From NCBI RefSeq assembly GCF_035609205.1, contig NZ_CP141184.1, positions 1,950,501 through 2,014,500 of the forward strand: a DNA stretch of 64,000 bases, given 5' to 3'. A program made the translations under genes and the position numbers. Shown here one piece after another: positions 1 through 64,000 of the stretch. The first letter of the stretch is position 1. Each line of letters opens with the position of its first letter. The notes under the pieces were generated by a model. The model worked only from the letters and a program-made list of their open reading frames with translations, did no database searches and was not told the DNA's origin. The stretch comes from Hymenobacter sp. GOD-10R. Lineage in GTDB: Bacteria > Bacteroidota > Bacteroidia > Cytophagales > Hymenobacteraceae.

Positions 1-2
1 CC

Positions 3-344
3 GACCTGACCACCATCGAGCCCGGCCGGGTAGAAGCGGAGCTAGCATTGGAGCAGAAGCACCAGCAGCATCGCGGCTTCGCTCACGGCGGCTTGATAGC
101 GACCATGGCCGACTTGGTAGCTGGGTTTGCTGCCGTCACGCTCGTGCCTGATAATCACGGCGTCGTAACGGCTGATTTGCGCATTTCTTATTTGCACCCA
201 GGCGTGGGGGAGAAACTACGGGCCGTAGGCTGGGTGCTGAAAGCTGGCCGGCGCCTGCACTTCTGCGAGGCTGAAGTGTGGTGCGATGATAAGTTAATTG
301 CGAAGGCCTCAGCTACAATGGCAGTTGTAGAACCACAAAGCTAG
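3..344 (+). CDS. PaaI-type hotdog thioesterase (5' end outside window)
   Basis: The reading frame is open from the first bases of the window, so the N-terminus is missing; the TTG at 48 is only an internal codon. The visible part has the hotdog-fold PaaI/YbgC-like pattern: HRGFAHGG followed by a helix (MADLVAGFA), then VTADLRISYLHP and a closing beta strand ending KASATMAVV. Family members hydrolyse acyl-CoA thioesters in the cytoplasm, and the H-G-G segment lies at the helix start that usually frames the active site. The substrate cannot be told from sequence. It is followed by about 170 bp with no gene before the helicase on the same strand. Confidence 0.8.
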   Translation, partial: DLTTIEPGRVEAELALEQKHQQHRGFAHGGLIATMADLVAGFAAVTLVPDNHGVVTADLRISYLHPGVGEKLRAVGWVLKAGRRLHFCEAEVWCDDKLIAKASATMAVVEPQS

Positions 345-518
345 GTTGATAAGAATACTATGGTTGCGAATAACAAACCAACTTTAAAAGCTATTCAGGA
401 ATTCAATACCTCGTCTCCGCACTTATTCTTCTTTCTTATTTGTTAGATGACAGCTCTGGTCACCAATCAGCTAATATTAGACTCGGGGCTATAGCCTCGT
501 GCCAGCCAATAGTAAAAC

Positions 519-1937
519 ATGCTTACCGTAAGAACTCCCTCTCTCCGCGACTACTTTCCCTTTGAACCCACCCAAGACCAAGCAGCCCTTTTTCAGCAGC
601 TCGACGCATTCTTGCGCGATGAGTTGCCGGGCCGCAAGGCCTTTGTGCTGCGGGGCTACGCCGGCACGGGTAAAACGACTGTGGTGAGTGCGCTGGTGCA
701 ATGGCTGCACCGCATGGGGCGCAAGTACACGTTGATGGCGCCCACTGGCCGGGCTGCCAAAGTAATGAGCGCCTACTCGGGCGTGCCGGCGAGCACCATT
801 CACAAGAAGATTTACCGTCAGACCTCGGGCTCAACGTCCGATAAGCTGTCGTTTCAGCGCCAGCCCAACCGCACGGCCGATATGTTCTACATCGTGGACG
901 AAGCGTCCATGATTTCGGATGAGAAGGCTTTTGGCGAAAATGGCCTGCTCGACGACCTGATGGGCTACGTGTTCGAGAAGCCTACTAACCGTCTTTTGCT
1001 CATCGGGGATACGGCGCAGTTGCCGCCGGTCGGGCAGCTACTGAGCCCAGCGCTGGACCCTAGCTTACTGGCGCACCGGTTTCGCGCCAAAGTGGATTCG
1101 GTAGAGCTGCGTCAGGTAATGCGTCAGGCGGAAGAGTCGGGTATCTTGATGAACGCTACGGTGCTACGAGATGAGTTGCGAGAGGAAAAACCGGCGATTC
1201 AGTTCTTCACCAAAGGCTACAGTGACATCTTCAAGATGGGCGGCGAAAAGCTAGAAGATGGCCTGCGCTGGGCCTATAAGAACTTCGGCTACGAAAACAC
1301 GACTATCATTTGCCGCTCCAACAAGAACGCCAACCAGTACAACCAGTACATCCGGCGGGTGCTGTTCGATGCGGAAGACGAAATCCAGGCCGGCGACTAC
1401 CTGATGGTGGTGCGTAACAACTACTTCTGGCTGCCCAAAGACTCAGAAATGGGCTTTTTGGCCAATGGCGACTTTGTGCAGGTAATGAAAATCGTGCGGC
1501 GGACGGAAGAGTTCGGCTTCAACTTCGCTGATGCCCGCGTTCGGCTTGTGGACTACCCCGACGAGCCCGAACTAGAAGTGAAGCTGCTCCTCGACACGCT
1601 GCACACCGAAAGCCCCGCCTTGCCCGCTGACCGCAGCAACGCGCTTTACACCGCCGTGAGTGAAGACTATGCTCACCTAGGTACGAAGCGCGAGCGGAGT
1701 GCTGCCCTGCGCCAAGACACGTTCCTGAACGCCTTGCAGGTGAAGTTTGCCTACGCTCTCACCTGCCACAAAGCCCAGGGTGGTCAGTGGCAAGCGGTGT
1801 TCGTCGACCACGGTTTTCTGAAAGATGACATGGTAAACTCCGAGTTTGCCCGCTGGCTCTACACCGCCATAACCCGCGCCGCTGATCGACTTTTCTTGCT
1901 GAATTTCAACCCTAAGCTGCTAAACGGCCAAGATTAA
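519..1937 (+). CDS. RecD/Pif1-like SF1B DNA helicase
   Basis: A 472-residue ATP-dependent helicase of the AAA_30/UvrD_C_2 type, commonly annotated as RecD-like or Dda-like. Walker A is GYAGTGKTT (residues 46-54), Walker B is IVDEAS (D127, E128), motif III is LIGDTAQLPPVG, and the C-terminal part has TCHKAQGGQW and RWLYTAITRAADRL, the usual motifs V and VI. It is about the length of stand-alone Bacteroidota RecD-like proteins and lacks the N-terminal extension of RecD2. A role in 5'-3' unwinding during repair or replication follows from the family and is not shown here. The ATG at 519 gives a normal N-terminus. It is followed by a short AT-rich gap and a separate exported-protein gene. Confidence 0.88.
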   Translation: MLTVRTPSLRDYFPFEPTQDQAALFQQLDAFLRDELPGRKAFVLRGYAGTGKTTVVSALVQWLHRMGRKYTLMAPTGRAAKVMSAYSGVPASTIHKKIYRQTSGSTSDKLSFQRQPNRTADMFYIVDEASMISDEKAFGENGLLDDLMGYVFEKPTNRLLLIGDTAQLPPVGQLLSPALDPSLLAHRFRAKVDSVELRQVMRQAEESGILMNATVLRDELREEKPAIQFFTKGYSDIFKMGGEKLEDGLRWAYKNFGYENTTIICRSNKNANQYNQYIRRVLFDAEDEIQAGDYLMVVRNNYFWLPKDSEMGFLANGDFVQVMKIVRRTEEFGFNFADARVRLVDYPDEPELEVKLLLDTLHTESPALPADRSNALYTAVSEDYAHLGTKRERSAALRQDTFLNALQVKFAYALTCHKAQGGQWQAVFVDHGFLKDDMVNSEFARWLYTAITRAADRLFLLNFNPKLLNGQD

Positions 1938-2033
1938 CTATCGCATGTTATTATATAGTATAACTATTTTATAGTTGAGGATAGTGACTTAGCTTTACAG
2001 AGTTCAGTTAACCTATTTCCACAACTTATTATC

Positions 2034-2696
2034 ATGAAAAAGTTTGCGCTTACGGGCCTATTTCTGCTGTTAGCTTTAGTAACCACCTTTGCGCAAACGC
2101 GCGAGATTTACACCAATCCTAAGTTCCGTATTATAGCGAAGGAACACAAGTTATTAGCTGTATTGCCCTTTAAAACCACCTTGCAATTGCGGCCCCGTGA
2201 AGTAGAAAAGAATGGCGGCGTAGAAGGCGTACGGGTTCTGGAAGAGCGGGAGGGGCTAAGTGTACAGAGTGCTCTACAATCGTACTTTCTGAAGCAGAAA
2301 GAGAGCAGAGACATGACGGTAGATGTGCAAGATGTGGCTAAAACCAACGCCCTGCTTGTGCGCAACGGCGTGACAGCTGACAAGATAGCTGGCTATACGC
2401 CGCAAGAGCTAGCTCAGATATTAGGAGTCGACGGCATTGTGTCGGGCACGTTTGAGAGCACACAGCCCATGTCGGGTGGAGCTGCCGTTGCGATGACCAT
2501 GGTCGTGGGTTTCTCCGCGCCAACTAACACGGGAAAACTGTCCATCAACATTGCAGATGGTTCCACGGGCGAGCTGCTTTGGAAATACGACAAGAGTTTG
2601 TCGCGCGGGTTTGGCTCTGATACAGGCACCATCATCACCACGATTATGCGTAAGGCATCGCGACAATTTCCGTATTCGAAGGAATTTAAAAATTGA
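2034..2696 (+). CDS. Exported protein of unknown function
   Basis: A 220-residue protein with a clear signal peptide (MKKFALTGLFLLLALVTTFAQ, cut after Ala-Gln or nearby) and no lipobox. The mature part begins with an alpha/beta stretch (KLLAVLPFKTTLQL), then a helix, a segment LAQILGVDGIVSGTFES, and a beta strand ending TGELLWKYDKSLSRG. The order strand - helix - 'GVDGIVSG' - 'DGSTGELLW' resembles periplasmic CsgG/GNA1162/TolB-N-like folds that start with a conserved LPF strand, but this is fold-level inference only. No catalytic motif is seen. It is a single gene between the helicase and the DUF1573 gene. Confidence 0.65.
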   Translation: MKKFALTGLFLLLALVTTFAQTREIYTNPKFRIIAKEHKLLAVLPFKTTLQLRPREVEKNGGVEGVRVLEEREGLSVQSALQSYFLKQKESRDMTVDVQDVAKTNALLVRNGVTADKIAGYTPQELAQILGVDGIVSGTFESTQPMSGGAAVAMTMVVGFSAPTNTGKLSINIADGSTGELLWKYDKSLSRGFGSDTGTIITTIMRKASRQFPYSKEFKN

Positions 2697-2767
2697 TTAG
2701 TACCTTACCTATCTGCGAGCCAGTGGATAGCAACTAAAGCTGCACGCAACCAGTGGCTGCAAACGTG

Positions 2768-2775
2768 TATCTTTG
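2768..2775 (+). promoter_or_regulatory. -7 promoter box TATCTTTG
   Basis: Exact match to the Bacteroidota -7 consensus TAnnTTTG, 30 bp before the ATG of the DUF1573 gene. No convincing -33 element is visible at the expected spacing. Confidence 0.55.
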
Positions 2776-2805
2776 TCAAAATTACCTCTTTAAATAACCG
2801 TAACG

Positions 2806-3333
2806 ATGAAAAAAGCACTTGTTCTGGCCTTAGCCCTCTCGCTGGCTGGCTTCGCTTCGCAAGCGCAGACGGCTGCCGTTAAGCCTGCTAACGCTACTAC
2901 CAAAGTAGCTGGCCCCCAGATTCAGTTCGAGACCGACAAGTTTGATTTCGGCACCATCAAGCAGGGCGACATTGTTGACCACACGTTCAAATTCAAGAAC
3001 GTAGGCACGCAGCCACTCGTGATTTCCAACATTGGCGTAAGCTGCGGCTGCACCACGCCCGACTGGACGAAGGAGCCCGTGATGCCCGGCAAAACCGGCA
3101 CTGTGACGGCCAAATTCAACAGCGCTGGCAAAATGGGCATGCAGAACAAAGTGCTGACCATTGAGTCGAATTCGGCTGCTGGCAATGCCATGGTGTCGCT
3201 GGTAGGTACGGTAGCAGATGCTACGACGGCTTCGGCCTCTGTAGCTCCCGCTAAATCGGACGTTGACGCTGCCGACGGCAAGCAAAAGATGAAAGCTACC
3301 GACAGCAAAATGAAAGCAAAGAAGAAGTCGTAA
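2806..3333 (+). CDS. DUF1573 domain exported protein
   Basis: A 175-residue protein with a signal peptide (MKKALVLALALSLAGFASQAQ). Residues about 40-140 form one DUF1573/ASH-like immunoglobulin domain with the hallmark FDFGTIKQGD, the FKNVGTQPLVISNI strand and the SCGCTTPDW cysteine motif. The C-terminal 40 residues are low-complexity, Ala/Lys/Asp rich and end in KMKAKKKS. DUF1573 proteins are abundant in Bacteroidota and probably lie in the periplasm or at the surface; their role is not established. It has its own -7 box and ends just before a 48-bp perfect palindrome shared with the convergent DUF423 gene. Confidence 0.88.
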   Translation: MKKALVLALALSLAGFASQAQTAAVKPANATTKVAGPQIQFETDKFDFGTIKQGDIVDHTFKFKNVGTQPLVISNIGVSCGCTTPDWTKEPVMPGKTGTVTAKFNSAGKMGMQNKVLTIESNSAAGNAMVSLVGTVADATTASASVAPAKSDVDAADGKQKMKATDSKMKAKKKS

Positions 3334-3349
3334 TTGACTTTTTGCCAAG

Positions 3350-3397
3350 CTTAAAACAGAAAGAGCGACCTAGCTAGGTCGCTCTTTCTGTTTTAAG
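3350..3397. terminator. 48-bp perfect palindrome, two-way terminator
   Basis: A gap-free perfect palindrome (24-bp arms, centre ctag|ctag at about 3373/3374) lies between convergent genes, DUF1573 (+) and DUF423 (-). The outer ends are A-rich on one side and T-rich on the other, so either transcript ends in a hairpin with a U-rich stretch. Confidence 0.8.
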
Positions 3398-3409
3398 GGC
3401 TAGTTTATC

Positions 3410-3787
3410 TTATAACTGACGTGCTGCCCACAGCAAGGCTATCCAGCCAGCTATTAGCGCAAGGCCGCCAATAGGAGCAACGGCACCTAGCTTGGTGATG
3501 CCCGTGAAACACAGTGTGTAGAGGGCGCCACTGAATATGAGCACCCCCACTAGCCAGAACCAGCTAACCGTACCTAGCCCGCGCAGGTCGGGTCGGGCTT
3601 GGAAAAGAATTCCTACTGCCAGCAACGCCAGCGTATGATAAAACTGATAGCGTACGGCCGTTTCAAACGTATCGAAGCGGCCGGTAGCCTCCAGCATAGC
3701 GCGCAAACCGTGAGCGCCAAAGGCACCGATAGCCACACCTAGGCCACCAAGCAGAGCAGCAATTTGAATGATAACGCGAGCAGTCAT
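3410..3787 (-). CDS. DUF423 family membrane protein (YwdK-like)
   Basis: A 125-residue small membrane protein with four predicted transmembrane segments. It has the DUF423 signature near the N-terminus (GGLGVAIGAFGAHGLRAML) and the later FETAVRYQFYHTLALLAVG helix and GAVAPIGGLALIAGW. The ATG at 3787 is preferred over the TTG two codons upstream. The gene lies 30 bp downstream of yggS on the same strand, so the two may be cotranscribed. Family function is unknown. Confidence 0.88.
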   Translation of the reverse strand: MTARVIIQIAALLGGLGVAIGAFGAHGLRAMLEATGRFDTFETAVRYQFYHTLALLAVGILFQARPDLRGLGTVSWFWLVGVLIFSGALYTLCFTGITKLGAVAPIGGLALIAGWIALLWAARQL

Positions 3788-3817
3788 GGGCAAGAGAAAG
3801 AGAAGTATAACAAAGCG

Positions 3818-4504
3818 CTAAGACGCTGCAGTAGCGTAGTTGCGGTGCCCAAAAATAGCGCTACCAACCCGGATGAGCGTGCTGCCTTCCGCAATAGCAA
3901 GACGGTAATCGGAACTCATGCCCATGGAAACTTCGCGGAACGTCTCGCTATCAGCGAAATAACTAGCTTTTAGCTTTTCAAAGTAGCCACGCAATTCCTG
4001 AAACTCGCGGCGTAGTAGGACTTCGTCATCCGTGTTGGTGGCAATGCCCATCACGCCAGTGAGATGCACGTGGCGCATGGCGCGGTACGCTTCCGATTGG
4101 AGAATCGCTTCGGCTTCGGAAAAGGAAAGCCCGGTTTTGGTTTCCTCGTCGGCAATGTGAAATTGGAAGAAGCAATTGATAACACGGTCGTTTTTAGCGC
4201 CTTGCTTCTCAATTTCTTGCAGCAGCTTTAGGCTGTCGACACTTTGGATCGTGTGTACAAATGGCGCAATGTACTTAACCTTATTCGTCTGTAAGTGACC
4301 AATGAGGTGCCATTCAATATCAGTAGGTAGCTCTGGCTGCTTGGCGGCCATTTCTTGCACTTTATTTTCGCCAAAGAGCCTAGCTCCAGCATCATATGCC
4401 TCACGGAGTAGCTCTATCGGGTGCGTTTTAGTGACGGCTACGAGGCGACAGTTGGTACCTTGAAGCTGCGCTTCAAAGTGGTGAATGTTTTCGGCAATAG
4501 ACAT
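3818..4504 (-). CDS. yggS: YggS/PLPBP pyridoxal phosphate homeostasis protein
   Basis: A 228-residue single-domain, fold-III PLP-binding protein. The PLP lysine is K26 in LVAVTKTHP, followed by GENKVQEMAAKQ, WHLIGHLQTNKVK, IQSVDS and the C-terminal phosphate-binding part VSMGMSSDY...GSTLIRVGSAIFG. Proteins of this family bind PLP without known enzymatic activity and help keep B6 vitamers and amino acid pools balanced. Length and motif order are complete. DUF423 follows 30 bp downstream. Confidence 0.93.
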   Translation of the reverse strand: MSIAENIHHFEAQLQGTNCRLVAVTKTHPIELLREAYDAGARLFGENKVQEMAAKQPELPTDIEWHLIGHLQTNKVKYIAPFVHTIQSVDSLKLLQEIEKQGAKNDRVINCFFQFHIADEETKTGLSFSEAEAILQSEAYRAMRHVHLTGVMGIATNTDDEVLLRREFQELRGYFEKLKASYFADSETFREVSMGMSSDYRLAIAEGSTLIRVGSAIFGHRNYATAAS

Positions 4505-4611
4505 TATCAGGTGTCAGTTAACAGGTAACATTTATCAATTTTTGTGGCACGAACTTTTTAGTCCGTGCTAGATAGGTGACCCGTTCGGTAACTGATGAAT
4601 GTTAACTGAAT

Positions 4612-5664
4612 TCAGTCTTCCAACGCATTCGTCAGGAAGGTGTTTTTCAGGGCAAGCCACACGAGCCACAAACCTACGCACCAAAACAGGTAAAGCCGGT
4701 AATAGTCTTTCGTGTTGCGAAAGCGGGTCTGCTTGATCTCCGACTTCTCGTACTTGTCGATCTGACCGAAGACTTGGCGGAGAGCAGAGTTATCGGTGGC
4801 GCGGAAGAATTGGCCTTCGCCAGCCTGGGCAAGTTGGCGCATGGTGGTTTCGTCGAGGCGGGTTTCCACAAAGCGGGGGCGGCCATTTTCATCGGTGCCA
4901 TAAGGCACGATACCGTCTTTGCCTAGGCCGATGGTGTAAAGCTTTAGGCCGTAGGCGTGGGCAAGTTGCGCGGCCGTGAGCGGGTCGAGGCTGCCGGCTG
5001 TGTTTTCGCCGTCGGAGATAAGAATGCAGATTTTGGAGCGGCTGCGAGAGTCACGCAAACGGTTGGTTGCCACACCCAGGGCCGAGCCGATGGCGGTGCC
5101 ATCGTTCGGAATCATACCTAGCTTGAGGCCGGCGATGCTCTCGCGCAGCAACTCGTAGTCGGTGGTGAGCGGCACTACAGAGTAGGCATCGCCGGCGAAT
5201 ACCACTAAGCCTAGCCGGTCCCCCACTCGGCCGTTGATGAATTCCTGCGCTACCCGCTTGGCGGCTTCAAGGCGGTTGGGGCGCAGGTCTTGCAATTCCA
5301 TAGAGCCCGATACGTCGAGCACCAGCAGGATATCTACGCCTTCACCCGTCTGCACCACCCGTTCGTCGGTGCGCTGCGGCCGAGCCAGCGCTACGATACC
5401 GAAAGCTAGGCTCAAGGACAGCACTATGTTGGGCACGAAGCGCAGCAGCGCGCTCCAGTCGCGGCGCACTTGGCCAGCTATGAAGGCCACACCTAGCCGC
5501 GACCGGCGCCGGTGATTCAACGCCCAACGCGCCAGAAACAGCAATGGCACCAGCGGCACGAGCAACAAGAGCCGCGGCGCTTCCCAGGAGTAGCTAGCAA
5601 GCGTTGCATAACGCAAGCTATCCACCAACGGACCTAGGAAATGTTGCCAAAGCTGTTCAAACAT
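4612..5664 (-). CDS. batA: BatA-like von Willebrand A membrane protein
   Basis: A 350-residue protein with two N-terminal transmembrane segments (about 31-48 and 77-95), a VWA domain (about 110-300) with an intact MIDAS motif DVSGSM (D117, S119, S121) and a later SDGEN, and a C-terminal transmembrane helix (YYRLYLFWCVGLWLVWLAL). This is the BatA/aerotolerance architecture. It is third in a minus-strand operon after DUF58 and a BatD-like gene, 51 bp downstream of the latter. The usual batB, batC and moxR partners are not next to it; yggS follows instead. Confidence 0.87.
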   Translation of the reverse strand: MFEQLWQHFLGPLVDSLRYATLASYSWEAPRLLLLVPLVPLLFLARWALNHRRRSRLGVAFIAGQVRRDWSALLRFVPNIVLSLSLAFGIVALARPQRTDERVVQTGEGVDILLVLDVSGSMELQDLRPNRLEAAKRVAQEFINGRVGDRLGLVVFAGDAYSVVPLTTDYELLRESIAGLKLGMIPNDGTAIGSALGVATNRLRDSRSRSKICILISDGENTAGSLDPLTAAQLAHAYGLKLYTIGLGKDGIVPYGTDENGRPRFVETRLDETTMRQLAQAGEGQFFRATDNSALRQVFGQIDKYEKSEIKQTRFRNTKDYYRLYLFWCVGLWLVWLALKNTFLTNALED

Positions 5665-5715
5665 GAAAGAGTAACTGAGTAGCTGGGTGAGGAATAAACG
5701 ATAGTTGCTACCTGA

Positions 5716-6654
5716 TCAGCTGGTAACGGGTGACTGATAATTGGTAATGGTCATCTGATATCGGCGGTCGGCAAAGTTGCGGAGAAGCGTAAAGGCTAGG
5801 TCCGTTTCCGCTTCATCTTCCATAAACTGATTGGCATAAATGACTTTGTCCGCAATACGCAAAGCACGTTTTACGTCGGGGTCGTTCTGGTAGAGCGCTA
5901 CGATCTCCTTTGTTGTCAAGCTATTAATGCCATTGTCTTCGAGGCCGGTGAGGTAGTTTTTCCACAACGTGATGGCGCGCTCCATATTCGTGAGCGAACG
6001 GGAAAGCGTAAAACGCTCTACGTGGCGTGCGTATTGAGCCAAGAAGTACACGTGGTTCTTCCGCAGCTTATAGCGCTGATAGCGTTGCTGCAACCGTCGC
6101 CCAAACCCAAGGCCTAGCACAGCCATGGCCAATGCTAGCACTCCCACGGCAGCCAGTACATACGGGTAGTTGAACTCGGAAGCAACGGGCAGCAAGGCCA
6201 TTTCTTGGCGTAGCGCCGGCGGCTCCTCCGCGCTAAGCAAGGGTGCGGTGCGTGCCAACCGTACAACAGCCGGCGGCGTGGCCACGGTCAAGGTGTCTTC
6301 GCCGCGCAGGATGGTGATGGGCAAGCTCAGTTGCTGCACCGAATCAAGCGCGAAGGTACGCAGGTGATAGATGGTGCGGTCGAGGCTGCGGCCTTGGCGG
6401 GTGCGGGTTGGCTGGTAAATTTTGCCTACGTATTCGAACGGCTTGAACGCCGCCGTGGAATCCGGAAAGATAACTTCTAAGCTAGGAGCGTGCTCAAAGC
6501 GGAGTTCGTAGTCGACGATTTCGCCTACCTGTACCTTTAGCCGCAGAAAGCGCCCTTGTGGCTCGTTGGGGCGAGCGGGCGCCTGGGCTAGGGTAGGAGT
6601 GGTAAGAAGCAAAAGCAGCCCAAACACACCCATCCCGTTCCGCCTTCTTACCAT
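5716..6654 (-). CDS. BatD-like/DUF4381-like membrane protein
   Basis: A 312-residue protein starting at ATG 6654. An upstream in-frame ATG at 6672 would overlap the DUF58 gene by 14 bp, but 6654 gives a proper signal peptide (MVRRRNG, then GVFGLLLLLTTPTLAQA). The exported part (about 30-165) is beta-rich. One transmembrane helix (YVLAAVGVLALAMAVLGLGFG) is followed by a basic cytoplasmic tail with a helical region (ERAITLWKNYLTGLE) like the tails of Bat-operon proteins. Position between DUF58 and batA supports a partner role in that membrane complex. No enzyme motif is visible. Confidence 0.7.
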   Translation of the reverse strand: MVRRRNGMGVFGLLLLLTTPTLAQAPARPNEPQGRFLRLKVQVGEIVDYELRFEHAPSLEVIFPDSTAAFKPFEYVGKIYQPTRTRQGRSLDRTIYHLRTFALDSVQQLSLPITILRGEDTLTVATPPAVVRLARTAPLLSAEEPPALRQEMALLPVASEFNYPYVLAAVGVLALAMAVLGLGFGRRLQQRYQRYKLRKNHVYFLAQYARHVERFTLSRSLTNMERAITLWKNYLTGLEDNGINSLTTKEIVALYQNDPDVKRALRIADKVIYANQFMEDEAETDLAFTLLRNFADRRYQMTITNYQSPVTS

Positions 6655-6658
6655 CGGC

Positions 6659-7561
6659 TTAGCCACGTCCACCCCGCTGATTGCGCCGCCGAAATAAACT
6701 CACAAGCTGAGGTACGTAATCGGTGTCGGTGGCGATGGATAAGAACTCGGTGCGGTGACGGCGGCAGATCTGCCCGATCTGCTCCCGGTTTTGCTCGTAC
6801 GTGGCTCGGTAACGCGTCCGGAACTTCTCCGACGAAGTATTCACCCACAGCGTCCGCCCAGATTCTTGGTCGAACAGCGGAATGATGCCGAGGGGCGGGA
6901 ACTCCCGCTCACGCTGGTCGAGGAGCTGCACCACAATCAAGTCGTGCTTGCGAGCGAGCATCGTGAGCTCCCGCTCGTAGTTAACATCAATAAAATCGGA
7001 AATCAACAGGACGATGCTGCGGCGTTTGAGCAAGCCGAGCGCCTGCTTAATACCGGCGCCTACAGCCGTGCGCGGCGACCTAGGTTGCAGTTCAAATAGC
7101 TGTTTAATAAGAGCATAGGCATGGCGGATTCCTTTGCCCGGCGCCATGTACAGTTCCTTCTGATCAGAAAAGGCCACGATACCTAGGCTGGCATCTTGCC
7201 GGGCTGCCGTGAGAGCAAGCAAGCCACAAATCTCCCGGCCAACATCTAGCTTTTGGCGCCCCGTGGCCCCGATCTTTTGGGAAGCGCTGACGTCAAGGAG
7301 CAGCATCACAGATTGTTCGCGCTCTTCTTTGTAAGTCTTTACGAACGTACCGTGGCCCTTGCTGGATACGGCCCAGTCGATGGCGCGCACCTCGTCGCCG
7401 TACTGGTACAGGCGCACATCGTCGAACTCTAGCCCGGTGCCTTTGAACACTGAGTGAAAATCACCTTGCAGCTGCGCATCTACCGTTTTGATAATGCGTA
7501 TCTCTAGTTGCCGCAGCTTGCGAATAAGTTGTTGAAGTGGTGAGCCAGGTTGCGGATTCAT
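6659..7561 (-). CDS. DUF58 domain protein (Bat operon)
   Basis: A 300-residue DUF58 protein. The open frame extends 82 codons further upstream, but that part runs into the divergent DUF4296 gene and looks non-coding; the start MNPQPGSPLQQL at 7561 matches family members. The DUF58 core has GEFHSVFKGTG-like GDFHSVFKGTGLEFDDVRLYQYGDE in two pieces, then VRAIDWAVSSK, and a VWA-like strand LLLDVSASQ. DUF58 proteins usually work with a MoxR AAA ATPase and Bat VWA proteins; no moxR is in the window. A possible -7 box (TAGCTTAG, 7574-7567) sits 5 bp before the ATG. Confidence 0.87.
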   Translation of the reverse strand: MNPQPGSPLQQLIRKLRQLEIRIIKTVDAQLQGDFHSVFKGTGLEFDDVRLYQYGDEVRAIDWAVSSKGHGTFVKTYKEEREQSVMLLLDVSASQKIGATGRQKLDVGREICGLLALTAARQDASLGIVAFSDQKELYMAPGKGIRHAYALIKQLFELQPRSPRTAVGAGIKQALGLLKRRSIVLLISDFIDVNYERELTMLARKHDLIVVQLLDQREREFPPLGIIPLFDQESGRTLWVNTSSEKFRTRYRATYEQNREQIGQICRRHRTEFLSIATDTDYVPQLVSLFRRRNQRGGRG

Positions 7562-7585
7562 TAGGACTAAGCTACGGCTTCTGGC

Positions 7586-7593
7586 TAACTTTG
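7586..7593 (+). promoter_or_regulatory. -7 promoter box TAACTTTG, 5 bp before a GTG start
   Basis: Matches TAnnTTTG exactly and ends 5 bp before the GTG of the DUF4296 gene at 7599, so transcription would start at or next to the start codon (leaderless mRNA). Confidence 0.6.
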
Positions 7594-7598
7594 CTGCT

Positions 7599-7970
7599 GT
7601 GAAAAACCTCCCCGCCCGTTTGCGTTTGTTTTTGAGCGTGCTGCTCACCCTAGCTTTTGCGCAGTGCCAACGGCCCGAAGAGCCGATGCGCCCACAGTTG
7701 TTGCTGCCTAAAGATAAGATGACCAGCTTGTTAACGAATCTGCACCTGGCTGAAGCGCGAGTAGAGGCTTCGCGCCTGGCGCCTGATTCGGCGCGGGCCA
7801 TGTTCAACCAGCTTCGGCGCGACCTTTTCTGGCGCTACGAAACCACTGACTCGGCGTTCTACCAAAGCTACCGCTACTACGCCGTGCACGACAAAGACCT
7901 CGATAAAATCTACGGCGACGTTATCGATAGCCTGTCGATGCGCGAAATGAAGCTCGGGGAAAAGAAGTAG
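7599..7970 (+). CDS. DUF4296 domain lipoprotein-like protein
   Basis: A 123-residue protein starting with GTG. The N-terminus is a signal sequence with a possible but non-canonical lipobox (LAFAQC). The rest matches the DUF4296 pattern: PKDKMTSLLTNLHLAEARVEA, followed by a helical stretch containing ALFNQLRR-like MFNQLRRDLF and YRYYAVHDKDLDKIYGDVIDSL. DUF4296 occurs only in Bacteroidota and has no known function. It is transcribed divergently from DUF58 with just 37 bp between the starts. Confidence 0.82.
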   Translation: MKNLPARLRLFLSVLLTLAFAQCQRPEEPMRPQLLLPKDKMTSLLTNLHLAEARVEASRLAPDSARAMFNQLRRDLFWRYETTDSAFYQSYRYYAVHDKDLDKIYGDVIDSLSMREMKLGEKK

Positions 7971-7992
7971 CTAGGTAACTAGCTGCGGGCAC

Positions 7993-8343
7993 CTAGGCCA
8001 GGCGACTACCGTTCGGCACCGCTGCTGCCAGCGTGGCCAGCACAATGTGTCCATCGGCATCGGGGGCGCCCGTTACCAGTACTTCGGAGCGGAAGGGACC
8101 AATCTGCTTGATCGGAAAATTCACGACGCATAACACTTGGCGTCCGACCAGGTCGGCGGGTTGGTAGTGATGCGTGATTTGGGCGCTGGAGCGCTTTGTG
8201 CCGAGTTCAGGACCTAGGTCAATGAGCAGCTGATAAGCTGGCTTGCGTGCTTGCGGGAACTCGCGTGCTTCCAGAATGGTGCCCACGCGCAGGTCAACGC
8301 GCTCAAAATCAGCCCAGGAAATGAGGTTTGTGGAATCAGTCAT
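7993..8343 (-). CDS. csaA: CsaA-like tRNA-binding / chaperone-like protein
   Basis: A 116-residue protein that is one tRNA-binding OB-fold (TRBD/EMAPII type): [23 protein letters not shown] is split here as the first two strands, followed by [26 protein letters not shown] and the closing [10 protein letters not shown]. This is full length for CsaA, which binds tRNA and has been described as a secretion-associated chaperone. The promoter probably lies in the loop of the inverted repeat immediately upstream (-7 box at 8405-8398). Confidence 0.92.
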
Positions 8344-8346
8344 GCA

Positions 8347-8458
8347 GTAGAGAAAAGCGCCCCGGCGCGTTCAGTGTTGCGTGGGAGCGAAAGGCTGCAA
8401 ACATACAGCTTCCCGCTACTCCCACGCAACACTGAACGCGCCGGAGCGCTTCCTCTAC
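8347..8458. repeat. Large imperfect inverted repeat upstream of csaA
   Basis: Two arms share a perfect 26-bp core (8362-8387 and 8419-8444, starting ccggcgcgttcagtgttgcg on the left) and weaker similarity outside it (gtagag...agcgc against agcgct...ctctac). The 31-bp spacer holds an exact -7 box for csaA. No poly-T follows, so it is not a typical terminator. It may be a REP/MITE-like element; copy number elsewhere cannot be seen from this window. Confidence 0.75.
8398..8405 (-). promoter_or_regulatory. -7 promoter box TATGTTTG for csaA
   Basis: Exact TAnnTTTG on the minus strand inside the spacer of the inverted repeat, with TTGC at 8429-8426 (20-bp spacing) as a possible -33 element lying in the right arm. 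The csaA ATG follows about 55 bp downstream. Confidence 0.5.
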
Positions 8459-8470
8459 AGGCTATTGCTA

Positions 8471-9046
8471 CTACTTGGCCGCAAACTGCGCGAATTGAGT
8501 AAGCTGATTTTGGACGTTGATTTCCCAGCTCCGTTGCCGGTCGGCGGCGAGGCCATGGTTGGTTTCTTGGTCGTAACGGGCCTCTTCCTTCTGCCACTCA
8601 GCAAATACAGCTTTCGTCAGATTTTTGAAGCGCGGCTGTAAATGCTCGCAGTCGAACTTCGACAAGCTGATCTTTTGGCGAAGCTTGCGGGCGTACAGCT
8701 CCGTGATGTCGAAATGAACTTGCTCGTGGCGCAGCAAATTGGGCGTTGCCTTGGTTGCCTCACGCACCCACGATTCGGTGGGAATAAATACGGCCCGCAC
8801 GGTAGAGGCAAATTTGAAATCTTGGCAAGCGGCCTGCACGTCGATATTAGCCGAGGTGAGAGCGGCTAGCCTGTCGGCGGGAGTAGGCTTGCTCTTGAAA
8901 TCGTCCCAGGTTAGCGGCCGGGTTGCTGACCACTCGAAAGTGCCGGGCGCCGCAGTACCCGTCGGAGTGGACTGCGTGCCCTGGCCGGGGCCCTGCAATA
9001 AATTACTAACGAAAAGAATTGGGGCTAGGAAAGAGACGAAGGACAT
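8471..9046 (-). CDS. DUF922 putative zinc metalloprotease, exported
   Basis: A 191-residue protein with an N-terminal hydrophobic segment (SFLAPILFVSNLLQG) that probably acts as a signal peptide. The core has FEWSATRPLTWDDFKSKP, then RHEQVHFDITELYARKLR with an HExxH motif (H107, E108, H111), and a C-terminal YDQETNHGLAAD that supplies a further histidine. This is the DUF922 pattern, predicted to be a zinc peptidase. No substrate is known. It stands on the same strand upstream of csaA but the inverted repeat separates them. Confidence 0.75.
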   Translation of the reverse strand: MSFVSFLAPILFVSNLLQGPGQGTQSTPTGTAAPGTFEWSATRPLTWDDFKSKPTPADRLAALTSANIDVQAACQDFKFASTVRAVFIPTESWVREATKATPNLLRHEQVHFDITELYARKLRQKISLSKFDCEHLQPRFKNLTKAVFAEWQKEEARYDQETNHGLAADRQRSWEINVQNQLTQFAQFAAK

Positions 9047-9114
9047 GGAAGGGTGGCGTATGAAAGGCAGTTAGTGCTAAAAAGCGTTGACAGCCTTTTA
9101 GCAAGAATAACGCC

Positions 9115-10494
9115 TTAACGCGCCACCACAGGTGCTTCGTTCACCAGTGGTGCTACGGCGCTGTGCTGACGAAAGCGCCATAGGAGCACCACGGCCACCG
9201 TTGTGAGCCCTGCTAGCAACCCAATCCAGACCCCTAGGCTACCTAGCTTCAGCCCAAAGCCCAGGCCATAGCCAAGAGGCAGCGCCACAACCCAGTAGGC
9301 GAGAAGCGCGACCAGGGAAGGCACTTTCACATCCTGCAAGCCGCGAAGCGCACCTAGGCCCACCACTTGCAATCCATCTGAAATCTGGAACAAGGCAGCA
9401 ATCAGGAGCAGCGTAGCGGCCTGAGCCACCACCGCTGGGTCTTGGTGGGGGTTGTATAAGTAAGGAATCAGCTGGCGGCAGCTAATCAGCACTAGGCCCA
9501 TGGCCGCCATAAACACAAAAGTGAGTGCGTAAGCGGTAAAGCCTGCCTGCCGAGCGCCGAGCGCATCACCTAGGCCCCGCAAGTTACCAACCCGAATCGT
9601 GGCTGCCGCCGCCACGCCACCCGCCGCCATGTACGTGACCGATGAAACGTTGATGGCAATCTGGTGCGCTGCCATTGCCGTGGCCCCAAGCCACCCGATC
9701 ATAATGCCCGAGAAGCTGAACGCGCCTACTTCGCACATCATTTGAAGGCCAATGGGCAGTCCCAAACCTAGCAGGTGTCGCAGTGTAGTGCCCTGCAGAT
9801 GCAGCCAGCTGGTAATCGTTTCGCGATAGGGTCGCAGCCGCTCCGCCCGCAGCACGTAAGCGCCCATGAGCACCGCCATGATGATGCGGGCCGTGAGGGT
9901 AGCCCAAGCGGCGCCCATCATGCCCATTGCTGGCGCACCAAAATGCCCGAAGATCAGCATATAGCAGAGCAGGGCATTGATAACGTTGGCTAGAATAGAA
10001 AGCTGCATGGCTTGCCGGGTTAGCCCTAGCCCCTCAGCAAACTGGCGGAAACCCTGAAACACCATCAAGGGGAAAAACGACAGAAAAATGACTCGTAGAA
10101 AAGGGGTGGTAAGCGTTACTACGGCAGGGGGCTGGTGAAAATAGGGTAGGAGCGGCGTGATAAAGAGCCCCAGCACGCTCAGCAGCAAACCGCCTAAGCC
10201 ACTCAGCAGCACACCATGCACGAGCAGCTCCCCGAGCCGGCGCACGTTGCCTTCGCCATTAGCGGCCGCAACCAGTGGCGTGATGCCCATGGACAAGCCC
10301 ATGCCTAACACCATCACCACCGTACTCACGTTGATATTCAGCGATACGGCAGCCAACGGTAACGATCCGCCCAGGCGGCCTACCATCACACTATCACACA
10401 CGTTGACCATCACATGGCCTAGCTGGCTCAACACAACAGGATACGATAGGAGCAGCGTCGGCTTTATATGCTGGCGAATAGTAGCAAGCGGCAT
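9115..10494 (-). CDS. MATE family efflux transporter
   Basis: A 459-residue membrane protein with about twelve hydrophobic segments in two similar halves. The first half has LSYPVVLSQLGHVMVNVCDSVMVGRLG in two stretches, and the repeat half has GLPIGLQMMCEVGAFSFSGIMIGWLG, both typical of the NorM branch. These export cationic drugs in exchange for Na+ or H+. The ATG at 10494 (MPLATIRQHIKP) is chosen because an exact -7 box lies just upstream at 10524-10517; the open frame runs 37 codons further but would include the promoter. It is downstream of an aminotransferase on the same strand. Confidence 0.9.
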   Translation of the reverse strand: MPLATIRQHIKPTLLLSYPVVLSQLGHVMVNVCDSVMVGRLGGSLPLAAVSLNINVSTVVMVLGMGLSMGITPLVAAANGEGNVRRLGELLVHGVLLSGLGGLLLSVLGLFITPLLPYFHQPPAVVTLTTPFLRVIFLSFFPLMVFQGFRQFAEGLGLTRQAMQLSILANVINALLCYMLIFGHFGAPAMGMMGAAWATLTARIIMAVLMGAYVLRAERLRPYRETITSWLHLQGTTLRHLLGLGLPIGLQMMCEVGAFSFSGIMIGWLGATAMAAHQIAINVSSVTYMAAGGVAAAATIRVGNLRGLGDALGARQAGFTAYALTFVFMAAMGLVLISCRQLIPYLYNPHQDPAVVAQAATLLLIAALFQISDGLQVVGLGALRGLQDVKVPSLVALLAYWVVALPLGYGLGFGLKLGSLGVWIGLLAGLTTVAVVLLWRFRQHSAVAPLVNEAPVVAR

Positions 10495-10516
10495 CGTGGT
10501 AAGATTGGGTGGAGTG

Positions 10517-10524
10517 CAAAGGTA
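10517..10524 (-). promoter_or_regulatory. -7 promoter box TACCTTTG for the MATE gene
   Basis: Exact TAnnTTTG on the minus strand, 22 bp before the chosen ATG. It shows that the MATE gene can be transcribed on its own and excludes the longer start. Confidence 0.6.
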
Positions 10525-10643
10525 CGACAGCCGGGAGAAGCCGTTTGTGCCAGCCAATGCGGGAGCGTCTAATAGCGCGGAGCTGGCCAGGTTACCTAGG
10601 TACAATGATACCTCGACTAGCAGCTACTTACTTCGACTGCTGC

Positions 10644-11732
10644 CTACTGTAGTGCTCTGCGCAGGCGTTGTAAGGCTTCCTGCAAGTCATTGGTAAGCAG
10701 CGCGTAAGAAAGTCTAGCGAAGCCAGGAGCGCCGCAGGTGGCGCCATCTACAACGTTTACACCCGCCGCTTGTAAGCGAGCTACTAAAGCTGCTGAGGCT
10801 GCCTCCGGTGAAAGGCTAGGGTCGAGATAGGCCGTAAAATCAGGAAAGGCGTAGTACGTTGCTTCGGGCCACGGACAGTGCACGCGGGGCAAGGAAGCTA
10901 GGCCGTCGAGCAATAGGGCGCGGTTGTCGGCAAGCTGTGCCAGCAGCTCATTCGCAATACTTTGGGCGGCTTCCGTAGCAGCTAGGGCCGCCAGTTGATT
11001 GGGTACGGGTACAGCTGCTGCCGTACTGAACTGCCACGCCGCACAAGCACGTGCCAACGCGGGAGGTGCCACCAAGTACCCCACTCCCCAACCAATCAGG
11101 GCCAGCGACTTCGAAAAGCCATTCACCACCAGATGCTGGCCGAGTGGATCAGCCCAATCCAGCAACGACGGCACCGGCTCAGCACCAAAGGTGATAAAGT
11201 TGTAGATTTCATCAGAAAGCACAAGCAACTTCGGATGCTGGCGTGTGACAGCTAGCACCGCCTCGAGTTCGGCGCGGTGGTACACGCGGCCGGTCGGGTT
11301 ATTGGGATTTGAGAGGAGGAGTACGCGGGTCCGGGGCGTAATGGCTGCTGCCAGAGCCTGTGGTTGCAGCGCATAGTCGTCCGCGGCGGTCAGCGGTAAG
11401 GGCCGCACGACGCCACCGGCTTGCTCGATGAGTTTCCAGAACCCAAACCAATTGGGCGTAGGCAACAACACCTCGTCGCCGGGGCGAAGTACAGCCTTCA
11501 GCAAAGCAAAAATCGCCGGCTTCGTACCCGTCGTAACAACGACTTGCTCCGCCGAAACCGCGGCAGCCGGATACCGGGCTGCTAGCGCTTCGCGCAAAGC
11601 AGGCAGGCCTTCAATCGCTGAAATCGGCAACTGACCGCCTCGCAGGGCCGCTACCGCCCGCGTAACAGCCGCTGCTGGCGGTGCAAAATTCCCGTAGCCC
11701 GAAGCCAGACTAATTATGTGGTCAGCTACCAT
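10644..11732 (-). CDS. Class I/II PLP-dependent aminotransferase
   Basis: A 362-residue fold-type-I aminotransferase. Visible landmarks are VVTTGTKPAIFALLKAV, LLLSNPNNPTGRVY (the N-P-N-N-P-T-G motif), VLSDEIYNFITFG (the Asp-x-x-Tyr contacting the cofactor), NGFSKSLALIGWGVGY with the Schiff-base lysine, and a C-terminal FARLSYALL arginine that binds the substrate carboxylate. It is of the aspartate/aromatic aminotransferase type, but the amino donor cannot be predicted. It lies 52 bp downstream of egtD on the same strand, so it may be read with the ergothioneine genes, although it is not an EgtE-type lyase. Confidence 0.88.
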   Translation of the reverse strand: MVADHIISLASGYGNFAPPAAAVTRAVAALRGGQLPISAIEGLPALREALAARYPAAAVSAEQVVVTTGTKPAIFALLKAVLRPGDEVLLPTPNWFGFWKLIEQAGGVVRPLPLTAADDYALQPQALAAAITPRTRVLLLSNPNNPTGRVYHRAELEAVLAVTRQHPKLLVLSDEIYNFITFGAEPVPSLLDWADPLGQHLVVNGFSKSLALIGWGVGYLVAPPALARACAAWQFSTAAAVPVPNQLAALAATEAAQSIANELLAQLADNRALLLDGLASLPRVHCPWPEATYYAFPDFTAYLDPSLSPEAASAALVARLQAAGVNVVDGATCGAPGFARLSYALLTNDLQEALQRLRRALQ

Positions 11733-11784
11733 TTAACAATTGCTGTTGTCTGTAAAAGCGCTGTAGACCTGCCCAAAAACGAAC

Positions 11785-12780
11785 CTAGGCCGTTGGCGTC
11801 AAGATGACGTCGGCAAAATAATCCTGAGCGTCCGTAAAGAAGTTGGACACCTGAAAACCGGCGTCCGCTGCTAGGTTCTGTATTTGCGCCGCCGTAAACT
11901 TATAGGAGTTCTCCGTGTGAACGATTTCCCAAGCGGCGAAATCGAAGCTAATATCGAGCGCCGCAATAGGCACCGTTTGTGCGCGCGTGCTGACGAGAAA
12001 AGAACGCACGACGCCAGCGAGCGGGTCGTAATCGGTGTAATGACGCCAATAAGCCAGGTCGAACTCGGCGCCAAGTTCGCGGTTAAGGCGCGTGAGCAAG
12101 TTGAGGTTGAACGCCGCCGTCACGCCCTGCGCATCGTCGTAGGCGGCTCGAATCAGGCGCGGATCTTTCTGTAAGTCGAAGCCAATCAACAGGCGGTCGT
12201 CGGAGGAAAGAGGCTGCACAAGTTGACGCAGAAAGGCCAGCCGTTCGTCGGGCAGGAAGTTGCCAATGTTGGAGCCCAAAAACAGCACGGCTTTGCGGCC
12301 AGGCTTGGTTGCCATGAGTTGCAGGGCCGATACGTAGTCAGTCACTACGGGTTCTACGCGCAAGCTAGGTAGCTCATCGCGCAAGCTAGCTTCCAATCCA
12401 TCAATAGCAGCCGGCGAAATATCGACGGGCACGTAGCTGAAGTCAATGCCAGTTGCGAGCAGGTGACGAAGTAAGATTTTGGTTTTCAGACCATCACCAG
12501 CACCTAGCTCAATCATATAGAACGGAGCGCCATCGGCCGCCCGCAGCGCATCGATGATGGCGGCGGAGTGCGTGCTCAGTAGTTGGTACTCGGTGCGGGT
12601 GGGATAATACTCCGGCAGCGCCATAATTTGCTGAAAGAGCCGGCTCCCTTCGTCGTCGTAGAAGTACATAGACGACAAAGTTTTGGGGGAGCGGTTTAGG
12701 CCTTGCGCAACGTGGCGGGCTAACTCTTCGGCTTGTTGAGAAGTGGCTGTGCTGATATCCGGTGAAGGCGATGAAGGCAT
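11785..12780 (-). CDS. egtD: L-histidine N-alpha-methyltransferase EgtD
   Basis: A 331-residue SAM-dependent methyltransferase that makes hercynine (trimethylhistidine) from histidine, the first step of ergothioneine synthesis. Landmarks are LSSMYFYDDEGSRLFQQIMALPEYYPTRTE in two parts, the SAM site IELGAGDGLKTK, VPVDISPAAID, LFLGSNIGNF, LIGFDLQKD and the C-terminal HTENSYKF. The start MPSSPSPD at 12780 is preferred to the ATG 17 codons upstream, which adds a non-conserved basic tail. It is followed by the aminotransferase and preceded by egtB on the same strand. Confidence 0.93.
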   Translation of the reverse strand: MPSSPSPDISTATSQQAEELARHVAQGLNRSPKTLSSMYFYDDEGSRLFQQIMALPEYYPTRTEYQLLSTHSAAIIDALRAADGAPFYMIELGAGDGLKTKILLRHLLATGIDFSYVPVDISPAAIDGLEASLRDELPSLRVEPVVTDYVSALQLMATKPGRKAVLFLGSNIGNFLPDERLAFLRQLVQPLSSDDRLLIGFDLQKDPRLIRAAYDDAQGVTAAFNLNLLTRLNRELGAEFDLAYWRHYTDYDPLAGVVRSFLVSTRAQTVPIAALDISFDFAAWEIVHTENSYKFTAAQIQNLAADAGFQVSNFFTDAQDYFADVILTPTA

Positions 12781-12900
12781 AGGGAGGGGAAGGGGGCAGA
12801 AGGGGCGCAAAGCTCGCTTGAATAATGACAAGCCGTTTGCGCCTTAATGAAAAGGAGAATCAATTAATCAGCACAACAGCCCACCAGCACATTCGACGAG

Positions 12901-14202
12901 TTACCTAGCCAGACGAATACCGGTAAACTGCCAGCGCTTATCAGCGTGGAAGAAGTTGCGGTACGTTAGGCGGATATGGCTCTCGGGGGTTGCGCAAGAG
13001 CCGCCACGCAATACGAGTTGGTTGATCATGAACTTGCCATTGTATTCGCCCAAAGGCCCCGCGGCGCGCTCATAACCGGGATAAGCATGATAAGCCGAAT
13101 ACGTCCATTCCCAACAGTCGCCCAGCAGCTGGTGACACTGCGTCGGGTCGGCGTCTGGGGCAAGAGGCTGCGGGTCGTATAAGGTGCTCTCCACGAAGGT
13201 GCCCTCAGCCGCATCCGGATTAAAGCGCCGAGCGGCTATTTCCCACTCCTGCTCGGTAGGCAAGCGCAGCCCAGCCCAGTTGGCGTAAGCATCGGCCTCA
13301 TAGAAGCTGATGTGGGTGACGGGAGCGGCCATGTTCACGGGTTGCAAGCCGTGGTGGGTAAAGCGAAACCACGTGCCGTCTTTTTGCATCCAATAGAGCG
13401 GGGCTTGCCACTGCTCCCGCTGCACTAGGTCCCAGCCTTCGCCCAGCCAATAGCGAAAGTCGTGGTAGCCGCCGGCCTCAATGAATTGCAGAAACTCTTC
13501 ATTCGTTACCAAACGGTTTTGTAGCTCAAAATCGGCCACGTACGTCTCGTGCGGTGCTTGCTCGTTGTCGAAGCAAAAACCATCGCCTTCGTACCCAATG
13601 CGGTAAACGCCGCCAGGTACCGTCAGCCAAGCAGCAGGTGGCGCCGGCTGCGAAGTGGGCAATGATGCGGGCGCAGGCAGGTAAGCCGGCGTGAGCGGAC
13701 TCGTGCTCAGGATGTACTTTATATCAGTAACCAGCAACTCCTGGTGCTGCTGCTCATGCTGAAGACCTAGCTCAAACACAGTCGTGAAAGACGCTGGTAG
13801 TTCGGCGACGCGTGCCAAGAGCTGCTGCATGTGCTCATCGACGTAAGCGCGGTAGCGGTACACATCGGCTAGCGCAGGGCGGGAGAGGGTGCCCCGGTCA
13901 GCCCGATTCACGCGGCTGCCGAGCGAGTTATAGTAGGAGTTGAATAGGTACGCGTAGTCGGGGTGAAAGAGCGTGTAGTCCTCTTTGTACTCACGCAGCA
14001 GCATAGTTTCAAAAAACCAGGTGGTGTGCGCTAGGTGCCATTTCGGCGGACTCACGTCAATCATGGGCTGAACTACTGTGTCTTCGGGCAGCAGCGGCTG
14101 GCACAGGCGGGCAGTTTGCTGGCGCACGGCCTGGTAGCGGTCTAGCAGAGAAGCAGCCGGTGCCACAGCGGATGCCGGAGTAGGAGCAAGAGAAACAGCC
14201 AT
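12901..14202 (-). CDS. egtB: Hercynine oxygenase EgtB
   Basis: A 433-residue non-haem iron enzyme with an N-terminal DinB-like domain and a C-terminal formylglycine-generating-enzyme-like domain. The three iron ligands are visible as H56 (WHLAHT) and H149/H153 (LQHEQQHQ). The C-terminal part shows YRIGYEGDGFCFDNEQAPHE in pieces, LPTEQEWEIAAR, LGDCWEWTYSAYH and the closing YRNFFHADKRWQFTGIRLAR in two stretches. EgtB joins hercynine to a thiol (gamma-glutamylcysteine or cysteine) by O2-dependent C-S bond formation. It precedes egtD by 120 bp on the same strand. No egtA, egtC or egtE is nearby. Confidence 0.93.
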   Translation of the reverse strand: MAVSLAPTPASAVAPAASLLDRYQAVRQQTARLCQPLLPEDTVVQPMIDVSPPKWHLAHTTWFFETMLLREYKEDYTLFHPDYAYLFNSYYNSLGSRVNRADRGTLSRPALADVYRYRAYVDEHMQQLLARVAELPASFTTVFELGLQHEQQHQELLVTDIKYILSTSPLTPAYLPAPASLPTSQPAPPAAWLTVPGGVYRIGYEGDGFCFDNEQAPHETYVADFELQNRLVTNEEFLQFIEAGGYHDFRYWLGEGWDLVQREQWQAPLYWMQKDGTWFRFTHHGLQPVNMAAPVTHISFYEADAYANWAGLRLPTEQEWEIAARRFNPDAAEGTFVESTLYDPQPLAPDADPTQCHQLLGDCWEWTYSAYHAYPGYERAAGPLGEYNGKFMINQLVLRGGSCATPESHIRLTYRNFFHADKRWQFTGIRLAR

Positions 14203-14517
14203 ATAGGGAGCAATGAAGTGCGTGAATGTGTAACTGTAAAAGCTAGGTTGAGTTTCGGCGACCTCGTAAAAATGCTGAGTGGGGTCTGCGTATTAACTGC
14301 AAGAAGTTAAGAAACAGAGGGATAAGCAGTGCTTTCTGTCGAGTCTGAGTATTTAACGCAAAAGGTAAGCTCAACTACGGAGAGTACCCTAGGTACTATG
14401 TGGTATTTTACCCTAGATACTCGCTTAAATAGCTAACATGCTCGACCAAGCCTCTATCTTGACCGTTAGAAAGGTAAAAGCAAGATGCTCCTCTAATCCA
14501 CACTAAACAACTAAGCT
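14203..14517. other. Divergent intergenic region egtB / KGG protein
   Basis: About 315 bp without a gene. It should hold both promoters. On the minus strand TAGCTTTT (14245-14238) is a possible -7 box for egtB. On the plus strand TATCTTGA (14455-14462) is a weak -7 box for the KGG gene. Two near-identical 12-bp direct repeats, accctaggtact (14386-14397) and accctagatact (14410-14421), start 24 bp apart and may be a regulator site. Confidence 0.45.
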
Positions 14518-14814
14518 ATGGCCACGAACGGACAAAATCAGCGCGGAGGTACCTCGGCGCAACAAGCAGAAGCAGGTCGCAAAGGCGGTCAGGCTAGCAG
14601 TAAAAATGGTCAGACGAGCCCAGCGGGCAAAAGCTTGCGTGGTTTTGCTGCCATGGATCCCGCTGAGCAGCGTCGCATCGCCAGCGAAGGCGGAAAGGCT
14701 TCGCACGAAAGCGGCCGTGGTCACCGATTTACATCAGAAGAAGCCCGCGCTGCCGGCCGTAAGGGGGGCCAGGCAAGTCGCGGACGGGGCAACCAGGGCG
14801 GTGCAACCCAATAG
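14518..14814 (+). CDS. KGG-repeat general stress protein
   Basis: A 98-residue, very hydrophilic Gly/Ala/Ser/Arg-rich protein with three KGG-type repeats: RKGGQAS (21-27), SEGGKAS (56-62) and RKGGQAS (81-87), plus SPAGKSLRGFAAMDPAEQRRIASEGG in between. This is the stress-induced KGG/GsiB/con-10 family, whose members accumulate in desiccation, stationary phase or general stress and are probably disordered. It has no signal peptide. The upstream direct repeats may be involved in its control. Confidence 0.88.
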   Translation: MATNGQNQRGGTSAQQAEAGRKGGQASSKNGQTSPAGKSLRGFAAMDPAEQRRIASEGGKASHESGRGHRFTSEEARAAGRKGGQASRGRGNQGGATQ

Positions 14815-14924
14815 CAACTTCTGATGCAACGGCAGCGCTTGATAGCACTGCCGACTATAACCCCTAGCTTGCGTACACGTTGCGGCAGGTCTGCTGTTTT
14901 CCTTGTCTTCCACGCTGCTTTTGT

Positions 14925-15995
14925 ATGCTCCTACTCTCTTACTCCAAGCGTGTTTTGCGCTTCAACTTTCCGGCCCGTACCTCGCGCGGTGCCCTCTCCG
15001 AACACACCGCTTACTACCTGCACCTGCGCGACGACCAACAGCCCGCACGGGTAGGCTACGGAGAAGCGGCGCCCTTGGCCGGTCTTAGCCCCGATGACCG
15101 ACCTGATTTTGAAGCGTTGGTTGCTGCGCTGTGCGCCCGCGTAACGCAGGCTAGGTACGCAACCCTAACGCTAGAAGAAGTACAAGGCTTGGTGCCCGCT
15201 ACGTTGCCGTCACTACGCTTTGCACTTGAAACAGCGCTACTTGACTGGACAAATGACGGACAGCGTCATTTGTATGACACCGCTTTCACTCGGGGCGAAG
15301 CTGGTATTCCCATCAACGGGCTCGTGTGGATGGGCGACGCCGCTTTCATGCGACAACAAATCGAGAAGAAGCTGACAGAAGGTTATACATGCCTGAAGCT
15401 GAAAATTGGTAGTCTAGATTTTGATACAGAGCTACAGTTGCTCGCCGAAATTCGGGCTGTAGCAGGCCCGGAACGCCTCACCTTGCGCGTAGATGCAAAC
15501 GGAGCTTTCGCGCCCGCCGAAGCTTCCGCGAAGCTAGCTGCCCTGGCTGCCTTCGAGCTACACTCCATTGAACAACCAATTCGGGCCGGTCAGCTAGCTG
15601 AAATGGCGGCCTTGTGTCGCACGTCACCTATTCCTATTGCCCTCGACGAGGAGCTAATTGGGGTGACCGAACCAGCCGCGCAAGTGCAGCTGCTCGATAC
15701 TAGTAAGCCGCCGTACATCATTCTGAAACCTACCCTGCTCGGTGGCCTAGCCGCCGCGCGCCGCTGGATGACCCTAGCTGAAGAACGCGGCATAAGCTGG
15801 TGGCTGACGTCGGCACTAGAATCAAACATTGGCTTGAACGCCGTTAGCCAACTAGCCAGCGCCTACGTGCAATCCGATTTCCCGCAGGGCCTAGGTACGG
15901 GGCAGTTATACGATAATAATGTAGCGGCACCCCTGCATATTCGGGCGGGCCAGCTTCATTACGAGCCCCAGGGCGAGTGGTCGTTACCGGCCTGA
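14925..15995 (+). CDS. menC: o-Succinylbenzoate synthase MenC
   Basis: A 356-residue enolase-superfamily enzyme. The two catalytic lysines are in LKLKIG, the metal ligands in LRVDANGAF, HSIEQPI and ALDEEL, and the second-side lysine in IILKPTLLGG. IPINGLVWMG and WWLTSALESNIGLNA are characteristic of the Bacteroidota MenC branch, which dehydrates SHCHC to o-succinylbenzoate in menaquinone synthesis. A dipeptide epimerase is the main alternative but fits these segments less well. The start ATG 14925 (MLLLSYSKRVL) is preferred to a TTG 15 codons upstream. Other men genes are not in the window. Confidence 0.88.
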   Translation: MLLLSYSKRVLRFNFPARTSRGALSEHTAYYLHLRDDQQPARVGYGEAAPLAGLSPDDRPDFEALVAALCARVTQARYATLTLEEVQGLVPATLPSLRFALETALLDWTNDGQRHLYDTAFTRGEAGIPINGLVWMGDAAFMRQQIEKKLTEGYTCLKLKIGSLDFDTELQLLAEIRAVAGPERLTLRVDANGAFAPAEASAKLAALAAFELHSIEQPIRAGQLAEMAALCRTSPIPIALDEELIGVTEPAAQVQLLDTSKPPYIILKPTLLGGLAAARRWMTLAEERGISWWLTSALESNIGLNAVSQLASAYVQSDFPQGLGTGQLYDNNVAAPLHIRAGQLHYEPQGEWSLPA

Positions 15996-16064
15996 TTTCG
16001 AGGAAAAAGTGCGTGCGTGGTGGCGGTTTTTTAAGTAACTTCCCCGCCTACACCCACCCTCAGT

Positions 16065-17348
16065 ATGCGTGCTTGTTGGTCGTTTGTGCTGTCAGTGCCG
16101 GGCCTCTGCCGGCGCGGTTGGCTACTCAGCATCCTTGTTGCGCTGAGCGGGTGTCTGCTGTGTAACTACGTGCAAGCACAGCCACCCGCATTCCGCTTCA
16201 TGAAAGCCAAGGCTCGGCACATTACGTTTCCGTTTGAGTTGCAGCGCAACTTAATTATCGTTCAGGTAATGCTGAACGGGCACGGACCTTATAATTTTTT
16301 GCTGGATACGGGCGTCAACATTTCCCTCATCACCGAGCCGCGCATACGCGAAGAGCTAGGTTTGCGTCGCAAAGAACGGTTTCGGGTGATGGGTGCTGGC
16401 AATGAAGGAGGGCTTGAGGCTTACCAAGTAGATAGCGTGCATGTCACGATCAATAGGGTGGAGGCGCCTTACCTGTCGTTTTTGGTGCTCTCCGACGATG
16501 TGCTCGACCTTTCTGGCTACGTAGGCATGCCCATGCACGGCATTATTGGCAGCGACTTGTTTCAAAGCTTTGTGATGCGCATTCATCCGCAAAGCGCCGA
16601 ACTAGAGCTATACGACCCCTTGTACTATAAAACGCCCCGTAGCAAGCGCTGGGCCTCGATACCGCTCACTTTGGAAGGGGGGAAAGCCTACCTCAACACC
16701 ACAGTAGCCTTAGACGACACGCTCAAGCTGCCGCTCAAGTTTGTCCTCGATACGGGTGCGGGCCATGCTCTGTCGCTCGAAACGAAGTCGGATCCGCGTT
16801 TGGCCGTTCCTACAAAACGGTTGCGCTCTCAGCTCGGCCGCGGCCTGAATGGGTTTATCAACGGCTATATAGGGCGGGTCGCAAGCTTGCAGCTAGGCAA
16901 ATACCAAGTGACGTCCCTGCTTACTTCTTTCCCCGATGCCGACCAAGTCCGAGCCGACGTCGCGCGCAACGGTAACATCGGGTTTGAGCTGCTTAAGCGC
17001 TTCGATCTAATTATCGATTATCCGCATAACCGCTTGCTGCTCCAACCCAATAGTCTGTTCCGAGACCCCTTTGAGCATGACATGTGCGGGATTGAGTTGC
17101 TGGCGGCTGGTCCCAACTTCCGGCGCTATTTTATCTTGCGGGTCGAACCTAGCTCCCCAGCCGACCAAGCCGGGCTGAAGGCGCAAGACGAAATTCTCTC
17201 AGTTAACTTGTTGCCAACAGCCGGCCTCACGCTCACCCAGATGAGCCGTCTGTTCCACTCCGTCGATGGCCGGCAGCTTCTGCTCATTATTCGCCGCCCC
17301 GATGGAGAGCTATTCACGACGGCCGTGCGGTTGAAACGGCAGATCTGA
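16065..17348 (+). CDS. Exported double retropepsin-like aspartic protease with PDZ domain
   Basis: A 427-residue protein with a signal sequence (cut near YVQAQ; LSGC at 27-30 could also be a lipobox). It contains two retropepsin-like halves, each with an intact catalytic triad motif: LLDTGVN (D81-G83) and VLDTGAG (D229-G231). Each half is followed by an IGSDLF- or IGFELL-type strand as in gag-asp_proteas/Asp_protease_2 families. A PDZ domain (about 335-425, FILRVEPSSPADQAGLKAQDEILSVN in pieces) follows. The two halves may form one active site in a single chain, like pepsin. It stands alone and its substrate is unknown. Confidence 0.85.
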   Translation: MRACWSFVLSVPGLCRRGWLLSILVALSGCLLCNYVQAQPPAFRFMKAKARHITFPFELQRNLIIVQVMLNGHGPYNFLLDTGVNISLITEPRIREELGLRRKERFRVMGAGNEGGLEAYQVDSVHVTINRVEAPYLSFLVLSDDVLDLSGYVGMPMHGIIGSDLFQSFVMRIHPQSAELELYDPLYYKTPRSKRWASIPLTLEGGKAYLNTTVALDDTLKLPLKFVLDTGAGHALSLETKSDPRLAVPTKRLRSQLGRGLNGFINGYIGRVASLQLGKYQVTSLLTSFPDADQVRADVARNGNIGFELLKRFDLIIDYPHNRLLLQPNSLFRDPFEHDMCGIELLAAGPNFRRYFILRVEPSSPADQAGLKAQDEILSVNLLPTAGLTLTQMSRLFHSVDGRQLLLIIRRPDGELFTTAVRLKRQI

Positions 17349-17360
17349 ATTGAACATGGT

Positions 17361-18539
17361 TTAGAACATAATCCCCAAATCGAAGCGTAGCGAGTTGTGG
17401 TAGGTGGTTGATAGTGAACCAAAGCTATCCAACATACGGTCGAAACGTAACTCAACGCTTAGCACCGGAAGAGAAGGCTGATACAGCAGCATGCCCGCTC
17501 CAGTAGCTAGCCCTACACTTCGGCTATCTGGGGTCACAATAGTGCGACTATTATCTACGGGGCCAGCAGCTTGATTGCTATCCATGGTGTAGTGGAAATC
17601 ACGGACGGAACGATTGCCAAAGTTTAAGCCGTAGCTTATTCCTGCGTTCAAGTACGGTCGCATGCTTCCATGGCCTGCTGTGTAGCGGAACAATAGGGGG
17701 ACCTGAACTTGTGAGTATTGGATGGAGATACGTTGATTCGTCGTGTAGTAAGCGTAACCGTTAGGTATGGGTGTTGGACCATACACACTCCGCAACGCTA
17801 GGTAAGTAGGCTCGATCAGCACCGAAAATTTTGATTGACTATAAAATCTTAGGAACACGCCTGCCTGATACCCAACAAAGTCTTGGTGCTTGCCCGAAAA
17901 AGGCTCAATATCCGTTGTGAAACTTGAAGCATTAATACCCGCCTTTATGCCAAAGGCAGTATGCAGGCCGTAGGGATGGTAGTTTGCAATGCTAGGTTGC
18001 TGCGGCCGCTGACAAGTATTATAATCTATCACCATCTTCGACATGCCCGACGGTGTGTAAGAGTACATGTGTGACGTTTCCGCGTATTCAAGTCGTAGCG
18101 CAGGGCAATTGGGTAGAAGAGGAAGAAGAACGAGTGGAGTAAAAACCGGAGGAATCTCTACGATGTGGGTTGAATCGGCGGGCTGTAGGTAAAAACGCCG
18201 AGCTCCATCCGCATTTGAACCGCTGTAAAGACTGACATAGCCTCTAACAAGCGATGTGACAAACATAGGGCTACCGGCTGCACCAACTTGCTTGCTTACG
18301 CCTACCGGGCCAGAGGCGTCACCATAGCTGCTAGCCTCCGTAGCAGTGAAACGGCTAGGCTCCTGGTCATAACGGTATAGAACAACGGTTTGATTATGTT
18401 TTCCGGTAAGCTGAATTTGACCACGTAGTGTATCCCCTTTGGCCGTCACTACATAATCCTTGTAATCTTTTGTAGTGCGCTGGGCATTAGCAGCTAATAC
18501 GGTCAGCCAAAGAGCTGCTGCTAGAGAATAGCATTTCAT
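17361..18539 (-). CDS. Outer-membrane beta-barrel protein (PorT-like), copy 2
   Basis: A 392-residue protein with a signal peptide (MKCYSLAAALWLTVLAANAQ). An N-terminal beta domain begins KDYVVTAKGDTLRGQIQLTGKH, in pieces, and the C-terminal part is an eight-strand-type barrel (SFGIKAG-like FGIKAGIN, YSQVQVPLLFRYTAG, PYLNAGISYGLNFGN) ending with the outer-membrane C-terminal pattern FDLGIMF. The start at 18539 removes a 21-codon extension that lacks signal features. It is a close paralogue of the next upstream gene, with 93 bp between them. Its last residue lies 13 bp from the convergent protease gene. Confidence 0.83.
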   Translation of the reverse strand: MKCYSLAAALWLTVLAANAQRTTKDYKDYVVTAKGDTLRGQIQLTGKHNQTVVLYRYDQEPSRFTATEASSYGDASGPVGVSKQVGAAGSPMFVTSLVRGYVSLYSGSNADGARRFYLQPADSTHIVEIPPVFTPLVLLPLLPNCPALRLEYAETSHMYSYTPSGMSKMVIDYNTCQRPQQPSIANYHPYGLHTAFGIKAGINASSFTTDIEPFSGKHQDFVGYQAGVFLRFYSQSKFSVLIEPTYLALRSVYGPTPIPNGYAYYTTNQRISIQYSQVQVPLLFRYTAGHGSMRPYLNAGISYGLNFGNRSVRDFHYTMDSNQAAGPVDNSRTIVTPDSRSVGLATGAGMLLYQPSLPVLSVELRFDRMLDSFGSLSTTYHNSLRFDLGIMF

Positions 18540-18632
18540 AGAATAGTGAAGAGTAGCGTAATTCAGTAGGCTCAGGGCAAGTAAGATGCCGCTTCTCCAC
18601 AAACTCTGCGCGCAGAGTGGGATAATGTAGCC

Positions 18633-19787
18633 TTAAAAGGCAATGCCTAGGTCGAGGCGAAACGTGTTATGATGTGGCGTATAAGCAATATACCCGAGCC
18701 CGTCCACTAGCTTGTCGAAGCGAGCTTCAACGCTGAGTATTGGGAGAGCAGGACGATCAATGAGGAGCCCGACCCCACCAACCCAACCTAGGCTGCTGCG
18801 GTCAGGATGGCCAAGGGTATAGTGCTCGGCTTGAGCCTGATCCGAGCGCTGACGAATAGTAGCCGACTGGTTCTTGAAATTCAGGCCGTAGCTCGGACCT
18901 GCGTTTATATAAGGTCGTACGTTTCCGTAACCTAGGGTATAGCGGAGCAGCAAGGGCATCTGTACCTGCGAATACCGGATAGATACGGAGCTAGTAGCCG
19001 AATACAGCGAAGTGCCTGTGTAAGCGTCAGTGGGGCCGTAGTTGCTGCGTAAAGCTAGATAGGTAGCTTCTACCTGCACGGAAAACCTGGTCTTAGTTGT
19101 AAAGTGTAGGAAAGCGCCACCTTGGTAGCCAATGGCTTGTGTATGATTGCCTTCGTACGGAGTTGCAGAAAGAGAAAAGTCAGACCAATTCAGGCCTGCT
19201 TTCAGGCCAAAAGAGGCTCGCAGTCCGCTAGTCGCTTTTGCTAGCTTACTTGGTTGGCTCGGTTGTCGGCAAGTATTGTAAGCCATGATCAGGCGCGTCA
19301 TGCCGCTATAGTTGTACGGATATTGGCGTACAGTCGCATCATCGCCGAAATCTAAAGAGGAGCACCCTGCCAGCAAGCGGTGAAAGGTAAGGCGGGCAGT
19401 GCTAGGAGGCACTTCAATCAGGTACGTCGAATCCGTGGGTTGCAGATAATAGCGCTTGTCACCCTGGGCGTTTTCTCCGCCATACAGCGTAACATACCCC
19501 TGTACCAAAGGTCTGACAAATTGCGGCGTACCATGCGGCCCCACGGTTTTGCTTATGCCAATAGGTTCGCTTGCGTCGCCGTAGCTACGGGCTTGGTTGG
19601 CGCTAAATTCGGCTGCTGGCATGCCGGGCCGATAAAGTCGTATCAACTGTGCATGCTTGCCAACTAGCTGGATTCGGCCGCGCAGGGTGTCACCGGCTGC
19701 CGTGACTACATAATCTGTTGCGGTATGTTGAGCTGCGGCGGAACCTGCGAGCAAGCACAGGGTAAAGGATAACGCGTAAAACTTCAC
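18633..19787 (-). CDS. Outer-membrane beta-barrel protein (PorT-like), copy 1
   Basis: A 384-residue protein with a signal peptide (MKFYALSFTLCLLAGSAAAQ) and the same layout as its downstream paralogue: DYVVTAAGDTLRGRIQL, SYGDASEPIGISKTVG, RYYLQPTDST, then a barrel with FGLKAGLNWSDF, YSQVQMPLLLRYTLGYG, RPYINAGPSYGLNF and a C-terminal LDLGIAF. The N-terminal 100 residues are a conserved non-barrel domain found in both copies. This pair is a tandem duplication that has diverged throughout. The role is unknown; related proteins are annotated as outer_membrane beta-barrel (OMP_b-brl_2). Confidence 0.83.
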   Translation of the reverse strand: MKFYALSFTLCLLAGSAAAQHTATDYVVTAAGDTLRGRIQLVGKHAQLIRLYRPGMPAAEFSANQARSYGDASEPIGISKTVGPHGTPQFVRPLVQGYVTLYGGENAQGDKRYYLQPTDSTYLIEVPPSTARLTFHRLLAGCSSLDFGDDATVRQYPYNYSGMTRLIMAYNTCRQPSQPSKLAKATSGLRASFGLKAGLNWSDFSLSATPYEGNHTQAIGYQGGAFLHFTTKTRFSVQVEATYLALRSNYGPTDAYTGTSLYSATSSVSIRYSQVQMPLLLRYTLGYGNVRPYINAGPSYGLNFKNQSATIRQRSDQAQAEHYTLGHPDRSSLGWVGGVGLLIDRPALPILSVEARFDKLVDGLGYIAYTPHHNTFRLDLGIAF

Positions 19788-19848
19788 TTAAGCAAAATAT
19801 AGGATAGGTAAAATCGAAGCGGTTGTTATAGCTCACCAAAAGCAAAAA

Positions 19849-19878
19849 AGAAGCTAGGCTCCGTGAAACCTAGCTTCT
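19849..19878 (-). terminator. Terminator of the phosphohexomutase gene
   Basis: 10-bp perfect arms (agaagctagg / cctagcttct) with a 10-nt loop, followed on the minus strand by six T (19848-19843). Confidence 0.8.
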
Positions 19879-19903
19879 AAGAAGAAAATATAGAAACAGC
19901 TTG

Positions 19904-21640
19904 TTATTTCAGCTGCATGTCTTCAATAATTGCCCCGATACGGTCAGTGAGCTTCTTGTCGACCATGTCGAAGTCGACGGCCGACGCGAGCGGGTGTTTC
20001 ACGCTGAAGTAGAACTTGATCTTTGGCTCGGTGCCTGAAGGACGCGCCGAAATCTTGCTGCCATCTTCGGTGATGAACTGAAGCACGTTCGACTTCTCCA
20101 GGCCAGTTGAAGACTCTTCGCCCGTGCGCGTATTACGAATCCGACCTAGCTGATAGTCACGGATTTCGACCACCGGCGAACCGGCGATAGTAGCGGGCGG
20201 GTTGGCCCGCAGGTCGCGCATCATCTCCTGAATTTCTTCGGCGCCGCGCTGGCCTTTCTTCGTCAGCGAAATCAGGTTTTCCTGGTATAGGCCGTAGGTA
20301 GCGTACATCTGCATAAGGGCTTCGTACAGCGTCTGGCCTTTGTCTTTGGCTACGGCAGCCATTTCTGCAATCATGGCGCAGGCCGAAATAGCGTCTTTGT
20401 CGCGCACGAAATCACCGATCATGTAGCCGTAGCTTTCTTCGCCGCCGCCGATGTAGGTTTCATTGCCTTCTAGCTCGCGGATGACACCGGCAATGTACTT
20501 GAAGCCGGTGAGCGTCTGGTACGACTTCACGCCGTGGGCCCGGCCAATATCACCTAGCACGTCGCTCGTCACGATGGTGTACACGATGTAATCTTGGTCG
20601 GTCATCTTGCCGGCTTGCGCGCGAGCCGAGAGCAGGTAGTGCGTGAGCAGGGCAGCCGTCTGGTTGCCGTTCACTAGCACCCACTCGTTCTTGTGGTTTT
20701 TCACGCCAATGCCCACGCGGTCGGAGTCTGGGTCGGTTGCAATCACGAGGTCCGCGTCAAGCTGCTTGGCTTGGTCGAGGGCGATTTGCATAGCGGCCTT
20801 CTCCTCCGGGTTCGGCGACTGCACCGTGGGGAAGTTACCATCGGGTGTTGCCTGCTCCTGCACGATGTGCACGTTGGTGAAGCCGAAGCGTTGCAAAGCC
20901 TTAGGCACCAAGGTAATGCCCGTGCCGTGCAGCGGCGTGTACACAATCTTCAGATCGTGCTGGCGCTGGATGGCGGCAGGGTTGATGCTAAGCTTCTGTA
21001 CTTCACTGAGGTACGCCTCGTCAATGTCGGCGCCAATCATGTGAATGCGCGACTCATTGGCAGCAAATTTCACTTCATCAACCGAGTGAATAGCATTCAC
21101 TTCTTGGATAATGTTCTTGTCGTGGGGCGAAACTACCTGGGCACCGTCCTGCCAGTACACTTTGTAGCCGTTGTACTCCTTGGGGTTATGCGAGGCCGTG
21201 ATAACCACGCCGCTCTGGCATTGCAGGTGGCGAATAGTGTACGAAAGCTCAGGCGTAGGCCGCAGATCCTCAAATAGATAAACCGTAATGCCGTTGGCAG
21301 AGAAAATGCCGGCCGCAATGCGCGCAAACAGATTGCTGTTATTACGCGAGTCGTGGGCAATGGCTACTTTAATTTCCTGGTTCGGAAACGACTTCAGCAG
21401 GTAGTTGCTCAGGCCCTGCGTGGCCATGCCCAGCGTGTAGCGGTTCATGCGGTTCGAGCCAACGCCCATTACGCCGCGCAAGCCGCCGGTCCCGAACTCT
21501 AGGTCGCGGTAGAAAGCATCGTTGAGGGTATCTTCCTGATTATCGGCGAGCATCTGCCGAACTTCGGCTTGGGTGTCGGCGTCGTAGCTGCCAGTAAGCC
21601 AAGTATTTACTTTCTGCTGGATTTCAGGGGTGAGAGCCAT
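19904..21640 (-). CDS. Phosphohexomutase (phosphoglucomutase/phosphomannomutase)
   Basis: A 578-residue alpha-D-phosphohexomutase. Domain 1 has FGTGGLRGVMGVGSNRMN and the phosphoserine loop GVVITASHNPKEYNGYK (in two parts), domain 2 has the metal loop ATDPDSDRVG, domain 3 has GGGEESYGY, and domain 4 has the phosphate-binding SARPSGTEPKIKFY. These enzymes interconvert hexose-1-phosphates and hexose-6-phosphates for glycogen, cell-wall and polysaccharide precursors. Whether it prefers glucose or mannose cannot be read here; the length fits the PgcA/PGM2-type group. The start MALTPEIQQ (21640) is preferred to an ATG 20 codons upstream. Confidence 0.9.
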   Translation of the reverse strand: MALTPEIQQKVNTWLTGSYDADTQAEVRQMLADNQEDTLNDAFYRDLEFGTGGLRGVMGVGSNRMNRYTLGMATQGLSNYLLKSFPNQEIKVAIAHDSRNNSNLFARIAAGIFSANGITVYLFEDLRPTPELSYTIRHLQCQSGVVITASHNPKEYNGYKVYWQDGAQVVSPHDKNIIQEVNAIHSVDEVKFAANESRIHMIGADIDEAYLSEVQKLSINPAAIQRQHDLKIVYTPLHGTGITLVPKALQRFGFTNVHIVQEQATPDGNFPTVQSPNPEEKAAMQIALDQAKQLDADLVIATDPDSDRVGIGVKNHKNEWVLVNGNQTAALLTHYLLSARAQAGKMTDQDYIVYTIVTSDVLGDIGRAHGVKSYQTLTGFKYIAGVIRELEGNETYIGGGEESYGYMIGDFVRDKDAISACAMIAEMAAVAKDKGQTLYEALMQMYATYGLYQENLISLTKKGQRGAEEIQEMMRDLRANPPATIAGSPVVEIRDYQLGRIRNTRTGEESSTGLEKSNVLQFITEDGSKISARPSGTEPKIKFYFSVKHPLASAVDFDMVDKKLTDRIGAIIEDMQLK

Positions 21641-22096
21641 TGTACAATAATCAAGGATTGGTTGTGAGGGTAAAGAAAACAAATAATGCCAGCAAACCAT
21701 GTTGGCAGCTATTTGTGCTTACGTGTCTGATGAAAAAGCGCCTTCCGAGCTGAAAAGCGCGCTGCAACATTAGTGATAATTCCACATTATATCACGATAA
21801 CCGAATATTATGTATCTGTTGGGCGATATAGGTGAGGAGCGTTGAAGATGGGGATATAGGCACAGTATACGCAGAATGTGATGAGGTTGCTGAAACAAAG
21901 AAGCAGTTAGGTATGAGGGCCTGCCGCTACATGCATTTACCTGAAAAATACAATCGAAGTAACTGTACCCCGTTCATCATCACATACATATGCGATTGAA
22001 ATGCGTTGATTTTTTGGCGCACTTGCAGCCGCAAAAGCTGCTTGCCCTCACGCATTGACCTAGGTAGGCAGCAGACTCTCTTCACAAACTGTTGCT
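21641..22096. other. Divergent intergenic region phosphohexomutase / Hint protein
   Basis: About 455 bp with no convincing gene and no tRNA-like structure. It is AT-richer in the middle (about 21780-21825). No exact TAnnTTTG box was found for either flanking gene. A small hairpin-like gcagccgcaaaagctgc lies at about 22026-22042. Confidence 0.5.
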
Positions 22097-23797
22097 ATGT
22101 ACGCCACACACCGTCTCACCAATTTTCTGTTCTCTCTTCTGACTTTGCTGCTCGCCGCACTTTTGCCCGCTGCTGGAGCATTTGCACAGAAGCCTGTCAA
22201 GGCCGCAGTACTTCCGCTCTTCGACAAAGTGCCTGCTCCTCCCACTGCTCCTAGTTGTAGCCTAAAGCTGCCAGTCGGCTTTGCGGACTTGCAGCGGCAG
22301 GTAGATCAGCTGAGTTATGCCATCGGAAGTGGCCGTACCGCTGAGCAGTCGAAGCAAGAGACGCAGATGCGGTCAGTGAGCCAGAAGGTAGCCGCTGATG
22401 GTGTGGAGCATATGACCGATGCGCAAAAGATGGCTTATATGCAGCAGCAAGGAGCTAGCTTACCTGGCTATAATCCGCAGGCTATGCAGCTCGCTCAGCA
22501 GATGAAAGACCCCGCGTTTGCTGCCAAGTTTGCTACAATGAGCGACATGGAAAAGGCGCAGTACATGCAAAAGCAGCTAGCTGCGCCTGGCTCTACGCAA
22601 CAACGCATGGTCAACGATCCTGCCTTCCAAGCCGCGCAAGCCGACTTCATGCAGCAGATGCAGAGCCCTAGCTTCCGGACAGCGTGGGAGAAGAAATCGG
22701 AAGCGGAGCAGGATGCGTATATGCAACAGCTCATGCGCAAGCACGGCCTCAGCGCGGCGCGCATGGAAGCCGTAGCAGGCAACGTTAAGCCCTCGGCACC
22801 TGCTGCGCCCCTAGTAGCAGCGGCTGCTCTGGACGCCAACTCGAAACTGATCAGCACCATAACGGCCGACATCAACAACCCAGATGGTTTTCAGCGTGTG
22901 CAGCAGCAACTACAAGCTAACTTAGCAGCCGTTGATGAAGAGGTAAGAGCCCACCCGCAGAAAGAAGCCAAGGAGGGCGACTGCCAAGGCCAGCGCCGTA
23001 ACTATGACCAGAATCGTAGCTACCAAAAACAGCGCCTCGACCTAATGGCCAAGTATATGCCGCAGCTAGCAGCGGCTTGGCGGGCCCGCAAGATGGAACT
23101 GGTAGCGCGCGTCACTCCCTTTCACGCGGAGTTAGCCAAAATTCACTACGGCGACGATATCAAGCACGAAGGAGAGAAAAACTTTATTCCTGCCTTGGCC
23201 GAAGGTCAGCAGCTAATGCTAGGAGAGGTGACGCAGTTGGCTGGCTACAGCCAGGCTGTGTACGAACTGAACAAAACGTATTGCGACCTAATGGCTAGCT
23301 ATAACAAGCCATTTGCGTGCGAAGCAGCCGTGTGCTTTCCTCCGTCCGCGCGCGTAACCTTGCCCGACGGGCGGCAGGTGCATATCAGTAAAGTGCGCCC
23401 TGGCGATGAAGTGCTCGGCTATGATGTGGCCACCGGCCAAGTGCGTGCCACGCGTGTGCTTCGCCTCGATATCCACAGCGACCATGATTACCAACTGGTA
23501 CAGCTGACTATCGGAACACCGGCCGTGTACGCCAGCCTCGCTTCTGCGGCGGCACCTAGCACACCCGTTGCGAAAATACTCGTGACGCCCAACCATCCCT
23601 TTGTCACGGCCGACCGCCAAGCGTTACGCGCCGATCAGTTGGAGTCTTTCAACGACCTGCTGCGCCTCAACGGCCGAGGTGTAGAAGCTACGCACTTGGT
23701 TGACCGCCAACCTGCTGCACCCACCTGGGAGGTGTATAATCTGCGTACTGAAACCGGTAATTATTTTGTTAGTGGTGTGCTAGTAAGCAGCAAGTAG
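22097..23797 (+). CDS. Secreted protein with C-terminal Hint (Hedgehog/intein) domain
   Basis: A 566-residue protein. A signal peptide (about 1-30, ending AGAFAQ) is followed by a helical, Gln/Met/Ala-rich region (about 85-225) with loosely repeated units: AYMQQQGASLPG, AQYMQKQLAAPG and AYMQQLMRKHG, and DPAFAAKF and DPAFQAAQ. A helical segment follows (250-400). From C413 to the end is a Hint domain: CFPPSARVTLPDGRQVHI (block A), VRPGDEVLGYD, TPNHPF (block B, 497-502) and WEVYNLRT...NYFVSGVLV (block F-like). The protein ends VSSK without the His-Asn of inteins and with no C-extein, so only N-terminal cleavage before C413 is expected. No toxin or immunity gene is adjacent. The job of the N-terminal part is unknown. 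Confidence 0.8.
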   Translation: MYATHRLTNFLFSLLTLLLAALLPAAGAFAQKPVKAAVLPLFDKVPAPPTAPSCSLKLPVGFADLQRQVDQLSYAIGSGRTAEQSKQETQMRSVSQKVAADGVEHMTDAQKMAYMQQQGASLPGYNPQAMQLAQQMKDPAFAAKFATMSDMEKAQYMQKQLAAPGSTQQRMVNDPAFQAAQADFMQQMQSPSFRTAWEKKSEAEQDAYMQQLMRKHGLSAARMEAVAGNVKPSAPAAPLVAAAALDANSKLISTITADINNPDGFQRVQQQLQANLAAVDEEVRAHPQKEAKEGDCQGQRRNYDQNRSYQKQRLDLMAKYMPQLAAAWRARKMELVARVTPFHAELAKIHYGDDIKHEGEKNFIPALAEGQQLMLGEVTQLAGYSQAVYELNKTYCDLMASYNKPFACEAAVCFPPSARVTLPDGRQVHISKVRPGDEVLGYDVATGQVRATRVLRLDIHSDHDYQLVQLTIGTPAVYASLASAAAPSTPVAKILVTPNHPFVTADRQALRADQLESFNDLLRLNGRGVEATHLVDRQPAAPTWEVYNLRTETGNYFVSGVLVSSK

Positions 23798-23815
23798 AAG
23801 CTAGGCTATACTACC

Positions 23816-23857
23816 CTGAAGCCCGCCTACCCAACCCTGAGGTAAGGCGGGCTTCAG
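23816..23857. terminator. Two-way terminator between Hint protein and hppD
   Basis: 13-bp perfect arms (ctgaagcccgcct / aggcgggcttcag) with a 16-nt loop, between convergent genes. Confidence 0.7.
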
Positions 23858-23865
23858 AGCAAATG

Positions 23866-25002
23866 TTACAAGTTGCCGCGCAGTGCTTGTTCCCGCTCAA
23901 TCGACTCGAACAGGGCTTTGAAATTGCCCTTACCGAAACTCTTCGCGCCTTTGCGCTGAATGATTTCGTAAAAGACCGTGGGACGGTCCTCCACTGGCTT
24001 CGTAAAAATTTGGAGCAAGTAGCCTTCCTCGTCACGGTCGACCAACAGGTTGAGTGCTTTCAAGGAAGCTAGGTCTTCGTCGATGGCGCCTACCCGGTCT
24101 AGCACATCGTCGTAATAAGTGGCGGGTACGCTCAGGAATTCTACGCCGCGGCGCCGCAGCTCAGCAACTGTCGTTCGAATATCGTGCGTAATAATGGCAA
24201 TGTGCTGTACGCCAGCCTCGTGGTAGTAATCGAGGTACTCCTCAATCTGCGACTTCTTCTTGCCCTCGGCTGGCTCATTGATCGGGAACTTCACGTAGCC
24301 GTTGCCGTTCGAGACGACCTTCGACATTAAAGCCGAATACTCAGTACTGATATCGTCGTCGTCGAAGGTGATGAGTAGTTTGAAGCCCATAACGTCTTCG
24401 TAAAACTTCACCCACTGGTTCATTTGTCCCCAACCGACGTTGCCAACACAGTGGTCAATATATTGCAAGCCAACAGTGTTGCCTTGTGGCACTGCACTAG
24501 TCCGCGCCACAAACCCTGGCATAAATGGCCCGGTGTACTTCGTGCGTTCCACGAAGGTGTGAATCGTTTCGCCGTAAGTGTAAATGCCCGCGAGCGTGAC
24601 TTCACCATGCTCATCGGAAAGCGTGTACGGCTCGAAGGCCGGGCGGGCGCCGCGCTTGGTTGTTTCTTCAAAGGACTTGCGGGCATCATCTACCCACAGC
24701 GCCATCACCTTCACGCCGTCGCCGTGGCGGCGCACGTGTTCCGATATTTCGGAGTCGGGGAGGAGGGAGGTAGTCAGTACCAAGCGAATTTTATTCTGCT
24801 GGAGCACGTAGCTAGCTCGGTCACGCAGGCCTGTTTCCGGACCAGCGTAGGCGACTAGCTCAAACCCGAATGCGGCTTGATAGTAGTAGGCCGACTGCTT
24901 GGCGTTGCCCACGTAAAATTCGATGTAGTCAGTGCCTTTTAAAGGCAAGAAATCGGCGGCCGTTTGGGGTGCCGCCGCGAGCAAGGGAGATGAGGTCTCC
25001 AT
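23866..25002 (-). CDS. hppD: 4-Hydroxyphenylpyruvate dioxygenase
   Basis: A 378-residue Fe(II) dioxygenase of two vicinal-oxygen-chelate domains. It converts 4-hydroxyphenylpyruvate to homogentisate in tyrosine breakdown. The iron ligands are visible in the C-terminal half: YIDHCVGNV (His), HIAIITHDI (His) and FYEIIQRKG (Glu). LLQIFTKPVEDRPT and the closing KGNFKALFESIEREQ are typical. The start METSSPLL (25002) is preferred to an upstream ATG that adds a leucine-rich tail not seen in the family; a possible -7 box TACTTTTA lies about 35 bp upstream. No homogentisate dioxygenase gene is adjacent. Confidence 0.94.
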   Translation of the reverse strand: METSSPLLAAAPQTAADFLPLKGTDYIEFYVGNAKQSAYYYQAAFGFELVAYAGPETGLRDRASYVLQQNKIRLVLTTSLLPDSEISEHVRRHGDGVKVMALWVDDARKSFEETTKRGARPAFEPYTLSDEHGEVTLAGIYTYGETIHTFVERTKYTGPFMPGFVARTSAVPQGNTVGLQYIDHCVGNVGWGQMNQWVKFYEDVMGFKLLITFDDDDISTEYSALMSKVVSNGNGYVKFPINEPAEGKKKSQIEEYLDYYHEAGVQHIAIITHDIRTTVAELRRRGVEFLSVPATYYDDVLDRVGAIDEDLASLKALNLLVDRDEEGYLLQIFTKPVEDRPTVFYEIIQRKGAKSFGKGNFKALFESIEREQALRGNL

Positions 25003-25117
25003 GGGTGGTGGGAGTTTGGGTGGAAAAGAGTGGAGTAGTAAAAGTAACCTTTTGCGCGTAACTGCCACAGTTCTAGCCTCAAGCTCGTATTAAAGAAAGC
25101 AGACGATCTGCATGTCG

Positions 25118-25125
25118 TAGATTTG
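25118..25125 (+). promoter_or_regulatory. -7 promoter box TAGATTTG
   Basis: Exact TAnnTTTG, 46 bp before the ATG of the small gene at 25172. Confidence 0.45.
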
Positions 25126-25171
25126 CAGAATCCTACGCAACTTTGTGCACAAACTTTATTGAACTGTGGCT

Positions 25172-25570
25172 ATGAACAAGGAGGACCTGAACCGCGCCCT
25201 CGTAACGCTAATCGAGAAGAAGCAGGAGCTGCTAAAGCTGCCCTACAACCACGACAGCTACGATGACATCGAGGAGGAACTACACGATCTAGAAGACGAT
25301 TTTAACGAAGAATACGGCCCTTATCTAGAGGAAGTGCTGGAGAAGGTACACGAGAAACTTTGCCCCGACACCGACGTGTTGTTGCCCACGGCGTACTTGC
25401 CCAACGACCTAGGTGGTGGCTCCGGCGATACGCTCTCCCACAAAGAAGGGGTATGGGTCGACTCTGACGAATTTCCTGGTAAAGAAGCTCGCCTCGTGCT
25501 TATCCCTAACCCGACACGTTTGATTTTGTCGGTTGGCAAAAGCGTCCGTAAAGAGGTTTGGAAAGCCTAG
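25172..25570 (+). CDS. Conserved hypothetical acidic protein
   Basis: A 132-residue soluble protein I do not recognise. The N-terminal half (about 1-65) is a long, charged, probably coiled-coil helix rich in Glu, Asp and Leu (MNKEDLNRALVTLIEKKQEL, then DDIEEELHDLEDDFNEEYG). The C-terminal half has a beta segment ending ARLVLIPNPTRLILSVGK. There is no signal peptide or membrane helix. The ATG at 25172 is preferred to the GTG two codons before it. It has its own promoter-like box. Confidence 0.65.
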   Translation: MNKEDLNRALVTLIEKKQELLKLPYNHDSYDDIEEELHDLEDDFNEEYGPYLEEVLEKVHEKLCPDTDVLLPTAYLPNDLGGGSGDTLSHKEGVWVDSDEFPGKEARLVLIPNPTRLILSVGKSVRKEVWKA

Positions 25571-25661
25571 GAATACCTATTGCGTCTTAGTATATGATTT
25601 CACATATATAATCTCCAGTAGATTGTATTTGTGATTTATATATTAGCTCAATAGTGGAATC

Positions 25662-25955
25662 TTGCTTTACCGTATTACTTCATCAGCAGACTGGAAGCAG
25701 GCGCAGCTGCAAGGCTTTTTCACTAGCCCTGATCTGCTCGTTGCTGGCTATATTCATAGCTCAGTACTCTCACAAGTGGTTGATACTGCCAACATGTTTT
25801 GGCTTGGCCGTGAAGATGTGCTGATCTTGGAAATAGATGGGGCGTACTTACGAGCCGAAGGAATAGAGGTAGAGGTGAGACAACAATGGGCCGCTGAACG
25901 GGGACAGGTGTTAAACTCCATCCTGGGCTCCATTCCCTTGGCTGCCATCGTGTGA
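25662..25955 (+). CDS. DUF952 domain protein
   Basis: A 97-residue protein matching DUF952: LYRITSSADWKQAQLQGFF, in two parts, then GYIHSSVLSQVVDTANMF, a WLGREDVLILEIDGAYL strand, and the C-terminal NSILGSIPLAAIV. A start at TTG 25662 is the only usual start in frame; an in-frame stop lies five codons further upstream. DUF952 proteins are small cytosolic proteins distantly related to ADP-ribosyltransferase-like folds in some annotations; no activity is assigned here. It ends before a two-way terminator. Confidence 0.75.
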   Translation: MLYRITSSADWKQAQLQGFFTSPDLLVAGYIHSSVLSQVVDTANMFWLGREDVLILEIDGAYLRAEGIEVEVRQQWAAERGQVLNSILGSIPLAAIV

Positions 25956-26046
25956 GTATTACCTATCGCTTCGGACGCAACAGGAACGTTTTGTCTGCCA
26001 GAGGAGCTAGCTCAAATCTTAGTAAGACAGTAGCACATGCTTCGGC

Positions 26047-26094
26047 AACAACAAAAAGGCCTCTGCTGATGATAGCAGAGGCCTTTTTGTTGTT
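26047..26094. terminator. Two-way terminator, 21-bp perfect arms
   Basis: Perfect 21-bp arms (26047-26067 and 26074-26094) with a 6-nt loop, between the convergent DUF952 and ABC-F genes. Each arm contains a run of five A or T next to the GC stem. Confidence 0.85.
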
Positions 26095-26105
26095 AGGAAA
26101 CCAGA

Positions 26106-28016
26106 TTACATTAGGTCCGCTAGTTCCAGCCACCGTTCGCCTTTGGCATCTAACTCTGCGTCGGTACGCTTGAGTTGAGCAGCCCAGTCGGCGAGTTGCT
26201 GGTGTGTGCCTTGGCCAGTGTTAAGTTGCTCGATAAGCTGCTGTTTGCTGGCTTCAAGCCGCTCAATGTCAGCTTCTATCTGCTCGTATTCTTTTTTCTC
26301 GGCGAAGGTTGCCTTCCGCTTAGCTGGCGTTGCCACAGCGGGGCTAGCTATCGGAGCCGCAGCTGGAGCTACGCCTGCGGCAGCTTTGGCCGTGCGTGCT
26401 GCTTCTTGAGCATACTCGGCGGCGTTGTGCTCCTTTTGCCACTCGCGGTAGTCGGTATAATTGCCAGGGAAGTTGCGCAGATTGCCACCTGGCTCCAGCA
26501 CGAACACATGCTCCACCAGTGCATCCATAAAGTAGCGGTCGTGCGATACAATAAGCAGGCAGCCAGTGAAGTTGAGCAAAAATTCCTCTAGAATATTGAG
26601 GGTAATGATGTCGAGGTCGTTGGTCGGCTCGTCGAGTATAAGGAAGTTGGGGTTCTTGATGAGCACGCGTAATAGTTGTAAGCGACGCTTCTCTCCGCCG
26701 CTCAGCTTATTCACCAAGGTGTACTGCTGCGCGGGTGGAAACTGGAAGTGCTGCAAAAATTGTGAAGCCGTCACTACATCACCATTGGCCATTTCTACTA
26801 CCTCGGCTACTTCCTTCACAATGTCAATCACGCGCTGGCTCTCATCGAACGCTAACTCGCTCTGTGTGTAGTACCCAAAGACTGTATTCTGGCCTTTGTC
26901 GATAGCACCACTATCGGGAGCTAGCTGCCCTGTGAGCATATTCAGCAGCGTCGACTTGCCCGCGCCGTTGGGCCCGATCAAACCGATGCGGTCCTTTTTC
27001 TTGAACACGTAGCTGAAGTCTTGCAGCACGACTTTGTCGCCAAACTGCTTGTGCAGGTGCTCCACCTCAATGATCTTACCGCCTTGGCGCGTCGTTTTCA
27101 CCGACAGCTCTAGCTGTGGCCCACCAATCTTCGTCTTGGCTTTCTCCTGTGTTTCGTAGAAAGCATCGATACGCGCTTTCTGCTTGGTGCCGCGTGCCTG
27201 TGGCTGGCGACGCATCCATTCTAACTCTTTCCGCAATAAGTTGCGCGCTTTTTCTACTTCGGCCACTTCCATCTGCTCGCGCTCCGCTTTCTTCTCCACA
27301 AAATAGGAGTAGTTGCCTTGGTAGCGGTGCACACGGCCTTGATCGAGCTCCACAATCTCATTGGCTACCTTATCTAAGAAGTAGCGGTCGTGGGTTACCA
27401 TGAGCAAAGTAAGAGACGGAGAAGCGAGCCGATTCTCAAGCCACTCAATGGTGTCAAGATCCAAATGGTTGGTTGGCTCGTCCAGAATAAGAACTTCCGG
27501 CTCCTCGATGAGGACACGGGCTAGCGCCACGCGCTTACGTTGCCCACCAGAGAGCTTGCTCACTTGCCGGTCGAGCAGCTCACCCAGAATACCTAGGCGA
27601 CCTAGGATCTGTTTTACCTGCGAGTCATAATCCCACGCGTTGAGGGCGTCCATGCGCTCCATCACGCGCTGTAGATCGTCCGGCTTGTGGTTGGGGTCAT
27701 TCACCACATGCTCGTAGTCGCGAATGGCGGCTAGCGTATCATTTTGGCTGGCAAAAATAGTTTGCTCAACGGTCAATGATTCATTGAAGACCGGTTGTTG
27801 GCCCAAGAAGGCCACGCGAATGTCTTTGCGCACACTCACCGAGCCGGTATCAGGTTGCTCCTGACCAGCCAGAATACGTAGCAGCGTGGTTTTGCCGGCG
27901 CCGTTGATGCCTACTAGCGCCACGCGCTGCCCTTGGCTCAAACCAAAAGCTAGCTCGCGGAACAACCAGCGGTCGGCGTAATTTTTTGATATATTTTCAG
28001 CAGAAAGAAGATTCAT
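26106..28016 (-). CDS. uup: ABC-F ATPase (Uup-type)
   Basis: A 636-residue soluble protein with two ATP-binding cassettes. The first has Walker A GINGAGKTT, signature KLSGGQRKRVALAR and Walker B VLILDEPTNHLDL; the second has GPNGAGKST, LSGGEKRRLQLLR and FLILDEPTNDLDI. The linker (about 245-300) is basic and helical, and a C-terminal extension rich in Ala/Pro leads to a coiled coil (EQIEADIERLEASKQQLIEQL, split here). This layout is that of Uup, an ABC-F factor acting on ribosomes. A -7 box lies 4 bp before the ATG, so the mRNA is probably leaderless. Confidence 0.88.
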   Translation of the reverse strand: MNLLSAENISKNYADRWLFRELAFGLSQGQRVALVGINGAGKTTLLRILAGQEQPDTGSVSVRKDIRVAFLGQQPVFNESLTVEQTIFASQNDTLAAIRDYEHVVNDPNHKPDDLQRVMERMDALNAWDYDSQVKQILGRLGILGELLDRQVSKLSGGQRKRVALARVLIEEPEVLILDEPTNHLDLDTIEWLENRLASPSLTLLMVTHDRYFLDKVANEIVELDQGRVHRYQGNYSYFVEKKAEREQMEVAEVEKARNLLRKELEWMRRQPQARGTKQKARIDAFYETQEKAKTKIGGPQLELSVKTTRQGGKIIEVEHLHKQFGDKVVLQDFSYVFKKKDRIGLIGPNGAGKSTLLNMLTGQLAPDSGAIDKGQNTVFGYYTQSELAFDESQRVIDIVKEVAEVVEMANGDVVTASQFLQHFQFPPAQQYTLVNKLSGGEKRRLQLLRVLIKNPNFLILDEPTNDLDIITLNILEEFLLNFTGCLLIVSHDRYFMDALVEHVFVLEPGGNLRNFPGNYTDYREWQKEHNAAEYAQEAARTAKAAAGVAPAAAPIASPAVATPAKRKATFAEKKEYEQIEADIERLEASKQQLIEQLNTGQGTHQQLADWAAQLKRTDAELDAKGERWLELADLM

Positions 28017-28020
28017 AAGA

Positions 28021-28028
28021 CAAAGGTA
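28021..28028 (-). promoter_or_regulatory. -7 promoter box TACCTTTG, 4 bp before ATG
   Basis: Exact TAnnTTTG on the minus strand, separated from the ABC-F start codon at 28016 only by TCTT. Confidence 0.65.
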
Positions 28029-28120
28029 GGCGCTAGGAAACAGAAGCTAAGAGCTAGCCCTAAATACTATTGTGGCAATGGCTCTGAGCCTTCGTAGGTT
28101 CCTTTGTTACTAACTTCTTC

Positions 28121-28354
28121 TCAGATCACCCGCACCTGATCTACGTTTATGTCATCGCGCAAGATCTCCAATCCACGGTAAGCCAGCGGGCGCCCGGTGT
28201 TCGTCGTAAGCTCGCCACCGGCTGAGTGTAAGTGCGCTACGTCGAGCACAAGTTGGGTGTATTTACGCTCCCCAAGCTCAATAGCTACGGGCCGCCCGTG
28301 GCTTACATCGTAAGTCGCCAGCGCATGATCGATTTCTTCCAGAATTTTGCTCAT
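28121..28354 (-). CDS. Conserved hypothetical small protein
   Basis: A 77-residue soluble protein without recognised domain. The sequence starts MSKILEEIDHALATYDVSHG and continues with an alpha/beta pattern (AIELGERKYTQLVLDVAHL, AYRGLEILRDDINVDQVRVI). No signal peptide or metal motif. It is on the minus strand upstream of the ABC-F gene with about 100 bp between them. The coding nature is supported by a good ATG start and normal codon use for the region. Confidence 0.55.
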   Translation of the reverse strand: MSKILEEIDHALATYDVSHGRPVAIELGERKYTQLVLDVAHLHSAGGELTTNTGRPLAYRGLEILRDDINVDQVRVI

Positions 28355-28527
28355 TGTGCAAAGAGGATAGATTGGGAGCTAAGATAGAATTTGTTGGCTT
28401 ATTGTTGTTGCCGGTGGGTTTGACAAGCAAAAAATGGCGTGGTTGGTGTGCAACTTTAGTCGTATTACTAGTGAGCAGAAAACCGTGGGCACGGTTGTCA
28501 GCAATGGCAATTAGCCCCCGATCATAG

Positions 28528-28535
28528 TACCTTCG
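28528..28535 (+). promoter_or_regulatory. Possible -7 box TACCTTCG for murI
   Basis: One mismatch to TAnnTTTG, ending 7 bp before the murI ATG. Confidence 0.4.
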
Positions 28536-28542
28536 CCCACCT

Positions 28543-29373
28543 ATGGCTCCTACTTCTTCCGACCTAGCTACCCGACCTATTGGTGTATTCGACAGCGGCA
28601 TTGGCGGTCTGACTGTGGCACGGGCGGTCAACCGCGTATTGCCCCACGAACGATTAATCTATTTCGGCGACACGGCGCACCTACCTTACGGTGATAAGTC
28701 GCAAGCTGCTATTCAAGCGTATAGCATCAAGATTTGTGACTTGCTGCTACGCCAGCAATGCAAGGTTATTTTAATTGCCTGCAACTCTGCCTCCGCCGCT
28801 GCTTATGAACTAGTGCGCGAATATGTAGGCAGCAAAGCACGCGTACTGAACGTGATAGACCCCATCGTTGCCCATATTGGTGAAGTGTATGCTGGCCGCA
28901 CAGTTGGCCTGATTGGAACGAAGCAGACAGTAAACTCCAACGTTTATAAGAAGAAAATCGACGACCTAGATGCCAACGTGCAGCTTCAGTCGCTGGCCAC
29001 TCCGTTATTGGTCCCTATGATTGAGGAGGGCTTCTTCGAAAATAATATCAGTGACAACATTATCCGAACCTACCTAGCTAATCCTCACCTAGATGGAATT
29101 GACGCCTTGGTACTAGGTTGCACTCATTATCCTCTTATTCAGGAAGAAATAAAAGCTTATTACCAGGGGCGAGTGGCGGTTCTAGATGCTTCTGATGTAG
29201 TTGCGCAGCATGTGAAAGCTTATTTGCTTGACCACCAGTTAGCTGCTCCCACTACTGCCAACTCACCAGAGCACCTATTCTACGTCTCTGACTTCACGCG
29301 TTCCTTCGAGGAGAGTACACGAATCTTCTTCGGATACCAAGTGCGTCTGGAGCATTATCCACTCTGGGAGTAG
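28543..29373 (+). CDS. murI: Glutamate racemase MurI
   Basis: A 276-residue cofactor-independent racemase that supplies D-glutamate for peptidoglycan. The two catalytic cysteines are present: C80 in LIACNSASA and C193 in LGCTHYPL. The N-terminal GVFDSGIGGLTV and the YFGDTAHLPYG segment are typical, and the length is normal. The ATG follows a possible -7 box closely. The gene is followed by a 640-bp AT-rich stretch. Confidence 0.95.
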   Translation: MAPTSSDLATRPIGVFDSGIGGLTVARAVNRVLPHERLIYFGDTAHLPYGDKSQAAIQAYSIKICDLLLRQQCKVILIACNSASAAAYELVREYVGSKARVLNVIDPIVAHIGEVYAGRTVGLIGTKQTVNSNVYKKKIDDLDANVQLQSLATPLLVPMIEEGFFENNISDNIIRTYLANPHLDGIDALVLGCTHYPLIQEEIKAYYQGRVAVLDASDVVAQHVKAYLLDHQLAAPTTANSPEHLFYVSDFTRSFEESTRIFFGYQVRLEHYPLWE

Positions 29374-30014
29374 AAGTGCCACTTCAAGTCAGGATCAAAA
29401 CTGCAGGACGGTAGCTTATTGCTAAGTCGTGTGGTACTCGCATGTTTTCCTTAGAAGCTTGGCTGCTAGCTAGTAAGATGGTACGATTCTTACAGGACGC
29501 TTTCGAATAGCTCTAAGAACTGAAAATCCGGTCAGGTACATACTCTGTTATCAACAGGTATACTTGTTATATTGGCGTGTGAATAAATTTATAATTTGTG
29601 GATTTTGAAATCTTTAACAAGAATATAAAAAAGCTAAATTATGAGTTCAGTTATAGCGGTAGTTTGTGTGGCACATGCTATGCTGTTTTTTGTAATATAA
29701 TAATATTCTAGCAAGATAGATGACTTACTAGTGGGCGCGTTGTCTAATTTGTAGTACACCCCAATATCAGCCATATACGTGAAAAATAACCCGCCATTTG
29801 GCACGAATTGTGGTTAGTTCAGGCGAGCTAACGGGCTCTGTGTACTTTCTTGATATAGGAATAATTATACTTATAACTAGAAATTTCATGATCTTAAGTT
29901 TGAATTTGTTCGTATTGCATTTCGTCGTTAATGGCAATTTGTAATTGCATCTGTGATGAGTAGGGGCATTGCATTTTTCCAGTAATTCTTTTACCTGTCA
30001 TCCTATTCCATACC
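29374..30014. other. AT-rich intergenic stretch without recognised gene
   Basis: About 640 bp, visibly richer in A and T than the flanking housekeeping genes. There is no long open frame, tRNA-like or rRNA-like sequence, and no strong palindrome. It precedes the T9SS cargo genes and may hold their regulatory region, but no exact TAnnTTTG box was found close to the start at 30015. Confidence 0.5.
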
Positions 30015-33000
30015 ATGAAGAACTCTTACTTGAACGCTGTGTTACACTACTTACGACCTCCTTCGTGGATGTTGGCTTTAGTGGCTCCTTTGCTGTTTAT
30101 TTCACCCTTAACGTTCGGACAAACGTTCACGGAGAACATGGGGAATACTCCTGGCACAGGAGGTAGCCCAACTAATCTCAACGGGTATAATGCAGGCGGT
30201 ATAGGCTCGCGTGAAAGTATTTCGCATGCTAATACCCGCGGAGCTTTCAAGAATACTCAGTTTACCTTTTCAGGATCAGCTGTTGGAGCGGGTACTGCTC
30301 CTGCTCCAGGTGCGAATCCTCCAGCATTGCCTGGTATTTTCTTCGGCCCTCAGTCTGGAAATCCAACTGCGGCTGGCGAGTATACTTTTCAGATAAGTAA
30401 TATTAACACTTCTTATCTACAGGATCTGAAACTGTATTTCAACCTATACAGCGCTACTACAACAGGTTCAACCTTTATTGTTGAGTATAATACTAATACA
30501 GGTGCAGGGTGGATTGAAGCATACAATAGCTCGACCGCTAATTCTACTTGGACAGTTAAGGATGCTACTCTTTCAGGTGCGAAAGGAGCTTCCAATCTGA
30601 GCATTCGTTTTAGAAAACCAGCGAATACCACTGCTCGTGAGTTTCGGATGGATGATGTGCAGCTAGTAGGTACACCGATGCTTGTAGTAGATCAAAGCAG
30701 TATCGATTTTGGTCCGCTTCCTATAGGACAGTCCACCGTTAAGTCTTTCACGGTGAAAAGTGCTGAACTAACGAAAAACGTAGCTATTACTCTACCTACA
30801 ACTTCTCCTTTCTCGATCAGCACTAGTAATACGGCGTCTACTTTTTCTAACAGCGTTACTCTCACTCCTGCCAATGGTAACGTGAATAGCACAGTTTACG
30901 TGCGGTTTGCGCCCACACAAGTATCCGATTACTCAGAAACGATTTCATTAGATTCTGATGGTACAAGTGGAAATGTAGTTGATTTAGCTGGGTCAGGTAC
31001 CCCTTCAGCCCCCACACTTGTAGTAGATCCTAGTTCGCTAGATTTCGGAACCGTTGCATCTAATGGTTCGGGGCAGACGTTAACTTTCAAAGTAACAGGT
31101 TACAACTTAACTGCCCCTATTGCTATTACCGCAACTAACACTGCTATTCAATTTCGCGATCCTTCTACTAATGGCAACTTTGGTACAACTTTATCGTTGA
31201 CACCTAGCTCTTCTAACGGCGGTATATCAAAGACGATAGAGGTGCGCACCACATCAGGTGTGCCTGTTGGTGCATTCACAGGCTATATCAATTTAAAGGG
31301 TTCTTCTACGGATGGTGTTTCTGCACAAGTAACTATCACGGCTATCAACAACGGTGCTGACGCTGAACTCTCTCTTTCTGGAACAGCACCAACTAAGTTT
31401 TCAACTGTAGCCAATATAGCTTCTGCTTACCAGTCTTATAACGTGGGTGGCACTAATTTACAGAGCGACATCACAGTTACTGCTCCTAGCTTATTTCAGG
31501 TGTCACTCACTTCGGACTTCTCTGATATCACAGTTGGTGCTACCGGTAACTCTATCCAAATCCTTCGCCCACGTGACGGTAGCGGTAATGTGACTAACCT
31601 GAATATCGCCGGTGTGCCAATTTATTTCCGGTACCTACCAAGTGATGCTCGTGATGTCAACAACGTCAACATCTTTATCACGAGTCAACCTGCCACAACT
31701 AAAGCCATTCAGGTGTCTGGTACGAGTGTGCCCTCGGTGGAGCTAACGAACGGTTTTACCCCAGCAGCTAACATTATATTAGGTTCGGGTCCAACCAATG
31801 GTCAATCTATGACCATTAGTGCTAAGCGTGTATCAAATGCAATCACTATATCAGTTGCAACCGATGCCAATGATTACAACGCAAGCAAGACTCCTCAATA
31901 CGAACTGTCAGACAACAACAGCACTTGGGGTAGCACAATCGTAATCAATCCGGATGCAAGTACTTATACTGCTACAAAGACGATTTATGTACGATATAAT
32001 CCAACTTACCTAGGGACGTCTACTACCTTTTTGTTGTATCAAACAAATGATTCGAACACCAAAACTGCGCAAGTATTTAGCAATAACACAGATGGTACTA
32101 ACAACGGTACGCTAACAGGAAATGCGCTTGCTAATGAGCCTGTTAAAGATGTCGCGGCTACTATCACGGTGCAACGCGACTTGGCGGCAGGATCTGCCGT
32201 AGTGAACTTCAACTTACCGTCTGGTTATGACAGCCGAACCAATACGCAAGGGTATGGCGAAAGCCGTTTGTTAGTTGTAAGTCTCAACTCAAGTATGCCG
32301 GCAGACGCACAGCCAGTTGATGGTACTTCTTACAACATTAATAGTGGTGTATATGGTGGTACAGGAACTAGCCAACAAGTAGCGTCGGGTTACCATGTCG
32401 TATACGCTGGCTCTGCTCCTACTGCAACAATAACGGGGCTGGACAAGACGAAGACTTACTACTTCTACTCGTATGATTTCAACAACCTATTTACTTACAT
32501 AAATAGCAGCAACCAGCAAGTAACTGTAGGTGTGCAGAATGCTGAAAACTACAAGACTCCCTCTGTATCGGTTGCTGGCATTGTAGCGCCAGGAGCACCA
32601 CTACCAGTTGAGCTTATGGCTTTCGGAGCGAAGCTGCAGAAGGGACGTGTATATATAACGTGGTCCACAGCTTCCGAAAAAGATAACGAAGGATTTAACA
32701 TAGAGCGTAGCCAAGATGGCAAAACGTTCACGAGCATTGCCTATCAAAAAGGACAGGGTACGACAGCCAACAAGACGTCTTATGATGCAATTGACAATCA
32801 GCCGCTAGTAGGTACCTCTTACTACCGTCTCAAGCAAACTGATTTTGACGGTACTATCTCTTACTCGCCAGTAGTGACCATCTTGAATGCGGTCAGCTCG
32901 ATGAGCGCGAGTGTGTATCCAAATCCAACGCAGGATGTAGTAACGATTAATTTGGGTCAGCTGGCAGTAGAAGGGGTACAAGTACAGGTAACAGACATGA

Positions 33001-33134
33001 TGGGCCGCGCCGTCCAAGCTCAAAAGCTAGGCGCCACCGGCGAACTAAACCTGCGTGATCTTAAGCCTGGCACTTACCTTATTACAATTAATGCAGGCGA
33101 ACAACGCTTCATGAGCAAAGTGGTTAAAAACTAG
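30015..33134 (+). CDS. T9SS-exported multidomain surface protein (type A sorting)
   Basis: A 1039-residue protein with a signal peptide ending near PLTFGQ. The N-terminal 220 residues resemble a lamin-tail/carbohydrate-binding-like beta sandwich (FTENMGNTPGTGG, RFRKPANTTAREFRMDDVQL). At least two immunoglobulin-like repeats of about 100 residues follow, starting LVVDQSSIDFGPL and LVVDPSSLDFGTV, with two more diverged units. Near the C-terminus is the Bacteroidota segment LPVELMAFGAKLQKGRVYITW, in pieces, then the T9SS type A sorting domain (SVYPNPTQDVVTINL ... RFMSKVVKN). It is likely a surface or secreted protein; no enzyme domain is seen. Base composition is AT-richer than the flanks. Confidence 0.87.
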   Translation: MKNSYLNAVLHYLRPPSWMLALVAPLLFISPLTFGQTFTENMGNTPGTGGSPTNLNGYNAGGIGSRESISHANTRGAFKNTQFTFSGSAVGAGTAPAPGANPPALPGIFFGPQSGNPTAAGEYTFQISNINTSYLQDLKLYFNLYSATTTGSTFIVEYNTNTGAGWIEAYNSSTANSTWTVKDATLSGAKGASNLSIRFRKPANTTAREFRMDDVQLVGTPMLVVDQSSIDFGPLPIGQSTVKSFTVKSAELTKNVAITLPTTSPFSISTSNTASTFSNSVTLTPANGNVNSTVYVRFAPTQVSDYSETISLDSDGTSGNVVDLAGSGTPSAPTLVVDPSSLDFGTVASNGSGQTLTFKVTGYNLTAPIAITATNTAIQFRDPSTNGNFGTTLSLTPSSSNGGISKTIEVRTTSGVPVGAFTGYINLKGSSTDGVSAQVTITAINNGADAELSLSGTAPTKFSTVANIASAYQSYNVGGTNLQSDITVTAPSLFQVSLTSDFSDITVGATGNSIQILRPRDGSGNVTNLNIAGVPIYFRYLPSDARDVNNVNIFITSQPATTKAIQVSGTSVPSVELTNGFTPAANIILGSGPTNGQSMTISAKRVSNAITISVATDANDYNASKTPQYELSDNNSTWGSTIVINPDASTYTATKTIYVRYNPTYLGTSTTFLLYQTNDSNTKTAQVFSNNTDGTNNGTLTGNALANEPVKDVAATITVQRDLAAGSAVVNFNLPSGYDSRTNTQGYGESRLLVVSLNSSMPADAQPVDGTSYNINSGVYGGTGTSQQVASGYHVVYAGSAPTATITGLDKTKTYYFYSYDFNNLFTYINSSNQQVTVGVQNAENYKTPSVSVAGIVAPGAPLPVELMAFGAKLQKGRVYITWSTASEKDNEGFNIERSQDGKTFTSIAYQKGQGTTANKTSYDAIDNQPLVGTSYYRLKQTDFDGTISYSPVVTILNAVSSMSASVYPNPTQDVVTINLGQLAVEGVQVQVTDMMGRAVQAQKLGATGELNLRDLKPGTYLITINAGEQRFMSKVVKN

Positions 33135-33202
33135 TCAGCATTCTACTCCACGAAAAAGCCTTCTCTACATGAGAAGGCTTTTTCGTGGAGTAGAATGCTG
33201 AC
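33134..33202. terminator. Long hairpin with 32-bp perfect arms
   Basis: Arms 33134-33165 and 33171-33202 are perfect reverse complements with a 5-nt loop (tacat). The left arm begins on the last base of the stop codon of the 1039-residue gene. It separates two genes of the same direction; the stem contains runs of A and T so it can terminate either way. Confidence 0.85.
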
Positions 33203-33231
33203 ATTAGGTTATATATTATATAAAATTGATT

Positions 33232-35379
33232 ATGCATCCATCTGATATCTTCAGTGTTCATCAACACGCCAAAGCGATTCGGGTACCATTAGCAGTAGTA
33301 GCACTGGTATTTTGCTCGTTCATCGGGAAAGCTCAAACGGGCGTTATTTGTAGATGGGATGGTGGCGCTAACACAAACAACTACTTAGATGCAGCAAACT
33401 GGGAAAATGATCAAGTGCCAAGCAGTATTGATAATGCTGTTTTTGATCATTCCTATATCCATGGAGAGTACACTGTATCATTAAACACTACACTAAATAG
33501 GGTAACCTTAAATTCCATTAACATTGACCCAGGTCTTGGTGATAGTATCAGGGTAGAGGTACCTAGCACGAATACGCTGATTGCGATTGCCGCTACTTCT
33601 ACTTCTCCTGCACTCTCTCCGGCACTTACCATTATGGGAAATGGCGGAATGGCACTAGCTATTCACGATAAAGGTGTATTCACCAATGCCTCTGGTGCAA
33701 GCAGTGGAACTGCCGTCGAAATAGCCGGTACTGCAGCAACCTTGTTCATTTACAATGGCGGAACTTACCGGCACTATAGTGCAACCGGACATGCTACTGC
33801 CGTCGAAAACCTCTCAACTATTCCTGGTACCGAAAACGGCAACTGGGTTTTCCGCCGGGGTAGTGGAACCTTATCATTGTCGAATCGAAGCTATCCAAAT
33901 CTAATTTTACGCTGTCCTTCTAACCAAACAGCTACTAACTACGGGGGCTCTGGGTCGGGTATCCTGACAGTTCGTGGCAACTTGATTATAGGTCCAAAGG
34001 CAACATTCGGCCCTACAATGGCGGGAGAAATTCGTGTGGCAGGCAATGTTGTTGTGCAAGGTGCCATGCGCTTTGTGCCAGACAATAGTGGTGCTTCCGG
34101 TACGGGAACATTAACCTTAAACGGGCAAACGGCCCAAGCAATTAATGGATTGGCTTTCGGTGCGACAACAACTAGCCCTAACTACCTAGGTCCGGGAGTA
34201 ACATTGAGAATCAATAACACCAGTGCCAGTGGTGTCACATTGCAAGCACCAATGATGGTGAATGGCACACTAGAGCTACTTAAAGGATCATTGAATACGG
34301 ACGGTGTCAACTTACTGACGCTAGCCAACAATGTCCAAGGCGCGTCTAGTACCAGCTTTGTGAATGGGCCGGTAGCCCGTACTGTAAGCATACCAGGAAG
34401 CGTTGTTTTTCCAGTGGGACGCGCAGCTGCATCAGATGTAGCCTATCGACCAGTAAAGCTAGACATTACCACCCTCGCTTTACCCACTACATTCACTGTA
34501 GTGCAGCAGGAAGGAGCTTTCGATGCAACGAACTTAAACGGAGACTTGAAGCGCGTAAGTAAGATGCGCTCCTTTCAGGTAACACCTTCTCCTATTCCAA
34601 CTGCTGGTCAGTTTGAGGGCACCATCACCCTAAGCTTTGGTCCGGATGATATGGTGACGAATCCAGAAGCTAGCTCACTAGTGATTGCCAAGAACAGCGG
34701 AAGTGGCTGGATCAATATTGGACGTTCTACTTATACAGGTGTAGCAAGTAACAATATGAGTGTAGCAGGGACACTTACCTCAGCCCCGTTCACCTCATTT
34801 AGTCAGTTTACATTGGCTAACACTGAGATAACTGCTGGTCGAAACCCACTTCCTGTTACCCTCACTAGCTTTTCTGCTACACAAAAGGCAACGCGTGTAC
34901 ATCTCCGCTGGACGACAGCAACGGAAAAGGATAACAGCTACTTCGATGTACAACGTAGCACCGATGGTCACAACTTCGAAACAATAGAAAGAGTACCAGG
35001 GCAACAACAGAGTACTCAAGCTACTGTGTATAGTAGCTTCGACCCCAACATACCAGCTATCACAGGATCAATCTACTACCGTTTGTGTCAGGTGGATGAT
35101 GATAACACCAAAACTTACTCGTCAGTAGTAACTATTCAGCACGTAACAGGCGAGATTTCTATCTATCCTAATCCAACTTGTTCTCAGCTAATCATAGAGG
35201 TGCCTACTAATGAGAAGGTTGCGTATAGCATTACGGGCGCCATGGGGCAGATAGTGCTATCTGGGGAGCTTTCGAATAGCGGCATTCTAAATGTGCAAGA
35301 CGTGCCGGATGGTATTTACTATATAAAGCTAAATACAGACGGTAGCTCTGTAACTCGCAAATTCATTAAGCAGCAATAA
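33232..35379 (+). CDS. T9SS-exported surface protein (type A sorting)
   Basis: A 715-residue protein starting at ATG 33232 (MHPSDIFSVHQHAK); an in-frame TTG lies two codons earlier. The signal peptide ends near FIGKAQ. The next part (CRWDGGANTNNYLDAANWEND, in pieces) is the start of a beta-helix-like G8/autotransporter-type passenger with Ser/Thr/Asn-rich repeats. The C-terminus repeats the layout of its neighbour: LPVTLTSFSATQKATRVHLRW, in pieces, then the sorting domain from about ISIYPNPTCSQLIIE to TRKFIKQQ. Both genes share composition and domain style and are probably functional relatives rather than copies. Confidence 0.85.
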   Translation: MHPSDIFSVHQHAKAIRVPLAVVALVFCSFIGKAQTGVICRWDGGANTNNYLDAANWENDQVPSSIDNAVFDHSYIHGEYTVSLNTTLNRVTLNSINIDPGLGDSIRVEVPSTNTLIAIAATSTSPALSPALTIMGNGGMALAIHDKGVFTNASGASSGTAVEIAGTAATLFIYNGGTYRHYSATGHATAVENLSTIPGTENGNWVFRRGSGTLSLSNRSYPNLILRCPSNQTATNYGGSGSGILTVRGNLIIGPKATFGPTMAGEIRVAGNVVVQGAMRFVPDNSGASGTGTLTLNGQTAQAINGLAFGATTTSPNYLGPGVTLRINNTSASGVTLQAPMMVNGTLELLKGSLNTDGVNLLTLANNVQGASSTSFVNGPVARTVSIPGSVVFPVGRAAASDVAYRPVKLDITTLALPTTFTVVQQEGAFDATNLNGDLKRVSKMRSFQVTPSPIPTAGQFEGTITLSFGPDDMVTNPEASSLVIAKNSGSGWINIGRSTYTGVASNNMSVAGTLTSAPFTSFSQFTLANTEITAGRNPLPVTLTSFSATQKATRVHLRWTTATEKDNSYFDVQRSTDGHNFETIERVPGQQQSTQATVYSSFDPNIPAITGSIYYRLCQVDDDNTKTYSSVVTIQHVTGEISIYPNPTCSQLIIEVPTNEKVAYSITGAMGQIVLSGELSNSGILNVQDVPDGIYYIKLNTDGSSVTRKFIKQQ

Positions 35380-35407
35380 TTGGCTGTCACATGACTGCCA
35401 AGTACAC

Positions 35408-35445
35408 CAAAAAGGCCTCCCTCATTGTAGAGGAAGGCCTTTTTG
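35408..35445. terminator. Two-way terminator between T9SS gene and iscA
   Basis: 11-bp arms caaaaaggcct / aggcctttttg with a 16-nt loop, between convergent genes. Confidence 0.75.
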
Positions 35446-35466
35446 TAAATGATAGTATCAGTACTT

Positions 35467-35793
35467 TTAAACTGAAAAGCTTTCACCGCAACCACAAGTG
35501 CGGGAAGCGTTGGGATTGTCAAAGAAGAATCCTTTGCCATTTAGGCCGTCGGAGAAGTCTAGTTGCGTACCTGCTAGGTACAGAAAGCTCTTCATATCAA
35601 CGACTACCCGAACGCCTTTGTCCTCGAACTCTTGGTCCATGGGCTTTACTTCGTTATCGAAATCCAATTTGTAGGACAACCCCGAGCAGCCACCACCTGC
35701 TACAGAAGCACGTAGCCGATACGTCTCATCTAAGTGAGCTTCATGCATGAGGTGTTCAACCTTTGTCTTTGCTTTATCAGAAACGGTAATCAT
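35467..35793 (-). CDS. iscA: A-type iron-sulfur carrier (IscA/ErpA/SufA)
   Basis: A 108-residue HesB/IscA protein. The three conserved cysteines are C36 (GGGCSGLSY), C100 and C102 (TCGCGESF). A-type carriers pass Fe-S clusters to apoproteins. It lies downstream of iscU on the same strand but a hairpin and 195 bp separate them, so it may have its own promoter. The exact subtype (IscA, SufA, ErpA) cannot be decided from sequence alone. Confidence 0.92.
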   Translation of the reverse strand: MITVSDKAKTKVEHLMHEAHLDETYRLRASVAGGGCSGLSYKLDFDNEVKPMDQEFEDKGVRVVVDMKSFLYLAGTQLDFSDGLNGKGFFFDNPNASRTCGCGESFSV

Positions 35794-35929
35794 GGTTCGT
35801 AGAATGAAAGCGACCTTGACTAAAACTTGCCTGCTGGTCGTTGAACAAAGTTATTGAGATTCCTTCTAATTAACCTTGTAGCAAGCAAAAATGTTCAAGA
35901 GCATTCATGCAAAAAGTAAGATAAACGAA

Positions 35930-35970
35930 AAAGCCAACCAAGCTCTAATGGATAGAGCCTAGTTGGCTTT
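35930..35970 (-). terminator. Probable terminator after iscU
   Basis: Outer arms aaagccaac / gttggcttt plus an inner gctct / agagc pair, followed on the minus strand by a T-rich stretch. Confidence 0.6.
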
Positions 35971-35988
35971 TGTCAATTCCAGCACAGA

Positions 35989-36405
35989 TTAATGGTGTGA
36001 CTTGGCTTCTTCTAGCGCAGGTAGACCGTTTTTCACGCGGTAGTCGCTGATAGCCGACTTGATGGCGTCTTCAGCTAGTACTGAGCAGTGAATCTTAACA
36101 GGAGGAAGAGCTAGCTCTTCTACAATCTCCATGTTGTCGATGCTCAGAGCCTCGTCAATAGTTTTGCCTTTCAGCCACTCAGTTGCTAGCGAAGAAGAGG
36201 CAATTGCCGAGCCGCAACCGAATGTCTTGAATTTAGCGTCGGTGATGGTGTTGGTCGTTTCGTCTACCTCGATCTGCAAGCGCATTACGTCGCCGCACTC
36301 AGGAGCACCTACCAAACCAGTACCTACGTTTTTTTTGCTTTTATCCAGCGTACCTACGTTACGTGGGTTGCTGTAATGGTCGATTACTTTATCGGAGTAA
36401 GCCAT
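35989..36405 (-). CDS. iscU: Fe-S cluster scaffold IscU
   Basis: A 138-residue scaffold protein on which the cluster is built. Ligands are C37 and D39 (GAPECGD), C64 (FGCGSA), H106 and C107 (HCSVLAED). The HscA-binding motif LPPVK (100-104) is intact, although hscA and hscB are not in the window. The gene is 118 bp downstream of iscS on the same strand. The His-His end is natural-looking and unusual only in position. Confidence 0.95.
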   Translation of the reverse strand: MAYSDKVIDHYSNPRNVGTLDKSKKNVGTGLVGAPECGDVMRLQIEVDETTNTITDAKFKTFGCGSAIASSSLATEWLKGKTIDEALSIDNMEIVEELALPPVKIHCSVLAEDAIKSAISDYRVKNGLPALEEAKSHH

Positions 36406-36523
36406 GGTATTTTCAGTTAATAGTTATCGTTGATCAATTCAGCAACCTAAGCGCTACATCGAGTCACTACCTAACCAACAGGACAGAGTGCCTGATACAT
36501 TTAGATAATGACTGATAAACGGC

Positions 36524-37738
36524 TTAGTGCTCAGCCCACTCAATAGAGTTGAGGTCGATGCCTTCTTTAAACATCTCCCATAGAGGAGACATTTCGCGAA
36601 GCTTTGTTACTGCTTCTTTTACGTGGTTGATGGCATAATCGATTTGCTCATCAGTAGTGAAGCGGCTCAGGCCGAAGCGCAGCGAAGAGTGAGCTAGGTC
36701 GTCGCTCAAGCCAAGTGCTTTCAGTACGTAGGAAGGCTCCAGGGAAGCCGAGGTACAAGCAGAGCCTGACGATACAGCTAGGTCTTTTACACCCATCATC
36801 AAACCTTCGCCTTCTACATACTTGAAGGAAATGTTTGTTACGTGGGGCAAACGGTGCTCGCGCGAGCCGTTTACGTAGCTTTCTTCAAGGTCCAACAATG
36901 CAGTTTCCAAACGGTCACGCATTACAGACAGGCGGGCAGTGTCAGCAGCCATATCTAGGCGACATAACTCGCATGCTTTACCAAAACCAACGATACCAGG
37001 TACGTTCAGGGTGCCTGAACGCATGCCGCGCTCGTGGCCACCGCCGTCCATCTGGGCAGTTACTTTTACGCGTGGGCTCTTGCGGCGTACGTACAAGGCA
37101 CCAACGCCTTTCGGGCCGTACATTTTGTGCGCGGTAAACGCCATTAGGTCAATGCCGTCAGCAAGCACATCCACCGGGATTTTGCCTACTGCCTGGGTGC
37201 CATCCGTCATAAATAGAGCGCCGTGCTTGTGAGCGATGGCAGCAATTTCGCGGATCGGCTGAAGAACACCAGTTTCGTTATTGCCGTACATGATGGTCAC
37301 CAGAATGGTTTCGGGTGTCATGGCGGCTTCTAGATCAGCTAGGTTAATGAGGCCTTCGCCGTTAACGGGCAAGTAGGTTACGCGGCCACCTAGCTTTTCA
37401 ATGTGTTTACACGTATCGAGCACAGCTTTGTGCTCGGTAGTAGCGGTGATGATGTGGTTGCCCTTCTGGGAGTACATCTCGAACACGCCCTTGATGCCTA
37501 GGTTATCTGACTCGGTAGCACCCGAGGTAAAGATGATTTCCTTAGGATCACAGTTGATAAGCTGAGCAATTTGCTCACGGGCATAGTCAACTGCTTCTTC
37601 AGCAGCCCAACCGAACGGGTGATTACGGGAGGCAGCATTGCCGAAAACCTCGGTCAGGTACGGCATCATGGCCTCAAGTACCCGTGGGTCAAGAGGGGTA
37701 GTGGCGTTGTTGTCGAGGTAGATAGGTAGCTTGAGCAT
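36524..37738 (-). CDS. iscS: Cysteine desulfurase IscS
   Basis: A 404-residue PLP enzyme that takes sulfur from cysteine for Fe-S cluster and tRNA thiolation. The PLP lysine is K205 ([10 protein letters not shown]) and the sulfur-accepting cysteine is C328 (SSGSACTS), almost the same numbering as E. coli IscS. It heads an iscS-iscU-iscA run without iscR, hscBA or fdx. A -7 box lies about 80 bp upstream. Confidence 0.95.
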
Positions 37739-37819
37739 GGCTCGGAGTCAGTAAGTCGACGTAAGAATGATTCGAAAGTAGAACACAGAAAGAACAGAAC
37801 TGGTTTTACTTTGCTCCCA

Positions 37820-37827
37820 CAAAAGTA
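37820..37827 (-). promoter_or_regulatory. -7 promoter box TACTTTTG for iscS
   Basis: Exact TAnnTTTG on the minus strand in the divergent region between iscS and the epimerase gene, giving a leader of about 75 nt. Confidence 0.5.
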
Positions 37828-37873
37828 GATATATTACAAATAAGCTGCACTACTCTTCTTACGTCCATCTCAC

Positions 37874-38284
37874 ATGTTTACCAACGTAGAACACCTAGGC
37901 CTCGCTGTACACGACTTAGAAGCAGCTACTACGCTATACACGACCCTATTAGGTATAGCTCCTTATAAGAAAGAACACGTGGCTAGCGAAGCAGTCGACA
38001 CGGTGTTCTTTCAGGTGGGCGGTGCTAAAGTTGAGCTGTTGGCCGGGACGGCGCCCGAGAGTGCCATCACCAAGTATCTGAGTAAAAAAGGGGAGGGCAT
38101 TCACCACGTGGCCTTCGCAGTGGCGGACATTCGGGCGGAAATGAACCGGCTGCGGGCCGAAGGATTTGTCCTGTTGAATGAGGAACCGAAGCTAGGAGCC
38201 GACAATAAACTAGTTTGCTTTGTGCATCCCAAAAGCGCCGCGGGCGTGTTGGTAGAGTTGTGCCAGGAAATAATCAAAGCCTAG
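37874..38284 (+). CDS. mce: Methylmalonyl-CoA epimerase
   Basis: A 136-residue vicinal-oxygen-chelate protein that interconverts the (R) and (S) forms of methylmalonyl-CoA in propionate metabolism. Metal ligands appear as H7 (VEHLGLAV), the glutamine/glutamate of VGGAKVELL, HHVAFAV, and the C-terminal LVELCQE. Length and layout are normal. It is transcribed away from iscS; tsaC follows 53 bp downstream. Other VOC lyases are a weaker alternative. Confidence 0.88.
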   Translation: MFTNVEHLGLAVHDLEAATTLYTTLLGIAPYKKEHVASEAVDTVFFQVGGAKVELLAGTAPESAITKYLSKKGEGIHHVAFAVADIRAEMNRLRAEGFVLLNEEPKLGADNKLVCFVHPKSAAGVLVELCQEIIKA

Positions 38285-38337
38285 CTTGCCTGTACTGCGA
38301 TGCTAGAAATAACCATTCAGCTGAATATTAGCTAACT

Positions 38338-38913
38338 ATGAGTTCTTTTTTTCGCCAAGAAGTTGATGCAGCCATTGACTGCTTGCTAATGCAGCAAATC
38401 ATTCTTTATCCCACTGACACTGTGTGGGGACTTGGTTGCGACGCCGAAGTGCCCAGGTCTGTAGAGAAACTCTACAAAATAAAGGGTCGGCCGGAGGGAA
38501 AGCCGAGTATTGTGCTCGTGGCTGACCTGAAGATGCTGACACGCTACGTGACCGAAATACCCGAAGGATTGGAAGCTGCTCTTGCTGCCCAAACTCGTCC
38601 TACAACCTATATTTTACCAGCGGCGCAGCACCTAGCTCCGCAACTCGTGGGTCCTGATGGTACGGTGGGCCTGCGTATCCCGCAAGATGAATTTTGTCAT
38701 AAGCTCGTGCTGCGCCTAGGTCACGGTTTGGTTTCAACCTCCGCCAATTTGAGTGGCGAACCTACGCCTGCCACCTTCGCCAGCGTTGATCCACGAGTTA
38801 TCCGTAGTGTTGACTACGTAGTAAATTGGCGGCAGGACGATACAACCACGGTGGCGCCGTCGCGCGTGGTGCGCCTTGGCGCTGATGGTCAACTGGAGGT
38901 AGTGCGCGAGTAA
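38338..38913 (+). CDS. L-threonylcarbamoyladenylate synthase (TsaC/YrdC type)
   Basis: A 191-residue Sua5/YciO/YrdC protein. It has the N-terminal LYPTDTVWGLGCDA, the KIKGRPEGKP nucleotide site, VGLRIPQDEF and LVSTSANLSGEPTP. It makes threonylcarbamoyl-AMP from threonine, bicarbonate and ATP for the t6A base of tRNAs reading ANN codons. It is the short form without the C-terminal Sua5 domain. It may be cotranscribed with mce. Confidence 0.92.
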   Translation: MSSFFRQEVDAAIDCLLMQQIILYPTDTVWGLGCDAEVPRSVEKLYKIKGRPEGKPSIVLVADLKMLTRYVTEIPEGLEAALAAQTRPTTYILPAAQHLAPQLVGPDGTVGLRIPQDEFCHKLVLRLGHGLVSTSANLSGEPTPATFASVDPRVIRSVDYVVNWRQDDTTTVAPSRVVRLGADGQLEVVRE

Positions 38914-38962
38914 TCTGGAAGACATTTCTAAAACGGTTGCCCACCGCGAAAAAGGGAGTTGC

Positions 38963-38970
38963 TACCTTTG
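38963..38970 (+). promoter_or_regulatory. -7 promoter box TACCTTTG
   Basis: Exact TAnnTTTG with a possible -33 TTGC at 38937-38940 (22-bp spacing). It decides the start of the following gene, because the upstream TTG (38937) lies before the promoter. Confidence 0.65.
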
Positions 38971-38996
38971 CGGGAAGTTTCGATCCTGATCTGCCC

Positions 38997-40445
38997 ATGA
39001 AGTCTCCCCAACTCCCTGATCTTCCTTTGTTTCAAACCATTGCTGCCGCGGCCGGTGAGCTAGGGTATCCGGCCTACGTAATAGGGGGCTTTGTGCGTGA
39101 CCTTGCTTTAGAAAGACCGAGCAAAGATGTGGACGTGGTGTGCGTGGGCAATGGTATTGAGCTAGCACAAGCCGTTGGCAAAAAACTGCCGGGACGGCCA
39201 CGGGTTACCGTGTTCAAGAACTTCGGAACGGCTATGCTGCCGACGCCGGAGATAGAAGTTGAATTTGTGGGTGCCCGCAAAGAAAGCTACCGATCTGATT
39301 CGCGGAAGCCGGAAGTGGAAGCCGGTACGCTGGAAGAGGACCTAGCTCGGCGCGACTTTACGATCAATGCCTTAGGGTTGAGTCTCAACCCAGAAGACTT
39401 TGGGGCTTTAGTCGACCGTTACGATGGAGTGGGGGACCTGAGACGTAAAACTATTCGCACCCCGCTCGACCCGGATGTTACCTTCTCCGACGACCCGTTG
39501 CGCATGATGCGGGCCGTGCGCTTTGCCACGCAGCTCGACTTTGATATTGAGCCGGATACCTATGATGCTATAGCGCGCAACAAGGATCGGATCAAGATCG
39601 TGTCGCAGGAGCGGATTACGGTAGAGCTAAACAAGATCATTGAGGCAACCAAACCTAGCTACGGCTTTAAGCTTCTGTTTCAAAGTGGGTTGTTGCAGTT
39701 GATCTTTCCTAAAATGGCGCAGCTCTACGGTGTGGAGCGCGTGGGGCAGCACGCTCACAAGGATAATTTCTACCACACTTTACAGGTGCTAGATAACGTC
39801 GCTGCGGCGGGCGGTGACTTGTGGCTGCGGTGGGCTGCCATTCTGCACGATATTGCAAAACCCGCAACCAAGCGCTTGGATCCAAAAGTTGGCTGGACTT
39901 TCCACGGGCATGAGGACAAAGGAGCGCGCTGGGTACCGCAGATTTTTACTGACCTCAAGCTGCCCCTAGGAGAAGAAATGCGCCAAGTGCAGAAGCTCGT
40001 GCGGTTGCATTTGCGTCCGATTGCCTTGGTAAAAGAAACTGTGACGGATTCAGCTGTACGACGCCTGCTCTTTGAGTCTGGCGACGACATTGACCGCCTG
40101 ATGACGCTATGCCGAGCCGATATTACCAGCAAAGACCACCAGCGTGTTGCGCGTTATCTGCGCAACTTCGCCGTGGTCGAGCAGAAGCTGAAGGATGTAG
40201 AAGAGAAAGACCATCTGCGTAACTTCAAGCCTGTTATTACGGGCGAAGTCATTATGCAGACTTTTGGCCTAAAACCTTCCCGTGAAGTAGGTGAGTTGAA
40301 GGATGCTGTATTAGAAGCCATCTTAGACGGCAAGATCCGAAACGAAATGGAGGAAGCCTTTGCCTTCCTGTTGCAGCTCGGAAAGACAAGAGGACTTCCT
40401 CCGGGAGACAGCTCACCACTTGCCTCCCCTGTTTCAGAAAACTAA
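38997..40445 (+). CDS. CCA-adding-type tRNA nucleotidyltransferase with HD domain
   Basis: A 482-residue protein of the polymerase-beta nucleotidyltransferase superfamily. The N-terminal catalytic domain has GGFVRD (30-35), D44/D46 (DVDVV) and LARRDFTINALGL; the RNA-binding head has VRFATQLDFDIEPDTYDAI, in pieces; the C-terminal HD domain has LHDIAKP (H284, D285). It adds or repairs the 3' CCA of tRNAs. A poly(A) polymerase-like role is possible but less likely given the HD domain. The ATG at 38997 is set by the -7 box. Confidence 0.92.
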   Translation: MKSPQLPDLPLFQTIAAAAGELGYPAYVIGGFVRDLALERPSKDVDVVCVGNGIELAQAVGKKLPGRPRVTVFKNFGTAMLPTPEIEVEFVGARKESYRSDSRKPEVEAGTLEEDLARRDFTINALGLSLNPEDFGALVDRYDGVGDLRRKTIRTPLDPDVTFSDDPLRMMRAVRFATQLDFDIEPDTYDAIARNKDRIKIVSQERITVELNKIIEATKPSYGFKLLFQSGLLQLIFPKMAQLYGVERVGQHAHKDNFYHTLQVLDNVAAAGGDLWLRWAAILHDIAKPATKRLDPKVGWTFHGHEDKGARWVPQIFTDLKLPLGEEMRQVQKLVRLHLRPIALVKETVTDSAVRRLLFESGDDIDRLMTLCRADITSKDHQRVARYLRNFAVVEQKLKDVEEKDHLRNFKPVITGEVIMQTFGLKPSREVGELKDAVLEAILDGKIRNEMEEAFAFLLQLGKTRGLPPGDSSPLASPVSEN

Positions 40446-40451
40446 CTGTGT

Positions 40452-40505
40452 ACAAGTGAGTAGCTGAGTAAATCATGGAATACCATTACTCAGCTACTCA
40501 CTTGT
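40452..40505. repeat. Palindrome with 20-bp perfect arms
   Basis: Arms 40452-40471 and 40486-40505 (starting acaagtgagtagctgag) with a 14-nt loop, between the convergent CCA and PspC genes. There is no strong T run, so it may stop transcription weakly or be a structural element. Confidence 0.7.
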
Positions 40506-40509
40506 TCCG

Positions 40510-43140
40510 TTACTCCGTTATGTGCCGTACCCGCGAAGAGCCAGACGTTTCGTTTTTAACTTCGGTAGGGTTGCCGGCATAATCCACGTGGCAGGCGCCG
40601 CTCAGGTCGGTGCGCAACTCGTTGGCTACCCGTACCCGTGCCCGGCTCACACCGCTTAGCTCAAGGTTAGCCTTGTCAACCTGAAGGTCGAGGGCTTGGA
40701 TCTGGCAGGCGCCAGAACCTTCAGCGTGGAATTCGTTGGCCTGGCCTCGCAAGTCGGTGCGGCAGGCACCACTCAAGTCGAGGTCGAGGCGAGGTACGTC
40801 TACATCCAAGATAGCAGCACTAGCCCCCGACTGGCCAACACTCATGGCCTCGCCTTTGAAGCCTGCTACGTCGGCGCGGCAAGCGCCACTCAGGTCCAAA
40901 GAACGGAGCGTGGGCACCTGAATGCGGATCAGCACAGGGCTACGTGTGTTTTTGGAGAAGTTGAACCATGAGCCCGAGTTACGGTTACGAATCACCAGCT
41001 TGCCGCCATCCGTGTCTACGCGCAGGTCGCGTAGGTCGCGCTCATCGCCGGCAGCTTCCACTTTGAACTCGCCGCCTTGCCGTACATAGACGCGGTAGGC
41101 GCCGCTGGCCTCAACACGTTCAAAGCCACTTTCATTGAAGGTACGCCGGCCGGAGCCATAGTCATTTAGCTCTGTAGGAAAGCTAGCCCGGTCGACGTCT
41201 ACTTTCACATTTACGTCTCCATCTTTGTCGTCGTCAGTGTCGACACGAACGTGCACGTCGTCGCCATTCCCTAGGTCCACATGCACATCGCCGCCGTCGC
41301 TGTTGTCATTGTCGCGGGCTTCATTCATCTCCTCTGGAGTGCAGGTAATACACTCTAGCTGATTGCCACGCAGACGGAAACGGCGCTTTTCTACATTCTC
41401 GGGACGGTGGTCGTTTACAAAAGCTTCGTCATCGAGCAGGTAACCAAAATCATTGGACAAGCGGTACGTTTTGTTTTTAGGCAGGTGAAGTACCAACAAT
41501 ATCTTTTGGTCGCGGAACGAGGCACCAGGACGGAAACGAACGCTCTCATCGAATGTAAGCACTGAGTCGCGCTGCTGTACGCCGTAGGTTACGCTGTTGG
41601 CGGCGGTTTCGATGGCGGCGGTTTCGTTGATTCCACGAGCTGAAACCTCCTGCTCCATCCGAATCACCTCGCCGCTATCGGCACTCACCAGTGTAATACG
41701 CGGACGAGTTATGCTGTTGTCGAAATCGTGTGTCTGCATCACTACCGTTGGGTATGCTATGGGGGCAAACTTCCGGGTAGTAGCGTACGAGCCTTCATCC
41801 TGAAAATCACGGCTGATACGTACTCCTGCAATACTAGTTCCTACCACACTCAAGAGCCACAAACCTAGGAGCGACAAGCTCGTAGTGCGCGTCATGACAG
41901 AGCGGCGCAGCATCAATCCAAGCCCTAACAAGAGCATCGCCAGCGAAGGGATTCCTACAATGAGGTAGAAGGCTAGCAGAGACCAAATGGGTACTCCATT
42001 CGTGAAGAGGTAAGGTGGAAAAGGACCCGTGTGGATAAAGCCCTGCGATTCTGGAAGCAAGCCTAACGCCACACCTAGGGCGATGGTAAAGCCCAGGAGC
42101 ATAGAGAAACCAGTGATGACAAGCATGATGCCCACAAACCACCGGATGGCAGTGCCCACGAAGGCAAAGAGAGGACCTAGGTTCCGAAACAACTCTTCCA
42201 GAAACGTACCTACAGGTCGGCTTGAGCTAGCTCCGTTGCCATCTGCTACGTTGTTACGCAGAGAGTTATCGATGCTTGATAACGTAACGGCATCGCCACG
42301 CATCCGCATTTTGTCGGAAACCGTTTTGGCTTCGGGCAGCAAAATCCAAAGGATGATGTAGAGCGGGATAGCAAAGCCACCAGCAAAGACAAACGCTACA
42401 AACAGAACGCGAATGAGTACTACATCGGTCTTGAAGTAAGCAGCTAGGCCTGCCGATACGCCACCTACTTTGCCATTGTCCGTGTCGCGGTAGAGCTTCC
42501 GAAAAGTCGGATCGTCGTTAGTAGGAGGGGTGTCGAAGCGCTTGGGTAAGGCAATCCACAACACGATGTAGCTGATGAATGCCAGGCCCGCTAGTTTTCC
42601 TCCCAAGTCCTCTAAACGCGTATCATCGAAGAGAACCGGTAAAGCAATGAAAAGCCCCAAGAAGCCTAGCCGGAACCATAGCGGGTTAGTGGAAAAATAA
42701 CGAGCTAGCCCCGCGGCCACACCCGCAATCTTCCGGTTGGCCATGTCGCGGTACAGGCGTTTGGGCTCTGTTGCGGTGCTGGTAGTGGCACCTGCTGCTG
42801 CCGTGCCATTCGCCGTATACTCAGAATAGGTAGCTGCCCCACCCGCCAATGCTTCCTCTTCCTCCTCCGCCTCGTCGGCCGATTGGAAATCACTGACCCG
42901 TCCCATTTTGGCTACCATCTCCTGCACATCATCGAAGGTGATGACCTGCTTGCTGGTAGATACCCGAGCGGAGAATAGCTCGGCGATGCGGCTCTCGATA
43001 TCGGCCACAATTTCTTCGTGGCCGCGGTAGCTGCTGAAGTGCGATCTTACCTCGGCCAGATAGCGGCTGAGCACTTCGTAGCCGTCTTCTTCAATGTGGA
43101 AGATCAGGCCTTGGAGGTTGATGCTGATGTTCTTTTTCAT
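40510..43140 (-). CDS. PspC-domain membrane protein with C-terminal DUF2807-like beta-helix
   Basis: An 876-residue protein with an unusual fusion. Residues 1-65 form a small regulatory-like domain (KKNISINLQGLIFHIEEDGY, in pieces). Two PspC domains follow, each starting LYRD and containing GKVGGVSAGLAAYF-type sequence. There are about six more membrane helices (about 300-430) and a long extracytoplasmic part. The C-terminal 190 residues have repeated Gly-Ala-Ser turns (LDLSGACRADV, LELSGVSRARV, TDLSGACHVDY), the DUF2807/putative auto-transporter adhesin head beta-helix. PspC proteins sense or respond to membrane stress. The start MKKNISI at 43140 is preferred to an ATG six codons earlier. 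A PadR regulator lies 49 bp upstream. Confidence 0.85.
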   Translation of the reverse strand: MKKNISINLQGLIFHIEEDGYEVLSRYLAEVRSHFSSYRGHEEIVADIESRIAELFSARVSTSKQVITFDDVQEMVAKMGRVSDFQSADEAEEEEEALAGGAATYSEYTANGTAAAGATTSTATEPKRLYRDMANRKIAGVAAGLARYFSTNPLWFRLGFLGLFIALPVLFDDTRLEDLGGKLAGLAFISYIVLWIALPKRFDTPPTNDDPTFRKLYRDTDNGKVGGVSAGLAAYFKTDVVLIRVLFVAFVFAGGFAIPLYIILWILLPEAKTVSDKMRMRGDAVTLSSIDNSLRNNVADGNGASSSRPVGTFLEELFRNLGPLFAFVGTAIRWFVGIMLVITGFSMLLGFTIALGVALGLLPESQGFIHTGPFPPYLFTNGVPIWSLLAFYLIVGIPSLAMLLLGLGLMLRRSVMTRTTSLSLLGLWLLSVVGTSIAGVRISRDFQDEGSYATTRKFAPIAYPTVVMQTHDFDNSITRPRITLVSADSGEVIRMEQEVSARGINETAAIETAANSVTYGVQQRDSVLTFDESVRFRPGASFRDQKILLVLHLPKNKTYRLSNDFGYLLDDEAFVNDHRPENVEKRRFRLRGNQLECITCTPEEMNEARDNDNSDGGDVHVDLGNGDDVHVRVDTDDDKDGDVNVKVDVDRASFPTELNDYGSGRRTFNESGFERVEASGAYRVYVRQGGEFKVEAAGDERDLRDLRVDTDGGKLVIRNRNSGSWFNFSKNTRSPVLIRIQVPTLRSLDLSGACRADVAGFKGEAMSVGQSGASAAILDVDVPRLDLDLSGACRTDLRGQANEFHAEGSGACQIQALDLQVDKANLELSGVSRARVRVANELRTDLSGACHVDYAGNPTEVKNETSGSSRVRHITE

Positions 43141-43189
43141 CTCAGTGCTGCAATTCAAGATTAACTCGAAAAAAACTGGACCGGGGCAT

Positions 43190-43549
43190 TCAGGCCTGCG
43201 GCGGGGCGGAGCCGTTGGCGTGCGGCTTCTGACGAATGATGCGAATGGAGTCCGACACCTCTTCCCATGTTAGGCGGAGTTCGTGCAGAAACTCCTGCCC
43301 GGTGGGCGTAAGCGTGTAGTATTTGCGGGGCGGGCCGCTCGTGGACTCCTTCCACGTGTAGTCGAGCAAGCCGGCATTTTTCAGGCGGGTCAGTAGCGGG
43401 TAGAGGGTGCCCTCTACCACGATCATGCGGGCGGCGGTGAGTTCCTCCAGCATGTCCGACGCATAGACCTCGCCGCGGGCAATGATTTCCAGGATGCAGA
43501 ACTCCAGAATGCCCTTCCGCATCTGCACTTGGGTGTTCTCTACTTTCAT
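43190..43549 (-). CDS. PadR-family transcription regulator
   Basis: A 119-residue winged-helix repressor. VQMRKGILEFCILEIIARG starts the DNA-binding domain, with LTAARMIVVEGTLYPLLTRLKNAGLL, in pieces, as helix-wing region and YYTLTPTGQEFL before a short C-terminal helix. PadR proteins repress stress and efflux genes until a ligand binds. It heads the PspC operon and probably controls it and itself. The start at 43549 is supported by a -7 box with three GTACT repeats upstream. Confidence 0.9.
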   Translation of the reverse strand: MKVENTQVQMRKGILEFCILEIIARGEVYASDMLEELTAARMIVVEGTLYPLLTRLKNAGLLDYTWKESTSGPPRKYYTLTPTGQEFLHELRLTWEEVSDSIRIIRQKPHANGSAPPQA

Positions 43550-43579
43550 GGCTGAGGCAGAAATCGGTGAAGAATGAGA

Positions 43580-43587
43580 CAAAGATA
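43580..43587 (-). promoter_or_regulatory. -7 promoter box TATCTTTG for padR
   Basis: Exact TAnnTTTG on the minus strand with TTGC (43610-43607) as a possible -33 element at 19-bp spacing. Confidence 0.6.
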
Positions 43588-43594
43588 GCAAAAG

Positions 43595-43633
43595 GTACTA
43601 TGCAAAGCAAGGTACTAAAGCAAAAAAAGTACT
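43595..43633. promoter_or_regulatory. Three GTACT repeats, 17-bp period (putative PadR operator)
   Basis: GTACT occurs at 43595, 43612 and 43629, exactly 17 bp apart, overlapping and extending upstream of the padR promoter. The bases around each unit are also A-rich and similar. Autoregulation by PadR is inferred from position. Confidence 0.5.
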
Positions 43634-43886
43634 GTATGAAATTCATGACCTTCTCACAGCTAGCGGGGTGTTTGGATAAAATAATGATATACAATAAGTT
43701 ATACGTAGGAAAAACTTTTACTCAGAAGTCAATAGAGTTGCTTTAATCTTCAAAGTGAGGAAGAATCTGAAAAAGCTAATGGTCTGATTTGTGTTAAGAT
43801 GGCTAGTAGTCGAGAACTTGGGACGCACTATAATTAAGTATCTTGCGTTCGACTGCGGATTAACCGTTCGTCTCTTTTCTTATTCT

Positions 43887-44990
43887 ATGCTGCACTTCTC
43901 TACTATTGCCAAACTACTTCTGGGAACTAGCCTCACGCTCGGCTTGGCAGCTTCGGCTGCTGGGCAATCGAAGGATGTCACTCCTAAATACAGCAATGAG
44001 TTTCTGAACATCGGCGTGGGTGGCCGGGCCCTAGGCATGGGCAAAGTGCAGGCTAGCTTAGCTACCGATGCTACCGCCGGCTTCTGGAATCCGGCTGGCC
44101 TAGCTAATCTCAAGAATAAGTACGACGCCGTGCTTATGCACTCCGAGTTGTTTTCCGGCATCGTCAAGAATGATTATGCGGGCTTTGCCATGCCTCTGGA
44201 CGATAAGACGACTATAGGGGCGAGCATCGTGCGCGTGGGGGTCGACGACATTGCCAACACGTTGGAACTCGTCAACTCTTACGGGTACATCGACTACAAT
44301 AAGATCACCTATTTCTCGGTTGCCGATTATGCCTTGCTACTCTCGTACGCCCGCAAAATCGGTAATGTAGAAGGGCTGTCTGTTGGGGTGAATGGCAAGA
44401 TTATCTACCGAAACGTTGGTGATTTTGCTAATGCATATGGATTTGGCATCGATGCGGGTGTGCAATACAACCACGGCAATTGGCGCCTAGGTCTTCTGGC
44501 CCGCGACATTACGACGACGTTTAACGCGTGGCAGATTAATACAGAGGCCTTCAAAAGCTCCGCTAATGTGGGCGTCCCAACTCCCAAAAACGGAAATGAA
44601 ATTACGCTGCCTCGCTTTATCCTAGGGGTGGGGCGTAGCTTCCAGTTACCCGGCCAGTTCACTGCTCTCGCCGCTGCCGATTTCGACATTACTACCGATG
44701 GCAAGCGTAACACGCTGGTCTCGTCTAGCTTTGCAAGCATAGACCCGCACGCGGGCGTCGAATTGGGATACAACAACTTGGTTTTCTTGCGCGGTGGCGT
44801 GAGCAACATCCAGCAAATTGACGCTTCCATTTCAGGCGAAAAGGAGTGGACCGTGCAACCTAGCCTTGGGGTCGGCGTGATGCTGAGCGGCTTGCGGCTC
44901 GATTTGGCGTTGTCGCGGTTGGCGGTTGAGAAGCTAGGTGGTACGAATGCCAACTCGATTATTGTCTCGCTCGGCTACGGATTCAAATAA
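43887..44990 (+). CDS. porV2: PorV2-like outer-membrane beta-barrel (T9SS)
   Basis: A 367-residue FadL-type barrel protein with a signal peptide (from ATG 43887, ending near AASAAGQS). The sequence YSNEFLNIGVGGRALGMG, then TDATAGFWNPAGLANLK, is the PorV/PorQ hallmark. The gene is directly upstream of the PorU2 sortase, and PorV is the known partner that shuttles T9SS cargo to the PorU sortase. An upstream in-frame ATG 32 codons earlier lacks signal-peptide features. Confidence 0.87.
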   Translation: MLHFSTIAKLLLGTSLTLGLAASAAGQSKDVTPKYSNEFLNIGVGGRALGMGKVQASLATDATAGFWNPAGLANLKNKYDAVLMHSELFSGIVKNDYAGFAMPLDDKTTIGASIVRVGVDDIANTLELVNSYGYIDYNKITYFSVADYALLLSYARKIGNVEGLSVGVNGKIIYRNVGDFANAYGFGIDAGVQYNHGNWRLGLLARDITTTFNAWQINTEAFKSSANVGVPTPKNGNEITLPRFILGVGRSFQLPGQFTALAAADFDITTDGKRNTLVSSSFASIDPHAGVELGYNNLVFLRGGVSNIQQIDASISGEKEWTVQPSLGVGVMLSGLRLDLALSRLAVEKLGGTNANSIIVSLGYGFK

Positions 44991-45077
44991 CGAGCAGCTA
45001 GGGTACAACTTTTGATAAGAACACTGCCGAGTTGGGCAGTTGTCTGACCTATCCGTGACATTCCTATTTATTACCGG

Positions 45078-48000
45078 ATGCTACAACGTTACCGTTTTTA
45101 CCAGCTACTGAGTTGGTGCCTGTTTTTTAGCTTGTTCCTGTTGGGCACTGGCTCAGCGGTGGCGCAGTCAGGGCCTTATGGCAACGAGTGGATTGTGCCA
45201 GGTCAGCAATACTACAAGATCAAGGTTGCCCAAAACGGCTTATATAAGCTCGATTATCAATATCTGACGCAAGCGGGCTTAACTAGTGCCGATCCACGTC
45301 GGGTGCAGTTGTGGCGCCGAGGTAAGGAAGTCGCCATCTATGTCGGAGGCAATCAAGCCTCCTTAGACCCAACGACCTTCGTCGAGTTTTACGGGCAGCG
45401 CAACGACGGGCAGCTCGACCGGGGGATGTACAAACAGGCCAGCGACCAGCCGCACAACTTATACAGCCTCTACACCGATACCGCTGCGTACTTCCTAACA
45501 GTGTCTGCCACTGCACAAGGCAAGCGCATGAGCGAATCGAACCTAGCGGGTACGGGCACGCCGCATCCCTATCGGATGCAGACCGCTACAACTATTGAGA
45601 CGTTTCGTTACTCCGATATCAGCATGGATAGCTTTGTGTGGCAGGCGTGGGCTGAGCCTCAGGAGGGCTTTATGTCGGATCAGGCTCGCTCTACTTCTTT
45701 TCCATTTTTCTACGTGGATTCAATCCGGAGCATCTCGGCTAGCGGACCCAAACCACGCCTAGAAGTTCTCTATTCGGGCAACACGTCGGTCAACCATATT
45801 ACTAAGACATATATCCGGTACCCTGGCGGCGGTGATTCAGATAACCGAGACCTAGGTAACGTACAGTACCTCGGTTACTCGCAGACGAAGGGCCGTTTCG
45901 AGTTTGAGCGTTCCGATATAAGCCGGAACGGTCGGCTCACGCTATTTACCAAAAGTCAAGTACCAACCCCAACGGGTGGTATTGAGGATCGGTACCGAAT
46001 TGGTTACGAACGGGTTACTTACCCACAAACGAACCGATGGTTCGCTAACCGCCGGAGTGTAGCATTCTCCAACGATTCCACGCTGGGTGGGCAACCGTAT
46101 TTTGTGTTGGATACAATTCCAAGTACCACTCGGGGCTACGATGTGACGGATGCTTATAACGTGCAACGTATTGAGGGACAATCTGTCAGCGATACAAAAC
46201 GGGGCTTTGTCTTTCCGGCGGCGGTTAGTCGCACGCGGCAATTATTAGTAGCGGATATGGCCCGGCCACTGGTGCCGCTGCCTGCGCAGAGAATACGGTT
46301 CCGAACCATCACGCCCAGTGCCCATAACTTCCTGCTTGTGAGCAATACGGCCTTGATGAAACCTGTGGGCAGTGTTGCTAACCCAGTGCGCGCCTACGCC
46401 GATTACCGAGCTTCCATCAGTGGTGGTCGTTACGATACATTGGTTGTTACATCAGAGCAGTTGTACAACCAGTTTCACTACGGGGAAAAGTCAGCCCTAG
46501 CTATCCGGCAGTTTGCGCAGTGGATGCTAACTGACAGCCGCCCTAAGAGCTTGCTGCTCATGGGTAAGGGCCTGATTACGGGTGAATATTTGTATGCGTA
46601 TCACCGGCAAGCCCCTAACTCGTGGCCTGTTAAAGACTTAGTGCCGACAAGTACCCGTAGCGCTTCCGACGCCTTCTTTACGGCTGATTGGCAAAATGAT
46701 GATTACGTAGCAAAAATGGCCACCGGGCGAATTTCAGCGCAAACGCCAACAGATGTGCTGAACTATTTAAATAAGCTAAAAGAGCACGAAGCAACTGGCT
46801 TGGCCCCTTGGCGCAAAAACGTGCTACACTTGGCAGGTGGCGAAGATCCTAGCCAATTTGCTCAGTTTCAAGGTTATTTAAACAACTATAGGTTACACGT
46901 AGAACGGCCACTTTTCGGGGGGAAAGTCGTGAAGACCTATACCCGCTCCACGGTGGGTAGCTACGACAGCTTCCCGGTTAACATCAACATTGCGTCGGAG
47001 TTGAACAATGGGCTGTCGTTGATGACGTACTTCGGGCACGGCTCTCTGAATACTTTCGACCTGAACCTAGGTAACGTAAACGACCCAACCAATAACTACA
47101 ACAACAAGGGTAAGTACCCAGTCATGTTCTTCTATGGCTGTGCGGCGGGCAATGCTTTCACCATTGGCGATTCCAATATTTCCTTTGGTACCCAATGGAC
47201 GCTTGCTGCTGACAGAGGCTTGATCGGGTTCATGGCCGAATCTAGCTTTGGCTTTGACTCCAATCTGGATACCTACGCCGACCTGCTGTATAAGCTACTG
47301 TTCAACGAACCAGACTGGTACGGAAAGCCAGTTGCCGTAATTCAGAATGAAGTAGCACGGCGGCTCATGCCACTTTACGTGAGCAGCACTCCGGGCGGTA
47401 GCAACGCTGCGGGCATCAATATGCTGATGAGCACCATCTGGCAAGGCGACCCCGCACTGAAGCTCTACGCACCCGCAAAACCTGACTTTGTAACTGCCGA
47501 TAGTTTGTTGCAAATCAAGTCGATAGGCACAGAGCCCGTGCAGGCTTCATCGGAGAAATTTAACCTGCTGGTAAAAGTGAAAAATACGGGCAAGGTTACC
47601 TATGATTCGGTCCGCATCTCCGTTTCGCGTCAGATTACGGGACAGCCTCCCCGCTTAATTACGCCCAAGGCTTTCCGACAGGCGTGGCGCGATACCACGT
47701 ATGCTATTGAAATTCCAAATACAGGCCTTGTATTCGGTGACAACCGGTTTGTGGTCAATGTGGACTACAAGAACGAAGTAGACGAGCTTGATGAAACAAA
47801 CAATCAGGCTAGCATCAACTTCAGCTTTTTGCAAGGTGGCGTAACGGCGCTTAATCCACCCGAGTTCGGCATTGTAGCTTCTAACGCTGTGCATTTGGTT
47901 GGGCAGACTAATGACCTGAAAGGGGCCCAGCGTAAGTATGACATGGAGCTAGATACCGTGCCAACGTTCAATAGCCCACTGGTGCGTCGCACGCAGGTCG

Positions 48001-50204
48001 ATGGTACATTGCTAGCTGAGTGGCGCCCCACGCTTCCGTCCATCGCCGGGCGCGACAGTGTGGTGTGGTACTGGCGTTTGCGCTTCCAAGCGCCGCAGAC
48101 GGGTGAGAACCCTGAGTGGGCTACTAGCTCTTTCCGGGTAATTACGGGTAGTGCCGGCGGCTGGTCGCAGAGCCATCATGGGCAGTTTCAGCGCGATGCA
48201 CTTACGGATGGGTTGAACGTGGCGGCGCCATCGGGTAAGTGGGCCTTCAGTGAAGTGACGCAGGGACTAACGTTGCGTACGCAGGGAGGAAGCACTGGAG
48301 CAGGACCAACTTTCCAGAATTCATATGGTATTACGGTGCTCAATAGCAGCAGCCCTTACGTGAATAACTGTTCGACAGGGTTGCCCAATATATTGGTGGC
48401 CGTGTTTAACGGGCGTTCTTTCAAGCGCGTGCCGAAGTTTGGCAACCGCTATTACATGTGCGGTCAGGAAGATCAGTTCTTCTATCATTTCGCCAGCAGC
48501 GGCTCAGATAATATCAATACATCAGCTGAGCAAAACAGGCTGCTAGAACTGCTCAATGAAGTGCCGGAAGGTGCTTACGTGGCCATGGTTTCTATGAACC
48601 GGGTAAACTTCTCCACGTTTACGCCCGCGTTGAAGGCAAAACTAGCAAGCCTCGGCTCGCGACTTATTAATCAGTTGCAGGATGGTGACCCATTTGCTTT
48701 CGTAGGGCAAGCAGGAGCCGGTGCTAACCCCGTGCAGGAACTTAGCTACGACGCAAGCAGCACGGTGCCGCGGGCTGAACAAGTAGTTGCGCTAAGTGCT
48801 ACTATGCGTACCCAGACCGGAAAAGCAACCATCACCTCCACGCGCATCGGGCCGGCTCAGCAGTGGAATACGCTCTACCACACCGTCCGGACGGAAGCTT
48901 CTGATAGCTACACGCTACGCCTCGTAGGGATTGATGCGGCTGGTACAGAGACGGTGCTAAACTCGAACGTAACCAACCGAGCTCTGGCGCTCAGTAGCGT
49001 ATCAGCTAAGGAATATCCGTACTTACAACTCGTGCTGGAGTTGCGCGATACCCTCAACCGGACGGCGCCACAGTTGGAGCAATGGCTGGTCGCATACCAG
49101 GGAGTTCCTGAGGGCGTTGTACGGCGTGACCTAGTAACGCCTGTCACGGCTTACGATGCCGCTACGCTGCTACAACAGGCCACTACAACGGGCTACATTA
49201 CGTTGCCGGTTACCTTCCAGAACGTATCCGCCGTGGACTTTGGCACTCCGCTGAAAGCTAGGATTACGGTTCGTGACGGCAAGAACGTGGTGCGCACGGA
49301 TGATATTACGGCTCCCGCTACGCTCAAAGCTGATGGATCGGTGGTGTTCCCCGTGAAGCTTAATGTAATTGGGCTCACTGGGACTATTACGGGGGAGGTA
49401 GACGTGAATCCACGCTTGCTGCCGGAACTGAACTACTTCAACAACCAGCTTCCATTGCCCCCTTTCACAGTACCAGATAACAACGTGCCACCGGTGCTAG
49501 ATGTAGCCTTCGATGGTTTGCATATTCTAAACGGAGATATCGTATCGCCGACGCCTGCTATTATGGTGCAATTGAAAGATGAGAACCGTCTTCAGCCGGT
49601 TACGAAGGCAAGCAACTTCAATCTGTATCTCACGCGGCCTGGCCAAGCAACGCCGGTGCAGGTAGATATGGCCAGCTCTAGCATTATCTTTAGTGCTGAT
49701 TCAACAAAAGGCATTGCTAGGGTAGAGTATCAACCAGGTAAATCAGCGCCCCTGCCCGACGGGGTATATACCTTGGAAGCGCAAGCCCGTGACGCCAACA
49801 ACTCGGCGGCTGGTACGGAGAACTACAAGATTTCTTTCGAGGTAATCAGCGCTTCGACCATCACGAACGTCTTTCCCTATCCGAACCCAATTACCAGCAA
49901 GGCTAAGTTTGTGTTCACCCTGACGGGCTCTGAACTGCCGCGCAACATGAAGATTCAGATCATGACGCTGACAGGCAAGGTGGTGCGCGAAATCTTGATG
50001 AACGAGCTAGGTCCTTTGCACATTGGCAACAACATCACCGAGTATGCTTGGAACGGCACCGATGAATTTGGTGACCAGCTTGCCAACGGTACTTACCTCT
50101 ACCGCGTGGTGATGGACGACCCCACAAACCAGTTTGGGCATCGTCGCACTGGTACCGATAAGGCCTTTAAAAAGGATTGGGGCAAACTTGTGCTGCTTCG
50201 CTAG
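45078..50204 (+). CDS. porU2: PorU2-like T9SS sortase, C25 family peptidase
   Basis: A 1708-residue protein with a signal peptide (ending near GSAVAQS). After an N-terminal beta region there is a gingipain-type C25 domain (about 450-810): the catalytic His is in YFGHGSLNTFD (about residue 653) and Cys in FYGCAAGNAF (about 685). A CARDB-like domain and several Ig-like domains follow, and the C-terminus has a FlgD-like end with YPNPITSKAKF. PorU-type sortases cut the T9SS signal and attach cargo to anionic lipopolysaccharide; this long form is the second type found with PorV2. It follows porV2 by 87 bp. Confidence 0.88.
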   Translation: MLQRYRFYQLLSWCLFFSLFLLGTGSAVAQSGPYGNEWIVPGQQYYKIKVAQNGLYKLDYQYLTQAGLTSADPRRVQLWRRGKEVAIYVGGNQASLDPTTFVEFYGQRNDGQLDRGMYKQASDQPHNLYSLYTDTAAYFLTVSATAQGKRMSESNLAGTGTPHPYRMQTATTIETFRYSDISMDSFVWQAWAEPQEGFMSDQARSTSFPFFYVDSIRSISASGPKPRLEVLYSGNTSVNHITKTYIRYPGGGDSDNRDLGNVQYLGYSQTKGRFEFERSDISRNGRLTLFTKSQVPTPTGGIEDRYRIGYERVTYPQTNRWFANRRSVAFSNDSTLGGQPYFVLDTIPSTTRGYDVTDAYNVQRIEGQSVSDTKRGFVFPAAVSRTRQLLVADMARPLVPLPAQRIRFRTITPSAHNFLLVSNTALMKPVGSVANPVRAYADYRASISGGRYDTLVVTSEQLYNQFHYGEKSALAIRQFAQWMLTDSRPKSLLLMGKGLITGEYLYAYHRQAPNSWPVKDLVPTSTRSASDAFFTADWQNDDYVAKMATGRISAQTPTDVLNYLNKLKEHEATGLAPWRKNVLHLAGGEDPSQFAQFQGYLNNYRLHVERPLFGGKVVKTYTRSTVGSYDSFPVNINIASELNNGLSLMTYFGHGSLNTFDLNLGNVNDPTNNYNNKGKYPVMFFYGCAAGNAFTIGDSNISFGTQWTLAADRGLIGFMAESSFGFDSNLDTYADLLYKLLFNEPDWYGKPVAVIQNEVARRLMPLYVSSTPGGSNAAGINMLMSTIWQGDPALKLYAPAKPDFVTADSLLQIKSIGTEPVQASSEKFNLLVKVKNTGKVTYDSVRISVSRQITGQPPRLITPKAFRQAWRDTTYAIEIPNTGLVFGDNRFVVNVDYKNEVDELDETNNQASINFSFLQGGVTALNPPEFGIVASNAVHLVGQTNDLKGAQRKYDMELDTVPTFNSPLVRRTQVDGTLLAEWRPTLPSIAGRDSVVWYWRLRFQAPQTGENPEWATSSFRVITGSAGGWSQSHHGQFQRDALTDGLNVAAPSGKWAFSEVTQGLTLRTQGGSTGAGPTFQNSYGITVLNSSSPYVNNCSTGLPNILVAVFNGRSFKRVPKFGNRYYMCGQEDQFFYHFASSGSDNINTSAEQNRLLELLNEVPEGAYVAMVSMNRVNFSTFTPALKAKLASLGSRLINQLQDGDPFAFVGQAGAGANPVQELSYDASSTVPRAEQVVALSATMRTQTGKATITSTRIGPAQQWNTLYHTVRTEASDSYTLRLVGIDAAGTETVLNSNVTNRALALSSVSAKEYPYLQLVLELRDTLNRTAPQLEQWLVAYQGVPEGVVRRDLVTPVTAYDAATLLQQATTTGYITLPVTFQNVSAVDFGTPLKARITVRDGKNVVRTDDITAPATLKADGSVVFPVKLNVIGLTGTITGEVDVNPRLLPELNYFNNQLPLPPFTVPDNNVPPVLDVAFDGLHILNGDIVSPTPAIMVQLKDENRLQPVTKASNFNLYLTRPGQATPVQVDMASSSIIFSADSTKGIARVEYQPGKSAPLPDGVYTLEAQARDANNSAAGTENYKISFEVISASTITNVFPYPNPITSKAKFVFTLTGSELPRNMKIQIMTLTGKVVREILMNELGPLHIGNNITEYAWNGTDEFGDQLANGTYLYRVVMDDPTNQFGHRRTGTDKAFKKDWGKLVLLR

Positions 50205-50214
50205 ACGATAACAG

Positions 50215-50284
50215 AAGGTAAGCACTGAAAAAAGGAATGGCCTAGCTGCGCAGCTAGGCCATTCCTTTTTTCAGTGCTTACCTT
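50215..50284. terminator. 70-bp perfect palindrome overlapping the dfrA 3' end
   Basis: Arms of 35 bp (50215-50249 and 50250-50284) are perfect reverse complements without a loop, with A6 and T6 runs inside. The right arm includes the stop codon and last codons of the convergent dihydrofolate reductase gene. It should end transcription both ways. Confidence 0.85.
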
Positions 50285-50763
50285 TTTTGTAGTGTTACAA
50301 AGCTGAAGGCGTAGGCGTGCTGGTCGTCGGGCTCGTGCCGCTCGCGCGTTGTTTCGCGCCACTCATTGGAGTTGATTTCAGGAAAGAAAACATCACCCTC
50401 GAAGGCGTGGTGCACTTCGGTAAGATAGATGGTGTCGGCGGCGGCTAAGGCTTGGCGGTAGATTTCCGCCCCACCAATAACGAAGACTTGCTCATCCAGC
50501 TGGCGAGCTAGCTCCAGCGCAGTCGGTACTGAGTAGGCTACCGTGCAGCCCTCAGCTTGCCAGTCAGGGTGCCTGGTCACAACAATATTAGTACGCTTAG
50601 GCAATGGTCGGCCAATCGATTCGTAGGTGCGCCGACCCATCACGATAGGGTGACCTAGGGTCAGCTCCTTGAAATGGCGTAAGTCGGCGGGCAAGTGCCA
50701 AATAAGTTGGTTATCGCGGCCAATTACGCCGTTGTCTGCAACGGCTACTACGAAAGCGAGCAT
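50278..50763 (-). CDS. folA: Dihydrofolate reductase
   Basis: A 161-residue enzyme reducing dihydrofolate to tetrahydrofolate with NADPH. The chromosomal-type motifs are complete: VAVADNGVIGRDNQLIWHLPADL, in two parts, the catalytic acid in LPADLRHFKELT, VMGRRTYESIGRPLP, and the NADPH loop VIGGAEIYRQA. The last codons lie inside the long palindrome shared with porU2. No thymidylate synthase gene is adjacent. Confidence 0.95.
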   Translation of the reverse strand: MLAFVVAVADNGVIGRDNQLIWHLPADLRHFKELTLGHPIVMGRRTYESIGRPLPKRTNIVVTRHPDWQAEGCTVAYSVPTALELARQLDEQVFVIGGAEIYRQALAAADTIYLTEVHHAFEGDVFFPEINSNEWRETTRERHEPDDQHAYAFSFVTLQKR

Positions 50764-50889
50764 TTGATCAAGTAGAAGTTAACAACTCTATTCATTATCA
50801 GTTGAATAAAGCTGCTAACAGTGGTCTTTAAGAAAAGAAGGTGCAAGAACGATACAGGTGTTACGGCCTAGGTCTTCCTGTGAGGACTG

Positions 50890-51822
50890 CTAACTGGCAA
50901 TTACTTTCACACCGCGCAGGAATTCGGCAACGGGCATTCGTTTCTTCCCTTCTAGCTGCACATCAAGTAAGTCGAGCTGACCAGCTGCCGTCTGCACGCG
51001 CAAGTACGTACGACCGTCGGATAGCCATGTGCCAGCTGATCCTGTGGCTGCTTCGGTCTCGGGAAGCGCCGCTGCTTTGAACACCTTGAGTGTGCGGCCA
51101 TCTGGGAGCTGGGTGAAAGCCGTTGGGATAGGCGACAGGCCGCGGACCAAGTTGACGAGATCCGAAGCTGGCTGGGCGAAATCCAAACGGCCGGTTTCCT
51201 TCTGAATCTTGGGGGCCATGCGCAAATCACTGGTGGTAGCTTGCGGAAGGCTAGGCGCAGTGCCGGCCGCAATGGCTTGCACGGTGCGTAGGGCTAGGTC
51301 GGCTCCCGTAGTTTTCAGCTTCTCGTAGAGGGAGCCGAAGTCGTCGTCGGGTGTGATGGGCACTACGTCCTGGAAGATCAGGTTGCCCGTATCAATTTCG
51401 TGTTGTAGGAAAAAAGACGTAACGCCTGTTTCCGTCTCACCGTGGATGAGCGCCCAGTTGATGGGAGCTGCGCCGCGGTACTGGGGCAGCAGCGACGCAT
51501 GAATGTTGATAGATCCTAGCCGTGGCATGTTCCAGACGGCCTCGGGTAGCATGCGAAAGGCTACTACTACTTGCAGGTCGGCAGCGTAGCTTTTCAGTTC
51601 GGCTTGAAATTCTGGTGATTTCAGGTTAGTAGGTTGCAATACCGACAGACTGTGCGCTACAGCCGCTTGCTTCACGGCCGAAGCCGCAAGCTGCCGGCCG
51701 CGGCCGGCAGGCTTATCGGGCGCCGTCACGACGGCTACCACTTGGCAGCCCGACCAGCTGAGCAAAGATTCTAACGTGGGCACCGCAAACTCGGGCGTTC
51801 CCATAAAAATGATTCGGAGCAT
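50890..51822 (-). CDS. fmt: Methionyl-tRNA formyltransferase
   Basis: A 310-residue enzyme that formylates initiator Met-tRNA. The N-terminal MLRIIFMGTPEFAVPTLESL, then VTAPDKPAGRGRQL, and the folate site with HASLLPQYRGAAPINWALIHG, in pieces, are typical, and the C-terminal tRNA-binding part is present (VRGLSPIPTAFTQL, KVFKAA). No def gene is next to it; folA lies about 125 bp downstream on the same strand. Confidence 0.95.
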   Translation of the reverse strand: MLRIIFMGTPEFAVPTLESLLSWSGCQVVAVVTAPDKPAGRGRQLAASAVKQAAVAHSLSVLQPTNLKSPEFQAELKSYAADLQVVVAFRMLPEAVWNMPRLGSINIHASLLPQYRGAAPINWALIHGETETGVTSFFLQHEIDTGNLIFQDVVPITPDDDFGSLYEKLKTTGADLALRTVQAIAAGTAPSLPQATTSDLRMAPKIQKETGRLDFAQPASDLVNLVRGLSPIPTAFTQLPDGRTLKVFKAAALPETEAATGSAGTWLSDGRTYLRVQTAAGQLDLLDVQLEGKKRMPVAEFLRGVKVIAS

Positions 51823-51871
51823 AGGAAGAGGTGAGTGGCTAGGTGGTTAAATCAGTTTGGCTATTCAACCA

Positions 51872-53101
51872 TCAAAAATCAGTGTACAGCAAGTACTTCT
51901 TACGCGCTTGCTTGAACTGGCTCAAACCCGGCTCCCACGATTTGCGGATTTCTTGTTCCGACTTGCCTGCTTCGATCTGCCCGCGCAGCGCTTTCGTGCC
52001 CGCTAGCCGTTCAAAAAAGTTATTGAAGAACTTGTCCTTTGTCGTCGACTGCCGGTAGTAATCTAGCAAATAAGCTAGGGTGAACCCGGGCTTCTCATCA
52101 GCTTGCGGCTTGGTCAGATCCTGGCCGTAGCATAGCACGTTCAGATGCATCGGCTTCGCTGCCCCGGCCGTTGGTTGAGGCGTAAACTTGTAAGGCCGCG
52201 TAGCCGGTTGGGTCGGGCTACCAAGCAACTGGAACGGCGTATCGGTGCCGCGCCCGACGCTCACGTTGGTGCCCTCGAACAAGCACAGCGATGGATAAAG
52301 TGCTATGGCGCGGTCGTTAGGTAGGTTGGGGGAGGGGCGCACCGGCAGTGAGTAACGCGTGGTGTGCGTGTAGCCCTGCATCGGAATTACAGTCAGAGGG
52401 CACTGCGCACCCTTCGGCAGCCACTTCTCGTCATTGATCATGCGGGCTAGCTCGCCTACGGTCAGGCCGTGCACGATGGGCAACGGGTCGAGGCCAACGA
52501 AGGATTCCAGGCCTGCTTCACGGATCGGTCCATCTACGTACCATCCGTTCGGGTTAGGACGGTCGAGGACGAGGAGCGGCTTTCGGTTTTCGGCGCAGGC
52601 TTCCATCACGTAGTGCAGCGTGCTGATGTAGGTATAGAAGCGCGTGCCCACATCCTGAATATCAAACACCACAACATCTACTGCCGCCAATTGCTCGGCT
52701 GAGGGCTTTTTGTTGGCGCCGTAAAGCGAAAGCACAGGCAGCTTCGTGCGAGCATCGAGGCCGTCCTGAATGGTGGCACCGGCGTCGGCGTCGCCCCGGA
52801 AGCCATGTTCGGGCGCGAAAATAGTCTTGACCTGAATGCCCTGGGCAAGCAGCGTATCGACGAGGTGGGAGCGGCCTAGGCGCGAAGTTTGGTTGACAAC
52901 CAGCCCTACCCGCTTGCCTTTCAGCTGCGGCAAATAGCGTTCGAGTTGCTCGGCGCCGGTCTGCAAGCTAGGCTTCGGAACGGAAGTTGACGTGGTAGCA
53001 AATGGAGCCGTTTGCGGCAGGTGCGTGGTTGCTGAGACGCAGCTGCCATCAGTAAAGAGCAGTGATAGACTAAATAAGCCGGTTAAAAGCGGTAAAGACA
53101 T
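51872..53101 (-). CDS. NamZ-type exo-N-acetylmuramidase (DUF1343), exported
   Basis: A 409-residue protein with a signal peptide (MSLPLLTGLFSLSLLFTDGS, with a cysteine at residue 21 that might be lipidated). The DUF1343 motifs are GKRVGLVVNQTS, FAPEHGFRG, VVFDIQDVGTRFYTYISTL (in pieces), LDRPNP and FEGTNVSVGRGTDTPFQLLG. DUF1343 proteins of this type (NamZ) release terminal MurNAc from muropeptides and so recycle cell wall. It is divergent from an ABC permease. Confidence 0.87.
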   Translation of the reverse strand: MSLPLLTGLFSLSLLFTDGSCVSATTHLPQTAPFATTSTSVPKPSLQTGAEQLERYLPQLKGKRVGLVVNQTSRLGRSHLVDTLLAQGIQVKTIFAPEHGFRGDADAGATIQDGLDARTKLPVLSLYGANKKPSAEQLAAVDVVVFDIQDVGTRFYTYISTLHYVMEACAENRKPLLVLDRPNPNGWYVDGPIREAGLESFVGLDPLPIVHGLTVGELARMINDEKWLPKGAQCPLTVIPMQGYTHTTRYSLPVRPSPNLPNDRAIALYPSLCLFEGTNVSVGRGTDTPFQLLGSPTQPATRPYKFTPQPTAGAAKPMHLNVLCYGQDLTKPQADEKPGFTLAYLLDYYRQSTTKDKFFNNFFERLAGTKALRGQIEAGKSEQEIRKSWEPGLSQFKQARKKYLLYTDF

Positions 53102-53136
53102 CTGAAAAGTGAACTGGAAAACTGATTACAGACGTG

Positions 53137-53144
53137 TAGCTTTA
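53137..53144 (+). promoter_or_regulatory. -7 box TAGCTTTA, 5 bp before a GTG start
   Basis: One mismatch (last base) to TAnnTTTG; the GTG of the permease follows after cggca. Fits a leaderless start. Confidence 0.5.
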
Positions 53145-53149
53145 CGGCA

Positions 53150-54364
53150 GTGAACATTGCGCGCTACATATCCCACAAGATTGATGGGGCTGACTCAGGT
53201 TCTTTTACCTCGTCGGTCACAAAAATAGCCATAATCAGCGTTGCCCTTGGCGTGGCCGTGATGATTGTGTCGTTTGCGATTCTCGAAGGCTTTCGGAATG
53301 AGATACAAAGCAAGATTTTCTCCTTCGGGTCGCACATGCAAATTAGCAAGTACGACACCAATAACTCGCTGGAAGTAGAGCCCATTGGCGAGCCGCGGCT
53401 GGTATCGGAGCTCCGACGCTTCCCGCAGGTAAAAGCCATTCAGCCCTTCGCGCGCAAAACGGCCATCATTAAAACCCGCGACGAAGTGCTCGGAGTGGTG
53501 CTGAAAGGTATCGACGAGAAAACCTCGCCTTCTACCATGCGGCAAAACTTGGTGTCGGGCAAGTTTTTGAGCTTCCCCGATACTTCTGCTAGCACTGATG
53601 TGCTGCTCAGCCGCAAGATTGCCGATAAGCTACGGCTGAAAATAGGGGATGAGGCGCTGTTCTACTTTATCCAGAATCCACCTAGGGTTCGCAAGTTCCA
53701 GGTGAAAGGCATCTACCAAACCGGCCTCGATGAGTTCGACGACGTGTTTGTGCTGGGCGATATTCGCCAGATTCGGGAGCTGAACGCTTGGCCCGATTCG
53801 CTGGTGGGTGGGGTGGAAGTGGTGTTGCGCAACTTCAAGCAGCTCGACCCCGTGGCGGAGAGCATGTATGAGAATCTACCCTATAACCTGAAGTTGGATA
53901 AGATCACCGAGCAGTACGCGCAGCTCTTCGACTGGCTGCAACTGCTGAATCGTAACGTAGTTATCTTCCTGCTGCTCATCATCTTCGTGGCAACATTCAA
54001 CATGGTAGCCACTATTTTTATCATGATCTTGGAGCGCACCAACATGATTGGAGTGCTGAAAGCCATTGGGGCTACCGACAACCAGATCCGGAGTATGTTT
54101 TTCTTCCGAGGACTGAGTCTTACGTTGCGCGGGATGCTTTACGGCAACTTAGTCGGGCTAGGTTTCTGCGCCTTGCAGTACTTCTTCCACCTCATTCCGC
54201 TCGATCCCGAAAACTACTACATGGATCGGGTGCCGATTCATTGGGACCCTTTCATCATCGTGGTGCTGAATGTGGCTACCTTCTGCACATCGCTGCTCGC
54301 CGTACTGATTCCCACGTATTTGATTTCGCGCATCAGACCTGTGACGGCTATCAAGTTTGACTAA
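53150..54364 (+). CDS. LolC/LolE-like ABC transporter permease
   Basis: A 404-residue permease of the FtsX/MacB group with four membrane helices: one near the N-terminus (IAIISVALGVAVMIVSFAIL), then a large extracytoplasmic MacB-PCD-type domain (about 50-250), then three helices (about 270-395). The N-terminal YISHKI and SFTSSVTKIAIISVALG, in pieces, and the LERTNMIGVLKAIGATDNQIRSMF coupling helix, in pieces, resemble LolC/E lipoprotein transporters. No ATPase gene is adjacent in the window. The GTG start is supported by a -7 box 5 bp upstream. Confidence 0.85.
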   Translation: MNIARYISHKIDGADSGSFTSSVTKIAIISVALGVAVMIVSFAILEGFRNEIQSKIFSFGSHMQISKYDTNNSLEVEPIGEPRLVSELRRFPQVKAIQPFARKTAIIKTRDEVLGVVLKGIDEKTSPSTMRQNLVSGKFLSFPDTSASTDVLLSRKIADKLRLKIGDEALFYFIQNPPRVRKFQVKGIYQTGLDEFDDVFVLGDIRQIRELNAWPDSLVGGVEVVLRNFKQLDPVAESMYENLPYNLKLDKITEQYAQLFDWLQLLNRNVVIFLLLIIFVATFNMVATIFIMILERTNMIGVLKAIGATDNQIRSMFFFRGLSLTLRGMLYGNLVGLGFCALQYFFHLIPLDPENYYMDRVPIHWDPFIIVVLNVATFCTSLLAVLIPTYLISRIRPVTAIKFD

Positions 54365-54399
54365 CTTCTTCGTTACCTAGGCTGAAGAAATTTCTTCTT

Positions 54400-54451
54400 A
54401 AAGCTCAGCGCCCTTGATCAATCATACGGTTGATCAAGGGCGCTGAGCTTT
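54400..54451. terminator. Two-way terminator, 22-bp arms
   Basis: Perfect 22-bp arms (54400-54421 / 54430-54451) with an 8-nt loop, containing cgcccttgatc/gatcaagggcg, between the convergent permease and M23 genes. Confidence 0.85.
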
Positions 54452-54502
54452 TTAGCTACGTATAGTCTTCCCTGCAAACCAAGCTCAGGAGAATAGAGAA
54501 GA

Positions 54503-55189
54503 CTATAACCAGCGGCTTTGCAGAATTAAATTGGGATCGGGGCACAATGCTGCCCACTGCTTCTGCTCTGATGGCAGGGCCACTCCAGGAAAGTCGCCAG
54601 AGCGGCCTTGCATGTCTGCCATAACCTGGAAGTGCAGGTGTGGCGGCCAATCACCATTCTCAGGGTATGGACCGACCGTAGCAAAAGCGGCCCCTTTTTC
54701 TAGCTTCTGGCCTTTGCGCAGATTGTCGTACTCGCGACGACCTAGGTGCCCGTAGAGCGTGTAAAATGTGGTGCCTTCCAATTCGTGTTGAAGAATAACC
54801 GTTGGGCCATAGTCGCCGAAGCTGGCATTATCGGCTAGGCTGTGCACGGTGGCGGCTAGCGGCGCAAGCACGAGTGTCTCCGCAGGCAGCCATACGTCGA
54901 CACCTAGGTGCAGCGAGCGAGCCGGTAGCGCAGGGTCGCCAAATAAGCCAGGACTACGCCGATAGATGATGCGGTTTTCTAGATAGCCACCTACCCCAAT
55001 TCTGGCATTTTGAGCCGTCAGCATCGCCTGCACAACTTGTTCAAACGAAGTACTGTCGCGCAAGTCGGCGGTGGCAAGGCTCGGGTTAGTGGCCGAAAAA
55101 TCGAGGCGACACACGTCGGCGCCGTTCAGATCAACCGGGAGAACTGGGCCAAAAGCAGCTTGGTGCTGCTGGAGCAAAGTGGAAAGCAT
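54503..55189 (-). CDS. M23 family metallopeptidase (LytM-type) without clear signal peptide
   Basis: A 228-residue protein. The C-terminal M23 domain has all usual metal and catalytic histidines: H94 and D98 (LHLGVDVW), H148 (YGHLG), H184 and H186 (PHLHF). The N-terminal 75 residues are not a hydrophobic signal sequence, so how it reaches peptidoglycan is unclear. Some Bacteroidota members of this group are cytosolic or are exported by an unknown route. It is adjacent to no division genes here. Start at ATG 55189. Confidence 0.83.
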   Translation of the reverse strand: MLSTLLQQHQAAFGPVLPVDLNGADVCRLDFSATNPSLATADLRDSTSFEQVVQAMLTAQNARIGVGGYLENRIIYRRSPGLFGDPALPARSLHLGVDVWLPAETLVLAPLAATVHSLADNASFGDYGPTVILQHELEGTTFYTLYGHLGRREYDNLRKGQKLEKGAAFATVGPYPENGDWPPHLHFQVMADMQGRSGDFPGVALPSEQKQWAALCPDPNLILQSRWL

Positions 55190-55353
55190 ATAGTAAAGGG
55201 CCTAGCGCCAAGCTAGATCTTGCCCAACGATAGGCAACAAGTAAACAAAGATGCAAGCTAAGTCGTCCGCAACAAAAGTCCTTACTTTGCTGCTGTGCCG
55301 AACCAGCGGCACCCTATCTCGGTTATTCTACTCAACCTAGCTTTTTTGCTTTC

Positions 55354-56520
55354 ATGAGCAGCCCTTACTTTACACTCAACGTTGTCGAGGTTACTCCCGA
55401 AACCAGCGACGCTGTTACTATTCACCTCGAACACCCCGATCGTCAGCCGATTGCCAGCGAGCCGGGCCAATTTTTAACCTTGATTCTACCCTGTGGACCA
55501 GGCGGCAAAAAGGAGCGCCGGGCTTACTCGCTCAGCAGCACGCCCCACGAAGCGCCTCGCTTGTCGGTGACGGTAAAGCGTGTACATGGTGGTTTGGTGA
55601 GCAACTATTTGCTTGATACAGTGAAGGTAGGCCAGCAGATAGAAGTGATGGCGCCGCTCGGCAACTTCACCGTGAAGCCTAGCTTCAAAGCGGCGCGGTC
55701 GTTGGTGCTGGTGGGAGCGGGAAGTGGCATCACGCCGCTCATGAGCATCCTGAAAGCAGTGCTACGCGAGGAGCCTAACAGTCACGTGCTCCTGGTGTAC
55801 GGCAACCGTAACGAGGAAGCCGTCATCTTCCACAAGCAACTCCAAAAGCTGCAAGAGCAATATCCTAACCGGTTTCAGGTAGAGCACGTGTACAGCCAGC
55901 CCACGGGCAAAGCGGAAAGCAAAAGTACCTCTTTCTTCAGCCGGTTCACGTCGTCTAAGCCAGCCGCTCCCGACCCGCATCAGCATACGGGGCGTCTGAA
56001 TCGGACCATGTTGCTGCGTATTCTGGAGCATAAACACCAGTTTCCAGCCGAGCAAGCCGATTACTATCTCTGCGGCCCAGAGGGCATGATGAACGAGGCA
56101 CGCGCTGCGCTCGATTTGTTGGGCGTACCGGCCAGCCAGGTTCGGCACGAAAGCTTTGTAGCGGCGGCCGAAACAATGGAAGCCGCAGCGGCTCAACCTA
56201 ACGGCCACGGCGACGTATCAGCAGCAGCGGACGATGGCAAAGTGACGGCGCGTACCGTAACGATTCAGTACGAAGGCAGTGAGTATGAAATAGAAGTAGC
56301 GCCTTCCCAGACGATTCTGGAGGCGGCGCTCGACCTAGATATTGATCTGCCGTATTCCTGCCAAGCTGGGCTCTGCACGGCTTGTCGGGGTAAGTGCTTG
56401 TCGGGTAAGGTGCATTTGGATGAGCGAGAGGGCCTTTCTGATTCCGAATTGAAGCAAGGGTACGTACTCGTCTGTGTGGGTCACCCACTGACCGACGATG
56501 TCGTGATTGAGATTGATTAG
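55354..56520 (+). CDS. Ferredoxin-type NAD(P)H oxidoreductase (PaaE-like)
   Basis: A 388-residue fusion: FAD-binding domain (RAYSLSSTP, residues about 57-65), NAD(P)-binding domain (LVGAGSGITPLMSIL, about 120-134; YLCGPEGMM, about 239), and a C-terminal plant-type 2Fe-2S domain with C336, C341, C344 and C374 in the C-x4-C-x2-C-x29-C spacing. It can carry electrons from NAD(P)H to an oxygenase or desaturase. No partner oxygenase is nearby. A linker (about 190-215) rich in Ser/Lys separates parts of the NAD domain. Confidence 0.9.
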   Translation: MSSPYFTLNVVEVTPETSDAVTIHLEHPDRQPIASEPGQFLTLILPCGPGGKKERRAYSLSSTPHEAPRLSVTVKRVHGGLVSNYLLDTVKVGQQIEVMAPLGNFTVKPSFKAARSLVLVGAGSGITPLMSILKAVLREEPNSHVLLVYGNRNEEAVIFHKQLQKLQEQYPNRFQVEHVYSQPTGKAESKSTSFFSRFTSSKPAAPDPHQHTGRLNRTMLLRILEHKHQFPAEQADYYLCGPEGMMNEARAALDLLGVPASQVRHESFVAAAETMEAAAAQPNGHGDVSAAADDGKVTARTVTIQYEGSEYEIEVAPSQTILEAALDLDIDLPYSCQAGLCTACRGKCLSGKVHLDEREGLSDSELKQGYVLVCVGHPLTDDVVIEID

Positions 56521-56655
56521 CTTGTTGGCCAGTGCCAAACAAAGCGTTTGGCTGTCGTTTTTAAACCTACGATACTCTTGATATGACTCGGATCAGCGCT
56601 GCGGGAAATTGCCGTCGTGCTGTCAAAAAGTCCTAACAAGAAAGAAACGTTAGTG

Positions 56656-56663
56656 TATCTTGT
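56656..56663 (+). promoter_or_regulatory. -7-like box TATCTTGT, 4 bp before ATG
   Basis: Two positions differ from TAnnTTTG; spacing to the ATG at 56668 matches the other probable leaderless genes. Confidence 0.35.
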
Positions 56664-56667
56664 ACCC

Positions 56668-58413
56668 ATGATAAATGCCGCCCCTGAACCTCAATTAGCC
56701 TCGGCCACGGAAACTCGGCGTCCACCGCGGCAGTATTTACCCGAGGGTTTCACCGTCACAGATTGGGCTACCCTTGAACCCTATTTCTTGGAGCTTCGTG
56801 ACCGTGACATTCCTTCCTCGGAAGACTTAGAAAGGTGGCTTCTTGACCGTAGCGAACTGGAAAGTGTGCTGAGCGAGAACCTCGCTTGGCGCTACATCCG
56901 CATGACGTGCGATACCCAGGATACGGTTCGTGCAGAGGCCTTCCAGTACTTTGTCAGTGAGATTGAGCCGAATGTCGCCCCTTACGACCACGCGCTCAAC
57001 GAAAAGATGATGAGCTCGGATTACCTAGGAGGGCTCGACCCCGCGCGCTACCGCGTGTTTATTCGCTCCGTGCGGCAAGCCCTGGAAATCTACCGTCCCG
57101 AGAACATTCCGCTCAAAACAGATATTAGCACCAAACAGCAGCAGTACGCCGCTACGGTAGGTGCCATGACCGTGACGCTCGACGGCGAGGAAATGACCCT
57201 GCCGCGGGCTGCCGACCGGTTGAAGAACCCAGATCGGGCCGTGCGAGAAGACGCGTGGTATGCCGTTCAGACTCGCCGCCAGCAGGATGCTTTGTCCCTC
57301 GATCAGCTCTTCACCGAACTGATTCAGCTACGGCATCAGATGGCCCTGAACGCGGATTTTTCTAACTTCCGCGATTACATGTTTGCCGCGCTCGGGCGTT
57401 TCGACTACACGCCTGAAGATTGCTTCGCTTTCCACCGTGCTATTCGTGAAACGGTTGTGCCGCTCATCGACGAGTTGGATCTGGAGCGTCGCCAAGACCT
57501 AGCTCTGCCAGAGCTACGCCCCTGGGACCTCGACGTAGACGTGTCAGGTAAAGCCCCATTGCGTCCCTTCGAAACAGGAGAAGAGTTGCTGGAGAAAACC
57601 ATTACGGTCTTTCAACGCCTCGATCCTTACTTGGGTGACTGTTTGCGCACGATGCAGCAAATGGGCCACTTAGACCTAGAGTCGCGCAAGGGAAAAGCGC
57701 CAGGTGGCTATAACTACCCGCTCGACGAAACGGGGGTACCGTTCATTTTTATGAACGCCACTTCTTCGTTGCGCGATGTCGTGACGATGCTACACGAGGG
57801 CGGGCACGCTGTGCATAGCTTCCTTACGCGTTCCTTGCCGCTTTCCGCCGATAAGCACCCACCGTCAGAGGTTGCTGAGCTAGCTTCTATGAGCATGGAG
57901 CTGATGAGCATGGACCATTGGGACTTGTTCTTCAACGACGAGGATGAGCTGCGCCGGGCAAAGAAAACGCACTTGGAGAGCGTGCTCGAAACGTTCCCGT
58001 GGGTGGCCACCATCGACAAGTTTCAGCACTGGATCTACGAAAATCCGAACCACAGCGTGGAGCAGCGCCACGACTGCTGGGTAAAGATTTTTGATGAGTT
58101 CAACCAACGGACGGTAAGCTGGAAAGGCTTAGAGCGCTTCAAACCCTATATGTGGCAGAAGCAGTTGCACCTCTACGAAGTGCCGTTCTACTACATTGAA
58201 TACGCTATGGCGCAGCTCGGAGCTATTGCGGTGTGGCGCAACTTCCGCCAGAATCCACAGGAAGGCCTAGCTGCCTACAAGCGAGCGTTGGCGCTAGGCT
58301 ACACAGCCCCAATTGGGGAAATCTACGCCGCCGCTGGCATTCGCTTCGATTTCAGCACCAGCTATTTGCGTACGTTGGCTGACTTCGTACACGAGGAAAT
58401 GGCAAAGCTGTAA
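56668..58413 (+). CDS. M3 family oligoendopeptidase
   Basis: A 581-residue thimet-oligopeptidase-like enzyme, probably cytoplasmic. The zinc site is HEGGHAVH (H376, E377, H380) in MLHEGGHAVHSFL, with the third ligand Glu in SEVAELASMSMELMS. Further typical pieces are FIFMNATSSLRDVVTM and PFYYIEYAMAQLGAIAVW. It degrades short peptides. The ATG at 56668 is chosen because it follows a -7-like box; a 17-codon longer frame exists upstream. Confidence 0.92.
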   Translation: MINAAPEPQLASATETRRPPRQYLPEGFTVTDWATLEPYFLELRDRDIPSSEDLERWLLDRSELESVLSENLAWRYIRMTCDTQDTVRAEAFQYFVSEIEPNVAPYDHALNEKMMSSDYLGGLDPARYRVFIRSVRQALEIYRPENIPLKTDISTKQQQYAATVGAMTVTLDGEEMTLPRAADRLKNPDRAVREDAWYAVQTRRQQDALSLDQLFTELIQLRHQMALNADFSNFRDYMFAALGRFDYTPEDCFAFHRAIRETVVPLIDELDLERRQDLALPELRPWDLDVDVSGKAPLRPFETGEELLEKTITVFQRLDPYLGDCLRTMQQMGHLDLESRKGKAPGGYNYPLDETGVPFIFMNATSSLRDVVTMLHEGGHAVHSFLTRSLPLSADKHPPSEVAELASMSMELMSMDHWDLFFNDEDELRRAKKTHLESVLETFPWVATIDKFQHWIYENPNHSVEQRHDCWVKIFDEFNQRTVSWKGLERFKPYMWQKQLHLYEVPFYYIEYAMAQLGAIAVWRNFRQNPQEGLAAYKRALALGYTAPIGEIYAAAGIRFDFSTSYLRTLADFVHEEMAKL

Positions 58414-58432
58414 GGCAAGTCGCTAAGTAGTC

Positions 58433-58476
58433 AAAAAGAAAAGCGGCCCGGATTATTCCGGGCCGCTTTTCTTTTT
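58433..58476. terminator. Two-way terminator, 19-bp arms
   Basis: Perfect arms 58433-58451 / 58458-58476 with loop attatt, containing GC stem gcggcccgg and A/T runs, between convergent genes. Confidence 0.9.
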
Positions 58477-58494
58477 GGGCTGTAAGAAGCTAGG

Positions 58495-58857
58495 TTAATA
58501 TTGCCCCGATGTAGGCTGAATTTCAGTGATACAGTAGATGTGTACGGGCCGACCAACCTGGCAGGTCGTGGCGCGATTTATCTGCTGAAACCGAATCATC
58601 ACCTGCTGTCCTTCGTAGGGTGTAAAGCCTTCCCAAACCTGTGCATCCGGCGACAGGCGTACGCCGTTAGGCAGCTCTAGTACAAAGCCACAGCCATCAA
58701 GTGCGGTCAAGTCGCGCACGGTAGCGCGCACGTTGCATTCAGGGCCGACCGTCATCATCCGAGCATCGCGGCAAGCAGGCGCTATTACCATGACAAATCC
58801 CAGAATAAGTGCCGTAAGAACTCTTGACGGACGTAGAAGATGTATTCGGGATGACAT
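58495..58857 (-). CDS. Putative lipoprotein of unknown function
   Basis: A 120-residue protein starting MSSRIHLLRPSR (58857); an ATG 17 codons upstream does not add a better signal. The hydrophobic segment VLTALILGFVMVIAPAC ends in a lipobox-like APAC, so it is probably anchored to a membrane. The mature part (about 90 residues) has four more cysteines (ECNV, GCGF, TCQV, YCIT) and beta-strand-like spacing, perhaps two disulfides. I do not recognise a domain. Confidence 0.6.
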   Translation of the reverse strand: MSSRIHLLRPSRVLTALILGFVMVIAPACRDARMMTVGPECNVRATVRDLTALDGCGFVLELPNGVRLSPDAQVWEGFTPYEGQQVMIRFQQINRATTCQVGRPVHIYCITEIQPTSGQY

Positions 58858-59085
58858 AGTGAGGGGTAGAGTGCACCGCAGAAGAGCGGCTGATAACGCA
58901 GCGTGCAAAAATGTAGGAATTAAACCGGTTTATAATTGATCCTAGCCTGCCTAATAGTGTTTTTTGTAGAAATTGTGATTAGGTGGTGAAAGATAACGCT
59001 TTGTCTATCAAAGCACAACAGTGCCTGCGTAAGCATTCGAGCAGATGGAGTAGGCAAAAGGCTCAAATTGGCTACACAATGCGCG

Positions 59086-59679
59086 CTATTGCTGAAGTTC
59101 GAACAACGGCAACGGCTGAAGCTTGCTGTACTTTCCTCCTAGCTTTGAGAACTGTTCTTGGTGTACCTGCAAGTAGTTATTGAACTGCTTAGCTGCCTGA
59201 TCATAGCGCAAGCGGTACCCAACGACTTCACTGTCGGAAGACTGAATACCTTCCGTCAAATTGCGTACTAGTTCGCTCGACTGGCCGCTGGTAGGTTGTG
59301 CTATGGGGTAGAGTACATGCAGCAGGGAGTCCTGAGCAGCATCGTAGGCATCTATCTGCGCTGAGTTGGCCATCGTTTGCTGGTTATAGCGTACGTTTTT
59401 CAGTCGGTCGTTAGCGCGTGTTAGCTGTTGCAATTGAGCACGATCAACGCCGGGCTGGTTGGCAAGCTCACGCAACACTTGCCGGGTGGCGCTAATCTTG
59501 GCATCGTCACTGGCAATCATCTGCGTCCAACGAACATCCACGGAGTCGCGCAACACGTCAAGCTGCGCTTTAGCCGCGGCCGGCGATGCGAGATCTACGG
59601 TTTTAGAGGAACGATCGGTTTTACAAGCCTCGAGGCTCGCGAGGGCAATAAGGAAGGCTAACGGGAGAATCTTTTTCAT
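59086..59679 (-). CDS. Lipoprotein, mostly helical
   Basis: A 197-residue protein with a classic lipoprotein signal (MKKILPLAFLIALASLEAC). The mature part is almost all helix with heptad-like spacing (KAQLDVLRDSVDVRWTQMIA, then TRQVLRELANQPGVDRAQLQQL in pieces), and a later YRLRYDQAAKQFNNYLQ that recalls LemA-type coiled coils, but the match is weak. A -7 box TAACTTTG lies 20 bp upstream. It is divergent from thiL. Confidence 0.65.
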   Translation of the reverse strand: MKKILPLAFLIALASLEACKTDRSSKTVDLASPAAAKAQLDVLRDSVDVRWTQMIASDDAKISATRQVLRELANQPGVDRAQLQQLTRANDRLKNVRYNQQTMANSAQIDAYDAAQDSLLHVLYPIAQPTSGQSSELVRNLTEGIQSSDSEVVGYRLRYDQAAKQFNNYLQVHQEQFSKLGGKYSKLQPLPLFELQQ

Positions 59680-59698
59680 AGAAGCAATAATGAGTAAA

Positions 59699-59706
59699 CA
59701 AAGTTA
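59699..59706 (-). promoter_or_regulatory. -7 promoter box TAACTTTG
   Basis: Exact TAnnTTTG on the minus strand, 19 bp before the ATG of the helical lipoprotein. Confidence 0.6.
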
Positions 59707-59863
59707 GCTGTTCACGGCAGCGATAAGTAGCACGAAGATCTTGCTTCGCGTATGCTAGAACGATACTTGTCAAAAATATAGTCTAGTAAGCCACGCAACA
59801 ACACGCCAAATCAGTACTTCGCTGACGCTCTGCTAGTGGTTCGCGCTACAACGCTGTGGCCCT

Positions 59864-59871
59864 TACCTTTG
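59864..59871 (+). promoter_or_regulatory. -7 promoter box TACCTTTG for thiL
   Basis: Exact TAnnTTTG, 24 bp before the ATG at 59896; rules out the 20-codon longer frame. Confidence 0.6.
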
Positions 59872-59895
59872 TCCCACGCTAATCTGCATTCTTTC

Positions 59896-60924
59896 ATGAG
59901 CGACGTAACTCCCTTAGAAACCCTGGGTGAATTCGGCCTGATCCGACGCCTACAAAATACCATCACCCTCCGGCAAGCCAGCACCAGCCTAGGTATCGGC
60001 GACGATGCTGCCATCATCGCACCACCCGCTGCGCACGATATCGTGGTAAGCACTGATCTACTGGTAGAAGGTGTGCATTTCGACTTAACATTTGCCCCCC
60101 TGAAGCACGTGGGCTACAAGGCGGTAGCGGTTAACGTATCCGATGTCGCTGCCATGAACGCCTTGCCAACCCAAATTGTGGTGGGGCTAGCTATTGGGGC
60201 TCGCTACTCCGTAGAAGCCATTGAGGAACTGTACGAAGGCATGCGCCTCGCCTGCGAAGCCTATAACGTGGACCTGGTAGGCGGTGACACCACCGCTAGT
60301 CGGGGCGGCCTCACCATCAGCATCACGGCCATGGGGCAAGTGCCGAGCGGCCAAGCCGTGCGCCGCAGTGGTGCCCAACCCAACGACCTTATCTGCGTAA
60401 CCGGCGACCTAGGTGGCGCTTTCATGGGCCTGCAAGTGCTGGAGCGCGAAAAACAAGCTTTCCTCGCCGACCCCGACATGCAGCCCGAACTCGGTAGCTA
60501 TAGCTACGTGGTGCAGCGCCAGCTACGCCCCGAGGCACGCATGGACATCGTGCACGAGCTGAAAGACCTAGGTATCATGCCCACCAGCATGATCGATATT
60601 TCGGATGGCTTGGCTTCCGAGCTGCTGCACTTGTGCGCAGCTTCCGGCGCGGGTGCCCGCATCTTCTCCGAAAATCTACCCATTGCCAACCCCACGCTGG
60701 AAGCTGCCAGTGAGTTCAACCTCGACCCCATCATGTGTATGCTCAACGGCGGCGAAGACTACGAGCTGCTCTTCACCGTGCCGCTCTCCGACTACGACAA
60801 ACTCAAAAATCACCCGGACATCACAATCATTGGCAACATGATGGTGAAGAGCGAAGGCGTAAATCTCGTGACGAAAGCTGGTCAGGCGGTGCCGTTACAA
60901 GCGCAAGGCTGGCAGCATTTTTAA
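59896..60924 (+). CDS. thiL: Thiamine-monophosphate kinase
   Basis: A 342-residue kinase making thiamine diphosphate from the monophosphate. Landmarks are GIGDDAAI near the N-terminus, STDLLVEGVHFDL, VNVSDVAAMNALP, LVGGDTTAS, the VTGDLGGAFMGL loop, IDISDGLASEL and NGGEDYELLFTV. Other thi genes are not adjacent. The start is set by the -7 box at 59864. Confidence 0.94.
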   Translation: MSDVTPLETLGEFGLIRRLQNTITLRQASTSLGIGDDAAIIAPPAAHDIVVSTDLLVEGVHFDLTFAPLKHVGYKAVAVNVSDVAAMNALPTQIVVGLAIGARYSVEAIEELYEGMRLACEAYNVDLVGGDTTASRGGLTISITAMGQVPSGQAVRRSGAQPNDLICVTGDLGGAFMGLQVLEREKQAFLADPDMQPELGSYSYVVQRQLRPEARMDIVHELKDLGIMPTSMIDISDGLASELLHLCAASGAGARIFSENLPIANPTLEAASEFNLDPIMCMLNGGEDYELLFTVPLSDYDKLKNHPDITIIGNMMVKSEGVNLVTKAGQAVPLQAQGWQHF

Positions 60925-60957
60925 GCTAGGCTCTCACTGCTTCTATTCTTTCTCGCT

Positions 60958-61110
60958 TGTCGTCCTGAAGAAGGAGGAACCTTCCTTTTTTACTGACAAG
61001 GCTTACATAACTCAAACGCCCTTGATCGACCACCTAGGTGGCTGATCAAGGGCGTTTGAGTTATGTAAGCCTGGAACTCAGGAGCGAAAGATCCTGCCTT
61101 CTTCAGGATA
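60958..61110. repeat. Degenerate inverted repeat pair around the thiL terminator
   Basis: A left copy (60958-60983, with tcctgaagaagg at 60963-60974) and a right copy (61088-61110, with ccttcttcagga at 61097-61108) form an inverted pair. Both resemble the repeat that flanks the GIY-YIG gene 430-800 bp downstream (shared TCCTGA and ACCTT/ATCTT ends). They bracket the 72-bp hairpin. Confidence 0.6.
61000..61071. terminator. Hairpin with 28-bp perfect outer arms
   Basis: Outer arms 61000-61027 and 61044-61071 are perfect; the middle 16 bp contains ccacctaggtgg, itself a palindrome. Lies between convergent thiL and the gene at 61140. Shares the core cgcccttgatc/gatcaagggcg with the hairpin at 54400. 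Confidence 0.75.
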
Positions 61111-61139
61111 ATAGATGAGTGAAAGCAGACCAGCGCTTA

Positions 61140-61514
61140 TTAGTCCTCGGGGTAGGGGATATATACGAAGTTGGTAAACTCCTCATCTAGCACGAAGAGG
61201 CAGCAGTACTCATTTGGGTCCTTATAAGTCTGCTCGAAGGCTTCTACATTTTCGGCCGCAATGACGTGCTGCTGCACGAAGAGTTCGAGGTAAGAGGCAA
61301 ATACGTGCCACTCCAGACCTAACTCATCGGCATTCACCAGCAAGCCACCCAGTGGCACTTCTTGGCGAGCAAACACGAAAATCGGATACTTGGAAATGTC
61401 GCGCTTCCGAATCTGCGACGACGCTTCCATCAGCGTATCAGAAACCGTGGCGAAATCCTTGGTGATGGTACCTAGGTATTTACCGTTCAGTTCGGGGGCG
61501 TTGGCGTAGTCCAT
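61140..61514 (-). CDS. Conserved hypothetical protein
   Basis: A 124-residue soluble protein not recognised. The sequence has an alpha/beta pattern, FPVFVFARQE-like PIFVFARQEVPLGGLL, WHVFASYLELFVQQHVI and a C-terminal YCCLFVLDEEFTNFVYIPYPED. There is no signal peptide or known active-site motif. It lies between the degenerate repeat pair and the GIY-YIG element. It is probably a real gene, since the frame is complete and the start is a clear ATG. Confidence 0.6.
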   Translation of the reverse strand: MDYANAPELNGKYLGTITKDFATVSDTLMEASSQIRKRDISKYPIFVFARQEVPLGGLLVNADELGLEWHVFASYLELFVQQHVIAAENVEAFEQTYKDPNEYCCLFVLDEEFTNFVYIPYPED

Positions 61515-61539
61515 TTGGGTGTGCTAATATTGTTTACTG

Positions 61540-61573
61540 TGTCATCCTGAGCTTGCGAAGGACCTTATCACGT
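61540..61573. repeat. Left 34-bp inverted repeat of the GIY-YIG element
   Basis: Perfect reverse complement of 61883-61916; begins tgtcatcctgagcttgcg. It ends 11 bp after the GIY-YIG stop codon. Confidence 0.9.
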
Positions 61574-61584
61574 TCGCTTCTCAG

Positions 61585-61866
61585 TTAAGTAGGCAAGAAA
61601 GTCCAGTCAGGGTTATCATTGGCAATCAATGCTTCCTTCTTTGCCCGCGTCCATCCTTTCAACTCCTTCTCACGGGTAATGGCAGCTTTACTATCGACAT
61701 ACTCTTCGAAATACACGAGATTATAGCAAAAGTAGCGTCCTGCAAATGTTTGGGTAGAACCTCGATTAGCATAATGCTGTGCCATCCTATCAACCAGGCT
61801 ATTAGTAATGCCAATGTAGAGCACTGTCTTCGCCGGGTTTGTCGTAATGTATACGTAGTAGGGCAT
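61585..61866 (-). CDS. Small GIY-YIG nuclease (URI type), inside inverted repeats
   Basis: A 93-residue single-domain GIY-YIG protein. The two signature strands are YVY (4-6) and YIG (17-19). The catalytic arginine is R27 in LVDRMAQH, with H31, and the metal-binding glutamate lies in REKELKGW (E66 or E68), followed by a basic helix ending near NPDW. All key residues are present, so a nuclease activity is possible. There is no own promoter box; it may be read through from rlmD. Perfect 34-bp inverted repeats flank it, which suggests a small mobile or repeat-associated unit. Other small GIY-YIG proteins of this kind are of unknown role. Confidence 0.88.
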   Translation of the reverse strand: MPYYVYITTNPAKTVLYIGITNSLVDRMAQHYANRGSTQTFAGRYFCYNLVYFEEYVDSKAAITREKELKGWTRAKKEALIANDNPDWTFLPT

Positions 61867-61882
61867 CAGGCAGTCGATTGCG

Positions 61883-61916
61883 ACGTGATAAGGTCCTTCG
61901 CAAGCTCAGGATGACA
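61883..61916. repeat. Right 34-bp inverted repeat of the GIY-YIG element
   Basis: Perfect reverse complement of 61540-61573, ending 23 bp before the rlmD stop. No target-site duplication is visible outside the arms. Confidence 0.9.
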
Positions 61917-61938
61917 ACACTTTCTTAGCTAAGGTTGT

Positions 61939-63348
61939 CTATCGCAGCTCCAGCAGCACTACATTTTCCACATGGTGCGTATGCGGGAACATATCCACCG
62001 GCTGCACACGCGTTACTTTGTACGCTTCATCCAGCAACTCTAGGTCGCGGGCTTGAGTGGCGGGGTTGCAGCTCACGTATACGATGCGTGGGGCACGCAT
62101 TTCGAGCAGGCGCTGCACCACGTCCACGTGCATGCCGGCGCGAGGCGGGTCGGTGATGACAACGTCGGGGCGGCCGTGCTCGGTGATGAACTCGGCCGAC
62201 AGCACATCCTTCATGTCGCCGGCGTGGAATTCGGTGTTGGTGACGTTGTTGATTTCGGAGTTTACGCGTGCGTCGGCAACAGCTTGCGCCACGTACTCTA
62301 CGCCGACTACGTGCCTAGCTTGGCGGGCCACGAAATTGGCGATAGTACCAGCACCGGTGTAAAGGTCATACACGAGCTCATTGCCGGTGAGGCCAGCAAA
62401 GTCACGGGCAATTTTGTAGAGACCGTAAGCGCCTTCCGAGTTGGTCTGGTAGAACGACTTTGGCCCGACGCGGAAGCGTAGCCCTTCCATTTCCTCGTGG
62501 ATGTAGGGCTCGCCTTTGTAGCACACCACCTCCAAGTCATGAAAGGTTTCGTTGCCCTTGTCGTTGAGCACGTAGTTGAGTGAGGTGATCTGCGGAAACT
62601 TCTCGTAGATATAATCGAGCAGCGGCTCAATGGCTTGGTGCTGGCGGTAGCACTGCAAAATCACCATCAGGTCACCAGTGTTGGCGGTGCGGATAATTAG
62701 GTTGCGCAGCAATCCCGTTTGCTTCACCAAGTTGCCGAAGCGCAACTCATGCTCGCGGGCGTACTCACGGATAGCTAGCCGAATAGCGTTGCTAGGTTCT
62801 GGCTGCAACCAGCAGTGTTCAATGTCAATGATCTTATCGAAGCGGGAAGGCGTGTGGAAACCCAGCACGCGACGGTCGTACTCCTGCGTCTCGTCTTGGA
62901 TCTGCTCGGCCGTCAGCCAGCCCATGAAGCTGAATGTGTATTCGAGCTTGTTGCGATAATAGGTCAGCGCGGGCGAGTGTTTGATAGGCAACACCTCAGG
63001 AAGCGCTACTTTGCCAATACGCTCCAGCGTATCTTCCACCTGCTGCTGCTTGTAGTGCAGCTGAGTATCGTAGCCGATATGCTGCCACTTGCAGCCGCCG
63101 CACACGCCAAAGTGTTGGCAGAATGGCTGCACGCGCAGCTCGGAGTACTTATGGAAGTGTGTAGGTACAGCTTCCAGAAAGCTCTTCTTGGATTTAGTAA
63201 TACGTAGGTCAACTACGTCGCCGGGGGCAACGCCCGTCACGAAGATGACCATATTGTTGTGGCGCACGAGGCACTTGCCCTCGGCTACCATGTCGGTAAT
63301 TTCGACTTCGCGGAGTGCCTCCGCCGGGATTTTTGATGCTTTGCTCAC
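61939..63348 (-). CDS. rlmD: 23S rRNA (uracil-C5)-methyltransferase RlmD-like
   Basis: A 469-residue SAM enzyme of the TrmA/RlmC/RlmD group. After an N-terminal TRAM domain (EVEITDMVAEGKCLVRHNN, in pieces) comes the Fe-S cysteine set C-x5-C-x2-C (FCQHFGVCGGCKW) with a later cysteine in IEHCWLQ. The methyltransferase part has VYDLYTGAGTIANFVA, in pieces, TDPPRAGMH, and the catalytic cysteine in VSCNPAT. The GTG at 63348 is chosen because an exact -7 box ends 5 bp before it; the open frame goes 47 codons further. Which uracil is modified cannot be read here. Confidence 0.9.
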   Translation of the reverse strand: MSKASKIPAEALREVEITDMVAEGKCLVRHNNMVIFVTGVAPGDVVDLRITKSKKSFLEAVPTHFHKYSELRVQPFCQHFGVCGGCKWQHIGYDTQLHYKQQQVEDTLERIGKVALPEVLPIKHSPALTYYRNKLEYTFSFMGWLTAEQIQDETQEYDRRVLGFHTPSRFDKIIDIEHCWLQPEPSNAIRLAIREYAREHELRFGNLVKQTGLLRNLIIRTANTGDLMVILQCYRQHQAIEPLLDYIYEKFPQITSLNYVLNDKGNETFHDLEVVCYKGEPYIHEEMEGLRFRVGPKSFYQTNSEGAYGLYKIARDFAGLTGNELVYDLYTGAGTIANFVARQARHVVGVEYVAQAVADARVNSEINNVTNTEFHAGDMKDVLSAEFITEHGRPDVVITDPPRAGMHVDVVQRLLEMRAPRIVYVSCNPATQARDLELLDEAYKVTRVQPVDMFPHTHHVENVVLLELR

Positions 63349-63353
63349 GAGGA

Positions 63354-63361
63354 CAAAGGTA
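63354..63361 (-). promoter_or_regulatory. -7 promoter box TACCTTTG, 5 bp before a GTG start
   Basis: Exact TAnnTTTG on the minus strand; TCCTC then the GTG of rlmD. Predicts a leaderless transcript. Confidence 0.65.
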
Positions 63362-63487
63362 ACAACGATTTGCCTCACCCTAGGCCCCATTTCTGGCCTG
63401 CTTTCCCTGGAAAAGCGCTGCATCTTCTGCGTGCACACTGCATCCTTTGCGGGCAACGACGTCTGTCTAGCCAAAAAGGGCATCCAC

Positions 63488-63516
63488 AAAAAAAGCCTCC
63501 CACTTACGCAGGAGGC
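63488..63516 (-). terminator. Terminator of the partial T9SS type B gene
   Basis: 6-bp GC arms (gcctcc / ggaggc) followed on the minus strand by seven T (63494-63488). Confidence 0.75.
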
Positions 63517-63533
63517 CTTTCAAAGCTAGGTTC

Positions 63534-64000
63534 TTACTTCACAATCTCAAACCAGCCCTTCTTCTTCGTGCCGTTGGCTAGCTTGAAGATGTAGTAGTAC
63601 ACACCAGCCGAAGTTCCTTCGCCGCCCCAAGTGTTGCGGTAGTTGGCGGTATTATAGATTTCCTTGCCCCACCGGTTGAAGATGGTGAATGTGTTGCCGG
63701 GGTACAGCTGCACGTTGTCGATGTACACCACGTCGTTGAGCCCGTCGCCGTTGGGGGTAATGATGTTGTAGAAAGCCAATGGGTTTTCAAAGTCAACGCA
63801 CGCTTCGTTCGATAAGGAAGGAGCTAGGTTCGACGCCGACGAAACCGCCCGAATACGGAAGCATTGGTTGAAGCCTTGGGCGCCGGTAGTTAGTTCCTGC
63901 GTGTACTGGGTGGCAGTCGTCGCCGGTACAGTCTGAACAAGCTCTTCGGTGCCACCATCTGCGCGGCGGTAGATGGCATACTGCGTGATGGTAAGACCTA
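63534..64000 (-). CDS. Gliding-motility-type T9SS type B surface protein (5' end outside window)
   Basis: The frame is open to the end of the window, so only the last 155 residues are seen; the TTG near 63779 is not the real start. The upstream part reads like a fibronectin type III domain (YAIYRRADGG, then YTQEL and FNQCFRIRAVS). The end is the gliding-motility-associated C-terminal (CHU_C, T9SS type B) domain: NIITPNGDGLNDVVYI, NRWGKEIYNT, WGGEGTSAGVYYYIFKL and a final KKGWFEIVK. Such proteins are exported by the type IX system and often bind sugars or help gliding. Confidence 0.88.
   Translation of the reverse strand, partial: GLTITQYAIYRRADGGTEELVQTVPATTATQYTQELTTGAQGFNQCFRIRAVSSASNLAPSLSNEACVDFENPLAFYNIITPNGDGLNDVVYIDNVQLYPGNTFTIFNRWGKEIYNTANYRNTWGGEGTSAGVYYYIFKLANGTKKKGWFEIVK

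Follow-up and report, generated by a model that had tools for sequence, protein, structure and literature searches.

Small GIY-YIG nuclease genes framed by CGTC-like palindromic repeats in Hymenobacter and other bacteria, a candidate pairing of repeat and nuclease

A 93-residue GIY-YIG nuclease gene that lies between perfect inverted repeats, with almost nothing else in between, raises the question whether gene and repeats belong together and, if so, in which capacity. Within the window, the whole stretch of 64,000 nucleotides of Hymenobacter sp. GOD-10R that was analysed, the element covers 377 bp (61540..61916). Its left arm (61540..61573, forward strand) is composed of a TGTC tag (61540–61543), the hairpin halves 61544–61552 and 61555–61563, a tail and an inner ATCACGT, and is followed by a spacer of 11 bp (61574..61584) up to the stop codon of the GIY-YIG gene (61585..61866, reverse strand, stop codon included), a spacer of 16 bp beyond the start codon (61867..61882) and the right arm (61883..61916, reverse strand), an exact inverted copy with its TGTC tag facing outward. 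The arms, 34 nt each and separated by 309 nt, are 100% complementary, and the perfect framing with gaps of 11 bp on the 3' side and 16 bp on the 5' side of the gene, as described in the first-pass annotation, is thus exact in coordinates and complementarity. As the arm pattern matches twice in the window and in none of 100 dinucleotide shuffles, the arms are not explained by chance. The neighbouring genes encode a protein of 124 aa that matches no Pfam family (61140–61514) and a protein with a Pfam match to tRNA (uracil-5-)-methyltransferase (61939–63489), presumably an RlmD/RumA-like methyltransferase.

By its domain and its conserved catalytic residues, the encoded protein is a predicted member of the GIY-YIG nuclease superfamily. 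PF01541 (GIY-YIG) is matched with 59.4 bits (cut-off 22.6; E 4e-16) and is the protein's one Pfam domain; the AF2 model (pLDDT 95.3) displays a bare GIY-YIG domain with UPF0213 protein BH0048 (1zg2) as best PDB match (E 2e-4) and Slx1 and UvrC as the next, weak fold neighbours (E 0.1–0.7). Among 29 aligned sequences Y6, Y17, G19, H31, R65 and N85 are invariant, and R27 and E66 are nearly so (at least 90% of the sequences). The presence of the catalytic residues, proposed at the outset, is thereby borne out for Y6, Y17, R27, E66 and N85, which we take to be the Tyr, Tyr, Arg, Glu and Asn of the I-TevI active site. In ten orthologue comparisons dN amounts to 0.09–0.13 with dS saturated in eight, and the other two give dN/dS ratios of 0.04 and 0.08 (dS above 1.5); low dN against saturated or high dS argues for strong purifying selection on the protein. 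It is encoded by the single small GIY-YIG gene of its genome, two other GIY-YIG matches being located in frames of 506 and 620 aa, both unframed by repeats. Small GIY-YIG genes are annotated in the records as GIY-YIG nuclease family protein, hypothetical protein or excinuclease ABC subunit C.

The arms recur throughout the 7.5-Mb genome. The arm core is present in 28 copies, compared with 0 for the reversed control, so the repeat is not single-copy; these matches correspond to 17 places, 11 of which are outward-facing pairs with both cores matching, and six of which retain one matching core only, several with a visibly decayed partner. Ten of the 11 pairs are gene-less, which provides the inverted pairs with and without a GIY-YIG gene that the first-pass annotation had suggested to look for. 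A gene-less dimer of about 95 bp, CTGTCATCC...GGATGACAG, has a short loop on its inner stem, and it is the position of this loop that the gene occupies in the window element. An abutting direct repeat of 2–15 bp, as expected for a target-site duplication, was not found at 134 of 136 distinct dimers. Of another type, GCTGAGC...YCGAAGCATC, the window genome holds 102 copies but no GIY-YIG gene that matches it. The frequent occurrence of TCATCCTGAG repeats in Bacteroidota, put forward in the first-pass annotation, is confirmed for the genus (109 of 120 genomes) and, in the phylum set described below, for related types.

Asked of relatives, the pairing of GIY-YIG gene and repeat holds across the genus, the phylum and other phyla. 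The window protein is matched in 99 of 120 genomes of the genus, with one to six matches each among the matches listed, and 110 loci were read of at least 150 matched places (E to 3.6e-24). A repeat of the form GTCAT-NNN...A[CT]C is found within 300 bp at 109 of these 110 loci and on both sides at 80, counts which are tuned on their own set in that a first finder had missed the GGAC-ending type (72/110 on any side, 47 on both) and was widened. Control windows 600–900 bp off gave 10/110 on any side and 0 on both, and dinucleotide shuffles means of 7.2 and 0.15 respectively. The outermost tag is directed outward in 90/93 cases upstream and 90/96 downstream, and the two sides share the repeat type at 79 of the 80 two-sided loci (permuted mean 24, maximum 37).

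Owing to the tuning of the genus counts, the phylum set served as held-out test. At 81 places outside the genus, taken in list order, mostly one per genome, among the matches listed, the finder fixed beforehand detected framing at 77 and on both sides at 65, compared with 13 and 3 in the controls; two of the four misses show, by eye, TGTC-ACTCT...AGAGT-like hairpins. Outside the genus the tags face outward less consistently (46:25 and 48:23), and the base before GTC in 293 flanking repeats of this set is T in 205, C in 47, A in 33 and G in 8. A further set of 80 loci, overlapping the genus set, is framed at 78 on any side and at 56 on both (control windows 15/240), and 12 of 13 non-Hymenobacter loci, one of them from the near relative Solirubrum, are flanked by a repeat no more than 400 bp away, on one side or on both, the exception being locus L218. 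For other phyla, 16 of 33 plasmid records with a GIY-YIG gene were assessed with a generic tagged-hairpin finder, which reported repeats on any side at 13 and on both at 11 (control windows 9/48). Two further loci, of Planktothrix and Spirosoma, carry the GA type of repeat, no framing repeat was found at the Subdoligranulum locus, and the hairpins of Azospirillum, Shinella, Rhizobium, Aeromonas and Neisseria resemble CGTC-tagged repetitive extragenic palindromic (REP) sequences (CGTCATCCCCGCGAAGGCGGGGATCCA and similar). The CGTC-REP pattern was matched in six of ten searchable records, gene-adjacent copies included (Azospirillum 8, Sinorhizobium 3, Neisseria 54, Shinella 9, Rhizobium 7 and Photobacterium 92 copies per record), and in none of the other four. 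The framing in Neisseria says little, because the whole neighbourhood is REP-dense, and in Photobacterium the nearest CGTC-type repeat is located on one side of the gene only. In the Photobacterium record (NZ_CP073579.1) the CGTC REPs form long arrays in which the unit recurs about every 200 bp.

The type of the repeat follows the clade of the enzyme. When the repeat types are placed on a protein tree with 105 rows (five of the 110 loci being without protein; 104 rows are labelled), 13 changes of type suffice, compared with a shuffled mean of 53.5 and 0/200 shuffles as low, a clustering which near-copies favour. In 84/104 cases the repeat type is correctly given by the nearest protein encoded in a different genome and in a different neighbourhood; within 24 mixed-type genomes the type is predicted in 44/53 (permuted mean 22.6, maximum 33), and phylum-wide, at identity below 70%, in 30/76 (shuffled mean 8.0, maximum 23). 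Part of the matching is inheritance, as 92 of 104 loci share a neighbourhood with another. We regard the association and co-diversification of GIY-YIG enzyme and REP as practically certain.

Abundance is also linked with the gene for four of five repeat types. The median copy number elsewhere in the genome, with a matching gene versus none, is 60 versus 16 for the CCT type (p 2e-4), 34.5 versus 3 for GCT (p 5e-4), 7 versus 1 for TCC (p 8e-3) and 75.5 versus 3.5 for GCA (p 4e-5), p values which are rough because related genomes are treated as independent and because the GCT type was split in two, with a fifth pattern added, after a pooled test had given p 0.78, in a comparison where genomes scored as gene-less may carry a matching gene among the unread loci. 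The fifth type (GCTGAGC...YCGAAGCATC), present in 120/120 genomes, has no copy-number link (73 versus 71, p 0.2). The mean rank of the matching type is 0.671 (permuted 0.553, maximum 0.621). Many of the 21 of 120 genomes without a match to the window protein, among the matches listed, still carry repeats in tens to hundreds of copies (for instance 395); as the window genome in addition maintains an unmatched type, repeats outlive or dispense with their own gene, a pattern expected if repeats decay slowly once the enzyme is lost, and equally if the link is looser.

With respect to structure, one gene-less dimer folded as single-stranded DNA reaches −39.6 kcal/mol (z −12.8); the single window arm folds weakly (−1.2 kcal/mol, z 0.28), as do two other arms, and the energy of these three single arms is not better than that of shuffles. 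The hairpin claim consequently rests on the paired stem changes and on GA...GA. In 393 distinct contexts, selected without requiring pairing and with GA on both sides fixed by the search pattern, the three positions of the two stem triplets pair in 97, 97 and 82% of cases compared with 44, 85 and 58% in shuffled contexts, and the triplet pairs co-vary (CCT/AGG, GCT/AGC, GTC/GAC, TCC/GGA, GCC/GGC and TCT/AGA), with the third stem pair broken in the GCA/AGC type. As GA...GA is asymmetric in duplex DNA, this pattern of bases suggests that the recognized form may be a single folded strand with tandem G-A mismatches. Inverted similarity of the dimer flanks extends for about 10 bp (0.458 versus 0.342 permuted, maximum 0.392), which may reflect insertion into terminator-like palindromes or simply the element ends.

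Is the arrangement mobile? Comparison of the window site with 28 relatives, one of them without the rlmD end and one further locus having been dropped as not orientable, detected the GIY-YIG gene at the orthologous site in 8/28 and its absence in 20/28, so that the gene is not fixed at one place in all relatives. A clean empty site, of the kind that the first-pass annotation had suggested to compare, was not found at the eight gene-less relatives read; these harbour, as judged by eye, different small-ORF-like sequence, and no precise junction was drawn because this sequence also differs among them. The slot between the rlmD-like and the 124-aa genes (61515–61938) is hence variable, with mutually different sequence in eight relatives. 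In Azospirillum lipoferum 4B, a gene with two REP dimers is located between sufB and sufC, where eleven other listed Azospirillum records match both flanks in two pieces without the insert (85–86% covered); the sufB–sufC gap measures 617 bp in this strain and 87–129 bp in the three closest records (93.7–94.7% identical). A GIY-YIG gene with REPs is apparently also present just after sufB in the Shinella record, with a REP type different from that of A. lipoferum. At one and the same site in Sphingobium, two records possess gene and REP pair, two a solo hairpin and one neither, and the solo hairpin would also be explained by loss through recombination between short direct repeats inside the arms. 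Over 200 kb, no dimer present in one and absent in the other was found between two genomes of 99% identity (G072 and G073), with one dimer site and some single-arm sites not comparable. At about 89% identity (G012 and G075) several REP sites differ with junctions that are not clean. One orthologous site in this latter pair bears dimers clearly of different types, and at a second site, perhaps likewise with different types, only one flank matches well; it is as if REP types replace each other in place.

Among known repeats, the CGTC-tagged REPs are the closest. A 2013 survey (Di Nocera et al., PMC3733652) describes a superfamily without a dedicated transposase, which its authors consider as perhaps dying out or borrowing enzymes, with hosts such as Azospirillum lipoferum, Novosphingobium aromaticivorans, Sinorhizobium meliloti and Neisseria. 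The two share the tag (CGTC, TGTC or CCTC), stems that start with AT, an arrangement in head-to-head dimers and some host species (PMC3733652). The repeats described here, however, frame GIY-YIG genes, whereas the survey states that its REPs lack a dedicated transposase (PMC3733652), and those of Bacteroidota have an internal GA...GA and often a CTT or CTC tail instead of CCA. The window arm carries the tag in its TGTC variant, and 11 of the 17 places in its genome are head-to-head dimers; its stem, on the other hand, starts with AT and pairs in short blocks around GA...GA instead of the 8–9 bp stem with a loop of 4–5, a form that is present at several alphaproteobacterial loci, and its tail is CTT and not CCA-like as in Azospirillum, Shinella and Rhizobium, where the search pattern itself requires CCA. 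On account of stem and tail, the window repeat is CGTC-like and not a strict member.

The likeness to REP/RAYT (TnpA-REP) systems extends from a gene framed by its own dispersed, inverted palindromic repeats, gene-less dimers and low gene copy number to a repeat type that tracks the enzyme clade and to target duplications not being seen, but the enzyme is of the GIY-YIG and not of the Y1 HUH type and the tag is CGTC/TGTC and not GTAG. To our knowledge, the GIY-YIG fold has no covalent transposition (strand-joining) chemistry, and insertion would therefore need the help of the host. UPF0213 proteins (1zg2, 1ywl), alike in size and fold, are the closest solved relatives, with no link to repeats stated in the available descriptions. 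GIY-YIG homing endonucleases such as I-TevI, and Penelope elements, share a GIY-YIG nuclease tied to mobile DNA, whereas the window element, with its protein of 93 aa only, has no intron, extra DNA-binding domain or reverse transcriptase, and in contrast to insertion sequences and classical MITEs the dimers are without target-site duplication (134/136). In the open-access literature, no paper linking GIY-YIG with REPs was found among the matches listed, nor one containing both 'GIY-YIG' and 'repetitive extragenic palindromic'. The available text of the 2006 GIY-YIG phylogenomics paper (PMC1564403), the 2018 HUH survey (PMC6006769), the 2021 TnpA-REP paper (PMC8266576), the 2025 RepRanger paper (PMC12306157), a Bradyrhizobium repeat paper (PMC5082802) and the 2024 MITE review (PMC10969869) contains no such link, and in that of a Moraxella paper (PMC9465073) RayT and a GIY-YIG gene appear in one table, unlinked.

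The interpretation put forward at first, a nuclease-associated repeat element comparable to REP/RAYT with a GIY-YIG enzyme, gains support from the dispersed copies and from the framing across taxa. We consider it probable that REP and nuclease form a pair in which the gene-bearing copy is the source of the dispersed REPs. The small GIY-YIG protein would recognize the hairpin of its own REP type by the YGTC tag and the AT-NNN stem, with the GA...GA conserved inside the stem of most Bacteroidota repeats seen as a putative part of the recognized hairpin, most likely in a single-stranded or extruded form, and would nick or cut there. Through the break, host repair or replication could place copies of REPs and outward REP dimers at new intergenic positions, and gene-less dimers would spread in trans from the gene-bearing source as REPINs do with RAYT. 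Cleavage of the REP, and cleavage as the driver of spread, are the parts of this model that we infer; that the enzyme acts on its own REP is highly probable, and a role in REP dissemination is rather likely. The gene is ordinary as a gene and not as a system, which is a type-matched pair of nuclease and repeat, working like REP/RAYT without being a member.

The position of the gene in the loop of a single outward REP pair at 24/110 genus loci, the persistence of repeats without gene and the three states of the Sphingobium site would be expected if the enzyme behaved as a homing-like parasite which cuts REP dimers and whose gene homes into them, the REPs being spread by something else. This is unlikely in view of the 26/110 loci with at least two REPs on each side, which do not represent one split dimer, and of the four of five REP types that are commoner with a matching gene, a link that homing alone would not lead one to expect; furthermore, no other enzyme was found framed by these repeats, Y1 being the one tested. 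The strong purifying selection, the action of the weak fold neighbour Slx1 (E 0.1–0.7) on branched DNA and the lack of recent insertions in the 99%-identical genome pair would agree with a domesticated nuclease of structure-specific type, by which hairpins and cruciforms of the REPs are trimmed or resolved and which restrains and co-evolves with the repeats instead of spreading them. Such a role is distinctly improbable for a gene that is carried by the repeats and gained and lost together with them, that is missing from 21/120 genomes and present with one to six matches in others (among the matches listed), and whose matching repeats are more, not less, abundant in its presence.

That Y1/RAYT transposases move the REPs, which merely pile up beside small intergenic genes with the GIY-YIG link being incidental, could be argued from Y1 matches in 83/120 genomes and from somewhat commoner GCT, GCA and second GCT types when weak matches are included (p 0.019, 0.011 and 0.0097). 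Strict Y1 presence, though, is linked to no repeat type (p 0.18–0.8), Y1 loci are unframed, with a repeat within 400 bp at 3/30 and on both sides at 0/30 (among the matches listed; four of the 30 loci are cut by contig ends), genome G002, in which no Y1 match was found, has 316 copies of the CCT type, windows 600–900 bp from GIY-YIG genes hold a REP at 10/110 loci only, and both other GIY-YIG genes of the window genome are unframed, which makes this explanation hardly credible. The window genome itself contains one marginal Y1 match (E 1e-4).

Few bacterial repeats are as common as REPs, of which the GTAG superfamily has a known partner enzyme. For CGTC-type REPs, whose partner is missing, the GIY-YIG enzyme stands as the best candidate, and a framed, type-matched nuclease makes the question directly accessible to in vitro tests, for which a 93-aa protein and an oligonucleotide of 30 nt would serve. 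In a broader sense, and with slightly more in favour than against, small GIY-YIG proteins could be the dedicated enzymes of the whole CGTC/TGTC REP superfamily in Bacteroidota, Proteobacteria and perhaps Cyanobacteria, a second, unrelated REP-mobilizing class in which a hairpin nuclease of 90–100 aa spreads repeats via host repair without strand joining. If true, this would assign a function to a gene annotated merely as GIY-YIG family, hypothetical or excinuclease ABC subunit C, and would represent a case of a repeat spread by a non-transposase nuclease.

A second, different palindrome is located 0.5 kb from the element (61000–61071), with exact 28-bp arms (61000–61027 and 61044–61071) of which no further copy was found within the window. 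The only Rfam matches near the element are sub-threshold, far below the cut-off, and fall at this palindrome, which is itself flanked by diverged TCCTGAAGAAGG-like repeats.
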